DNA of 64,000 nucleotides. Origin: Centroberyx gerrardi (lineage: Eukaryota > Chordata > Actinopteri > Beryciformes > Berycidae). Below the pieces are notes generated by a model that saw nothing but the letters and a program-made list of their open reading frames with translations, was not told the DNA's origin and did no database searches. Shown piece after piece: positions 1-64,000 of this stretch (position 1 is the stretch's first letter; every line of letters begins with the position of its first letter). Location of the stretch: NCBI RefSeq assembly GCF_048128805.1, contig NC_136002.1, positions 26,556,602-26,620,601 of the forward strand. Direction: 5' to 3'. Made by a program: the position numbers and the translations under genes.

Positions 1-1621
1 ATAAACCAGAAACTAAAGTGGTACTTCAAGCTCTTCGATCAAGATGGAAATGGAAAAATCGACAAGGAAGAAATGGAGACGATATTTAAGGTGTGTTTTC
101 TTTTAACGTTGCATCAGGAGAGTTTCACAGATCTAGGGCCCCGGGCAGCTTATAGTCTCTCTCGCCTCTTGTCACTGTTCCCTGAATTGTAAAGCTTAAC
201 TCTGAAAAGGTAGAAAAAGGTTTAACTTGCCATGAACTAGACACGAGAGATAATCCAGGGGGTTTCTTATGTAATCCTGAGTCTAAAAACAGCCATAGCC
301 TAATTCACTGACTAACACAGTTAGTCAGTAATCACCTCACAGACTACATAAACATTTTTTTAGTAGTAGTAGTGGTGGTAGTAGTAGTAGTAGTAGGAGT
401 ATTAAATTCTATTATTAAAAGGATATTAGCATAACATCATTCCATTATTCAGTCTCCTGGTTAGTCCCGCAGGCAAAAAGCCAGAAGCTGTGAGATCGTT
501 GAATGTGCACAACTTTATATCAAGTTATTAAAGTCCTATGTATGTTTAACCCAATTAACTGAATAAACTGTTCTACCAGGCTATTCAAGATATCACCAGG
601 AGTTATGACATCCCACCAGAAGAGATAGTGACTCTTGTATACGAGAAGATTGATGTCAATGGAGAAGGTAAGGAATATCTTCGACTCTTGTCAAAGAGAC
701 AATTTCTCAACATAAAACCAACAATGTTTTCCTGGTTGGTAATACCAGGCATGTAAAGTTGTGCTCAGATACTTCTGGTGTTAAGAGTGAAATATTGCAT
801 TGATGGGAATGAGTTTGTTGGCAACGAGAAGTTGATAAACACGCAATTTTCAAATTTATGATTTGTCCCATATACACAATAGAATATCCTCCATTATGAC
901 AAACCCACAGAGGTGTGGCCAAGTCAACTTTGCTCGAGTCCCAAGTCAGTCTCAAGTGTTGAGGTCAAATCTCAGGTCAAATCTCAAGTCTAAATGTAGA
1001 TTACCAAGTCAAGTCCATGTCATTAATGTCAAGTCTCTAGTCAAGTCTCAAGTCTAAATGTAGAACACCAAGTCAGGTCAGAACAAATCAAGAGTCCAAT
1101 ATCAATTTAATATCTTAAAAAACTTAAAAGACTTGTCAATGCAATATTGTTTTAATAGGATAAAAACTTGGTAAGAGCAAAATCATGAGTTTGAGCATCG
1201 TGAGTATTAGCAATTTCAACTTCAATAAGTTCAATCATTCCATACAATTTCAGAAAACAATTGAAATTCTCATAACTTTCAATCTAAGTAATTTTCACCA
1301 ACACAAGATCTAACCCAGGTCATCATAGTACAAGTCAAAATCAAGCCCCAAGTCACATGAACCCAAGTCAAGTCAAATCTCAAGTATTCTATTCATGCAT
1401 CAAGCCAAGTCTTCTCACCTCTGCAAACCCAAACATTTAAAATACAAAGATGTGATTGTTCATCTTTGCTATGTGTTTCCTCAGGTGAGCTGACGCTGGA
1501 GGAGTTCATCAGCGGAGCAAAGGAGCATCCTGACATCATGGAAATGCTCACCAAAATGATGGATCTTACCAACGTGCTGGAAATCATCGTCAATGGTCAA
1601 CAGAAGAAAGCTGTGAACTGA
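1..1621 (+). CDS. Guanylate cyclase activator/inhibitor (GCAP/GCIP-type) calcium sensor, 3' part
   Basis: Partial gene: the last three coding exons at 1-90, 580-667 and 1485-1621 join in frame with GT-AG introns and end at TGA 1619-1621. The upstream exons (N-myristoylation site, EF-hands 1 and 2) lie outside the window. Exon 1 encodes the start of EF-hand 3, preceded by KLKWYFKLFD and with loop DQDGNGKIDKEE. The EF-hand 4 loop DVNGEGELTLEE is split by the second intron. The order of hydrophobic linkers and the end LEIIVNGQQKKAVN fit neuronal calcium sensors of the guanylate cyclase activating protein family, nearest in feel to the GCIP/guca1e-guca1g group of fish and frog. Such proteins set retinal guanylate cyclase activity by Ca2+ in photoreceptors. 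Both visible loops keep Asp at position 1 and Glu at position 12, so both should bind Ca2+. The exact paralogue is not resolved, so no symbol is given. Confidence 0.9.
361..397. repeat. (TAG)n microsatellite in GCAP gene intron
   Basis: Imperfect run of TAG/TGG trinucleotides in the first visible intron of the GCAP gene. It is intronic, and no function is suggested. Confidence 0.85.
908..1423. mobile_element. Non-autonomous hAT element (MITE) with perfect 8-bp target duplication
   Basis: The element starts CAGAGGTGTGG and ends with the inverse (CTCACCTCTG). It is flanked on both sides by CAAACCCA (900-907 and 1424-1431), a perfect 8-bp target-site duplication of the length made by hAT transposases. 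Both interior ends are rich in AAGTC-type pentamers and in CAAGTCTCAAGTC motifs. It has no coding capacity. It lies in the last intron of the GCAP gene, about 60 bp before the final exon. The terminal and duplication evidence is read directly; assignment to hAT rests on the 8-bp duplication and the C-A-G-termini. Confidence 0.9.
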
Positions 1622-4226
1622 ATCCTCAGTTTCTAACAAGCTGGACTGTATAGAGAGTTTGAGAAGATCATTTCCTATCTAAAGATAACGGTGGATTTTA
1701 AGACGCAACAATGATGAGTAAAGAGTGAAAAGTGCTTGATAAGACCCAAGTCTCAGCTCAGTCAGGACAGGCTGAACTGATTTGGGTGAAAAAAAAAAAA
1801 AGAGGAGTCCTGAAGACTTGTTTACCGATCTGATCTCTCTGCACGTCACCTGTGGGAAGCAGAGACTCGGTCCTCTTCGCTCTGCTGGAGCTCTCACACC
1901 TCCTGCATGCTGGCCCTTCACTGCTGTTAAGGTTTAAAACACTTTAACAGGTGATATGTTCTGAGAGACTCAGTGAGAGGAGGCCCATCTGCTTTCGGGT
2001 TCCCATCAAGGTACGAACAGATGGCTCAACGTACCTACAAGGTGCATACATCACTTTTGAGTTACTTAATTAGGCAGTTGGTGATCATTAAACGCTGTAC
2101 TGGGTTCTTGGATTGCAGATCTGTCGAATACGAAGTGACAGGCAGAGTGTGGCACTTTAGTCGTTGGACATCTTTGGGATAATTTGTGTTCATATTTACG
2201 TTTGACTTCCAATTGATCCAGTTCAGATAATTGCTCCAAAAATATCTCCACTACAAAAAGCACCTAGGTCACTTCCTATTCCAAATTGGATCTAAATTTC
2301 ATTCTATTACAAAATAATTCCACTTAATGGGTGATTACATTTGTGAGGAACATCTGAAACACAACGTAAGCGCAATGTAAATTTTTTATCTTGTTTTGTG
2401 TTGTTGCCATTCTTGCTATTGTTGTGTAAAAACTGCATGAAAACTACACTTTATAAAAATTTAATCCTAACTGAATAACCATTGAACGATTGCAAAATGT
2501 TTGTCATCACGTACATGACGTTTACTGAAATGTTACTGTATTTTGCTTAAAAAAAAATGTTGCCTTAACAATCAATACAATCTTTTCTTTTTTCTAAAAA
2601 GTTTCCTTGCATTATTTTTTTGGAAGAATGGATTGTTTAATGTATGGTTATTCAGTTTTCCTCCAGAATAAGATACAGAAGTCTATTTCACAGGCCTGTA
2701 TCCACATTGCATCCTAAAAAAAATGGCATCCTAAAAAAATATCCATCACATGTGGATAGCATAATATCTATTTTGTTTTATGTAGCACACAAATTAGTAT
2801 GTTATGCAGATGGGGAATACAGCAGCAAATAGTGGAGAGTAAGACAGTGTTAACTAATAAGGGGTGACAAAGGCAAATAGAGTGTTAAAGAAAAGAAGAA
2901 AAAAAACCATTATAGCACTTTGAAGCATCACTCCATGTGGGTCAGTGAATGTATAAAGAAGGCATGGTTTGGAACATTGCTCTAGGGCGCCATCTTGTGA
3001 GTAGAATTCAACCAAGTGTTAAATTGGATGTGCTGGGAACAGATCTCTGGTGGAGAGCCAAGTTAGCTCAGTTACTCTCACATTTATAAAACACTGCACA
3101 ACCTTCCAGTACACGTGAACAAAATCAATGCCTATACCCCTTTAACTCCTACAATGTGATGGAGTCATTCAGTGTGGCAATATAGCTTAGTTGGTACATT
3201 TTATACTTTTCTCAACAGAGGATCCAAGGAATGAGACAGCAGCATTAAGAAACTATTTCTGTTAAATTAAAATAGGATACACGTCAATTAACGTTAAGGA
3301 ATCAGGCCCAATAAACCATTATCTTATTCAGATTAATAGATTTCAAACATAGGATGAAGGCCAATGCATGGTGCCCAAATGTCAAGCCGTAATTATACAT
3401 CACTACATTATAATTTAAATCCCATCTGCACCTAGGAGCTGCTGCCCAGTTCTAGCAAAACAGGACAGCAGCTATATTATGTTCTTCAGTGAGATCAACT
3501 AAGATTATGTTTTGTTTTGTTTTTTTTATTTGAGTAACACAGCCCTTTGGCTCCTCTTGTGAACTTGTCTGCCAAGGGACAGACTGTCTGCAGAGCATTC
3601 ATTTCCATCTGTGCAGAAAATACCAGAGCATGTCACACACATGAAAGGGCCTCAGCATCAACATCATTTAGTTTGGAGGGGGACCCATAAAAAAATGATT
3701 TCACCCAGCCCATCTGCACCCATCTTATCCTAAACTGCTTTGTCCCTTTTTTTTTTAAATTATTATATCAGCACCAAACTAAAGCTTGATTTTCCTTTCA
3801 GTTGCAGACTGATACCTTACTCAGCCAAATTCATTTTACCTTTGCAATGTTATGTGCAAACAGAGAAGAAAAGAACTGGGAGTACATATCTGTAAGATAA
3901 CCTCCTAATCTAAACAAAGTTGGCCTTGGTTTAACACCAAGCTTCAAAACGTGACATCCATCAGGCCATTTTTGAACTTGAGAGTCAATAGAAAACCATG
4001 TTATCCTTTTATATTTAAGGCCATCCAAATTGGTCTGCATGGTTAATGATTTAACAGTACATGATATGGGTCAGTTGCCATTACAAACTCAAAAAAATGG
4101 CAGGTTGTGTAAATCAAATAAAGATAAGACTTTGACTCGACATAGCACTCGAAACGTTCCTAAATCTATCGGACCATCCGATTACATAACTGTCCTGATC
4201 AACCCACCTCAGGCACAGGAACATTG
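1622..4226. other. GCAP 3' UTR and intergenic DNA before thrsp
   Basis: Just after the GCAP stop codon is probable 3' UTR. No strong polyadenylation context was identified; ATTAAA occurs near 2088. The rest is AT-rich, apparently unique DNA with short A or T runs. I see no coding exon, RNA gene or clear transposon in it. Confidence 0.6.
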
Positions 4227-4234
4227 TATAAATA
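4227..4234 (+). promoter_or_regulatory. TATA box of thrsp
   Basis: The sequence TATAAATA lies 96 bp before the chosen thrsp start codon. A transcript starting 25-35 bp downstream would begin near 4,260 and have a 5' UTR of about 70 nt. This argues that the in-frame ORF extending upstream to 4,030 is not translated. A TATA promoter fits a strongly inducible lipogenic gene, but regulation is inferred. Confidence 0.7.
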
Positions 4235-4329
4235 CACCAGTGTCTCTCCTCATGGCTTTGCACTGCACTCAGGCTTCCAACCGCACCACCACAAGCACAG
4301 GAACAGCCCGCCAAACCCAACTGGAAACC

Positions 4330-4755
4330 ATGCAGTCTGCCGAGGCCAGAATCAACAGAAACAGCCTGCTGCTGGCGCTGAGGCGGTACAGCTCGGCCGT
4401 CCGGGACATGGAGCAGACCGTCCTCCTCCCCAGCCTGCTGCGGGACGTGCCCTCCGATGAGGTGTGGGACTGCGAGGCGGCGGAGGAGTTCTGCAAAGAC
4501 TTGTACGAGAGCTACGTGATGCTTAAAGCCATAAGAACCACGGTGGAGAGCGGCCTCATCCCGCTGGATGAGCGCAAGGCCAAGGCCAAGAGCAACACGT
4601 CTCTGAGCAAAACCCTGGAGCCCCTGCTGGAGTCGGACCCAGAAACCCTCTTCCACTTCCACCTGAGAGGACTGTTTTCTGTCATGAGCAACCTCACCGA
4701 GAAGACCCAGAGTCTCACAGACAAATACATGGACATCATCGGAGTGGCAAATTAG
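4330..4755 (+). CDS. thrsp: Thyroid hormone responsive / Spot 14 protein (THRSP-MID1IP1 family)
   Basis: Single coding exon, 141 residues (human THRSP has 146). The N-terminus carries the family signature: N11-SLLLALRRY, then MEQTVLLPSLLRDV at residues 27-40, matching the MEQ/MDQ-V-x-PSLLRDV core of Spot 14 and MID1IP1. The remainder is helical and acidic, ending DKYMDIIGVAN. The family acts in cytosol and nucleus to promote lipogenesis; MID1IP1 drives acetyl-CoA carboxylase polymerisation and THRSP forms heterodimers with it. The start ATG at 4330 was chosen because it lies where the family begins and follows a TATA box at 4227; the reading frame stays open upstream but that part has no family similarity. 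The tail-to-tail placement with ndufc2 is the same as in mammals and favours thrsp over mid1ip1. An AATAAA lies at 4890. Confidence 0.92.
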   Translation: MQSAEARINRNSLLLALRRYSSAVRDMEQTVLLPSLLRDVPSDEVWDCEAAEEFCKDLYESYVMLKAIRTTVESGLIPLDERKAKAKSNTSLSKTLEPLLESDPETLFHFHLRGLFSVMSNLTEKTQSLTDKYMDIIGVAN

Positions 4756-4889
4756 ACACCATGTCAAACGTGTGGACATCAAGCAAAATCTTTGGTGTTT
4801 GAAAACGTGTAGCAAACTAACTTCATCATCTCAAATGTCAAACTGTTTACATTCAACAATAACGTCATGCTTCTGACTTAATGAAATGG

Positions 4890-4895
4890 AATAAA
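4890..4895 (+). terminator. Polyadenylation signal of thrsp
   Basis: AATAAA lies 135 nt after the thrsp stop codon, giving a compact 3' UTR of about 150 nt. The opposing ndufc2 signal is about 250 bp further on, so the two transcripts probably do not overlap. Confidence 0.75.
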
Positions 4896-5147
4896 AGTGC
4901 TTTGCCAAACTTGATCATTTGTACCTTTTGAGTTGCCAGTTGCACTTGGAAAAAGCAATACTATGCATTTCTTTACACATATAATGCAACACTATTCTTG
5001 TTAATGTATGAACAGATCAGTGTATTTGGCTTGATTAACATCCAAAAACACAGGGAATTAGGAATTTACTGTCTAAAATAATGACGCATTTTATGAGTGA
5101 GGAAAAACATTCAGTCGAAACAAAAAGAATTACATTTGGGTATGGTT

Positions 5148-5153
5148 TTTATT
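5148..5153 (-). terminator. Polyadenylation signal of ndufc2
   Basis: TTTATT on the plus strand is AATAAA on the minus strand, 137 nt after the ndufc2 stop codon at 5290-5292. Confidence 0.7.
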
Positions 5154-5289
5154 ATATACATAACTATATTTCACACAATATGTGACAGAAAGCTTTCACA
5201 AAAAGGACTGCACAGACAGATGGTAGTCTGCAAAATGTTCTCTCTCTCTCTCTTTCTCTCTTCCATCTCGCCAGCCGCCAACGCTTCGC

Positions 5290-8176
5290 CTAGCGCACAG
5301 GATGGAAAGGCTCGACAATCTCAGCAAAGGTCTTTTTGTCTGGTGAGATAAAGGGAAAAGAGAATACGATTTGATTACACACAAACGTGGGCCGATATAT
5401 TTTAACCTCTGATTACTCTGTGTAGAGATGTCCCAAAACACTTCATACTATACAGAAATCATAGTACAAACTACAGACAATGTCCCCATTTATTGACTGG
5501 ATTTGAATAATTTGGTCTGTGATCAATATATGATGTATGCTGATAGAAGCAGGGCAATATGATACTATAGCTAAAGATTATCCCTCACATCAGAAATGTT
5601 CTAAACTTTTTAAGACCCTGGAAATGATCAAATTCAATCTTCATGCTTTCCAGCCCTGTGTAGGAACCCTTCAGCAGAGCCACATGATTTGACAATATTG
5701 TCTTTTGGGCGCAATACATGAGTAGGTCTGCTGTGTACTCAAGAATGCGAAAGAGTTCTCAGCACATCTTATCCATTTTTTAACACTAAGAAGCCAGATT
5801 TGTGAAGGGAAACCATTGTTGAGCACGCTGCCTTAGAAATCTGTAAATGTCAACTATACGCAACTTCATCCTTGAAATGTTTTACTTTTGACAGGTTATA
5901 GGAAAGACCATGTCTTGCTCTCAAATAATTATTCTAATATCTAATAATTAAATGATTCGTCAGATCTGTTCAGAACACTGATCTACAGCTTTCCATATCA
6001 AAGCGTCACATTTTGTTGGCTCTGCCCATTGATTTGTTATATAAAATAAGATGAAACTGTAATGATCTCCATGTATGAAATTGGGTCATTGCAGCAGCAA
6101 ATAGTAGAAACTGGAGTAGAAATAAGAATACAGTAAATGGGGGGTATTTAAACATAACACAACTGACAATTACAACACTAGAAGATATCACATAGAAATA
6201 TATGAATGCAAAGTATGAAAAAAATATGAATTCTAGCACATATGAAAGTGTGCAGCCATAAAACATAGACAAAAGAAAAAAATAATGAAATGTAAGTACA
6301 ATATTAAAATATACCAAAAATATTACATATAGACAGTATAAAATAAGTGACAAAAATAAGTAGATATACTCATTATGTAAAAAATTAGAATACAACAAAT
6401 ACGTGAATTTATAACACATACACAGGCCGTACAAAATGTGTCATATTCATATTAACAGGTTTACAGACGACCATACATATGTACAGAAAGTGTCTAAGCA
6501 TGCAAAATGATTATGATATGAATGCAGCCTAATTGCTTTAATGATTTTGCAAAAGAAGTGTTTTGGAGGGAGAGGGTATGGAGAAGTCCTTTGCAGTGCT
6601 GTTGTTTGGTCCTTCTGTCTTTTATTTTATGATTCAGAAAAACTGAAAAAGCTACTTACCCTTCATTGCAAATTCCTCTGGGTGAAGTTTTATATACTCG
6701 TTCATGTCCCGGTCAAGTCTGGCAAAGGTGTAATTTTCATATTTCGTGACATGGTAGCCAATGAACCAACCAAGGGTTGCGAGCAGGAATTGCCGATGAA
6801 GACCTGAAGAAAACAGAGAAGGAAATTGTAAATAACAGATAATGGACCTAAGCATACTCAAAATATGACAATACAAGAATGTCAGATCTGCAACACTCAA
6901 AGCACAATTAAATGAATGGTTTGAAGCCTTCGACCCTGCCGGTCCCACTGATGAGTCCATCATTACAAACACATGTTGCACGGCCAAGCTTTGTTCAAAC
7001 CCACAGAACTTTATATTAACTTCTAGTGAAGATCCCAAGGTTTCCAAACATACCAAACATCACGCTGAATTACATGGAAATGTGTATAAACTGATGCACA
7101 AGATATGACATGATGACAGACGTGTTATAACTTCAATGAAGTGCTGGACAGAGGAAAGGCAGAATATGTTTGTGACACTGACATAAAGTATGGGAAAAAA
7201 ATGTCTAACTTTGAAGCTCTGATTCCCCCCTAATTAAGGGGGGAAACAGAGTTCAAGGGGTCAAGCTTTCCTTAAGCTTATGTAGGGTCACATGGCTTGC
7301 GCCTTATACTTTTCAAGGAGGAGACAGGGTTTCTGCAGGTTTTAGAAAGCTAAATTTAGAACTTTTTAAGACCTTTTTAATACTACCTGGAACTGAATTT
7401 AAGACCAACTTAAAAAAAAAAAAAAAAAGAAAGAAATCTAACAAAACCTCAATTATTTGTGCTTGAACATGGCTCATGGAAGTTATTAAACTATAAATAA
7501 ACAATGCAAGAAAAAACACACCAGATTTGGTATATTATATTGGGATATTAAGTCCATTTGTGTTTAGTAAAGCGTAGACGATGCATACTAACCCTGCTGC
7601 ATACTACTAACCTGTTATGTGGACATGCAGCAAAATGAAACCTGTAGCCTAATTACAAAAAAAAATTAACCTCCAAGGGCTACATTTGAGACATTTTAAT
7701 ACTTTTTAAGGAATTACATTTTGATTATTTATTTTAAGACTTTTCCCAGACTTTAAGGACCAGATGACAGGGTTAGCACACACACACAGCACACACTGAC
7801 TGCACACACACAGTCATCATAACATGGATGTGTCAGAGATGTTTTCGTTGCCCCATGACAAGTTAATACTCTGCTGCGACAATGCAAGTGTCGACTTTAT
7901 AGTAATTATGCCACGAGTCATCATGACAGGGGAGGCTGACGAGGCTAAGCTCGCACACTTTTAATTAAAAGCTACATACGCTTGAAAGGAAGGTGTACCA
8001 TAATCGCAGAGTGGAGGAAGGAAGCTAACATGCTAACCTGATTTCAGCGGCGGCCTGCGGTTAATGGCATTATGGAGCAACGCCGTGCACCAGCCGACGC
8101 CAGCCAGCCACACCGAGTTCCTGTTCGCGATCCCCGGAGGAGAGAGAGTCTTTGCCTCGTCCGGCATTAACCCCAT
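5290..8176 (-). CDS. ndufc2: NADH:ubiquinone oxidoreductase subunit C2 (complex I)
   Basis: Three coding exons on the minus strand, 8176-8038, 6803-6660 and 5339-5290, join in frame with GT-AG introns into 110 residues (human NDUFC2 has 119). Exon 1 encodes MGLMPDEAKTLSPPG, the family's PDEARxLPPP-like start, plus the first hydrophobic segment (VWLAGVGWCTALLHNAI) and the RRPP motif. Exon 2 encodes the second membrane segment (FLLATLGWFIGYH), followed by YENYTFARLDRDM and YIKLHPEEF. Exon 3 encodes DKKTFAEIVEPFHPVR, matching the conserved C-terminus. NDUFC2 is an accessory subunit in the membrane arm of respiratory complex I in the mitochondrial inner membrane. It faces thrsp tail to tail and diverges from rab30. 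Intron 2 (5,340-6,659) is very AT-rich and contains only spurious ORFs. Confidence 0.95.
7325..7773. repeat. Degenerate dispersed repeat in ndufc2 intron 1
   Basis: The sequence begins CAGGGTTTCTGCAGG. Inside are several copies of a theme of the type ACTTTTTAAGACCTTTTTAATAC, once forward near 7,350 and again near 7,690-7,750 as TTTTAATACTTTTTAAGG and TTAAGACTTTTCCCAGACTTTAAGGACC. This resembles a common fish non-autonomous repeat. The right terminus and any target duplication are not clear, so boundaries are approximate. Confidence 0.5.
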
Positions 8177-9002
8177 GGCGACAATTTTTTACCCCGACCA
8201 GAAGATTTGTTACTGCCTTCTTCTGAGCTATCACCTCTCATAGGAAGCCAAGGGCATAGTGTGTAACCTAATAAGACGTCCGGCCACAACAACAATTCAG
8301 AAGCGTTTTTGTTCCGCTCTCATCTTCACCGGGCGCTCGTTTCGTCACCTAGCAACCTACGAGAGGGGGGAGCGTAGTTATTATTTTGCCGTACGTTTGA
8401 GGATAAATTAACATGAAATAACTAGAAAAGGTAGCTAACGTTATATTTCCTAGAGAAAATACGTGGGGTAGCTGTATGCAACTGTAGTAGTAGTAGTATT
8501 GGTAGTAGTAGTAGTAGCAGTTGAAGTGGTAGCAGCAGTAGAAGTAACGGTTAGCTTAACTAAGTAGCAGCAGTAGTAGTAGTAACTAGCTAGTAGTAAC
8601 ATGAGTAGCAGTAGTAACGTTAGTAACTTAGTACTAGTAACTTAGTGTGACTGTCTTAACAGTGAGTCAACAGTGAGTTTATAGTGTATATATGTAGCCT
8701 ACCATATCCTATTTTATTGTTTGTATCCTATGATATCACTATAATAGTCATATATAGACTTAACGTTAGTTCTGCTGTGTTATGTGTATGATAAGCTTAA
8801 AACATTTATTATATGATAACCAATACGAAAAGAAAAAAAAATGCATAAAATGTTTATTTTCGAGGCCTTGGCATGCGGAGCGCGATTGGTAGACCATTCA
8901 AAATTAGATTAGAAACCCTCAGGTGTTTTCTCAGTCATGTGAATATTATCAAAGTAGATTTTTTTGGTTGAAATAACACTTATTTAAATGGTACTCCACT
9001 TC
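8177..9002. promoter_or_regulatory. Divergent promoter region between ndufc2 and rab30
   Basis: About 0.8 kb separates the ndufc2 start codon (minus strand) from the presumed rab30 first exon (plus strand). The ndufc2-proximal 200 bp is GC-richer with several CpGs and no TATA box, typical of a housekeeping promoter. At 8344-8356 GTCACCTAGCAAC fits the RFX X-box pattern GTNRCC-N-RGYAAC exactly. Between 8,485 and 8,640 lies an imperfect GTA-rich microsatellite. No coding sequence is present. Bidirectional activity is inferred from spacing only. Confidence 0.55.
8485..8640. repeat. Imperfect (GTA)n microsatellite
   Basis: Long stretch of GTAGTA/AGCAGT trinucleotides interrupted by AACGTTAG and TAACTAGC pieces, in the ndufc2-rab30 intergenic region. 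Its irregularity indicates an old, decaying microsatellite. Confidence 0.8.
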
Positions 9003-9186
9003 AGAGCATTGCACATCAAGCGCTGATGACATCATTGGAAGTGCAGTCCTCGGTGGAGAGACAAGCTGCTGAGCTGCTGAGGACAGAGGAGGAATATGCC
9101 CTGCCCAGCTGCTGCTTCGCCCATCTGATGAGTTCACCTATGCATACCAAGTAGTTTAAAGTCGGGGGGATATCCCCGTGTTTTTG
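9003..9186 (+). other. Putative 5' untranslated first exon of rab30
   Basis: A moderately GC-rich block ends in a strong splice donor (TTTTTG followed by GTAAGT at 9187). It precedes the first coding exon by 2.7 kb, and RAB30 genes commonly have non-coding 5' exons. The left edge is arbitrary. Short ORFs on either strand here look like chance. Confidence 0.4.
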
Positions 9187-11041
9187 GTAAGTACAAATTA
9201 TTTTCCAAGTTCGATCCGTGAGGCTGACGTTGATGTTTTCCTCCTGCATCCTCTGATAGTGCCAAAATGGCTAGTCACACGGTAGCCTGCTAGTTGCTAC
9301 TGTTGCTAGCTTCGCCCTTATTCCACCCAGATTGAAAACGGCACATTCTTGGGAATAAACGTAACGTTATCGCAAATTAACTCAGTACGAAATGACACAG
9401 TGTAGTTGCTTTGCATTACAGAGCAAGATATTGAAGGGCGAGGAACGAAATGCGACACAGGGATAGAAAATACACATTTGGGAGCGGATTTCAATTGACG
9501 TTAGCCATAAAACATGACTCATTTGATCATGGTTGTCAAGTCAGTGATTTCAACTATTTTGCCAGCAACAGCAAAGTCGGCTAGTTCCTAATGTGTTTTA
9601 CAAGGGGATATTTGCTTCTTATTTAGTAATCACGTAGGCCCGATTCACAGTCCTGATCTCTGTAGATGTATGCTGTTGCAGAGAATATTAGAATTTGCAT
9701 TTTATTAGTCATGTGCACAGCCATTTCAAAAAGCTTTTGTGTTTTGTCTGTTGTGGACATTGACTGACAGTCGCAGAAAAGAGCCATTATAACTTTGCGT
9801 TACATTTTGCAGGGTATTCTCTCCACAAAATGTTTCCAGCTCTCATGGCTCCATAATCCCCCCTTCAAACTGATGCACACCCCAGGAGCACAAGCCAAAA
9901 AAAAAAAAGAAAAAATAGGGGAAACACGTTGTGCAAATATTATATAAGATACAAATGGGATAACCACGTGGGGAAGTGCATGAGACAGTACATTTCTTAT
10001 GTGGGTTTTTTTTTTTTTTTCTGTTTCTGCTCAGTTCATGAAGCCATACAGTTTGCTGTGCTTACTGGTTACAGCAGGCCTATTGAAGTCGCCACTGAGG
10101 ACAAAATATCCTCTTTATTAATATGTATTGCATACCAATACCAAAGGCAGGGAGGTGTAACATGTGACAACAACACATGAATAGCAAATTGATAAAACTG
10201 ATAAAACCTCCAGGGCCTGTTTGGAGTGAGTACTTTGCAAAATGGGATGGAAAGTAATAGAGCTCAAAGGTGCCCGCCCCCTTCATGCATTTTTCCCACT
10301 TATTTATAGTGTACATTCTAAATACTTGACTATAAAAACTAAGTAGTGTGCCTGTTGATGGTGAGTAGCCTTTTCCAGTATACTGCATTTGTAAACAAAT
10401 TAGTGGTTATTTTCTCGAACATAAGTGCACTTTAAATGCAATATTGTTATTCTGTTTTCCAGTTTTGAATGAGCTGACACTAGGGAAATAATATCCATAA
10501 AGTAGTGGAGCAAAAAAAAACAAAAAAACTAACCATATTGGCATGCAACATGAGCGATGGTAAAATTAAAATCAGTTCGCTCCATTTTGGTTCAGAATTT
10601 AATTTTGAATGTTGACTTCAGGTTTGACTTCACTATGTTGGAACTGTCAGGTCGAATGTTGATATTTTTCACATAGCCTATACATATGTACTTACAAAAT
10701 TAGGTTTTAATAGTAAATGGTAAATTTAATATGGACCGTATCCACTGTTGGGGTTGTTTATGTGCCTAACATTTGTGCTATGGTTGCTGCGGACATTGCT
10801 TCAGTCTCACCCAAGGCTGAGATCAATTTTTTGTCCGTATATTAACTGAGTCTTAAAACTTAGTAAAAGATTTCTACAATACATTTTCATAGTTAAGGTT
10901 TACAAGGTTTCATTGGGCTTTTCTCTAAAAAATATGTCTGTACCTTCAAATACTTCAGTTTAAAAAACAACTAAGTAGACAATAACTTCGGTATTAAACA
11001 CAAGGCAACATACATATGCACAAATTAAACACACCTCTTTG

Positions 11042-11080
<39 letters not shown>

Positions 11081-11860
11081 ACACACACTCCCACTCACTA
11101 CCACACTCTCACTTTCCTTATAGTATGATGATCATTTCCTGTGTGAGGTCTATTCTAAATTATTGTTTTGATTTATTGTATTGATTGATGACTTGTGTTT
11201 TTTGTACATTTTGCCATTTTGGTTCTTCTCCATGTTGACTGATGTGTTTGTATCATCATCATCATTTGACCTTTTTGCTCTCTTTTTATTCTAGTCTCAC
11301 CTGTACAGATTATTTATTTTTTCTCTTTGTTTCCAATGTTATCGTTGTATTTGAACAAATAACATAAACCTAAACTCAAACCTACATACTGTCAGAGGTA
11401 GATTAGATTGCCAATTTAATCCTCTGATGTATACTTTTCACTTGACTACAGTGACTACAGTTATGTTTTTTAAACATAAAATAATCAAGCAAACTCAAAA
11501 TGATGTATGTCTAAAAACACAAACAATCCTAACAGCCATTGAAAGCACTGAGGGTCAGGGTCTATTTCACCCACAGCTCTTTTGATTTCTATTTGTTAAG
11601 GGTATTTAGGCCTTATAGATAGTATGCTCAAATTTCATCTATGATATCTCCTGACAACGCTAGCCTAGACCTACAGTATATTACAACAGTTTAGTAGTTT
11701 CACTGGTATCCTACATGTATTTATTTAAATTTCAAAGCATTTCTGTCGCACCAACATGCCCTGGAGGCAAATTTATTCAGTGAGTCAAATTCATTGATTT
11801 GGTGTTAATATGTTTACTCATCGCCCATTTTCTTTTCTCCTTTTATTTTTCCAGTTTAGC
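9187..11860. other. Presumed first intron of rab30
   Basis: AT-rich, non-coding stretch with poly-T near 10,006 and a (CA)n microsatellite at about 11,044-11,076. No transposon with clear termini and no exon were seen. It ends in TTTTTCCAG followed by a short leader and the rab30 start codon. Confidence 0.5.
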
Positions 11861-13164
11861 ATGAGCATGGAAGATTATGACTACCTGTTCAAAATAGTTC
11901 TGATAGGAAATGCTGGAGTTGGGAAGACATGTCTTGTCCGGCGCTTTACTCAGGTTTGTACAGGTCTGTGCTCATGAGTTTTGAGTTATTGAATTACAGG
12001 GGAAAACACAAATTATTAGACAATTTTTCTATTTTTATTTTTAGGGCCTTTTCCCACCTGGACAAGGGGCTACTATTGGAGTTGATTTCATGATTAAAAC
12101 TGTGGAGATCAAAGGGGAAAAGGTCAAGGTATGCAGAGTTTCAAATTTTAAAAAAGTATGCTCCTTATGTGTTGAAAGAACAGCATGGACAGACAATTAA
12201 CCATTTCAAGCATTTGTTTTACAGCTGCAAATATGGGACACGGCTGGACAAGAGAGATTTCGCTCCATTACTCAGAGTTATTACCGTAGTGCCAATGCCC
12301 TCATCCTTACCTACGACATTACCTGTGAGGACTCCTTCAGGTGCCTTCCAGAATGGCTGAGGGAGATTGAGCAGTACGCTAACAACCAAGTGGTGACTAT
12401 ATTAGTCGGTGAGCAAGCGTTACTTTCTACTCTTAATAATTGATAGGCCTGTATCGTCATCGACATGCTGATGGTGCATTGTAAGAAAAATGTAGTGCGA
12501 ACTATATTTCTTACTAGGATATGCCCTAGTTTTCTGAGCCCACTTGACATGAGACCGTGAACTAGCAAGCTGATAGAAGTAATTGTTGGATAGATTCACA
12601 GAAAGAAAGCCAATTTTCTCTTTGTTAAGATACGCTTTATTATCTAATTTCTGTGAAATTCTCATTACTGAATACATAAAAAACACAGAATTTTTTTTTT
12701 GTCTGAAAAAAATTAGTCACACACCCCCACACACACAACCCTTGCTTACATCTATCCCACACAAGCATTCACACACACACACACACACACCTCCCCTTCC
12801 ATCTGTGCCATATACACACACCCACCCACCATTGTTAAGACAATGTGTGTTGTGATGTGAGAAGCCAAAGTCTTACTTGTTACGTTGACAGATTAAATGT
12901 GTTTTCCTCACAGGTAATAAAATCGATCTGGCGGAGAAGAGAGAGGTTCTCAGACAGAGGGCTGAAGACTTTGCTGAGGCTCAGAGCATGCTGTATCTGG
13001 AGACCTCAGCCAAGGAGTCCGACAATGTCGAGAAACTCTTCCTTGACCTGGCCTGCGAACTCATTCGAGAGGCCAAGCAGAACACGCTGGATAACAATGA
13101 CACTGCCCCAATGCCCGGCGAGGGTAAAACCATCAGTTACTTGAGCTGCTGCAGCCTCAATTAG
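11861..13164 (+). CDS. rab30: Rab30 small GTPase
   Basis: Four coding exons, 11861-11953, 12045-12128, 12225-12408 and 12914-13164, join in frame to 203 residues, the same length as human RAB30. It begins [19 protein letters not shown]. All GTPase motifs are present: P-loop GNAGVGKT (16-23), switch I threonine in [18 protein letters not shown] and ETSAK. The C-terminus has a twin-cysteine prenylation motif (SCCSLN end). Rab30 is a Golgi-associated GTPase needed for Golgi structure and also engaged in autophagy of bacteria and in metabolic secretion. The start follows the family exactly; a second ATG two codons later is also in frame. It diverges from ndufc2 and is followed by prcp in the same orientation, as in the human RAB30-PRCP neighbourhood. 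Confidence 0.97.
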
Positions 13165-14930
13165 GGAGAGCTCGGCCTTACGGCCATGGTAACCAAGTAG
13201 CCATTGACTGTAGAGGGCAGATGGCAGAGCCCCAATGCCTCCGTCCTTCTGAGCTGGCATAAGGCCACTTCTTAGTCCCATCACTTTTAGTCCATGCCTT
13301 TTTAACCTTCAACTGTACAAGGGAGTTAGTCAACCTTCGTTTGGCCTTCCAGGAACAAGTATGTTCAGAGGAAACAGTTTAAGATGCTGCCATTATGGAG
13401 AATATTGTCATCAGTGCAACAGGATGCAAAGTACATCTGGCTTTTTTGCTGCCTGATGCATCCAGGAACTCTTTAATATGTTTAAGAAGCTCACTGAATT
13501 TGTGTGGGGCTCTATTTTGTCCTGTTTATAGTGAAATGGCAGTATCTCCTTGTTTGCTTTTTAGGATCCATTTTCATGAAATCTCAACATTCACCAGCAG
13601 TATTATGTGAGTAAAAAGCTCTACCAGCTATTTTGTTACAGACTCAATATAGCTTTCATAATCATTGGTGAAGGTTGTCAGTTAATGGTAACCATATGTT
13701 TACATACAATATGTTTTAGTGATTACCAAGTCTGATCAAGTTGCAAATAGGATTTGCAAACTTAACCTAAAATCAGTTGCACAATCATTTTAATTCCCAC
13801 CTCAGTTTCTTCTGCTCTAAGAATTGCATACAATGTTTTTAACCTTCATAATAATTAGGTTTTTCTTGAGTGGTTGTTTGCACCTGTCTGTCATTACAAA
13901 CTGTGAAATATTTCTTTTCAATAGAACATTTAATTTTTACTTGCTGCTATAATACATGTTTTCATGTCAGATAACAAACTGAAAGACATTTATAAAAATA
14001 CATTAAAACAGTATTCTTCATTAACAACTTGCGTCCCTTTTTGAGCATATTTGTAGTACTTGCGATAAGTCAGTTGATACGATATGAAACAGACGAAAAC
14101 GCCTCTTAAATTGTCAGCTCGTCAGTAGAAATGGTATACAATTTAACTGACATTTTTATTCAACTGTCATGTTTCTTTTACCCATAGAAGTGTATACTCC
14201 TGCCTTTTGTTGTTGCTGCCTATTCATGAAATTATATCACTTTTTATTTGTTTGAAGGGGTATGTTCATGTAGTTTTGTATACGACTTGTATTTGTATTT
14301 CATATGCTTTTTTCGTGAAATTTCTTGATTGTCCAGCATGTTCTGCCATAATTTCTAGTGTCTAACTTTATCTTCTATATACTTGCCATAATTGTAATGT
14401 ACTGTATTGCACAATGCCATATACTGCACACTTATTTTTTAGTGTCATATTTTGTCTTTTGTTGTACAGACTTGTAGTTGATCTTGGCACTTTGCTTTTA
14501 TACTTTACTGGTATTTTTTTTTCTTTTCAATAATCCCTTTGTGAAGCTGGCCAGAGAGTATTTTGTTTTGCCTCTTACCTTAGATTTAACAGTAATTACC
14601 CATTGTTAATCCCTTGCATCTTCTTTTCAACACATTATGGGAAATACAAAGGAAAACGCTATGGGGATATTGTATTTCTTTTACTTTATGTGTACAAAAT
14701 AATCCCTAAAGTTACTCTGTATAACATTAAATAATTACACTAAATATCTCATGATCTTTGTCATTTTATTATTGCTTATTTCTGATCTGTGTACTGTAAA
14801 TGGTGAAATGAGTTGCAGATTTTGAGGGCCAACTTGAGCACACTGTCCCCAGATACTGACCTTGGGCCAACTTCCATTACTTCTCAACTGAAAATTAGAG
14901 ACAAATGTTTGGGGAGATATAAATTCAGTT
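13165..14930. other. rab30 3' UTR and downstream DNA
   Basis: AT-rich, T-run-rich DNA without coding signal, most of it plausibly a long rab30 3' UTR. No canonical AATAAA in a convincing context was found before about 15,080, so the transcript end is undetermined. Confidence 0.5.
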
Positions 14931-15005
14931 GAGGAATATTCCTGTGGTGGCAGATAGGTGGAGCTAGTCAGAGGCAACATTACAGTAAGATGCACCAGTG
15001 TGCAA

Positions 15006-15594
15006 ATTGGAGTTACACACATGTTTATCAGAGGTAGAAATAATCTCATTGGTTGAGTTAAACCCCAGCTTTTCCTGCTAAATAAAGTTGGGCTGAGGCC
15101 TGCAGTGAAAAAGGCAAGGGGTAAGTAAGAGGTAGCTAACATTATGAAGCCTAGCGCTATTGTTACTGACAAAATGCAGTCTTTTTTGTACGTTGTCTGT
15201 TAATATAAAACCTCCTTGGTCTACAGGGATATCTAGGTTAGCTAGTTGGCCTAGCTGACTTTCCAGATCAAACTTGCCATACTAGCCTACAGCTATCTAG
15301 GTTAGCTAGTTAGCTACCCTGCTGACCTTCCAACATCATAAATAGCCTACCATGGTCATGAATGCATGCAAGAAGTCATCTCCATTTACATTTTTTATTT
15401 TTATTTTGACCAGAATTCATGCCATTCAAATATGGCAGTTAGCTAACTAACATTTAGAGTCTCCCTATTAATTGAGATTGTTTTTTTGTACATGGTCCCT
15501 GACAAAATAAACAAATAAACAAAACTGGTTCATTGGCTCCGCCTACTGAGGGTTAACTCAACCAATGACATTATTTCTGCCGCCAAACTCCAAT
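15006..15594. repeat. Inverted-repeat (foldback) element between rab30 and prcp
   Basis: The left arm contains GTAGAAATAATCTCATTGG then TTGAGTTAAACCC (15034-15064). The right arm is its inverse, GGGTTAACTCAACC then AATGACATTATTTCTGCC (15550-15581). A shorter outer match, ATTGGAGTT (15006-15014) against AACTCCAAT (15586-15594), extends the pairing. Between them is a tandem duplication of roughly 64 bp built on ATCTAGGTTAGCTAGTT (15231 and 15294). This looks like a non-autonomous foldback transposon. Target duplications were not identified and the ends are approximate. Confidence 0.6.
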
Positions 15595-15976
15595 CTGCCA
15601 CCAGCGCGCACATCCAGAACTCAGACTCCCATCAGCCCTTGCGAGTCTGCTTACAGTAGGCTCCTTTCTGTGTCAACTGTCTGTGCTCTTCCAGATCCAG
15701 GTCATTTACAGGATAACTGCTGTAGTTGAATTAAACAACATGAAGCTGTGTGACGACGATGAGACCGCTGCATCCCGGACCGCGTGCTCTCTCTGCTAAA
15801 TTTAGGTCAGAGTCTGTCTGACACACCTCTCCTGATTTGCTGACAAGCGATTCTTACTTCCTCTCCCAGGGAAACAAGACAGGTCTCCTCTTCCCAGTGC
15901 GAGGATCATGCGACCTCATTGTGTAAAGATTAATTTGTGAAGGGGTTTTGCTTGACAATCTGCTACAGTAGCAGCG

Positions 15977-18900
15977 ATGAAGTCGGACTTGAGGACTGGG
16001 GTTTTAGAGAGGGCTGCAGCTACGCTTCTTCTAACGCTGTATCTCAGTTGTTTACATGTGATCGCGCTCAAATCACAACTTTTCACCAGGCTCGGCGTTT
16101 TAGATTACTCCACTGAGAACACCATCAGCTATGAAACACTTTACTTTGACCAGAAGGTGAGTTTAAAATTACCCTCAAAACTATAACTTTCCACAATGGC
16201 ACAAGTCTTTTGAAATAGGCTACATTTTTATTTTTTTTACAGATATGATTTGCATAAATTGGTTCCTCCTTTCTCTTTCAGTTACTTGTTTCTGTTCTCT
16301 TTTAGCTCCCTATACAAAGTTGGTGTATTGGCTGCATTCATGATCTAGTGGAGTGTAAATCCACATAAATTCAGTTTACCCACATTTTTAGGCTAACATA
16401 AATCCTTATGATTGAAAATCATACATCATATTAAGTAGGAGCAACTTGATGTAAGTTGTTATGAGGATATGGTATGTTAAAGAAAAAACAAAGTTATGCT
16501 TTTCTGAAAATATAATTCATTTTTGTTTATTATAGTGGGTGTTTGCCTTATGATGAACACCGGCTGGTTATAGTTTAGCCAGCTTTTTATTTACCACTAC
16601 ATCACTGGCTGCATTGTTTGTTGTAACTACACCACTTGCTCTTTCTGTAATTTTCTCTGTACTTAATTCTGCAAAAGTTATTCATGTGTTGTGTCTGCAG
16701 ACAATAGGTGCTTCCCTCTGGCTTCCTGTAGTGAGGGAAAACCACAATTGGCTCTGTTCCTGCCAGCAGAACTATATCTCTCCCTGTTGGCTCCCTGCCT
16801 AAAGAGGTCTCCAGGGCCCAGTGAATTTGAAATGCTGTACCTCAGGGGGAACCACAGCTATTCTTTCAGCCCTTATTTTTTCATTTAGTGTTACTCCACT
16901 GAGAATCAAATTGCATCTTCACTGCGGTGGTGAGCAAAGCATCATGTTCAGTGACTTGTGAACGTGACTCATACAATCACAAGACTGTGCTTGTGTCTCA
17001 AAGTCCCCTCTACTCTGTTCCCTGCAGTCAGAGGTGTAGCGGAGGGTAAAGTCACCCAAACTTTACTCATCTTTTTACCCACTACCCATCTTCTGATTTG
17101 CGGAATAGCCTACAGTTTACGCATCTTTGTAGGCTGACATCAGTCTTCATCATGTAGCCTAAATTCATATTCAAATTCATTCGTTAAGTTGTATAGGGTC
17201 TTTTACGGGAAGAAACGTATAAATTATTGCCTGAAAATCCTTCTTATTTACCACCATATCACTAATTAGTAAGCCTTTTCAGTGCACTGAATTTAAAATT
17301 ATTTTTGGGGGAATTTTTTCTCTACAGCATGAGACACTTGGGATATGTTTGAATGCAGTCTGTTGAAATGATCATGTAGTGTGTTGATATTTTTCACACA
17401 CTGCATGCACAGTATACTACACACACTAGTACATACCATGCCAGTAAACAGTGCAGAAACAGCTAGTGATGGTGCATTCAGGCGCTCCCCATAAACACGT
17501 AAACTGGGAAATGTGTCTACTGAGCAGCCGGTATTTATAAGGTGGTAGTGCTCAGGTCTGAAAAGTAAACTGAGTATGTGCTTACTATTGATGTTTTACA
17601 ATGTTTTATGCACAAATATAAGGCTTTGTGTTCAGTCCTACCACACAGCCTGTAAAACTGAGCCTGAATTTCCTTGAACGTCAAACTTTGTTGAGCATTT
17701 AGGCCCAATGTAGCGCATTGTCAGACGTTTACCATTTTGCAAGGACTGTCCAAGCACAGAATGAGTAGACATCCGGACTGTGTGGTCCAATAAGTAATAC
17801 AGTAAAAAGAAAATACCCCTAATGCTGTTCCAACATAACTGATGTGAGTTAAAGTGAAAATACCAGTGAGCTTGACACACTTCAGCATCTGTTCTTCAGT
17901 AGGGTTTGAGTGTAGGAGCATATTGATATACCACTAATCCCTTAAAATAACCTTACATTTACATTCATTTACATTAATTCACCCCTTAATTCATGCAAAA
18001 TCCCCTTAAAATTAGTTAGGGAGTTATTAATAGAGGAGACCCCATCAAAACCTCCTTAAACACCCCCTTAATTTTTGACTTTTTACTTTCTAATATAATG
18101 GAAAATTCAGGGAGACAGGACCTTTCCATTAATAACCCTGTAAACCAAAACCATGCATAAAAGGCATAAAAAAAACCTTAATTACTAGTGTCTTAATGAA
18201 TCAACCCATGAATGAACCCTTACTTTTTTAAAGCGATGTTATTTTTAATGGATAATACATGTTTATGTAATGGAGAAATTCAGGACATTTCAGGGATCAA
18301 ATTAATAAGAATAATAAACTTTATTTAGATAGTATTTTACAAAACAAAATTACAAAGTGCTTCACAGTGGAAAAAATACAACATGAGTTCCAAAAAATAG
18401 AGTAATATCAATATCATATATATAAAGACAATAAAACAAATAGGCTACATTTAAAATGAGACACTAAGAAAAAGTACCAAAGGGGATAAGGGGTTTGGTT
18501 TTGTAGTATTGTACTACAGTGTGTGTATTAGCAGTACACAGAATGGTTAGTATGGATAGTACATACTGTATGCACTTCACAGTATTTGGACATGGGGACA
18601 ATGCTTCCCACCTGACCCAACCCACGGCATCCTGCCTCATCAGCCGGGCCGTCAAGAAGATTGAAAAGACCATTTCCTCCCTTTTGATGCCCATTATCCC
18701 GTCTGGTTTTTGTCTCAGCCAATCAACAGAAAATAGGATGCTTCTTCTTGGTAAACACCTAACATCTCTATATTCCTTTTTTTCATTATCGGTAGCTTTA
18801 ATACAGCAGACTGCTGTTTGCACAAATAAATCATCAATTATGAGGCCTTCTCTGTGTTTTCTGTGGGACAGGGTGGTGTGAAGAAAACAGCAAGTGATCT

Positions 18901-21900
18901 AGCAGTTGTCCAGAGGAAATCCTCTCGACTGCGTTTTGCTTCCAGACAATGAATGGAAGTGTCCTTTAGCATCCTTTTGGCAAATTGACTAGTTTAGTTT
19001 ACGGTTTGTTCTCTGCTCGTTTCCCACAGGACTCTATTTGCAGGACAGTAGCACAACAGATTTAGCTTCCTATCTTGTGGTATAGCTGCAGTGCTGGGCG
19101 AATAGATGTGCAGTATGTGCACTGAATTTCATTTGAAAACCCTGATGCTCAAGTGCTGCCTGCAGTAACCACATGGTGGCACTAGTTAGCAGGATGTGGA
19201 GATGTTATGAAACCAATCTCATAGTTTTTGTGATGTGCATACTGATTTGGGGGGAGTGATACTGTACACACCAGGGGTCCTGTTGGTAAGGCCAAGTTAT
19301 ATATTCAACCTCTTTAGTTTCAGTATTCAGCTCATAGTTGTTTATAGGAATATTATAATTTAAAGTATTAACATTGAAAGAAACTTTGGTTTTGCTAATT
19401 GGAGAGCTTCATTCCAAAATTAGATATCTACTATTTGAAAAACCTTAAACCCACAAATAAAAAACAATTGATGCCACACAATCATGGCACTTCTAAAGGA
19501 CAGAAAGTAACTTAAATGCTTTGTTGACAAAATTGCAACACTTGTACACTCTGGGTTCTCTATATTTTTTCCTATTTTGGAAAAAGAACTCTTCACTTTT
19601 CCAACAGTGAAAGTTACTTTGCTGCTGAAAGCCTGAACCTTTCCTTTAAACCGTCTGATGGCTCCTCTCACACTTAGAAGCACTGCCAAGCGCTAAGGAG
19701 TAGAGGCTTGAATGAACACATTCAGGCCCCAGAATCTTTTTGCTGTCATTGGCTCATAAAATTGCTGGCTCCTTTGTATCCACTGAGAAGGGAAGTGAGC
19801 GAGAGAGGGGGGAAAAAAAAACCCAAAACAAAAACATTTTGTATTAAGTGTTGGGGCTGTTTCAAGGGTTGGACGACTCCGCCGAGGCGCTGAGCCTCAT
19901 GGGGCTGTCTGCTCTGTGAAGTTATTGGTTTCTTTCTGTCTTTGTTTGATGCAGAATGCAGGAAATATGGTTGAAAGGGGAAGATACCCGAGAATCCCTG
20001 AGGTTTGATGAAAGGATATCTCAGAACTCATCTAAAGTGGAACTAATGCGGCATCCCTTAAACTGGCTCCACGTTTTTTTAATACAAATTGAGGCTAATT
20101 ACCCTAGTATCCAGGCTCAGGGTTGTCACTTCGCAACACCAGGGTTGGCACGAGGCCAGGCATCCACTGATCACACCCAGCTCACAGCAGTTTGTCTGGA
20201 GCGGAGCGGATCCTCCAAAACGCTCAAACATAGCTGTTGCATCTTATAAGATGCTACGTGTGGCAGTTTGACATCAAGAAATCATCACCACATTAGTTTT
20301 TGGACGTTAGAGTGATTACAGTAAACATATAAGACCACTGCAGAGAAGATTGGCAGCCTTTGTGTGCCACCAGGTCGGATCATATGGGAAATTTGCTGCA
20401 TTGCTTTACGGCACACAGGGATATTGCTTTATGGCACAAAACAAAAAGATAATGCTTTCAGCACAAGTAATACACAACTTTGTTCCTGTTCCACTATTCT
20501 AACTGCATCGTTTCAACTCAAAATGTTATTTTTCTGTTATCGGCTCTTATCCTTCTTCTTGCTCTACAAATCAAACACATGCAGAGTGACGCCAGGGAGG
20601 GGGAGGGGAACAAAAATGTGGTCTTAATTTCGAGAAACACTAGCACTAAGAATACCATTGGCATTAGATACAGGCTACCAGTCGTCGTGGTCTCATTTCT
20701 TTACAGTAATTATGCCAAGGTATCAAAATTAATTTGAAGATATATTGGTATACATTTTTTCATTAACTTTCTAGCACATTTCAGCAACACAGAGTATTAA
20801 TGATGTCTTCATGAAATTATATCAGCTTATGTCCTTTTAAGATACTAATTTTAGAATTGGCTCATTTTCACTTTACAGATTGATCATTTTGGATTCTTAG
20901 AGGATGGCACCTTCAAACAGCGATACCTTGTGGCTAAGAAACACTGGAATCAAGAAGGAGGCCCTATTTTGTTCTACACTGGCAATGAAGGGGACATCAC
21001 CTGGTTCTGCAACAACACTGTAAACACCCAGCAAGTTTTCATTCAGCTTCCTTGTATTCACATTGTATCTAATCTTCAGTCTAATACAAAGCTTGCCATG
21101 TCCTTATTTTTAGGGCTTCATGTGGGAAACTGCGGAGGAGTTGGGTGCCATGCTGGTTTTTGCAGAGCATCGTTACTATGGAGAGTCCCTGCCATTCGGA
21201 CAAGAGTCTTACAGTGTGAGTGAAGATGCAATGTTACACTTGGAGCATATTTTAATCTGATACAATCTGCTTAATTACATACAGTGTTATCTTTTTAAGC
21301 CATATACAGCACTGACAAATGTATGCTTTAAAAATTGTCCCCTGAAATTAAACACTCTTTGAAAATATTGTTGATTCCATCCTAAAATGCTAGTATTTAG
21401 TAGCCAAAGGTCTTAAAATAATGAGTAAATATTTTCCAAAGTGAGGTTCACTTTCAATGCCAGCAATAATCCTTTAGGGGTATTTGTTACTTTTGCTGTT
21501 TTCAAATGGTGGCCATCTCATTTTGGAGCAAAACTTGTTCTTTACTTGCAGGACAGCAAACACCTGAACTACCTGACGTCAGAACAGGCCCTGGCAGATT
21601 TTGCGGTGCTGATTCGGGAGCTGAAGAAGAGCGTACCAGGAGCTCAGCTCAGCCCCGTCATTGCTGTCGGAGGGTCCTATGGAGGGATGCTCTCTGCCTG
21701 GATGAGGATGAAATACCCCAATATAGTTGTGGGGTAAGACGTTTATTCTGATTGTGAGCAACTGCAGGCTAGATTTACTTAACTGCACTAGGCAACTTTG
21801 CACATTGGTGGCTCCAAATAGCAGCAAAAGGTAACTATTTTTAATAAATGTTAATACCCAGAAATCATTTGACGTGATGTACACACAGCACGCTCATGTT

Positions 21901-24900
21901 TACCAACTCGGCCGGTCTGTGTTACTTTATACCAAAGGAAACCAAAGGGACAAGAGAGGTCTGAAGTTTTCATTCATGTGGGTGGAGAAGTGACCATACC
22001 CAACACCAGACTTTCATTTGGGCAAATACGATGTATGTACTGCGTCTCAATTAGGGGGAATGGGACGCTCTCCTCTATTGCAGCCCCACTTTGTGATGTA
22101 GGCTGATAGGATCACTGTATTTTTACATAAACATTTTGCCTAGTGCAGCTTTAAATATATAATGGGCTTTCCCAAGCTGTTGCTGGCTGTGTTGTATCAT
22201 TGTATTTTTAGCCCATATTAGCTAGTTTCCTATGCCTGTCCTTGGAGCAGGCTGTTACTCATATACGCTGGGGTTAGGTGCGCTTGCTCAGGGGCACTTT
22301 GGCAGAATCAGGTACTGTGGTGTTTGGGATCCAACCAGCAACCCCTCGACTACTATGCAGCCTCTCTAACCAGTCTGCTGCCCTAGCATGTATGTTACTT
22401 AAGTGTTGTTACTCAAATCACGTGGGATGACGGCTGTGCAGTTGTTGAGAAAAAGTGGCAATGTTTTTGTGTCTCAGAAGTGCCTCTTTCTGTGTTTCAG
22501 AGCTCTGGCAGCCTCTGCACCAATATGGCAGTTCCCTGGTATGGTGCCATGTGGAGACTTCTACAAAATAGTAACACAGGACTTCGCCAGAAGCGGCTTC
22601 AACTGTGATGTAAACATCAGAAGGTCGTGGAAAGCTATTGATAACGTCTCTTCCACTGGTGAGTCATGCGGTATAAACAGAGGGAAGTAGTTATGTGAGA
22701 AGGGAGTGGGAGTCTGCTGTTATTGATAGTTTTGGATGGGCCATCTGCCACCATTGAACTCTGAAAATACGGCAGGCAGTGTGCTGATAATTGTGAGTTG
22801 TTATGATGGATTGATTTAGCTTTTGCATGTTTTATTCCAAGCAAGTGATACTGTCAAGGTGGTAAAAAGGTGGTTTTCTGACAATTTATTTAGGATAATA
22901 ATCTATAGGGCTTTGTAACCTTTATAATACCAAATGCACCATGCTGGATTTTTATCTCCTTTCACAAGGAATACCACTCATTAAAAAAAAACCCTACATA
23001 GCCCAATCAATATATGTGAATAAGACCAATCCTCTCCCAAAGCCAGAAACCAGAGACCTGATACTGAAACTTGTGATGTCATCGGGTATAAAGTCTGGAG
23101 CTGCTCCATGCAGCCACTGCAATGAATGACGAAAGAGTGATTTTGTGGACCCACAGAATGAATAACCTGTTTTACACCCAAATTATCTTTGTTCTTTAGC
23201 ATTCTAGTCAGTTGAATGGATGAGTGTATCCTCACCCATAAAAAAAATCTCCAAGTACTCTCCCAGTCCCCCATCTGTCATAATCCTAGACTGTATGAAT
23301 ACCAGGCATTCTTGAATTGAGTGGTATTTTGGATTTCTGTCAGTAGGTAGGCAGTAAAATAGACTGATAAAAAACATGGTAACATGTTAGATTAGGGGAC
23401 ACATATTAACTATTAATAAGTTGCTTATTAACATGCATATATGTAGTGTATTGGTTCATTATAAGTCATTACAAACCACTTATCAGCACCTTATTCTGCA
23501 CTATTGTATTCTATAAGTAAACCCCATTAACTATGGGTTTTCCCTCAATAGCCTCCTAGTTAGTGTTTATAGCAGTAAGGAAGTTGTTGAACATAATTGG
23601 GCTTTTAGTCTGCTTTGCTCAATATGGGGCTTATAAAGTGCTAGTATCACATATTATTGAGAGAAATTATTAAACTATTGAGGGGAAAAGCCAAAGTTAA
23701 TAGTTAATATGTGTTCCCTAATCTAAAGTGTTACCAAAAACTTTAATTAGGCTTGTAAGGTATTAGGCTTATTAAGTAACAGAATATTTCTGTACTTACA
23801 TTGAATACTGTAGGTTTAATGCTACTTGGGTTACAAAAAAATCTCATAACACTCACAGCCAGGCCAGACACAAGCTGCATTTAGAGTTTACTAAAATCTT
23901 GATCAACACCATCATGTTGTAGGACAAGTGAGCAAGCAGGTAAGTTGTGACATGGCCTCGTGTTCATCATTGTCAGGTGAATTAAATGTGGAAAAATGTG
24001 GGAAAACATGTCGAATGTTGGTATTTCTTCAGCCAATCACAGTGATCCAGAAGACTCAACTAGGAGATTGATGATTGTCACCTTGTTTGCATGTTAGCTG
24101 TCATTTTCTTGCTGTTGCCCGCACATGAGACACAGAGGAGGAAGTTGTGGATAGTTGAATGAAAAGGGACGGGGAGAACCAATCAGAGAGCAGGAATGAA
24201 AGTAGAAATTGGCTGTTACATGAAAGTTTGTTGGTTGAAGTGATTTAAGAGACAGCATGTGTTGCACAGTCAATTATTGTGCTGACTCGTGGCACAAAAA
24301 ATAATAAAATTTTATATTTCAAAATAATTCCTCTGGGGGCGGAGCCATAGCACACTGATACTGCATTGGATCTTTGGCAAAGCTGTAAAATTCAACTGCT
24401 GGTTCTCTATGTTGATGCAATGCGGACAATTTTTATATAATATGGACAAAAATCGAATTCAGTTCACTTAAAACCTGCCAACACGGGGATTTATTTCCGC
24501 ATTCACAATGACTTTTAATCATTTCTTTTTGTGCTCTTTTGACAAGGTGATGGTCTTCAGTGGCTGTCAGAGGAGTTTAGTTTATGCTCCCCTCTCAAAA
24601 AGAAGGACGACTCTGTCAGCTTCAAGGCCTGGCTGCAAGAGACCTGGGTCAATCTGGCTATGGTGGATTACCCATATGAAGCGAGCTTTCTGCAGCCTCT
24701 TCCTCGCTGGCCAATCCAGGTAAACATGATCACAAATTAAAACACCAGCTAATATAAGAATCAATGTCTCAAAATTAAGTGTCATTATTTGTGACCTGGA
24801 CTCCAAAGAATTAATCAAGAAAGTTTAAACATTTAGTTAAACTCCAAATTAATTTGTTGTCAAAACTATTCTGTTTCATTTGCAACTTTCAAGTTTATGT

Positions 24901-27900
24901 TTGTCTTTAATTAAACGCCTGATTTGGCCTGACAGCCTCTCCTTAATTGAAATGAATGTGTGATTCAGCCGATTGTGCGTTACAAGTGTTTGTTGTGGTC
25001 TTCCAAACTTTTGTTTACAACAGCTGTCAATTAACTTCATTAATATTCATAAGGATCTAGTTCCCTTTTGGATTTTAAGTATTCTTTAGATGAGCAGCTA
25101 CAAGTAAGCCACCGTTCTTTTCTTCTCTCTTACCAATAGTCCTTTCATTTGCACACTCCTTCAGATCTCTGAGGTGTTCCTCTGAGGCCGCTCACATGGC
25201 AGCACAGAAAGAGGACATTTTGCCCAGTGCATTAGACAAAGGTTCACCACACTCGTTTGAATGGGACTGTAACAAATACTTATCTAAACACTTCACATGA
25301 AAAGTAATAGGCACTAACTTGCCAGAATAGCAAAGTATCTACAGTACATGTGCAAATTACGTACTGTAGATATTTTGCTATTTTTGCAAACACACACACT
25401 TAAAGTTGTTTTTTCACATTTTTAAACCCCCTCTAAATGTCCTTTGTTTTCCTTGAAAAGAACTTGTGACAGTACAGCGGCTGTTTTGCGGAGCCTGATT
25501 GACTTGGGTGCAGTGTATTCTACCAGTCACCTTGGCACGTCACGTGCATAAACCAAGCCCCGCTATTGACCCTCAGCTCTCTGCTTGGTGCTTGAACACC
25601 CTCTGCGGCGCCCCACACAGCAGCCTCATACACAAACTATTTACTATTGCGATAGATTTTTGTTTGGCTCAGCTATCCGTTCTAAAAGTGTAAGCTGACT
25701 TTTACAGAATACCAATGGACACATTTTTTTGCCACGGAATAGATCCAGGTGCGACATGCTAGCTGAGATAAACACTAAATGATCATTTTGAGTTTTTTGG
25801 CTCCTCGCCTTTAATGTATGCGACCCCTATGGGTGGTTTAAGCGGTTTAGGCAGTGGGTGCAAAGAGGAGCTTTTTTAATGACAAAGCTAATGTGATTAT
25901 CTGAGTGAGTGTGAGAACGGGGTATTGAGGGCTTAGAGGAGGGAAATCTGTTGGCAGAGATGAATGTATAAGCCTAATCCTATCTGAAAAGTAGGGAGAA
26001 GATGCTTTGGAGCAATTGCAGTTTTTTTTCACGGTATAAATCTTTGGTTGGACATGTCTGTAGCCCTCCTCATCCATCGACCACCAACTCCTCCCCAGCC
26101 TGCAGACAAAAGCCTTAGTAACAGACTCAACACTAGCGCAGCTCCCCTCCAACCTCCAAACAAGCAAGCCCAGTTTCTCCGCTTCACAAAGAGTGCAGAA
26201 CAACAGCCGCGGCCAACTCTGCTGCTGCAACCATAACAACACGCAGCGCAGCCACTACAGTGAAATCAAACACAAGCTGAAACTCAAAACATTTTAATAT
26301 CAAACTATTAATTTCGGGGAAATCAGACATGCTCAAATGAAACGGGAATAACGAGAGGAGAACCTCCTCAGTTTTAAATCTTTGAGATCATTTGTTAAGC
26401 AAATGGAATGTTTTTCTTCTCATGCCAAGATTAGAGCAATAAATTCAAGTTAGGCTTACTTTCATTCCAGTGAATTTCATATGCAAATCAGGCGCCACCA
26501 CTATGTGGAAAAACACTTTATGGGCCACAAGAAAACAAGTCTTGTAAACAGCTCAGCTCCAAGGGAAGCAGATATTTTGATAGTCTACTTTTTCACTTTA
26601 ATGTTATATGCAAACATCATGCTTGGGAGGTATTAGTGCCTTATTGAAGCTATTTATTACCTGCCTAAACTGTAATGTAATCACGAACCTCTTATTATTA
26701 TTTCTTTAGTGTTATGAATGTTAATGTGTTTTCAAGGCGGTGTGCAAGTATCTCGGTTTCGATTCGGCGGTGTCTGACTACCAGCTGCTGCACGGCATCT
26801 CCCAAGCAGCGAAGGTTTACTACAACTACACCGGAAGCGCTTCTTGTCTCAACACGTCCCAGACTGCAACTGGCAGCCTGGGTCTCATGGGCTGGTACTA
26901 TCAGGTACAGTAACACACACAAAAAAAAGTAAACGTCCATCTTAACAAGTCATTCAGTCTCATATTCAGCCTTGAAATCTCATTTTTCTTAAAACGAGAG
27001 AAGAATTCTGCCAATGAGGTGAGATAACTCCACTTGTTTCCAATGCAGCTTCACTTGTTTCAGGAATTTTCTAGAAATGAGTGTCAGTATCTTGAAACAA
27101 GTTAAAAAAAATAAATAAAAAAAAGCCAGGTCACTGCACTACTATCAGGAAAATGAAACTTGATTCTACAAAATTATTGAAACAAGTTGATTTGCATTGG
27201 AAACAAGTGAAATTATCTCACCCCATTGGCAGATTTTTTCACTTGTTTTAAGAAAATTATGATTTTAGGACTCAATAATAGACTAAAAGGCTAGTTACGA
27301 TGGAGATTCTTTGCAGCGTAAGTCACCGGTGAGAGGCTTTACCTGTTGAAAGGAATGTGGGTTCAATCCCTCTCCCCCAGGCTTGCACAGAGATGGTGAT
27401 GCCCATGTGCACGGACGGCATCCAGGACATGTTTGAAGCTCAGGACTGGAACTTCCAGGCCTTCTCGGACGAGTGTCACATGCTGTTTGGCGTCCGGCCG
27501 CGGGCCGACTGGGCGCGCACAGTCTACGGGGGAAAGGACATCGCCTCCCACAGCAACATCATCTTCAGGTAAACGCTGCGTGTCAAATCCCAGACCAGAG
27601 GTTGAGTTACGATCTGAATCTGATTCCATGACTTTTCTGTTTTTTTCTGGTTACAGTGGAAGTAATGTGCAAGTTCTGCCCGTCGTGTACTGACCTACTG
27701 TAGGTCTGAAACATGCTCCAGTTCAGCTGGTGTGGCCTTCTTTTGACTAGATACAGTACATAACAGAAAGAAAGAAGGAAAGAAAGAAAGAAAGAAAGAA
27801 ACTTTATTTACATACTTTACTTACTTTCCTTTACTTCACTTGACTTAATTTACTGACTTAACTTTACTTCGTTTATTTACTTTACTGTTTTTACAGCTTG

Positions 27901-28576
27901 AACATGGAAGGAAAGAAAGAAACAAAGAAAGAAAGAAAGATACTTTATTTACATTACTTACTTTGCTTTACTTATCTTTACTTAATTTATCGACTTAACT
28001 TAGTTAAGTTAAGTACTTAGTTTACTGTTTTTATAGCCTGTACATTGAAACACAAAAGAACAGTCACAGCACACAGACATGTCGACATATTGGCACTAGA
28101 ATATACAACAACAATTATACCAAAAGTAGTCAGATGTTTTTGAGGCAGTTTGTTGAGAGCCATGATGGCAGAGGGCACAAAGCTCCAAGCGAGCCTTTTT
28201 TTTTTTTACAGATCCAGGATCAGTATCTGCGGCCAGTCCTTAACTCTAACACATTATACCCTGTATCAATACCCCAGTATGTCATACTTTGTGTTATAAG
28301 TGTAACGACATCTGTACCCAGACTGCCTGATCTTATTCCCAGCGTTCGTTCTCTCTGCTGTTGTATTTCAGTAATGGAGGACTTGATCCGTGGTCGGGCG
28401 GCGGAGTGACTCACAACATAACGGATTCTCTGGTCGCCATCGTGATTCCTGACGGAGCCCATCACCTGGACCTGCGCTACAACAACGACCACGACCCTCC
28501 CTCCGTCCGCGCGGCCCGGGCCATGGAGGTGGCCTACTTTAAGGAGTGGATCATGCAGGCTAAGAAAGCACCTTGA
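15977..28576 (+). CDS. prcp: Lysosomal prolylcarboxypeptidase (angiotensinase C), S28 serine peptidase
   Basis: Nine coding exons: 15977-16156, 20879-21019, 21114-21215, 21552-21733, 22501-22658, 24547-24719, 26737-26904, 27381-27568, 28372-28576. They join in frame with GT-AG introns to 498 residues (human PRCP 496). An N-terminal hydrophobic stretch (about 14-31) is a signal peptide. Exon 2 opens with IDHFGF, followed by FYTGNEGDI and CNNT. The nucleophile is Ser183 in GGSYGG; the other triad members are Asp436 in LDPWSGGG and His461 in DGAHHLDL, with the same Asp-His spacing as the human enzyme. It removes C-terminal residues after proline from peptides such as angiotensin II and alpha-MSH in lysosomes. 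Several N-x-T/S sites are present. Intron 1 is 4.7 kb, while intron 2 is only 94 bp; introns 1, 4, 5, 7 and 8 hold repeats. The 3' UTR probably ends after AATAAA at 29370. Confidence 0.97.
18310..18368 (-). mobile_element. LINE (L2-like) 3' tail in prcp intron 1
   Basis: Read on the minus strand this is the typical fish LINE end: CTGTGAAGCACTTTGTAA, followed by a run ending in AAATAAAGTTTATTATT. Only the 3' terminal tail is recognisable, so it is a severely 5'-truncated insertion. The same tail type occurs at 56.1 kb and 58.7 kb. Confidence 0.65.
22270..22385 (-). mobile_element. tRNA-derived SINE fragment in prcp intron 4
   Basis: On the minus strand the sequence has an RNA polymerase III box A (TGGTTAGAGAGG, 22372-22361) and box B (GGTTGGATCCC, 22336-22326) at tRNA-like spacing. 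It is followed by GAGCAAGCGCACCTAACCCC, the familiar post-tRNA segment of fish SINEs. It lacks a plausible cloverleaf and CCA-adjacent acceptor pairing, so it is a retroposon rather than a tRNA gene. No A-rich tail or target duplication is obvious. Confidence 0.7.
23377..23736. mobile_element. MITE with about 38-bp terminal inverted repeats in prcp intron 5
   Basis: Starts TGGTAACATGTTAGATTAGG and continues GGACACATATTAACTATTAA. The right end is the inverse with few mismatches (TTAATAGTTAATATGTGTTCC then CTAATCTAAAGTGTTACCA, read in pieces). Length 360 bp, without an ORF. The flanks are A-rich, so no target duplication can be called and the superfamily is left open. Confidence 0.8.
26975..27270. 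mobile_element. Palindromic MITE filling most of prcp intron 7
   Basis: The left arm (TTTTTCTTAAAACGAG, TCTGCCAATGAGGTGAGATA, CACTTGTTTCCAATGCA) is matched inversely by the right arm (TGCATTGGAAACAAGTG, TATCTCACCCCATTGGCAGA, CTTGTTTTAAGAAAA). The arms are about 90 bp each at roughly 80-85 % identity. It occupies some 300 bp of a 476-bp intron. It has no coding capacity and no clear target duplication. Confidence 0.8.
27764..28040. repeat. Tandem duplication of a ~135-bp module in prcp intron 8
   Basis: Two successive units each start with an (AAAG)n run, continue CTTTATTTACAT and TTACTT-rich sequence, and end GTTTACTGTTTTTA(C/T)AGC(T/C)TG (units about 27,764-27,900 and 27,901-28,040). The composition is strongly strand-asymmetric: purine-rich, then TTAC-rich. 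Confidence 0.75.
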
Positions 28577-31500
28577 GCTGCGCTGCTCCATCTCACCTCT
28601 AAAAAATCTGCCAAATTGTTCGCCTACTGGGATGTTAATGATGTCCAGGGTTTCCCAGCTTTCAGTTGTTTGACATGGTGCTTGACATGGTGCTCTTTGT
28701 CTTATGCCAAAGTTTACCCCTCTTTTAATCGATGTTGGAGATCATTGTTATTTTTTTAACTGAAATTATGAAATTTTAACTTAATTTTTTTAACTTCACG
28801 CTTCACTTGAAGCACTAATCAATTCAGATGGCTTTTTATGTTTGTTATTTATGTTAAATGCTGGAGCAAGAGAACAAAAAACGGGTTTTTATCTAATTAG
28901 ACACACTCCAATGCTTTATGCCAAACCATATGTTTTTGAGGACTTGGAGCCAGAAAGCATAACTGTAATATTGGGCAAAAATTAGATCTGCATACAGTAT
29001 CAAGGAGATTTATTTACATGTGTAAGTATTGTTTATTTGTCTATTTATGTGATGACATTGTCATTATCAAAAGATATTTGCAGCAGATGATCAAAGTTGG
29101 GTCCAGTTTTTTGTTTTGACTCTCCTGTAAAATTTACCAAAACCTACTTCTACCCCTCTGGCTCCAAGCGCTCACTTTGTCCTTTTCAATCAGTGTGAAG
29201 GAGGGATGCATTTGCCAGTATTCACATCTTTAATTTCATCTTTTCATTTCAGTTAGTTTCATACGTATGAAATAATTCTACCAGTCATTCTAAACCTTTT
29301 CTATAAAGTGTGTAGGTCTGTTCCTTGTTACTGTCAGTTGCTGTCGTTTAGCTCTATTTGTTCTTCCAAAATAAATGTATATTGTAATTTGGCACACACT
29401 GTAAATTAACTTTTTAACAAGTCTCAGGAGAAATTGTTGGCAGCGGTTTACCAAACGAAAAGAGAATCCAGCTTATTTCTGTCTTTGAATACTTTGCACT
29501 ACTGAGTGTAACATTAAACCTGATTTGTAATTGTTTACAGGAGGAGAACCGTCTTCTCACTTTTTTATTATTAATGTCTCACAGACTATAGCTTTAAAAT
29601 GCTGTCATTCCCAAGAAACTTGTCTTCCAGTGAGTTGATTAAAAACCTGCGTATGAAATGAACGCATAATCTCTTTAATTATTGTCTTTTAATCATATAT
29701 GGGTGCGATTCTGTTCTGTCAACTTACACGCCTGCTCTCTTTGTAATGTTTTAGAAAGACTGGGAGTTATTTAGGTGTCTTCCGTCTAGCAGGAACAATT
29801 ACATGTGCTCGCGATTTAATAAAAACCCAATCGGAGGAGGCCAATAAAGCGAGTGGTGGGAGGTTATTGCAGCAGCGCCTGCTGACCTCGCCCCTGCGGA
29901 CCGACCTGTGGGATTCCCCCTGGCACGTATTCATTCGCTGGCCGCCTTTAAAGCTCTAAATTGCAGCACCAAGACAGCCCATGGTCCCCGGTTTGTTCCC
30001 CCCCTGCTAGTAATATTATTAATACAACAACATGGGGTGCCGGAGAGGTGGAGAAGAGTTGATGCGAGGTTAAGAGTGAGGCAGTGAGGGGATACAGGAG
30101 GCGGCCGGGACCAAGAAGCCTTTTGTGCTTCACCATGAAGTCACAGTTTTGTTTTTTTTTCTTTTTGAATGTCAAGATAAGTAAAAGGGCTTTTGCTCAA
30201 ATGCCATATAAAAATGCCAGGGACTAAAGCGCCTCGACTGACAATGACAAAAGTGTCTTCTTGTTTTGTAATTTTCTTTGAACCATTTTGGTCCGGGTTT
30301 TTTTTTCCGCCCTTTCCTTTTTTTATCCAGAACAAGTAATAGTTCCTGACATGACATGACTTTGTGAAGCAGATGGTGAACATGTCCTGCGCCGGTATGT
30401 GGGTTGATTTTCTACCCAGACACACAAAGGCCTGACTTCTTAACATTTTGTCACAGGGTTGACTGAATCTCGGACGCCCCCGCAAAAAAAAAAGAAACAT
30501 AGCTAAACATGGGGGAGGAGGTCTCCGTCACTAAATGCCCTCCTTAGACTTTTCTCAGGACTTTGAGAGGTCATTAATTTTGCCAGCCCTTTCTATGTCT
30601 CTGACACCGGCCATCAATCAAAGGTGTTATTAGTATTCGGCTGACCCTAAACTCTGAGTATGTCCCTGCTCAGACAGGGACCACACACTAGTAGGAAGAG
30701 ATTAAGCCTGTGTGTGTCACATCACGTTGCAGCGAGCGCTCTGGGACGGCCCAGGCTGCAGCCTACCTCGCTGCCTGGGGGTTGGGTGCTGAATAAGTAA
30801 ATTCCCCGGGACAGAGGGCGTGGTGCTAATGTTTAACAATATCTCAACAATATGGATCTGTGTACTTAACAACTTTGCTGGGTGTGGGAAGAAGCGTGGA
30901 GGATTTCTTAACGATTTTCTCCAAATTAAAATTCCCCTAAGAGTGCATCTTACTCCCAACTTAATGAGTTTTTTCAAATGGCAATCTATAGTTTGGCCTC
31001 TGTGATTAATGCCAAGATAAACACTGGTCCATTAGAGGAATTTAACAAATAACTTCACAATTGACCTCACATTGAATGTCTTGCGAGTTTAAATGAGTCA
31101 AAAACCTCCTCGGTTGTTCTCCTAGTTTATTTTTTCCCCCAGTTGGTCTGCCACAGCCCGTCCCCTCTCGTCCTCTCAGCCTCTATTCCACAATAGAAAC
31201 TTGTTTCCGGAATCTGAGCGTCAGGCTCTGTGATGTGAATGACCCAGCGGCACAAAAGCCAAAGCCCCCTTGACTGGAAAAAAAAAAGGGGGGGGGGGAT
31301 ATGGCTGCCATGAAGGCTGTGATGATGTCACTTTGCCAAAACTGTGCCGCTAGCAAAGAGAGTGAGTCAAAATTGCTTTGGGCAGGCGTTAAAAAGCTCA
31401 ATACTCCTCCGCTGAGTCCATGAGATTTCCTGATGTGGCTGCTGTTGGCCTGCAGTTTCCCCTACGCTTTTCACTGTGATAATAAAAAGCTTTGAGTCTG

Positions 31501-33464
31501 ACACTATATGTCCGAATGTAATGCCAGGTAAAAACTGCTATGACTGAATATCCAAAGTCTCCATAGTTCCCCCACATGCATTCTTTGTTTTTGCTGTGAA
31601 ATGACAGAGGGCTTTTATTTAGCAGCTTTAAAAACAAAGAGAGAAAACACAAATGGTCTTTGTTTTGTAACTATTTGTTGTTCTTCGATTTTAGTTTTTC
31701 TGGGAGTTCCTCTCAGTCAGGGGTTTGTGTCTGGCCACAGATAATTAGATCAGTGCTATCAGTTTCACTGTCCCTTTTCTCCCCAGGAATTTACATAAGA
31801 AAGAATTTTTTAACGGTCTCTCTCCCTCACCGCTTTAGACTTTTTTCCCTCCCTCCGACTCTTAAATGAGTCACTGCCTCACCTCAACATGCACTTTTAA
31901 AAGAGGAGGAATCCTCTTTCAATTATTCAGCCAAAACATCTCAAGAGACAAAATGAAAGAAAAAATAATAAGGATAATAAAAGAAGGAAAAGCTTTCATG
32001 TTATCAGTGAGTATGGGATACATAATGACAAACATTCTCATTAAAACAAATTGAAAATATACATTCTAAAATGTGTTAATGCATTACACACTTTCCCATA
32101 TATATTTTTTACTATGTGCGACAGTCCATCCATTCAGAATCACAGGAGAAATTCACAGGAATTTCACTTAAATCGGGATAAGCTCTCGCTCTATCCCGGA
32201 CTTGGACAAATCTTCCAGTGTATTCACTGCTGGCCAAGAAACTTCCTGTAAATGCATTATTGTTTACAACAGAAGTTTCATACCCAGGATTTCTTAAGGT
32301 CAACATTTCTTCTGGCACACTGAGCTTGAACTGCACTTTATTCCCCTTTAATTTAACAGCTCCGGCAGCTTTTCTAGTTAAATCGACTGTTCATTATTGA
32401 GACCCATTTTACGAAGGGGCTGTGAGGTGCAATTTAATGAATCTCTGGCACAAAGCTCCCTTTCACTGCCGGGCGAAGAATAGAGGCTATTTAGACCCTG
32501 TAGGGCTTTATGTCAAAGGCAGCCCATAATAGTTGTCAGGCCAGGGCAGAAATTCCCACTGGCCTGGGAATGCACTAGAAATCAACTTTTGCCATGAGCA
32601 GATTAAGACACAAGCAAGCAGTTGGGAAGATTCCCCCAAATAGTGGCATCTGTTTGGGCACAAAGATTTTCCCACAGAAAAGAAGCCTTTCTCATTACTG
32701 TATACCAGAGGCTTGATTTTATAATCTGGCATGTTTTGATGCATAATAGAAGGGTGATTAGATTGCTAGTTAAGCTCTATTTGCTGATCCAAATAGGAAC
32801 ATCCATTAAAAAAGTAGGTACAATGGTCATTAAATAGTTTGGAAAAATTTGAATATAGGGGAAACGTGAATAATGACACTGACTGATAGTGGAGAAATTA
32901 TTGTTTCTAGACGGACATGTACTTTCAAGGAATTCATGTTTTCTTTTGCTAAAATTGTTTGCTAAAAACAGAAAGATGTTTGTAGAGCACTTCTACTCAG
33001 CAGAAATGCCCTATCCATTAGGATTTAAAAGGCTTGTCTGGCCAGTGTTACAGTAATATCCTCCAGTTTCTTGAAAGCGTTTTTGGTTCAGAGCACACAT
33101 AAACAGTTAAACTGGAGGGGGAGAGTTCTAACAGTCCGTATTGTCTTCAACTCAGCAGGGAATTTCAGACAAATCCCTCTTAGTTGCAGGTGGTCAGGCA
33201 TAAGCAAAGAGTTAAGTCCTGCGGTCCCGCTGCCCCTCCTCTTTGATGTTCTGACATCATTAGTCCGGCCCCCTGAAAGATCTCCCCGCTTTCCTCAGTG
33301 CCCGTCACTTTTACTCTGGAATGTTTACAGGAACTTCATGAGCAGCATCAGGACCAAGTGTTTGCAAGCTTCCCTGTAACAGGAAAAAGACATGCTTTGA
33401 AGAAACTTCTGGTTTGGGGATCACAGCGGACGCCACAGGTAAAGCCGCCGGGCTCAACAGAGTA
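28577..33464. other. prcp 3' UTR, prcp-fam181b intergenic region and fam181b leader
   Basis: Positions 28,577 to about 29,395 are prcp 3' UTR. The rest up to fam181b shows no exon on either strand. Blocks with mixed composition and little repeat content occur around 29,780-29,960, 30,540-31,100 and 31,400-32,900 and could hold regulatory elements; for example ATCAATCAAAGGTGTT at about 30,613 contains a TCF/LEF-like ATCAAAG. The last 100 bp before the fam181b ATG contain a possible splice acceptor (CCTGTAACAG, ending 33,382). Confidence 0.5.
29370..29375 (+). terminator. Polyadenylation signal of prcp
   Basis: AATAAA in an AT-rich context, followed by T-rich DNA, about 795 nt after the prcp stop codon. 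Other candidates exist (29,819), so the site is probable rather than certain. Confidence 0.55.
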
Positions 33465-34427
33465 ATGGCTGTTCAGACTGCAATCATGAACCCCCAGTTC
33501 ATGAATTTCTGCTTCCCCGGATCTGTGATGGAATACGACATGGACAAAAGTCTGGATGGGAGTCTCCTGGGTGAGGCAGAAAATGACGGGGACTACAGAG
33601 AGACCACTAGGGACCTGCTGAGTTTCATAGACTCAGCCTCCAGCAATATCAAGCTGGCTCTGGACAAGCCAGTAAAATCCAAGAGGAAAGTCAACCATCG
33701 TAAGTATCTGCAGAAGCAGATCAAAAGGTGCACAGGCATTATAACACCAGGGAACATAGCAGAAGCCCCAGTAAAAAGACAGGGCTCCCCTCTGGCTCAG
33801 CCCAGCCCTTTGCAGAGCAAAACTCTACCTAAGCGTGACGGGGTCCAGGCCAATTTGCAGAGCAAGAGTTTGGCAGCCCTTTTCAACCCTGTGAAGGATA
33901 TTAGGGGTGAAAAAGCCAAGAAGCCGCCCCTGAGGCATCGCAACCTGCCCCCCTCATTCTTCACTGAGCCTGCCAACTGCTCCAAAGTCAGCTCCACGTC
34001 TGGGATGACTCTGAAGGACTTGGAACGAGGCAATCCTGAGGCTGCGGAGTTCTTCGAGCTCTTGGGGCCTGATTACAGCAACATGGTCAGTGACCAGGAC
34101 CTTTTTCAGAGCGTTCCTACTCGGGCGCAGCAGGAGATAGCAGGCCCGGATCCCGCTTCCTATGACGCCCACCATTTAGTCGGTGGTCTGCTCTACTCTG
34201 AGCCCTGGACTACCTGCTCTGGACCTTCTAAGAAACTGGGAGACAGCCTGCGTTCAGGCCCGGCCCAGCCTCCTGCCTACTGTCACTCAGAGGCTGCTGC
34301 TGGGCCGATAGACGACAACACACTGTGCACTTTGGCCTTCCCAAACTTCTTCACAGACTGCTCCATACCTCAGGTCACCTATGATTTAAGTGGTGGTTAT
34401 AGCAGACCGAATTTTTCATCTCTATGA
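33465..34427 (+). CDS. fam181b: FAM181B, TEAD-binding developmental protein
   Basis: Single coding exon of 320 residues. The start at 33465 (MAVQTAIMNPQF) was preferred to the in-frame ATG at 33414 because human FAM181B also begins MAVQ. The strongest family block is at residues 49-89: RDLLSFIDSASSNIKLALDK, then KSKRKVNHRKYLQKQIKRC. A second block, PLRHRNLPPSFFTEP (155-169), is the YAP-like omega-loop motif through which FAM181 proteins bind TEAD transcription factors. Further matches are AAEFFELLGPDY (193-204) and the C-terminus YDLSGGYSRPNFSSL. The protein is otherwise disordered and proline/serine-rich. It is expected to be nuclear, with expression in neural progenitors known for the family. 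It follows prcp as in human 11q14 and borders a gene desert. An upstream leader intron is possible but unproven. Confidence 0.95.
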   Translation: MAVQTAIMNPQFMNFCFPGSVMEYDMDKSLDGSLLGEAENDGDYRETTRDLLSFIDSASSNIKLALDKPVKSKRKVNHRKYLQKQIKRCTGIITPGNIAEAPVKRQGSPLAQPSPLQSKTLPKRDGVQANLQSKSLAALFNPVKDIRGEKAKKPPLRHRNLPPSFFTEPANCSKVSSTSGMTLKDLERGNPEAAEFFELLGPDYSNMVSDQDLFQSVPTRAQQEIAGPDPASYDAHHLVGGLLYSEPWTTCSGPSKKLGDSLRSGPAQPPAYCHSEAAAGPIDDNTLCTLAFPNFFTDCSIPQVTYDLSGGYSRPNFSSL

Positions 34428-35295
34428 GACATTGACAGTGTTGTTGTTAGAATCGCTCATAAAATAAAAGCATATAAAATTGTGGTGCAGAATTTAACAG
34501 TAGTCTTAAGAGAATTTGATATTCCTGTATCATGTTTGCTTATCTGTTGTGGAAGTGATATTGCTGTTGGATTTGAACATTTTGTATCATCCTTGCTCAG
34601 CAGCCATCTGTGTGAAATTGCCATTTTTCTATAATTTAAAAATATCGCGAAAGAGAAATTTACTGTTCTACACAGGAATGTACTTTTCTGGATGCCCTGT
34701 AGTTTTCAACATCCCAATGTTAATTACTACACTTAATTACAACTGTGTGTTGTTAAATTGTTTCATATGAATTTATATGATTCTTCATCTCAGGCCTTTT
34801 CAAAACACATTCTGAATGGAAATACATTATTCCGTTTTAGGCTACATTTCTGTCTTGTTGCCAGAAGTATGTTCATTAGGCTGTATCCAACTCATTTCAG
34901 AATTTGTTAATCTTCCATTCGTTTTATATTTCACAAAAAAAGAAACTGTAAAACATACAGAATACAGAAATAATTGTTGGTTTTAGTCCGCTTAACATCA
35001 GTTTATGCTATAGGAAATGATGTTATAGATGTGTTTGCCACTTCTGACAGAACAAGCTGCAAACAAACTCTCAGTGAGGCACTTTTTTTTTGGTTCCTGT
35101 GAATAACGGTTCTGTGCACAGCAGTAGGGGAGAAAACTCATTTGCTGAAATGATGATTACAGCAATGTGTGATGCCAAGCTTGTATGATCGCATTCTACA
35201 GCTCAGAATTGATTTTCAGGTGGCAAAATTATCGTTTATGTATCCATTTTTGGGGGGAAAAACCTTTAATGTATCTAGCTATTGTGAGAGGACAA

Positions 35296-35301
35296 AATAA
35301 A
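35296..35301 (+). terminator. Polyadenylation signal of fam181b
   Basis: AATAAA followed by GCTGGCC and T-rich DNA, 870 nt after the fam181b stop codon. An earlier ATAAAATAAAAGC at about 34,456 would give a very short 3' UTR and is an alternative. Confidence 0.55.
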
Positions 35302-38300
35302 GCTGGCCTTTATTACTATCACAGCAACAGTGTCTGTCTTGGTGTTCATAGCTAATCATATTGGTGAGGCATGATGAAGGAGGTCAGGAGTACAACAGAG
35401 TGCAAAGCAAAAAGAAAAATGGTGTATGCCTCTAAAATATAACCGTACAGTGATGCAGTTACACAAACATATAGGCCAGTGCAATGATATTTCACTTTTA
35501 TGATACCAAGTGTTTTTTTTAATTATAGATATAATGGTTTATAAAGTACTTTTGATTTTACATAAATGCATTGAGAGAGTTGAGACTGACCATCTACAGT
35601 AGATGCAATGCCAGTCACGCTTAAATACTATTTACGTTGTCCTTTGTTGAGATCTCAGACAAGCCTAAAGAAAATCCATTTTGTGGTAATTTTCTCGCAA
35701 AAATACATATTTAAAATGTGCAAAAAGACCAGAGGGTGACATTTTTGAGTGAGCACAAGTAATAGAAAAAGGAGTCAAAGCACTCTGAATATCAGATCAG
35801 GTATTTGTTGAAAGTAAAGAAATGCTGCATAATTTCTTTTTCATTTATTTTGGAGGTGGAGAGGAGGGTGCTAAACAGCCTGTGCTGGACAAACAGGTCA
35901 TGTTTGTTTTTTTTATGTTAAGAAATAAAAAAAAAAGTTCATGTTCTTGTATTTAACCTCTTGATATCATTACCCTTAATTAACCTTGCGAGTTTAAAGA
36001 CCAAAAACACGCTCTTATTTCCATTAACGACCTGAGGCGGTGGTTACAGAGGGAGGGAGGGTGACACATATTTTATAATTACACTCACACTTGGAAAACA
36101 CTCACAGCACAATCACAGTCTTGTACTTCTGGCTACCAAACAGCTCCACTGGGCTAGTTGGTGGCCAGTAAGTGTCTCAAGCATTGGGACAAGTGTTGAG
36201 GATGAGGAGAGCAGCCTTTCATTCATTTCCCCCAGTTTTTACAGTCTTCTCACCTTGCCTCTCCAACAATTAAAATACCCCCGCCCCATTAACATTATGT
36301 GTAGTTACCGCCCTCTACTGGCTGGTGAAGGTTTGTTCATTTCGCCTTCTAACACTGATGCTATAACCTCATAAAGCCACAGCAGTCTTTCGGCTCAAAT
36401 ATCAATCTAAAATCTATGGACACTTCCCTCGAGGTCGATTATCCGCTTCTTGTCTTTCACCGCATCCTCTTCTTATCATGCACTATGTATAGAGCAGATG
36501 GGGTGGGGTGGTGAGGGGGTGTTTGAGTGTTGTATTTAATCATATTAAGTTTGAACATCATTCTGTTTGTTGTGTTTTGCTTTGTTTTGTTTTCTTTACT
36601 TACATGAGAAAGCACAAATTGTGTTTTCACGACCTGCATCTTGAAATCCTTGCTCCAATAAAACATACTTGAAACAAATATCAATCTAAAATCTACCTTG
36701 TGTTCTCTTAGAAGTAAGAGATGGAGTGATAGTGTTATGAGTGCATGATCAGAAAGCTGACAATCCTGATGATCAGTCAAACTTCATCTGCATTTTACAG
36801 CCTGCAAACTTCAGTAAACTCCAAGGAAAAGCAAAGCAGAGTGAGAACATGTCAGTTGTGGCTAGACAAATGATTTTTTTTGGCACAATGAGGCTATTCT
36901 ACTGATGGTCAATTGTTTGTGTGAGATGGCCAGCAACTGCTATTTAAAGAGGAGAAATTTCAAATCAACAGAAGGCTTGAGCTCACTCACCCTGTATGAA
37001 TTTCAAACTTCCTAATCCGTAAAGTATCAGGTTTAGCAATACGCCAATTTCAGTTTTTAAAGCATTTACTTATCTGGGAAAGGCAGACTGAGCGTGCATG
37101 CTCTTTTTCAGCAACAGCCTCCTTCACATTCACGCAGGTTCACACATCCACACTGGGATCAGCACAGAAGTCTCCAGTTATTTACCACTTAGCAGCTCCA
37201 AATTAGTGCAAATTAGTGGTGACGTGCCTTGGCCTGGACGGCAGCTGTTGAGGAAGGAGAGAGTAATTCTCTGTTTCCACTGTTCATCAACCCATAGCCC
37301 ACCTCCTTCCTTCAATTTCTAATTAGAAAACAATATAAAACGGTGAAAGACCACAGATGTGACCTTTAGTGTCGACTCCCCAGGCCTGCAGGGGGCTGTC
37401 CAACACACACACTAGATGGCAGTGATGTTCCATTAGAAACCCGACGCCGTCCACTCTGGAGAGATTCCCATCGAGACAAACAGCCACTTCCATCTGATGT
37501 ATGCGATTATGTATGCAATCATGGTCTTGCGTAGCCAGAACTGAGTGCTTCTTCAGATGTGTTTCCAGAAAATACATTTAGTGCTGAATTTAGTAAGTTG
37601 GAGGGAGACGAACAGCTTGTCAACTTCCCTGTGATTTTTTAATCTCTCTGTCTTTTTCTGCTTAGATTTAAATGGATTCCGACAGACCGGCGTTAAGATG
37701 CTTACTCCTGTAAGCGCATTATATGATGGTTTATGTTTTCATTGTAATGTATGCTCTACTCTGAAGCTAATATTGTCCACCAGGCTGTTTTTTTTTTTGT
37801 GTGTTTTTTTTACCCGCCACCAGCTGGCATTACTGGCAGGATGGTCAACACTATCCTATGTGATAGGCAGTCCAAAACAATATCTGGCAACCTGCAATAC
37901 AGCAAACTATGGACACAGGAACCATATGGATTTTCTGTCTCGAGGTTGACACCAGCTGATGGAATCAGATTAGGCCTACTGTTGGAGCCACAACTGTATC
38001 ATGCTTTGATTTATGGCACATTGGAGATGTAATGTTTGTCAAAGCGATTAACAAGATCTCTGTTGGCGCAGACCTGAATAACAAGAGACAGATATCTAAG
38101 TAAACCAGATAATGTACAGCACATTTTCTCTGGCAGGGTATTGGGGGTGTGTGACGCAAACAATATGTACACACACAGGCACAGACGATATGAGGTGCTG
38201 TACGTGCGCACACACACACACACACACACGCATATATCACATGCAAACACAGGAGAGAGGTAAGATAGGAATAGAACCAGGAGGGGAACGAGGCTCCGCT

Positions 38301-41300
38301 ATAAGAAAACTACTTTGCATGTTAGTTATTTCTCCATTGTGCTACACTGGAGATTGAGCATCTTTCCACACTTGCCCTCTCCCTGACCTGTCACAGCTAG
38401 TCCTCATGCCTTGTTAACACCGCCGGGGTGGAAGCACCGCGCAACTTGATATTCACAAGCCCACAAGCCTCTCGCCTCTCTCAGCGACATGCCACCCTTG
38501 TCTCTCCGTTCAAGTTGAAGGAATCATTTTTTTTTTACATCTCTGTTTCATTGCAAGCCCAACAAAGCCTACGGTACGAGGAGGAGTTCATATGCGGGTT
38601 GCTGCAGCGTGGCATTGCAAATGATGTATTTGTCATACAACACTCTCTTTGCAAGAAAGATGACAGCTGTATATGCAGGTGAGCAGGTTTGAAACCACTT
38701 GCTTGCCTGCTGCATATGATTAAATAAAACAGGTAGCAAATGGCTGATCGTTTCTGCTGATTATAACGTATTTGCTGATTAAATCATCTTCAAAATTCAT
38801 CCACTACAACTTAACTAAACTCATTATAATATTATTTCACTTGACTTTTTTCCTCTAAATCCTCTCTGTCCAAATGCTGCCTTTCTGCTATCAGCACACA
38901 AATCTAACAACTGATATCTCTTTTGTCCTTCCTGAGTCCTTGCAAGGTTTTTCTATTGAGGTCTTTGGCTCGCCTCTAAACTTAACTTTAAATCCCTAAC
39001 TTCAAAAATGTTATTTTATCATAAAGGCCGGAAGGTGCTGTAGGCTGCTTCCCACCTTTTAAGGCCCTTCTTTTGCCGAGTTCCTTATGAATTGTAAGCA
39101 AGGTCAGTAAATATTACTTATAGCCTACATTTATCATATCCGCAGCTGCACTGCTGGCCTCAACCAGTAATAACCATTAGTAATACTTACCGCTAATATT
39201 AAATGAATGCTTTATCACTGCCTGATCCTCTCGTGTCTATGGGAGTGGTGTTATCCAGACAGGGAATTTGCTTACAGCGCTGTATATTTCTTTCTATATG
39301 CATTTCATGTCTCACCGCTTTCCATTTAAGCCTGCATTCATTTTCAGCAGCTATGATGCACTGTTTTCCTCCTCAGGGTGTTGTGGGTATGCTTGCTTAC
39401 ATCTGTGTGTTTTTGTCAGTGTGATAACAATTGCAAGCTGTGCAGCTGACAAAAGTCTTAGCTAGATTAAAGAGAATACTGCCTCAAATTTCTCATCCAC
39501 AGCAGATGCTACCAGTATTGACAGACACAAATCTCTCATGCACACCGCATTAATAAATCTTATTCTAAAAGCCATTCCCTCTCCAGATGACAGATTTTAA
39601 TAGATGCAGTTGCTCCTGTTACGGCTAAGAGACAACTACTTTAACTTCACCATGGTTGAATGGGCAAACCCCAGCTATTAAAAGAGTGCAGGAAAGCCAA
39701 ATGAAAATGTCAGGGTAGTAAATTTAATCAGGTGTTTTACATTCGTAGGAAGGGCCTGATGATAGAATGTAATACTGTAATACGGAAGCCAAAACAATGT
39801 ATTTTTCTTATCTCATTACATGGAGTTATAATAACCACAGAATACTGTACCACTAATTGAGTTGTAAGCTGAATAACAGTAATTTTGACCACTTTGCTGA
39901 GGTGGGACTGCTGAGGTCTTTACATTGCAAACTGAAAAAAAAAACAAAAAAACAAAGAAAAATAAATTATATTTTTATCTGAATGTGATTTGGCTGTTAC
40001 CTCTTAATTGAATTCTCTGTTGCTCTGAGCCGAATATAATCAAAAACCAACAGTGTAGGATAATGCAGCTTATAAACTGAAGGGGGCATATCTTCTTCTT
40101 TTTGGTGCATTAGCAAATTTGTCCTGCCACCTTATTTTGTTGGTTTTGTCTCCATCTTTTTTAGGATTGCACAGAACCACTTGACACTCTTAAAGCAGAA
40201 CAGCAGCAGTCGGCAGCCGACACGAAGATCGTTTCAAACATATTAGCAATTAGCGATGCACTTATTATAATTATATATAATATATAATTATATACTGTAT
40301 TATAAGGCGCAGTCCGAAGCAACTCTGCACCGCCGGACGCCTCGCTCCGCTGCTCACAGTTAAAAGCACAAATCATGACCGGTTATTTATTTACTCGTCT
40401 CATTGTTTGTTTTGTTACTCAGCTGTATTCCAGCTCTGGGGACTTGTGTGTGTTGGCTGTGGGTTTAATTGCTTGAAAATGAATGCAGGTTACAGTCGAT
40501 GTCCAGTGGCTCAGCGGGCCGAGCTGCATGCACATACTTCAACCGCATCATGAGCAGCGGAGAGGCCGGGCTAATGACCTTTGTTGCATGTCATCCCCCT
40601 GTATTTCCAGTCACTGCCCACTCTGCAGTACCCAATAAAGAAGAAATGCCTTTAAATAAATGAAAAAGAAGAAGGAAAAAAGAATACTTCCTTGGTTAAT
40701 TGTCACCTTGTGAGGCATTTTTTGAAATACATGCAAGAACCCATTACTTAATAATAAGTATTCTCTTTTTTATGAATAAAACAAGACATAACACACAACC
40801 CGATATACATCTGATGATCGCAAGATGTTTATAAATTCATAAATCACTAATTATAAATCAATACAAGCAGAGAAATCACACTACTCTTCCTCTAAGTGCC
40901 CTTGTTATTGATCTTCTAAGCTACGTCTTTACAGCAATGGAAAAAAAACCCATTCCGTTTTAATTGGCAGAGGCAAAATGACAATAAATAATTAATTAAA
41001 TAAATAAATAAATAAATAGTTGTATTCTCCCTCAATGACAGCAAACTCTGACACTGCAGCACTTTTCCTTTCCCAGTCTGAATTACAGTCCACGTATGGT
41101 TTGTGTCCAATAACCTTACAGCCAACAACCAAGCGGAAAACAGTGCATTACATTTCCAGCATTATCACTTTCTGGCTTTGAGGTAGAGAGACAGACTGGT
41201 GAAACAAGATTGTTGCATAACACCTCTGCAGAGGGCTGGATATGTGTAGCCTGTCTGTGGTAATTTAATGCAGAGAAGTCTGCCGTCGCACGCCGCGCGA

Positions 41301-42013
41301 TAACACTTTACTTTTTGTGCATTCTGCTCGTCTTCATGCAAAGTGGGGAACGTGAGCAACATTCTCACCTCAAAATAGACGTTACACTGTGAACCTCACT
41401 AAAAATTCCCTTCCAAAAAAGGCTCGCAGAGCTGCTCAATTGTGGAGTTACAGCATGTATCCCCGGCGCTCTGCAATTATCTCTCCATTGAGTGTCTTGA
41501 CGTATGACTTATGGCGTCCTGTAAAAGAAAATTTCTCCCTGGCTACTGTCGGGAACAAATGTTCAAGGATATTCAGATGGAAGTTGCGTTGTGAAGACTC
41601 TATCTGTCTTTGTATCGCACTGAGGGCAAGATCAGATCTAAAGATATAAATGATGTAGCTATCATCTGAAGGAGAGGGAGTCGTATTTATACCACCTGCA
41701 CATCCCTGGAGAAGCATAATAATCTTTAAGAGCAGAGAAAATCCCATTACCTGTCACAAATTTCTTCCCTCATAATTGCTGGAGCCTCCCCTTTGGGGGG
41801 CGGGGAGGTGAAGGACGCCAGACACGCTGATAGCAGACTATCTCCAGGAAAAATCTAGGGGACGTCTATTTTTGTCTTGTCATTCCCATAACAAGGTTTG
41901 GCCTCTCTCGATCCTTGAAAAAGGCTTTTGATGTAAAATATTACTGCAGTGACACGATTGCAACATCATTTGATGCTAAAGACCTACAAACCTTGAGTGT
42001 GTGTGCACATGCA

Positions 42014-42594
42014 GGCTAGGGTTAGATCGATACTGGTTTGCCAATACTGGCCTTTTATTTAATATTGGATATCAGGGTCATCAGTGTCATCTGACGGCAG
42101 TGTGATGGAGGTTCGTCCGCAAAGCACAGGCTCTAAAACCTGTAATGAAATTTTATTGTCATTTCACATTTTATTTCTCTTTTTATTTACACATTTACAC
42201 ATTTTATTTCTCCATTTAGCTGATCAATAATTTTGTTTTTTTGTAAAATAATTCTTCATTTATAGGCAGTAATGTATCCCAGAGTTTCCCTTACCATTCA
42301 ATAGTTGCGGTGGGTCACCCTGCCTTAAGGAGCTGGTAATCCTGAGGGAATTTCAGTACTATGGGTTTCATTGGAGAGTTTTAGTTTCACATGATGGTCT
42401 AAATGCCGTTTCAGAGGCTTTTCCACCCTGACATGAACACAATTCTGGGGTCAACACTGAATCCTTGAAATTTTTTGGCATGAAAATTGTCAAATTTACA
42501 GATCATGAATATCAGCTCAAAATCAGCCATTGGCAACTTCAATAAAACAATAACGAATCGCATCGACCTTAAAAAACACATATCGGTCAAACCC
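42014..42594. mobile_element. Probable MITE with GGGTTAGA-type inverted termini
   Basis: The left end reads TAGGGTTAGATCGATACTGG. The right end, read inversely, is GGGTTTGACCGATATGTG. These share about 14 of 17 terminal bases and resemble hAT-type fish repeats with a (T)AGGGTTAGACCGATAT terminus. The right flank runs into a (CA)n tract, so a target duplication cannot be seen. Confidence 0.55.
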
Positions 42595-43399
42595 GAATAC
42601 ACACACACACACACACAAATAAATAAATAATTATACAAACCCCCACAGGAGCATGCCCCACACATCACAGAAATATACAACTAACCACACCAAGCCAAAA
42701 AGGTGAAGTTAATCACTTCAGTGCACGAACACTTTCCCCTCAGGAGCAGAGCGAACCCGCTGCCTCTGACCGGCATCAGAGTCTTAATGTACTACTGTCT
42801 GTAAGCGGGGATCACAGGGTCCAGACGGTTGTTTGTTCTGCTCCCCCAGCTCCATTTGTTCAGCTTTACATCTAAGTCTGCCCAATTACAGTGTATCAAA
42901 ATACCTGGGGTCTTCTCACCGGCTAAATGGTTCTGAATCTTTCTTTCTTTCTTTCTCCCACAGCAAAACCTTTTTTTTTCAGTAGGAATAAGTCTGTGAA
43001 AATTTAAAGTAACAACCTGAAAGCTACTCTCTATCTCCGATTGATATACGGCAACACAGCAGTGATTTAACCTCTGCTCAGTTCATGAAAGCTTCTACAT
43101 TTCCTTGCTGTTGGGTGAAAACCTTGTGTCTCCAAAATGTTATCTTTTCAGGAACTAAGGAGAACAGCCTTGTTTTTTTAGCTTCATGCCAATGCATTTT
43201 TTGATGTTATCCAATGGGGTTTTCAAAGGGTTTCATAAAAGGTTCAGAGTATTTTCTCTATACCCATAGAGGAGCATGTAATGCTTCAATTGGAAACATG
43301 AAAATCACCAACATTTCACATGACAACAGCGATTTGCTGTTCTACACGCCTAGTATTGTGTAGGTCTTTCCCAGGAAAAATCCTTGGTCACACAGGAAA

Positions 43400-43690
43400 G
43401 ATGCATTTTACGTTTCTGGCAGCCGCAAAAGCACAGAAGAAGAAATCTAATACTTCCATGAGAAGAACTGGGTAGTTAGCATCAGCAGCGATAGCCACCA
43501 TGGCTGAACAGACAAAGAAAAGAGCTGCAGCCACCGACAGAAACTCAAACTTCATCAACAGAAAATCCAAGGAAGAAGACGTCACATTACCGCCCACACT
43601 GTTTGATTGACAGGTGATCTCTGGGACAGGGGACAAGCATCTCACACATTACCACTTTAACTGGCACGGTCAGACATTTTCATGAATGTG
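43400..43690 (+). repeat. Possible transposon coding remnant
   Basis: A short plus-strand frame from 43500 reads MAEQTKKRAAATDRN and stops at 43,607. Its basic start resembles the N-termini of a fish DNA-transposon protein family also seen at 45.7 kb. The evidence is weak: low length and no termini. Confidence 0.3.
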
Positions 43691-44125
43691 TAACTAGCTA
43701 GCGACAAAGTAACACGTCACAAATGCTAGCAGGCCTAACAGGGAGTCATTATATAAGCCTCGCTCTCTTCACCAATCATTTTGAATGCATATGTCTTAAG
43801 ATACAAGCAGATAAAATTCACAGTAGTTCAGCATCTCCTTTTCCGTTCCTGTTCTATCACTGTCTCTTGTCTGTTTGCTTTATTGGCTTTCATCACTTCA
43901 TCCTCCCGCCTGTTTAGCTGATTTGACTGATGTCCAAGAAATTGCTCTGTACAGGTATAACCTTGGATGAGATTCTTTTGTTTGTTTGTCTTGTTATTCC
44001 TCCTGCATCGCCGCGTGGGTTGAGCGGTGCGTTTTCGTGAACGATGGCATGCTCCCATTTTTAATGAAGTGTTTACCTTGTGTCTGGTTACTGGCAGCGC
44101 TTGATGTTCCTCATGGAGAGACAGT

Positions 44126-44126
<1 letters not shown>

Positions 44127-44160
<34 letters not shown>
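44127..44160. repeat. (AG)n microsatellite
   Basis: Seventeen uninterrupted AG dinucleotides in intergenic DNA. Confidence 0.95.
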
Positions 44161-44161
<1 letters not shown>

Positions 44162-44404
44162 AAACTGCTACTTGTGACATTTTGTTTTGTCTCATTTCAA
44201 GTGTACAGATGTCTGCTGCAAGAGCGATACGCATTAAAATATGGACACGTGCAATGAAAGAGTAAAGGAGGAATAACCCCAAATAATTTATGTGGTTCTG
44301 ACTATCAAAGAGAACACTTCTCGGGGTATAAACTTGTGCTTTTGCTTCTTTTATAATCTCGCTGTGTTAGGTCATCTGTCAGTTTGATACTGTACTATTC
44401 CTTA

Positions 44405-44475
44405 AGGATAAGATAATAAGATAAGATGACGTTTATTGATCCTCGAGGGGAAATCAGGTCATTGCAGCAGCACAA
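44405..44475 (-). mobile_element. Retrotransposon 3' tail
   Basis: GATAAGATAATAAGATAAG followed by ACGTTTATTGATCCTCGAGG and GGAAATCAGGTCATTGCAGC. This is the inverse of a very common fish retroposon end (GCTGCAATGACC, then CAATAAACGTC, then a short tandem tail). Only the terminal tail is recognisable. Confidence 0.55.
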
Positions 44476-45690
44476 ATAGAGATATCAATGCAATAGATAA
44501 AATATATTGAAGATTTAAGCTACAGTCCTCATGCTAATACTGAGGTCCAATTGGCTAGAAAGATTTAATGGCGGATTCATATGGATGATTGCAGTTTACT
44601 GATGTATGAACTTATTGTGCAGAAGCATACATGCAGAATGTGCAAATGTGCATCATTGGATATTCACATTATCCCATTACTGTTAACTAATTAATTAGTA
44701 TGTTCTCTAGGTAGAGCCTTATGCTGCCTATTGTTTAGGGTTAGAGGTAATTATTTCTTGTGCTTCCCTTACAGTGTGTTCCCTGCTGTGAAGCATATGG
44801 CTGGCATGCAAGTAAAATTAATATTGTCCATTTTAAAGGGGCATTAAGTAATCTATCTCTATCAGTGACCAGTAGGAATTGCAACAACATCAATCGTGAT
44901 ATTCATGTAGTGTAAACAGCTACGCATCACACGCTTTCAGGTTCTTTTTGACTTCTAAGTCTACTCTGGAGCAAAATGACTAAAAAAGATGGGAAACACA
45001 TTGGGATTCTCGGGTTTCCATCAGAAAATTTGGAGCAGGCCAAAACAAAACAAACAAACAAAAACAACAACAAACAGAGGAGTGGGTGAAAAGATTAAAG
45101 TGAGGACCTGAGGAAAGAGGACCTGGAGCAATAAAGTGCTGCTGCTGTTTGCTGAGGCTGGTTCACGTTGGAATTGGGAAAGACTGGCAGCAATCAGATT
45201 GTGTTTGTGGAAGAAACTTTGTCACAAGTAAATTATTTTCTTACAGATTGTATCTTAGAGGAATTTAGCTACGTTAGCAGTGGCTGAAAATATCACTACA
45301 ACAACCCATTGATTGAAGATTAATTTGCACCTTTGCACAAAGTAAACTATATCAATGTGTTATTGCATGCATAGAGCATGAATATGGTCATTAAACCCCC
45401 TATGTGCAGAATTTGTATCTGATTATATCATCCTCCAATTAATTTTGATACCATAAAAGTTTGTCAGCAGAAAAATGAGACCATCGCGGAGAAAATTGGT
45501 TTAGTCTACGTGTTGCTTTCAGTCTGTTCATTCTGGTGTGTCCGCGGATACGAATTGGCGCGAAGCCCCGAACTGATTTACGGCAGAAAGTCAATCCAAA
45601 CCAGGAAGAAAACAGACGCAGTTTGAATGCAAACTAACGTTAGTTGCTTAGATTGAACACCATGAAGCTAATCTGGCAGATAGTGGTAAC

Positions 45691-46085
45691 ATGGACAGGA
45701 CTGTAACTGCTGGACCCTCTGCAACAAAACAAAACAAGAAGCCTATAACAGAAGAGGCTAAAACAGAGGGAGGGCAGCCCAAGACCCGGAGCACCGGTAG
45801 CCCCGCGGATCGATCAGCTTGAAGTTCCCGTTCCCCGGCCCCCCGCAACACGGCAGACCGGAGACTCCGGTCACCAAACCCCGGGAGCCCGACGGACCCA
45901 TCGGCGGCCAGCACTAGTTCTGTAAGAGGCTAAAAGAGCTACGAAGGAGCGTGACAAAGCTCGGCGTCAGACCGACCGGAGTTAACCGCGGCCAGAGTAC
46001 CGCGTTCACTCGCCGGAGAGCTAGACGGGAGCTGAAGAGGTTTAAGACCGACCCAGAGCTGGCTTTCTTTCTCCTACACATGTAG
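45691..46085 (+). pseudogene. Decayed N-terminal coding remnant of a fish DNA transposon
   Basis: GC-rich, CpG-containing island in AT-rich DNA. A frame opens at ATG 45691 (MDRTVTAGPSATKQNKKP) and stops at 45,822. After a break, fragments in two other frames read AKRATKERDKARRQTDRS (from 45,929) and LKRFKTDPELAFFLLHM (46,032-46,082, then TAG). The order basic KERDKARR, then LK-x-DPELAxFLL, recalls the N-terminus of an abundant but poorly named protein family encoded by fish DNA transposons. At least two stops and one frameshift show it is dead. Element ends were not found. Confidence 0.45.
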
Positions 46086-46685
46086 CGGAACTGTGTCCTG
46101 AGCTGGACACTTTTTTGCTAACATTCTATTAAGATTTTGTAACTTCTTACCTTTCTAACCATATATCGTTTTAATCATTTACTTTAGATTTGTCTTTACC
46201 AGAGTCGGAAAAAGGACGCTATCGCCGGTCATTTAGCTGCGCGCTAGGCTTGTCCTGATTCGGACACCCCTCTCTTCACGCTGTAAACACCACGCGCTGC
46301 TGATTTTGCAGCGCTTTTAGGTTGTTCCTGAGTCAACCAAGTCTACATCAATCATGACAAAACATCCGGCACCGTACTTCCGTCCTTCAAGATAACATAT
46401 TTCAACAACTCCATGCTCCAAATAATGTAGTTAAGGCTCCTTAATTTCCATTTTGCTGCGTTACCACCACCTGCTGGATGTTTTGTTAAAGTCTCTTCTA
46501 AGTTCGATCACTTACAAAATACCAGCTGATGCATTAAATTGAGCAATTATACATTCATACATAACAATTGCCAGTAATACACACAAGAGTATTTATGGCA
46601 GGACTATAAACGTAAGTGTTTATGACTAAAATGGTAATTGTCTGAATCAAAGACAAATGACTATAGCAAATGATGGAAAATATTA

Positions 46686-46691
46686 TTTATT
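46686..46691 (-). terminator. Polyadenylation signal of the pogo transposase gene
   Basis: TTTATT on the plus strand (AATAAA on minus) lies 82 nt after the stop codon of the spliced transposase reading frame. Confidence 0.6.
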
Positions 46692-46772
46692 CATTAACAT
46701 AAAATATTATATATTGATTAACATAAAATAGACAGGACAAAAAATGCAAATAAATAAATAAGACAAACAAAA

Positions 46773-48955
46773 TCAAACATCTAAACACCAATAACAGCAA
46801 AAGTCATGATCATCGTCGTCCAGCTCCTCCTCCCAGCCCACAGAAATGGTGTGAAACCATTTGTGGCAGTTGTCACACTGGACCCACGACACCAATCCCT
46901 CCGAACTTTCCAGAGGGTCAGGTTTCCTGCACCGGCCACACCGCCAAACTGTCGGCTCCTGTCTTCTTTTCCCAGCGGTGTGACCTACTCACACAAAAAA
47001 AAAATTGTAAGAAAATTGCCTGATTATCATGTGTTGGCATGCAAAGACGGTCAACATGAAGTACACTACCGGTGGATGTCGTGGATCCAGCAGACGAGGA
47101 GGAGCTGGACGACAAGGTAACAGAAGCCTGGTTGGAGGCTGTAAAAATAAGAGACAAAGCTTAGACATGTCTTGTTTATTCTTCATCAAGGCTAATGTCA
47201 CCAACATGTTAAAATGTTGTTTGTTTTTACAGATTATATAAAGGATTTACTTTGGGAGGGAGAGGAAGAAATTCGGGACTCCCAGAGGCCACATCCTGAT
47301 GTCGAAGGCTCTAAAAGAATGATAATATTTTATATTAAAACATGAAAATACATACTCCCAATAATGTCTATGCATCATAGTAGTTCTTAAATTTCGATAT
47401 TTAAATTCAATTAAATGCACAGTCAAATGTAAAATAGATATGATTTACCGTCCGCTTGTCCACCAGGAGATGGGGGATGGTGCTGATGGTCCTGAACAGG
47501 CAGGCTCGTTGGGGATGGTGTGCCGCTGGGGGCAGGCAGCCGGGGACCATGGGAGGCACAAGAGGGGGCCAAGGGGGTTGAGGGACCGGCGATGGGAAGG
47601 CCGGAGCTGGTGGCTGGAGCAGCCCTGAGGGACATTCTGCGGCTGGGGGGTGGGGCAACTGGGGATAGGGGAGGTTGGATGGGGTGGGTAGCATCAGGCG
47701 TGGCCCAGGAAGATGCCGATGGGGTTGGCAGAGGTGGTGAGGAGGTCCCACGCCGTGGCCCGGACGGCATGACCCGAGACCAGTCAATGGCCATTGGGTC
47801 CAGAGGGTAGAGGCCACACCTCCTGAACCCAGCCACCACCACTCTCCGATCTTTAAGCCTCTGGTATGAGTCTCTAAGGACCCTTGAAAACTCTTTCTTG
47901 GGAACCAAGAAAGAGTGGCTCACAGCCGACAGATCTCCTGTAAGACCAGAGAAATCTGCCTTCAGGGGTCCAAAGAAACTCACATCCAGAGGCTGCAGGA
48001 TGTGAGACGTGTGTGGTGGCAGGCACAGGAGAATGACCCCCTCCCTCTGTGCCACCCGGACCAGCTCTGGATCCAGGTGGGACTTGTGTCCGTCCATGAT
48101 CAGCAGCAGCGGGCGCTCCTGGGCGGCGAACTTCAGGAAGTGCCCGACAAACCACTTCCTAAACAGCTCACCGTCCATGTACCCTGCCGGTGACTTCCCA
48201 TAGAGGGCATCAGGGACCCCTTCCTTGTTATAGGGGCCCCCTGGATATCCCCCCTTGTAGATGACAAAAGGGGGGACATCTTCCCCAGCCGCATTGAAGC
48301 AGGCCAGGATGGTGATGTGGTCCCTGGTTCCCTGGGCCTGCCTATATGCATGTTTGGTCCCTCGGGGCACGATGACCTTCCTTCTCATGGAGTCCAGCTG
48401 AAACCCCGTCTCGTCGCAGTTGTAGATCTGACGGGGTTTCTCCCTCAACTCGTGCTCCTCCAGGGTGGCAGTGAGGAGCCTGAAATATTCGTTTATGGAC
48501 CCCCTCTTGGCACAGGATGCCCTCCCATGGTCAATGATGTCTGGGGTCCAGGCAGTGAGGCGATGGTGGTACCGTTCTCTAAAATTAATCCACCACGTCT
48601 GGCCAACCGCAGTCTTCTGTGCGTTTGGGTGTCGGCGGTTATAGATGGCCAGAGCGTGGGCCTGGATGTGAGGCTTCGTCAGTGGAAACCCATGACTGGC
48701 AGAATACAAACAGTACTCCACCAGGGAATTTTCATCTTCAGGGGCGAGAAGTGGCCTCTGACCATGGACACAGCCAGAGGCCACCCTTCCACTGACTCGG
48801 TCATTCAGGCTGGACTTTGGGACTCCAAACCGTTTGGCTGCCTGCCTGCAAGTGAGCCTGCCTGCTTCCACCTCCTGCATGGCCTGTTCCATGGCCTCCG
48901 GGGTCCACTTCCTCGTCTTCCTCTCCCTCTTTCGAAGTTGCCGGATGTTTGGCAT
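46773..48955 (-). CDS. Intact multi-exon pogo-type transposase with C-terminal PHD-like zinc finger
   Basis: Four minus-strand coding exons, 48955-47449, 47310-47251, 47138-47070 and 46984-46773, join in frame with GT-AG introns of 138, 112 and 85 bp to 615 residues without any stop. The start ATG directly follows a splice acceptor (AATTTACAG). Domains in order: psq-type helix-turn-helix (21-57); CENP-B-type DNA-binding region (about 64-145); DDE_1 catalytic core with Asp181 in CDETGF, Asp288 in MDGHKSH and Asp324 in LQPLD, giving DD35D; a proline/serine-rich linker (400-545); and a PHD-like finger (559-612) with C561/C564, C582/C585, H590 and C609/C612. The sixth PHD ligand is Ser593 where Cys is usual. 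It catalyses cut-and-paste transposition in pogo/Tigger relatives; the PHD would read histone tails if functional. Reading on past 47449 instead gives a 510-residue product that ends inside the intron and lacks the finger. Terminal repeats of the element were not found, so a domesticated gene cannot be excluded. Confidence 0.88.
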
Positions 48956-49641
48956 CTGTAAATTGATATACATTTTTTCAGTCAGAAATAAACTCTAAAT
49001 TACGTCTACAGGCACATTTCATGCCTTGAATATAGGGCTGTCCCGAATACCGTTTTTGGGGCTTCGAAGCTTCAGTGAGAATTACCCTTCGAGGGGGTGG
49101 GGCGGGAGTCCACGGCCTTTTCTGGCAAATATACATTGATGTGGGCGGAGATAATCTGCCTTTTCCGGACGTGTTTGGACGTGTGTTAAGGTGGAAAACT
49201 GAATTTTCCGGACGTATTTGGACCATGTGTGCAGGTGCACGGAGATTCCTGGTGAGTGTACAGTGATATCTGGTAATTTGCGACAGTATACGGGAGCGAG
49301 CTGACATTTAACGAGGCGTGTACAGTGACAGAAATCTCCGGTACACAAAAGTTGTACGTTGTCGGGGAATTACGGACGTGTGGCGGCCCGAATATCTCCT
49401 GGCACGTCGGAAGACAAGTCCGGATACAGTGCGTTTCCGTACGCGTGTACAGAGATGTACAGGATGGAAACGTAACTTTTCGTCCAATGAACAAAAAAAA
49501 AAAATTTGATTTGGACGTTGATTACCATGGCAATGGTAGAAGCTTCGAAGCATTCGGGTCAGCCCTACTTGAATAAGGTTGAAAAAAATTCTATAAATTG
49601 CCATAATTGCAATATCACCATTCATAGACATGAATATTTAC
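48956..49641 (-). other. Predicted 5' UTR intron of the transposase gene, enlarged by a hAT insertion
   Basis: On the minus strand a donor TTTAAG/GTAAATATTC at 49641 and an acceptor AATTTACAG ending at 48956 frame a 686-bp intron just before the start codon. Removing the 535-bp hAT element and one copy of its 8-bp duplication leaves 143 bp, in line with the other introns of this gene (85-138 bp). The 5' exon itself is not delimited. Confidence 0.5.
49033..49567. mobile_element. hAT MITE with perfect 8-bp target duplication
   Basis: Starts TAGGGCTGTCCCGAATACC and ends with the inverse type CATTCGGGTCAGCCCTA. It is flanked by CTTGAATA at 49025-49032 and 49568-49575, a perfect 8-bp duplication. 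Subterminal GCTTCGAAGC palindromes occur near both ends. No transposase is encoded. It was inserted into the upstream (5') part of the pogo-type transposase gene, so it is younger than that gene. Confidence 0.93.
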
Positions 49642-49968
49642 CTTAAACCAAAGCAGCATTTAAATTTCTATATCCACCTTTACTTTTAACATCTTGATGC
49701 TCCTGCAAAAAGGAAAAAAAAACTCTCTCTCTCTCTCACACACACACTGTATCTAACTTTCTTACTTTCTCTTCCTGTGGTCCTCACTGTTCTTGTTGTC
49801 TCCTTTCTCCTTCTTCCTTTTGCTCCTTGTCTCCTCTGTCTTCTTTTGCCTTTCTTTCTGTCTCCTTTCTCTAACTTACTTTAAAGTCAAGAACATAAAC
49901 CACACAAGATCACAAAGTTGAATGTCAAATCTATTCAATTTTGGTTTTACATGTGGTCAACTCATATA

Positions 49969-50073
49969 TGTCATTTTGGTATGAATTTTGCTCGTCCAGA
50001 AATGCAGTAAATAAGCTCCATTAAAAGAAAAAATTCTGGACCTCACTAATTTCTGAACCCTGGCTACGGCCCT

Positions 50074-50074
<1 letters not shown>
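49969..50074 (-). mobile_element. Inverted end fragment of the hAT-like element found at 51.2 kb
   Basis: The inverse of this stretch nearly matches the left end of the 51,217 element: AGGGCCGTAGCCAGGG, then AATGGAGCTTATTTACTGCA, then TTCTGGACGAGCAAAATTC. It differs by a roughly 26-bp insertion near its terminus. The terminus abuts a (TA)n tract. The far end of this copy is not recognisable. Confidence 0.75.

Positions 50075-50078
<4 letters not shown>

Positions 50079-50122
<44 letters not shown>
50079..50122. repeat. (TA)n microsatellite
   Basis: More than 20 TA dinucleotides between the hAT fragment and the Tc1-like element. TA is the Tc1 target, so the tract may have been seeded by the insertion site. 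Confidence 0.9.
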
Positions 50123-50125
<3 letters not shown>

Positions 50126-50688
50126 TCACTGGCCACTTCATTAGGTACACCTTACTAATACTGGGTAGGTATCAGCTTTCAGCTCAGTGTCAACCGGCTA
50201 CCAAAGTGACATCCGCCTCAAGGTTCGACGTGTTGCATTCTGAGATGCTTTTCTGCTCACCACAGTTGTAAAGAGGTTATCTGAGTTACTATTGCCTTTC
50301 TATCAGCTCGAACCAGTCTGGCCGTTCTCCTCTGACCTCTGCCATCAACAAGGCATTTTTGCCCAGGGAACTGCCGCTCACTGGATATTTTCTCTTTTTT
50401 GGACCATTCTCTGTAAACCCTAGAGATGGTTGTGCATGAAAATCCCAGTAGATCAGCAGTTTCAGAAATACTCAAACCAGCCCGTCTGGCACCAACAACC
50501 ATGCCACGTTCAAAGTCACTTAAATATCCTTTCTTCCCCATTCTGATGCTTGGTTTGAACTTCAGCAGATCGTCTTGACTATGTCTACATGCCTAAATGC
50601 ATTGAGTTGCTGCCACGTGATTGGCTGATTAGATATTTGTGTTAACAAGCAGTTGAACAGATGTACCTAATGAAGTGGCCGGTGAGTG
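50123..50688 (-). mobile_element. Internally deleted Tc1/mariner element
   Basis: The ends CACTCACTGGCCACTTCATT and (inverse) CACTCACCGGCCACTTCATT match with one difference over about 28 bp and are flanked by TA on both sides (50121-50122, 50689-50690). This terminus type is widespread in fish Tc1-like transposons. The 566-bp length and the truncated transposase show that it is non-autonomous. Confidence 0.92.
50257..50541 (-). pseudogene. Truncated Tc1-like transposase (DNA-binding N-terminus only)
   Basis: A 94-residue frame begins MGKKGYLSDFERGMVVGARR, continues with the helix-turn-helix SISETADLLGFSCTTISRVY, and then WSKKEKISSERQFPGQK and the GRGQRRTARLVRADRKA second helix-turn-helix entry typical of Tc1 transposases. 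It ends soon after VTQI, and the whole DDE catalytic domain is missing. It could at most encode a DNA-binding fragment. Confidence 0.9.
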
Positions 50689-51216
50689 TATATAGCCCAC
50701 AACATTATATATATATTAACATTAACATTGTAATTAACATTACATTGAAGGTTTATCTAAATAATCAACCTTTCCGATCAGAAGAGCTGGCTGGCTTCAA
50801 CACATGCACACAGACACACACTCTCCCGCACACACAAGTTATTTTCATTTTAAATCATGGTGCATAAATATACGGGATCTAGACAAACTTTAGAACAACT
50901 TAAACAGCTTTTTAAAATCTTATGTTAAAATGTTTTAGGGTTCATTTTTTATGTCTACTGTCATGTTGTAGATATCAGAAAAATAACTGCATTTGAGACA
51001 TGATTCTTTGTTGAAGTCTTTCCTGCGGTGACAACTTTTTTTTCTAGACAGCCCACTTTTCTGCCCCCCTCCAACTCGACTACAGATGATGTCACTCAGT
51101 ATCCTATATTTTCAATGGTTAGACAAAGCATTGTAAAGCTAGCCAAAGCTACCAAATTCACTCATATGAGTGCAGGGTTTAGGCATTACAGTGAAAAAAC
51201 AGACGCAACTTGTAAG

Positions 51217-51428
51217 CAGGGCCGTAGCCAGGGTTTAGAAATAATGGAGCTTATTTACTGCATTTCTGGACGAGCAAAATTCATACCAAAATGACACCTA
51301 CAAACACAACCCAAGCTATACACTACACACAAACTCATTATCTATAATTAAATACATACAGAGGCACCTGTTGGCAAAAATACTTTTATTAAAGCTGCAC
51401 AATTTGTCACAATTTACTCTCACTCTTC

Positions 51429-51459
<31 letters not shown>

Positions 51460-52286
51460 ATGTTTGGATGAAGAACACAGTAACTACAGGCTGTTCACTA
51501 GCCTCCCTTGTGTTGATTTCCTGCATACATCATGGTCTTTCCCTCCACTTCTTCACTTCTTGGCTCACTGAAATTACATAAAATAAGAAAGACAGATACA
51601 GACACACATAAGTTATGATAAGTTAGTGCAAATGCGACAGGGAAATATTGGTATACTAATCTTCACAATATGCATTACCTTTTGGAAGGCTAGCTGGGTT
51701 TTTAGTTTTTTATTTTCCATGCTTTTAATAAAAGATTCGTTTTTAAATCTGTGCATTTGAAAATGTGAAAGGACAGGCACTTCTTAAGCCAAATAATTTT
51801 ATCAATGTAAAAAATATTAATTACAGAATTTCATTTGAGAAAACCAACTCTCAGCCTGGCCTCTCTCTTTGCTGTTAACTAAGTTAGTGTTTACATGTTA
51901 ACTAGCTATCAGCCTCAAGCCAGCTAGCCTTGCTTGAGTCCTGCACTCTTCAAATAAGTGAAATGCTGCATACTGTATCAACACTGATGCTCTAGTTAAT
52001 GTTGTTAATGAAAGCTTCTTAGCAATAACTTATCTTTTACTTAACCTTTTACTTAACGCACACAGTAGGCTGCCTGGTCGATGCACAGATAGGGGAGAGA
52101 CCGGGAGAGACACTCACCTCGGCCGGGTGTCGCAACTTCCTGTATCCGTCGTTTCAAATTAAAAGCCCTCTAGCGTTACATACACGGTCCAGCCATATAC
52201 TAGGTTTTTGACCTACCGTAGTCTTGTTTTAGGACATAATTACCGAGGTCCGGACCTCGGTGACCTCAGAGCTGGCTACGGCCATG
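51217..52286. mobile_element. Non-autonomous hAT-like element, 1.07 kb
   Basis: Starts CAGGGCCGTAGCCAGGG and ends (inverse) CATGGCCGTAGCCAGCT, about 15-bp inverted termini. The flanks CTTGTAAG (51209-51216) and CTTGTAGA (52287-52294) agree in the first six of eight bases, suggesting an aged 8-bp duplication. The interior has a (GT)n run at 51,436-51,460 and no significant ORF. A partial inverted copy lies 1.15 kb to the left. Confidence 0.75.
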
Positions 52287-54400
52287 CTTGTAGAGTAAAA
52301 TCGTCGCCCAAGCGCGTTCTTACGGCTTTCTCTCATCAAAGTCACTTTCCTAAAGTAATTGGACATTTAAATGTCCATGTATTCATATGAAATTTGACAT
52401 GTAGATTCTTAGATATGCATAAATTAATTCCACTTACATTAGGTGGCGATCGCTGAAATGAAATCCCCCGCGAAAAGACCGGAAAGTGCGTCAGAGTGCG
52501 TCAGACCAGATGCGTCCGACTTTGGACCTTTTCTCCTAGAACTGAATTCTCTACTTAAATCACTCAGTTTATTAAACAACAAAAAAACTAATAAGCTATT
52601 GAAACATTATGGAACTTTTTTCCCTGAAACCTCTGACTATCCCTGCAGATATATTACGGTCACTTTGTGCTATGTGGCAATACAAATCCTACTTAGTAGT
52701 TTAGTTTATTCAGTTTGGTGTTTAGTTTGTTTTGGTTTAGTTTGATTTGATTTAGTTTATTTTATTGGCACTGTGATAAAACACATGATAAAAGTAAAGA
52801 GATAAACACAAATTTGTGAGATACTGTGAAGTGTGCACATTGTTGACATGGCTCTTGGTGTAGGGAGGATATTTAAAAATATCACAAAACAACTATATCA
52901 AATGATATAAATCAAATATATCGTGCATGTGCCCCCTGATGTCAGAACTTTTACCAAGAAAGGCAGAATAAGAACTATTTAAAAAAAAGTTAACTATTTT
53001 AAGACTTATGCTAACTTAGGTTATTTGATTTGTGGGTAGCGTTACTGTATCTTATCACATCACAGGCTATTCAGGATGACTGATAAATAAAAACAAAAAT
53101 CATAACTTCTTCTGAAATAACAGGTAGACTGAATCCTTTGTCATAATCCAATTTTGCATGATAGCACCTTTGTGCATTGCAGCTGAAATATCACATATCT
53201 GTTGAAATTTAAACTTATCCAACTAGCTTGTTGTGTGTTGTGCACAGGTTTACTTCTTAGAGGTGCTGGCAAAATGCAGAAATACAATGTCCATAAAAAA
53301 AAAAAATCAGTAGGTTTTGCCACACACTTCATCACTCATAGACCAAATTGTTACAATCATTTATCTCTTTATTTTTTTCTAATGCAATAGCATTTTGAGG
53401 GAACAATGTGTTTTGCATTGTTGTTTTGTCACGTTCACTCAACCAGTTTTTTCATCCGGTCATTAATTTGAGAGTTAAAGCAATGAAGTTATAAAGACAC
53501 AGTGCCTCTTTATGTCCTTGTTCGTTTTTGTGATATGCTAATGTATGCAGATTAAGGGTCTATTAGCATCTTTGTCCCAGGAGATATGTCTGCATGTACT
53601 GATTGTATTTCTGGGGCCAAAAATTTATATAGAGCAGCCAAGTTTTTCCCTCGTCTGGTAAATTGTTCCATTAGCCTTCCACCAAAAAATAATTGTAAGG
53701 CTTCCAAATAACCAGGCAGCCTATTCTCCAGCGTTATCGACAATTATTACTAGTTTCCGACTACACAACTTCATGTTGGAAAGATAGGCTTCATAGGTAC
53801 TCAGTGCTTTGGATTCATACCGTATGCCAGAGAATCTATTTTCACTCCGCTATGCGCTGCGGAATGAAAAATAATCAATCCTATTTCATTTATTTCTCCT
53901 TCAAAACGTCCTTTAAGAAGTTAAATTTGCCCCTTTTCAATCTTTATGCATGATGGCATCTCCTCAAAAGTTTGGCGAATATCTATCTAACTCTCCCGCA
54001 GAAACTCTGCTGGCTTGCAGAGTGCCAGGCGAACTCCGTAACAGATGTGTGTAATAGGTGAAATCCTCTCGAGCAGCTGCATTCAATACTGGTTCATTGA
54101 CCATACAAAGACAAATGACTAACAGCTGTTTTTGTTGCAGCAGTCACATTCTTAGAAGGTGCATTTGTTTCTTTTACAGTAAATCCCATACTCTACAGTA
54201 TGCACATACTCCTGTGTAACAATCCCACAACCTGCCAACCAACAAAACCAACCAACCAACTCAATTATACATCTTTGATTTATACCCTTTAGGCTTAATT
54301 ATCATAGAACTTAGACTATACTGAAAAATTTAAGGTGATAACCTGGCACAATATACTTAAATTATGACTGATTCTGTGCATATGTAATTGTTAATAGGTA

Positions 54401-54759
54401 CACTACTAGTCAACACACCACATTTTTTTTATTTGTACTATTTTCCACATTTTAGAATAATAGTAAAGACATCAAAACTATGAAATAACACAAATGGAAT
54501 TATGCAGTGACCAAAAAAGTGTTAAACAAATCAAAACTATCTTATATTTTAGTTTCTTTAAAGTAGCTGCCGTCTGCCTTGATGGAAAGGCAAAGGCTTT
54601 GGGAAGAAATTCATACATAGGCATCAACTTCACTATTTATATTTGTCTAAGAAACAAATTTCACGCATTTACGCATAAGCCTTTAGATCAAAATGGCTTT
54701 AAGATAATGAAAACCATAGTACATTCAATCAGGTGTGTCCAAACCTTTGACTGGTAGTG
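54401..54759. mobile_element. Tc1/mariner MITE
   Basis: Bounded by TA at 54399-54400 and 54760-54761. The right end reads inversely CACTACCAGTCAAAGGTTTG then GACACACC; the left end is CACTACTAGTCAACACACC, a shortened version of the same terminus. Internal text such as TTTGTACTATTTTCCACATT and ATGGAATTATGCAGTGACC is characteristic of an abundant fish Tc1 family. It has no transposase. Confidence 0.9.
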
Positions 54760-56127
54760 TACATGAGAAAATCTTAAATGAAGTACAGGGCTCATTTCTC
54801 CATCTTCATGGCGCTGTGAGTGCAATATAGAGCTTCACAAACTGTACATTTAGTTTTTGTGGAGTAATGGTAGAGCAGATAAGAGTGCTCTTTATCTCTC
54901 ATGTAAAGCACAGTTATTTTTGACAGGTGGGTACTATGTGATTCCTTCCTTGATACAATGTAGTACCTCACACTATTTTTCGCCCTCTTTCTCCCTTACT
55001 GATGTAGCCGTTTTGCGCTGACTCATCATTTCCATAGACTTCCAGTGTGCACTAATGCTGGAAATATACAATAAAGACTTGGGAAAGCCATGGAAATCAC
55101 CAGATCTGTTGTAAATGGCAGGCTTATCTGGGAGATGTCACTGCTCTCTGAAAAGTTTCCTCTTATTCTTTCTGAAAAGTTGTTGTGTCCTAGAAATATG
55201 CTGCACTGTGTCCAAAGAGGAGGAGGAGGTACTCTTCATCAGGGGCTGGATTATATCAAAATAGTGTAACATTTCAGACAAAAAGGGACACTTCAGATTG
55301 ATCGACATACCAGAACTCCTAATATTATCCTTCAAAGAGCAGTAGAGTGTTTGATAAAGACTGACCTTGCTGCAAATTATGTCAAATTGAAAAGCTGCTA
55401 ACAAGGGAATTAAAATGATCAATTTCTATATAGACAATGTATTATTCCTGAATGTAAGGCGAGGGTGAATACTAGATTCTAATTCAAAACTGTCTCCAAC
55501 TAAAAATTACATAATAGATACAGCACATTATAGTATTGGCTTACTAAAATTGGCAAGAAGTTGTTTGATTCAGACTGAATATTAAATGAAATGATCGTGA
55601 TGTGAAACTACTTGCACCCAGAAAATAGGCTATATATACAGTAAATAGACCTAACTGCTATGAAGCTCATTGTCATCAGTGTGTGTGAGTCGGCCCCCTG
55701 CAATCCCTCTCAATTTGAAAAATGTGTCTTAACTCCACAGCTATAATGCAGCCTTATCTAAGCTACCAGATGCACACTCATAGAGAGCGGGTATGGAGGG
55801 CAAAACAAAATGTAATCAGATGCAAGTCGTTGACCGTAACTCAGATTTGATCACAGTTGATTGTCGTAAAGCAAACAATTGCTAGTAGTGACACGTTTTG
55901 GCTGTAATATTCCAACTTGATTTAATGTAATAGATCTGAAAACTGGTCCAGTGGTCGAATTGAGAACAATGCTCCTGTCTCATCTCTATCCTCATGTTTC
56001 TGCCTGCACCTGCAATGCTATAACATAAACATATCTTACAAAACTCTCTATAAATGTATTCGGGGTGGGAGTGGGGGGCACATGGAGTTATGCACCGCTT
56101 TAGTTAATAATAATATAATCATAATCA

Positions 56128-56170
56128 TTATATAGCACTTTTCAAAACAAGGTTACAAAGTGCTTCACAA
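56128..56170 (-). mobile_element. LINE (L2-like) 3' tail
   Basis: The minus strand reads TTGTGAAGCACTTTGTAACC, then TTGTTTTGAAAAGTGCTATA, the conserved fish L2-type 3' end, followed by a degenerate ATTATGATT tail. The element is 5'-truncated. Confidence 0.65.
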
Positions 56171-57339
56171 TCAAGAGAGATAAAAACAGAACAATTAAAC
56201 AGAAAGATCAGTGAGGTAAAATATAAGTAAATACTACTACGACTACTATTACTGCTACTAATCATAATAATCATAATAATAAATACTATAGGTAAAATAT
56301 AGATCCAGCCATAACATCAAATGGAATAAATAATAAACAGACATGGCAGCAGGGATGAAAAATGAATAAAAGTAAAATTAGATTAGATTAGTTTTATGAG
56401 ATAGATCTCAAGTAAGTTTAATGAATGATTATAAGTCAATTACTCTTGGACCTTCAATTATCTTTCTGAAGACTCATAAGTATTATTACAGTATTTAGTT
56501 CAAATTAAATATCTTTGTTATACTAAACATGCTAATTTCCTGAATGCTATTTATCTCAACATGTGTTTAATCTGCAAATTCAAGCTATGGCTATTTGATT
56601 TAAAAGATACTGACTGAGTTCCTCAAACAGCCTCACAGACTCCTGAACAGAGGTTGAAGGTGTAATGAATCTGTAAAAAAAAAAAAAATGCTGTGTGAAT
56701 AGTATGACCATGCATTTACATGCACAGCAGCATGATTACTGACTCATCAATAAACTTTCATCCCAAAACCAGTAAACCTGTCAAAAAGCTTAACCAAATA
56801 AAATCCCAAACCGCAGCATCTGATCCTCAACCATGAGGCTGCATTAATGTGCTCTATTGACATTCACATAAGCATGGGAATCTGCATACAGATGATGCCA
56901 AATTAAAACTGGTAGGAGGGACAAAGCTGGTTATCAGTTGCACCTGGTACCAGCTGTTCTATTATGATGCCTGGGAGCTGTGTTGTCGGTTTGTCGGCAG
57001 TTAAGCTTCGACTTATACGTTAAATGTGTGAATTTTGTGTACATTTATATATAAACAGTCTCAGAACGTTGCTCAAATATATTTGATATCAATTGTTTGT
57101 TTAGGTTATTGATGATTGTCTAAACATAAACTTTGAGAAGAGGGATGCATTCATTTTGTAAGTGGAAACCTTTTTTTTTTCTTCTACCCAGGTTTATTTG
57201 ATTAATCTGTGAATTGCTAAAAAAAAAAATCATCTCAAATATTCCAAACACCATCCTATCCACCCAGTAAAAAGTGAACGGTGAAGGAATTCCTTGGGTA
57301 CTAATGTTTTTAATGACATTCTGGTGCAGAAACTGTTAG

Positions 57340-57980
57340 AATATTTGGTGCCCCTTTAAATTAAAGGCCATTAATTACATGTTAATGACTGGATGTAATA
57401 GATGTAATAACTAGTTATAGCATTAGAATGACTGGTAATATACTAGTAAAAAAGCTGCTTTTTACGAGGCTAGGCCCTCTCAGTGTTTCTGTTGTTTTCT
57501 GTTGTTATTTGTGTAGAGTTACTATGGACTAGGTTTGTATACCTATGTGAATATTGTACATAATCAGCATTGGTATATCTTTTCTAAAATATATAATGTG
57601 TTATTGTATGTATTCTACATTATAAGCATATGGAGAAACCTAATGAAAGAACGCTGTTTCTGCACAGGTGTCGTCACTTTCTGTAATGAATGTCGCTCCT
57701 CTCTGTGGAAGATAAATCAATGCAGACAGTGTGCTTCTTCCTTTTTCAACTAGTTCATCCTTCGCCTCCAGCACCTTTCAAAAGTGTGTGGTAGTGCCAC
57801 TTATCTAATACAATTACTGGTAAAGGTGCCTTTTTTTTTACTTATATATTACTCAGAAGTTACCAGTCATTCTAATGCTGTAACTAGTTATTACATCTAT
57901 TTTACTTGGATATTACTTCGTTTTTTCTGGTCATTAACGTGTAATTAATGGCCTGTAATTTAAAGGTTTACCGAATATTT
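57340..57980. mobile_element. MITE with inverted repeats of about 100 bp
   Basis: The left arm (57340-57445) contains TTTAAATTAAAGGCCATTAA, TTACATGTTAATGACTGG, then TAGATGTAATAACTAGTTAT and AGCATTAGAATGACTGGTAA. The right arm carries the inverse of each in the same order (TTACCAGTCATTCTAATGCT, GTAACTAGTTATTACATCTA, CATTAACGTGTAATTAATGG). Arms flank about 400 bp of non-coding DNA. Outer tips AATATTTGGT/ACCGAATATT are also inverted. No target duplication is certain. Confidence 0.85.
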
Positions 57981-58390
57981 CTCTGTACATCTTTTAGTGG
58001 TCCCCTTTTTTACAGTAATCATCCTTTTGTATGAAATATGGAGTGGACTGGACTGGCGTTACGGCTTCATGTGTAACTACAGCACCAAGCCTATCAATCA
58101 GAATAAATATCATTAGTATGAGTCCGGCCCCCTGTGACCTTTTCAGATCGCATTACGATAGCGAACACAGTGAGAAGGTCAGCAAGTGTCCTCTCCGTTT
58201 CCAAGAAGGAGTCGCGGCACAATGTGAGCAGGTCTGATTTAGACGTTAGCGGAAGAACACGACAGGACGGAGGAACACGCTGATGAGGAAGCAGCCAAAA
58301 AAAGACGAGGATACAACTGCACGCTATATAGAGGCGTGCGCTTGTCCTAATTTTGATACAGATTTCTGCATTTTATTACAAGACAAGAAG

Positions 58391-58765
58391 TCTGGGGAGA
58401 GGGCCTTTTAAAAGCAGCACCTAAACTGTGCAATAGTCTCCCTGAAAACATTAGATCTGCTGATTCGGGTTGGTTTAAGAATCGTCTTCAAACCCGCTTC
58501 AACTCGCTATAGCTTTTTGTTCTCATTGCTCAGGTGTCTGTGCATGTGTGTATACTCATGGCTGTGTGCGTATGTGTGGGTGTGTCATTTTATTCTTTCT
58601 GCTCTTATGTGTTTTTATTCTTCTTGCATTTTTATTCTTGTCTTGTTTTATTCTTTGCATGTTTATTCTTGTCTTTTATAACCAATTTCTGTAAAGCACT
58701 TTGGTACAAATTAGTTTTTTTGTTTTTTTTTACAGTGCTATATAAATAAACTTGAACTTGAACAT
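58391..58765 (+). mobile_element. 5'-truncated LINE: end of reverse-transcriptase ORF plus 3' UTR
   Basis: A coding remnant reads SGERAF (58391-58408), then after a small frame break AAPKLCNSLPENIRSADSG and WFKNRLQTRFNSL to a TAG at 58510-58512. This is the W/CNSLPExIRxADS-x-FK-xxLKT motif ending the ORF2 protein of fish L2/CR1-type LINEs. About 250 bp of 3' UTR follow, ending TTCTGTAAAGCACTTTGG, ACAGTGCTATATAAATAAAC and a (TTGAAC)n tail. It is dead because of 5' truncation and the frameshift. Confidence 0.85.
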
Positions 58766-58836
58766 TACTATCCCCAACAAGCCATTCAAAGTCATGTGGT
58801 AAGGTGTACCCATCTATGAATGGACATGAGTTAAAA

Positions 58837-59172
58837 CAGTGATTCTCAACCTTTTTCATATCAAGGACCCCTAATTTACTTCACTTTAGAGCCACGGACC
58901 CCCATTTGACGAGATTTTGTCTCTCTGACCCAAATCTGAGAATATTTTTATTGTTACATATGATTTTGTCCAGAATTCCTGACTATCTGTGTTGTAGGTA
59001 GAGAGATAACAGTGAAACTATGATCAAAATAGTCATTCTTCTACATTCTCTAATTGTGTTCTTGTAAATGAAATAATGGTGACGTTTAACAATTCATTAG
59101 TTTGCTGGGGACCCCCTTGCACCCCCCTCAAGGACCCTTGGTGGTCCCTGGACCCCATTTTGACAACCTCTG
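58837..59172. mobile_element. hAT MITE with 8-bp target duplication
   Basis: Starts CAGTGATTCTCAACC and ends (inverse) CAGAGGTTGTCAAAA. Flanks are AGTTAAAA (58829-58836) and ACTTAAAA (59173-59180), an 8-bp duplication with one mismatch. The interior repeats GGACCCC-type blocks near both ends. No ORF of note. Confidence 0.9.
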
Positions 59173-59842
59173 ACTTAAAATGTCGAGGCACAGTTAACCT
59201 AATGTGCTTTTGTTTAATCTGTTTGTTACTTAGGAGGATGTTGAGCAGCGATGGCACCACACTGACTGCCCCACAAACACATTCATGTTTGCCTCGCAGC
59301 TGTATCTGTGGAATAGACAGAGAGGTTTGACTCTCCCGAGCCACTTAATTCTGGTCAGGTAACACTGAACTCCAAACAACCTGCGCTTTGACCTTATTAA
59401 TTAATTTCTCTGGGAGCTACCATGGATTGCAAAACACCAGCAGAATAGACTGCTGGTATACTTTTGGACAAATATAATACCAACTCAGAAAGAAGAGCCT
59501 TGGGCTAGTGAAGGAATTTCAATTTGCCCGTCTATCAATGATGCATCCAGAAGGTAAGCTCTAATGCATCCAACTGAAACATCTGTATACAGGTTCATTA
59601 TTTATGAGTTTGATCTCAAAATTACCCCATGGTGAGGCTTGAGTTTTGGCTTTCCCCAACATTTTTTATTTTTTTATTTTTTTGCCCTCCTTTCACCCCT
59701 ATGCCATCCAACAACGTTACTGAGCAGTCATGAACTGAATCTCTACACAACAGAATATCATGTTTTGACTGAGAAAATGCATTACATTGGGGGGTCAGAA
59801 TTTCAACCTTCCTTATTATTTTTATTCAAAATATCTCTGTAG

Positions 59843-59894
59843 TTCTTTTGGAAACTGTAGTACCACATATCACATACTATAGTTTCCAAAAGAG
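59843..59894. other. Near-perfect 20-bp hairpin
   Basis: The left arm TTCTTTTGGAAACTGTAGTA (59843-59862) pairs with the right arm TACTATAGTTTCCAAAAGAG (59875-59894), with two wobble pairs and no mismatch, around a 12-nt loop. No transposon termini or flanking duplication were seen. It could be a small foldback or a chance palindrome; a small-RNA precursor is a weaker possibility. Confidence 0.6.
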
Positions 59895-62800
59895 ACAATC
59901 AGATTTGTAGTGGCTCCAGTTAACCGAACAGCACTCGTGGAGGCAGCTTTGTTTTCTGTCAAACCAAACAGAGTAGAGTTGTAAATTTATGATGGAAATT
60001 TTTTTATCTGATTTTTCCGATCAATAACATCCTCTATATTTTGTTTCCAGTCAACAAAGAGTACAGTCAGCTCACTGTCAGGGGAAAACGTGCGATGGAA
60101 TTTGTTGTTGATGGGATTCATGTAACGTTGTTGTTCGGTCTCCAAGTGAGAAAAACAATTACTCAGAGTTTCGATGTCTGATGTGTTGCAGCATGAGGTA
60201 AGACACAAACTCTTGCTCTGTTTGCTTCAATCTGGCTAACACAGTTTCCATTATCAGTGAAACACAAATTACTCATAATGGATTTCTTGACTTTAACTAC
60301 TGAGTAATTATTATGATACATAAATAAGCCAGTGAAAATTATGAGTGAAAGTCACATGTACCATATCTAGCGAACTAAAAATAAGATTATTTCTGAAATT
60401 CACAGATGTGATGTGACTACATGTCAACACAGCTCTATATGGCCAAGAGCCAAGGTCATGCAATAAATGAAAGAAATTGCAAGATTATACAGCCAGCATA
60501 AAAATGTAGCCATACATCACTGTGATTTTTAATGACAATATTATACCATCTGCAACAGGGCGGCATCTGTTGGCCAATAGTTAAACAGTTTGCAGGCCTT
60601 GATGTAGTTAAGCAGCAACACTTTACATGCGGCACATTCATAACGACTGAACACGCACTTTATAACAGCTACATGGCACATACCATGATCTTTACTGTAT
60701 GTCAGTGTTCATTAGGCATGCATGTAGAACTTATGTCAATATTCACATATAATATCTCGATGCAGCATGTGACATTTATGTAGCAATGAATCACTGATCT
60801 TGCAAGAAAGCACGTTAAGTACAGCAGAAATTCATAAAAAAAGGATTAACTATGCTATGATTGCTGTTTCTTGGCAAACGCACCTTCTTGACAATCAGAG
60901 TTGTTATGGGAGCATATTTCATTGCCATTAATTTTGTTTTGAGTAGTTCTGTATGAGACTGAGATTGCCTTTTATACCAAAACTAAGTGCTGTAATTCGT
61001 CCAGTGCCCAGAATCCTTTGGAAAGTGAATTGTAATTATTTTGGGAAATGTTAACCTCTGACAGAGAATATTTTCCTAATGATAACATTGGGAAATCCAT
61101 TGCTGCCGAGTTATCCTGTGCTTTAAAATGTGATAATGTGATATTTGCACATTGGCTATTCTCGTACTGTGTAGGTGTTATCGTGACATTTAATGATTCC
61201 AGTAACAATCAAAGTACAGGCAGTGATAAGAGAGTAGCACGCAGGGCTTTTTTTTTCCTGACACACAATGCTTACCTACCGTTTAATTTTGTAATTAACA
61301 TACATGAATCTTAAGCTCATCTTAATTGAATTGTGTTGATTTTAATTAAGGGCTATTTTAAACTATAATGGGATACACTGCTGTCACTCTGTCTGACAAA
61401 TGCAGGCGGCAGGGCAAACGAACATGCTTCTTTAATGAAAATCAGGAGATAAAGGTCTGAAGTGTGGATGCTCCAAACCAAAGCCAACATACAATAGACA
61501 TATTTAATTAATGGTTAATTCAACGCGTAATATGTTTGACGATTAAGAATGCAAGCGATAGACAGATAGGTAGACAATCATTTAGGCATTTACACTTAGA
61601 AACATAAAAACCAATAGACATGGCTTTCTCTTCCCAGTATTTTGCCTGCTCTCTCTCTCTCTCTCTCTCTCCCATATCCACTTGACGCTCCCTCCCTTAT
61701 GATTGCCATAAATCATGCATTTCCACCAGACAGAAGACAGCGGTTCAACTGCGTATTCCTAGAAAAGGTTATAGCAGGAAAGGTGATTTTCTCATGCTGA
61801 TTAAAGTCAAAGTAATGGACCATTAGAGTCTCTCCACAAACCTCTGCTCCACCAGGGGTAGACAATATGAAAAGGTGGACAGTTTCACTTTAAGGAATTC
61901 TCCAAATACATATTATATTACCATTTAATGAGCCATATACTTCAGAATATAATCTATCAGTGACATCCATGCTGTGCAGGCTATCTTACATGCACTATAA
62001 TGGATTGGTGCTGCTTCACTGTGGAAGATATGGCAATGTGCAAGCATGGGATATACTGTGTAATATCATCTCAATGTCAACCCTGAGATTTTCATGAAGT
62101 AGCAATGGTGTTGCTGATGAAACTGGAAACATGTCCTAATAATAGAATGAACTAATAATGCTATATTCTCTTGATAAAGTAAATGGACCTTGTGTGTTGG
62201 TTTACAGGAAATATCCGCCCTTCTGTTGTCTTACAATGTTAGATATCATCAGTTTGTGATGTTCAGTGTATTCCAGGAGTTGTGATGAAGTGTAGTAATT
62301 TCTTTTGGTGTACCCGCTTTCCCTCAACCTGCCTCGTCTACTTCTGCTTCAGCTGAATTCCTACATTTCCCAGAATGCCTTTAGACAATCCCCAGAGAAC
62401 GGGTGTGAACTTGCTGCTGCAATAAAAGGTGAGTGTAAGGGCATTTAAATATAGCTAGCTCGCCCACTAATTTGTGAACATTGGGGCATGTCTATGATTG
62501 TGGCCACGCCCCTTACTCAAAATGCAACCTGTCTTGTGCCTGCAATGCATTCTGGTCTATTGAGGCTACTGTTCTTGGAGAAATTGGCATCTCTTCCTCT
62601 TCTATGATGGATTTCTCCCTGTATGATTGTTGAACGTTGGTGCAAAATGGTGAGTCTAGAAAGAAGCTCTTGCTCTTTGATTCTGAGGGTCTGACACCAA
62701 AGCCTGACATTTACCACTGATGTTTTAGATTGTTGAACATTTTTCTGCTATTAAACTCCATTGTAGCTGCTTTGGAAATATCTTGAATGACATTACTTTG

Positions 62801-64000
62801 TCTACGTTTGACCAGTTATCTGCAGGAATAAGAAAAATACACCACCAAACACCAAAAGGTACATTGCCAAAGTGTTTTGGGGTGGGTTTTTCCTCTGGTC
62901 AGAGGTGCCCTTGTATTCTGAACAGCAGAGAGACAGTGGGAGGACTCATGGTCTACTGGTCTCTCCCATGCCCTGCTGCTTCCTGCTGCAGGGAGTGAGA
63001 GATGCCTTGGCATGATGATGATGTCTGCTTCGCCATGGTTACTGACTGTTTGGAAAACAAATCTGTTCATTCCCACAGGAGCAACACTAAGCCTTCCCCA
63101 CTTACTAAGGAAAAGGTTTGTTTCTGTTGTCAGCCTCCGAAAACAGATTATACACAAAGATTAGCCAATTACTTATTTTGGTAGATTTGGATACGTGATA
63201 GCAGAATGCATCTTTTTATCTCTTTAATCTAATCATTATTTTGAACCTGGCAGGTTAATTAAAAACAAATTCTTATTTAGGCTAAAATTGAGCGCTACAT
63301 GAAGCTTCTCCTAAAATGCTTCTAACTTTTTTAATTTATGCAAAACCGTACTCAGACGATGGTGTCGGTTGAGTATGGCAAGATGTGGCACTCACAATAC
63401 TTTAGCCTAAGTGAGCCCAAACTTCATCTTGTTGTCATTATAATGGAGGAATTCAAAAATCAAGCAAAGTTCACCAGAAATTTTCACCAGAATCTTTCCT
63501 GTCTCTCTCTCTACTTTGAACTGTCTAATAAAGGCAAAATACCAGAAACAAATGATGATTTGTTAATCTGAAAGTTGATTGTTTCTTTGGATGACATAAT
63601 GTGATTAATCAGAAACAATTCCTCACCCCAAACTAAACATGATGCAATATTAGTGATAATTTACTTTAGCTCAATATTTATAACTGCAAATTAGCTTGTG
63701 CTTTGTGTTTACCCCACACAATGCAGTGTGTCCCAATCAGTAGAGCTGTGTTGAATTGTGAGCGTAACATCGCTAAACTGCTACAGCATTTATTGTAGGC
63801 TAAGAAATTTCTCAACCCTCTATAAGTCCTCTGCATCGCTATTCATTTTGACTGTTCTGAGATTAAATTTCAGGGGTAAGATTTTTTTTTTTTTACTCTG
63901 ACACAAAGTCTTGTGTTTAATAATAAATGCCTTTTCTTTTCTCAGCATTTGAAACCTAAAAACAATTCTTAAACCTAGAATGCTTCATGCAGAGTCCCTA
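59895..64000. other. Gene desert, distal part
   Basis: No host exon or RNA gene found on either strand. A (CT)n microsatellite lies at 61,651-61,670. The stretch 61,280-61,370 is dense in TAATTA/TTAATT homeodomain-type cores. Around 62,330-62,520 is text of a common fish repeat type (CTACTTCTGCTTCAGCTGAA, then CATTTCCCAGAATGCC). Everything else appears to be unique AT-rich DNA. Confidence 0.5.

Follow-up and report, generated by a model that had tools for sequence, protein, structure and literature searches.

A dead pogo transposon copy in Centroberyx gerrardi and a transposon lineage whose transposase probably ends in a KDM5-type PHD finger

A gene in a 64-kb stretch of the Centroberyx gerrardi genome (hereafter the window; C6:26556602-26620601 of a 779-Mb genome) belongs to a damaged cut-and-paste DNA transposon of the pogo superfamily. 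We consider it probable, all parts taken jointly, that this is a dead copy from a lineage whose transposase is encoded by an intron-bearing gene and ends in a finger of the KDM5 PHD3 type that would bind histone H3. The window copy itself cannot move, because a zinc ligand of its finger has been lost, the linker has been deleted and the 5' end of the element is gone. Judged from sequence, the combination of transposase and finger is a trait of the transposon lineage and not a one-off gene, since sister copies elsewhere in this genome have an undamaged finger.

Gene model and domains of the transposase

The gene lies on the minus strand, and its joined coding sequence of 1848 bp forms a single open frame of 615 residues plus a stop. 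Its exons measure 1507, 60, 69 and 212 bp, and all three introns begin with GT and end with AG. Exon 1 (47449..48955, minus strand, as are the others) encodes the transposase with its HTH_psq, HTH_Tnp_Tc5 and DDE_1 (DD35D) domains. Exon 2 (47251..47310) and the serine-rich exon 3 (47070..47138) are followed by exon 4 (46773..46984), which encodes a PHD-type finger and then the stop. The coordinates, strand, exon lengths, splice sites and frame given in a preliminary description of this DNA were all reproduced, as was its catalytic triad of D181, D288 and D324, in which 35 residues separate D288 and D324.

The domains of the 615-residue protein were tested against the Pfam cut-offs. HTH_psq (residues 18-59), HTH_Tnp_Tc5 (75-130) and DDE_1 (213-335) all scored above them, the DDE_1 match at 7.3e-17. 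This match with its three Asp residues, and helix-turn-helix (HTH) DNA-binding domains of the pogo kind, are the features by which we place the protein in the pogo superfamily. The likeness to the superfamily as described in PMC7386202 covers DDE_1 with DD35D, the HTH domains and, apparently, a TA target site and short terminal repeats. The families named in that source are Passer, Tigger, pogoR, Lemi, Mover and Fot/Fot-like (PMC7386202); it lists HTH_psq and HTH_Tnp_Tc5 for Fot/Fot-like, with listed hosts that exclude fish (PMC7386202). Compared by description, the domain content of the window protein resembles Fot/Fot-like, and its triad spacing fits both Passer and Fot-like.

The gene model was compared with that of L025, a copy on chromosome 4 whose transposase is 80% identical to that of the window. 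L025 has all three introns at matching places and in matching phases, with every exon piece open and about 744 residues in total. Its exons, sized by manual rather than scripted reading, are 1900, 54, 72 and 209 bp, the 54-bp and 72-bp pieces being the open counterparts of exons 2 and 3. Since the same intron places and phases recur with open pieces, the agreement is beyond chance, and we regard the four-exon splice model, as predicted from genomic DNA, as right. In both the window copy and L025 a splice acceptor is seen directly, immediately 5' of the ATG, and upstream non-coding exons are therefore likely in both.

Elsewhere in the window, we noted a host gene of the Spot 14 family (4120-4752), the host gene NDUFC2 (6655-7059, minus strand) and a host protein with a TEAD-interacting motif (33465-34424), which we take to be FAM181-like.

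Copies with a linked finger and selection on the finger

A search of the genome with the transposase returned 71 matches, which were grouped into 48 places; the finger, with E values up to 10 accepted, gave 26 matches. The finger is present in homologous copies as well: at 14 of the 48 transposase places, on 13 chromosomes, finger matches follow on the same strand 385-1756 bp downstream, and these make up 15 of the 26. The weakest of these linked matches has E = 1.66. Among the 11 unlinked finger matches are a deletion derivative, on chromosome 16, and a KDM5-like gene of the host (L021). KDM5 is a possible source of the transposon finger. The linked copies fall into group A on chromosomes 6, 17, 4 and 18, a divergent group B on chromosomes 8, 1, 22, 11, 15, 13, 3, 5 and 12, and one outlier on chromosome 4 that stands outside both. 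The pairing of a pogo transposase with a PHD-type finger, first described for the window gene, is thus common to many copies, divergent ones included. A search of a viral contig collection gave no confirmed relative.

The remaining 34 of the 48 transposase places have no linked finger, some of them because they are truncated. They include the well-kept frames L027, L028 and L031, which may represent finger-less lineages or truncated copies, while L026 ends before the finger. Long open pogo frames were seen at L028 3194-4504 (54% identical), L027 3726-5027 (70%) and L031 3292-4764 (42%).

Three group B copies were read, and each has a single open frame that runs through a charged linker and the finger. 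A linker motif in group B resembles that in group A, with an hhalign probability of 75.6% (P 2.4e-5, three sequences a side); single-sequence BLASTP between the two groups was not significant, and the homology of the linkers is based on this one hhalign result.

The Pfam PHD model was run on seven stretches, namely the window finger and six relatives, with a cut-off of 24 bits. Five of the six relatives exceeded it (L025, 24.9; L034, 36.9; L032, 33.8; L038, 28.7; L035, 27.3), and the truncated piece L043 failed it at 12.7 bits. The window finger (561-612) scored 17.4 bits as an isolated stretch and 12.6 bits when the entire protein was used, so that the assignment to the PHD type passed this threshold in most of the relatives and not in the window copy itself. 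The L025 finger has all eight C4HC3 ligands, as do six of the seven group B fingers. The exception, when aligned without gaps, is L035, which has Tyr at the last ligand and Cys next to it; in a gapped alignment the ligands and both Trp residues are invariant among the seven.

A profile of ten fingers (A11) was compared with proteins of solved structure. Its best matches of 53 were PHD3 of KDM5B (8.7e-8) and PHD3 of KDM5A (3.1e-7), which are thus the best solved relatives, and both Trp residues of that finger type are kept. The ten sequences came from 15 fingers first picked for alignment; the five excluded were L024 and L029 (frame-shifted), L036 (with a stop) and the partial matches L040 and L041. 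In KDM5 PHD3 two Trp residues form the cage for K4me3. We propose that the finger of this lineage probably binds histone H3, and a histone-directed role for it appears plausible.

The ratios of non-synonymous to synonymous change (omega) were estimated for both parts of the protein. Between the sub-clades of group A, omega was 0.16-0.22 for the transposase (first 1210 alignment columns) and 0.29-0.33 for exon 1; among close pairs, the window copy against chromosome 17 gave 0.84 and chromosome 4 against chromosome 10 gave 0.47. For the finger, omega was 0.19 between the window copy and L025 and 0.24 between L034 and L032. Among five close group B copies it was 0.11-0.17 in seven of ten pairs and 0.72-1.74 in the other three, which have one or two synonymous changes each. 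Nine of the ten finger pairs between the two group B subgroups were saturated. From these values we conclude that selection has maintained the finger in those lineages that remained active.

These comparisons bear on whether the finger exon could be an unrelated neighbour, joined to the transposase by a coincidental splice model. Such a reading draws on a gene model predicted from DNA alone and on a window finger that falls under the PHD cut-off. However, L025 keeps the introns and their phases, the finger follows the transposase at 14 places spread over 13 chromosomes, and its frame is under purifying selection in most of the informative comparisons. We consider a chance neighbour extremely improbable and retain the reading of the finger as part of the lineage's transposase.

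Decay of the window copy and the ends of the element

The window copy had been described as intact, which it is not: compared with its closest copy, on chromosome 17, a stretch of 399 bp (133 codons) is missing from exon 1 of its gene, and the outermost 5' end of the element is gone. The junction of this in-frame deletion is at 47645..47646 (minus strand), where 399 chromosome-17 bases stand opposite a gap, and a segment alignment places in the deleted stretch a linker segment that is conserved in other copies. What remains of the element (46085..52527, minus strand, with its 3' end at 46085) is interrupted by later insertions. At the other side, the element begins to match the chromosome-16 copy at 52527, a point about 40 bp in from that copy's end, so that some 40 bp of outer 5' end are missing from the window element beyond 52527. 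One later insertion of about 770 bp in the 5' part (49964..50731) is absent from the chromosome-17 copy; by eye it contains a Tc1-like HTH fragment, for which the Pfam matches were just under the cut-off. A hAT-like short element with the inverted ends agggctgtcccgaat and attcgggtcagccct was also recognized by eye within the pogo 5' part (49034-49566), and a perfect 55-nt inverted repeat has its arms at 49969-50023 and 51242-51296 with 1218 nt between them.

Damage is also seen in the finger. The spacing of zinc ligands noted in the preliminary description holds for seven of the eight C4HC3 positions (C561, C564, C582, C585, H590, C609 and C612), and the aromatic pair W579 and W588 is present. 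The sixth ligand is replaced by Ser593 (codon at 46842..46844, minus strand), which is Cys in the other three aligned copies. In the same alignment, Cys608 (codon at 46797..46799, minus strand) replaces the conserved Trp before the seventh ligand. Both changes are private to the window copy, the other three aligned copies retaining the Cys and Trp codons. The window finger is 69% identical to that of L025 and, used alone, matches KDM5B PHD3 at 1.7e-5. Its score below the PHD cut-off agrees with the two changes, and in its present form it probably cannot read histones.

The preliminary description had raised the possibility that the gene was domesticated and kept by the host. In its favor, the gene retains an open frame of 615 codons where sister copies are broken, and the 5' end of the element has been lost, as in many domesticated genes. 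The substitutions point elsewhere. In exon 1 the window copy has 4 synonymous and 8 non-synonymous private changes, and the chromosome-17 pseudogene 7 and 12, respectively. Assuming 3.2 non-synonymous sites per synonymous site, the probability of 8 or fewer non-synonymous among the 12 changes is 0.32 under neutrality, while that of 8 or more is 0.05 under an omega of 0.2, a poor fit. The private substitutions of the window copy look neutral, on the small number of 12 changes, and give no sign of constraint; domestication is for this reason unsupported. The element moreover abuts another repeat at a TA, and a zinc ligand has gone along with the 5' end. We regard a host-kept gene as very unlikely and read the window copy as a dead transposon.

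The 3' end of the element is present at four other places, where homology stops at 46083 in three and at 46079 in the fourth; a common 3' end is thus found at five places, the window included. The TA at 46083..46084 is the boundary at which the element matches and the flanking-repeat matches overlap, and it is presumed to be one half of a TA target-site duplication. The second half was not found for the window element. In other copies, too, the 3' end lies at a TA. The flanking sequence (45819..46084, plus strand) is part of a dispersed repeat, truncated at the TA where the element begins; it accounted for 35 of the 45 matches in the boundary search, and these 35 end at query positions 42-46. 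This repeat has 35 or more further matches; two of its copies were read, and both run on past the TA. It appears exon-like, with GT after the last codons in intact copies. The continuation of the interrupted repeat was looked for within the window and was not found, which fits a loss of adjoining DNA along with the 5' end.

The motif GTCC-N6-GGAC occurs at the 3' terminus of the element (46095..46108), in a subterminal position on the 3' side (46252..46265) and in a subterminal position on the 5' side (52514..52527). The more general RTCC-N6-GGAY has four matches in the 64-kb window, three of which are near the element ends. An inverted-repeat search around the window gene gave no convincing terminal repeats, because the 5' end is missing, and a local alignment of the two ends of the window element scored 23, below shuffled controls (up to 32). 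The chromosome-16 deletion derivative, about 1.9 kb long, has TA on both sides and imperfect terminal repeats that match at about 19 of 26 positions by manual count. Chromosome 7 carries a derivative of some 430 bp (G000:C7:7870058-7870489) that, going by coordinates only, has both ends of the element and is likely to be a MITE.

A possible role for the finger and its relation to known systems

Members of the pogo superfamily bind the ends of the element with their HTH domains, and their DDD domain carries out cutting and insertion at TA. In working members of the present lineage, the helix-turn-helix domains would accordingly bind the ends of the element, perhaps at the GTCC-N6-GGAC motifs, and the DDD domain would cut and join at TA. 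The finger would bind the tail of histone H3, most likely when it carries H3K4me3. Once bound, it could hold the enzyme on open chromatin and so bias where copies leave or land. We put forward tentatively, as somewhat less than an even chance, that this pogo lineage has its own KDM5-type H3K4me3 reader, which directs excision or integration to active chromatin and makes the enzyme an independent, single-protein counterpart of RAG1/RAG2.

The finger could instead serve to bind DNA at the ends of the element itself. Its model would be piggyBac, in which a cysteine-rich domain with the fold of a PHD-like finger binds a repeated motif at the transposon ends (PMC8086355), and the GTCC-N6-GGAC motifs do recur near both ends of the window element. 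However, the protein already has two HTH domains, its finger is closest to histone readers and retains both Trp residues, and the group B finger is by sight rich in Asp and Glu. A role in binding the ends is in our judgment rather unlikely, and we continue to favor histone binding.

In RAG1/RAG2 the finger is on a separate partner protein, and the enzyme is of a different family. The likeness is that a DDE-type recombinase is guided by the RAG2 PHD finger, which binds H3K4me3 (PMC6941560). Ginger1-9_HM, of the Ginger1 type, has a transposase with a C-terminal PHD finger (PMC2836005), but this transposase is integrase-like and has a Ulp1 domain as well (PMC2836005). A zinc domain at the C-terminus of the transposase is also found in piggyBac, PiggyMac and Tpb2. 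The cysteine-rich domain of piggyBac is PHD-like but binds DNA (PMC8086355), that of PiggyMac binds H3 weakly whatever its methylation, and that of Tpb2 prefers H3K9me3/K27me3.

Within the pogo superfamily, fused extra domains (KRAB, zinc finger, dimerisation) are reported for domesticated genes (PMC7386202). POGK and POGZ, domesticated Passer genes, likewise combine a pogo transposase with an extra domain, and DD35D is kept in POGZ. They are host genes with KRAB or other zinc fingers near the N-terminus (PMC7386202), whereas here it is the transposon's enzyme itself that carries, C-terminally, a PHD finger. Searches of an open-access library turned up no account of a pogo transposase that carries a PHD finger; papers that one search returned have the two terms in separate places, and the word PHD is absent from the main text of PMC7386202 and PMC9976928. 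Database entries with the pogo-PHD architecture, in Repbase or from automatic protein annotation, may well exist.

What makes these results interesting is the family, a pogo lineage in which a KDM5-like PHD finger is under selection, rather than the damaged window copy. Here the transposon's enzyme itself includes a domain of the chromatin-reader type, which selection has maintained in copies that have diverged. If the finger reads H3K4me3, the lineage would be a simple and testable case of a transposon that steers itself by a histone mark, and tools for targeted insertion could naturally be developed from it.
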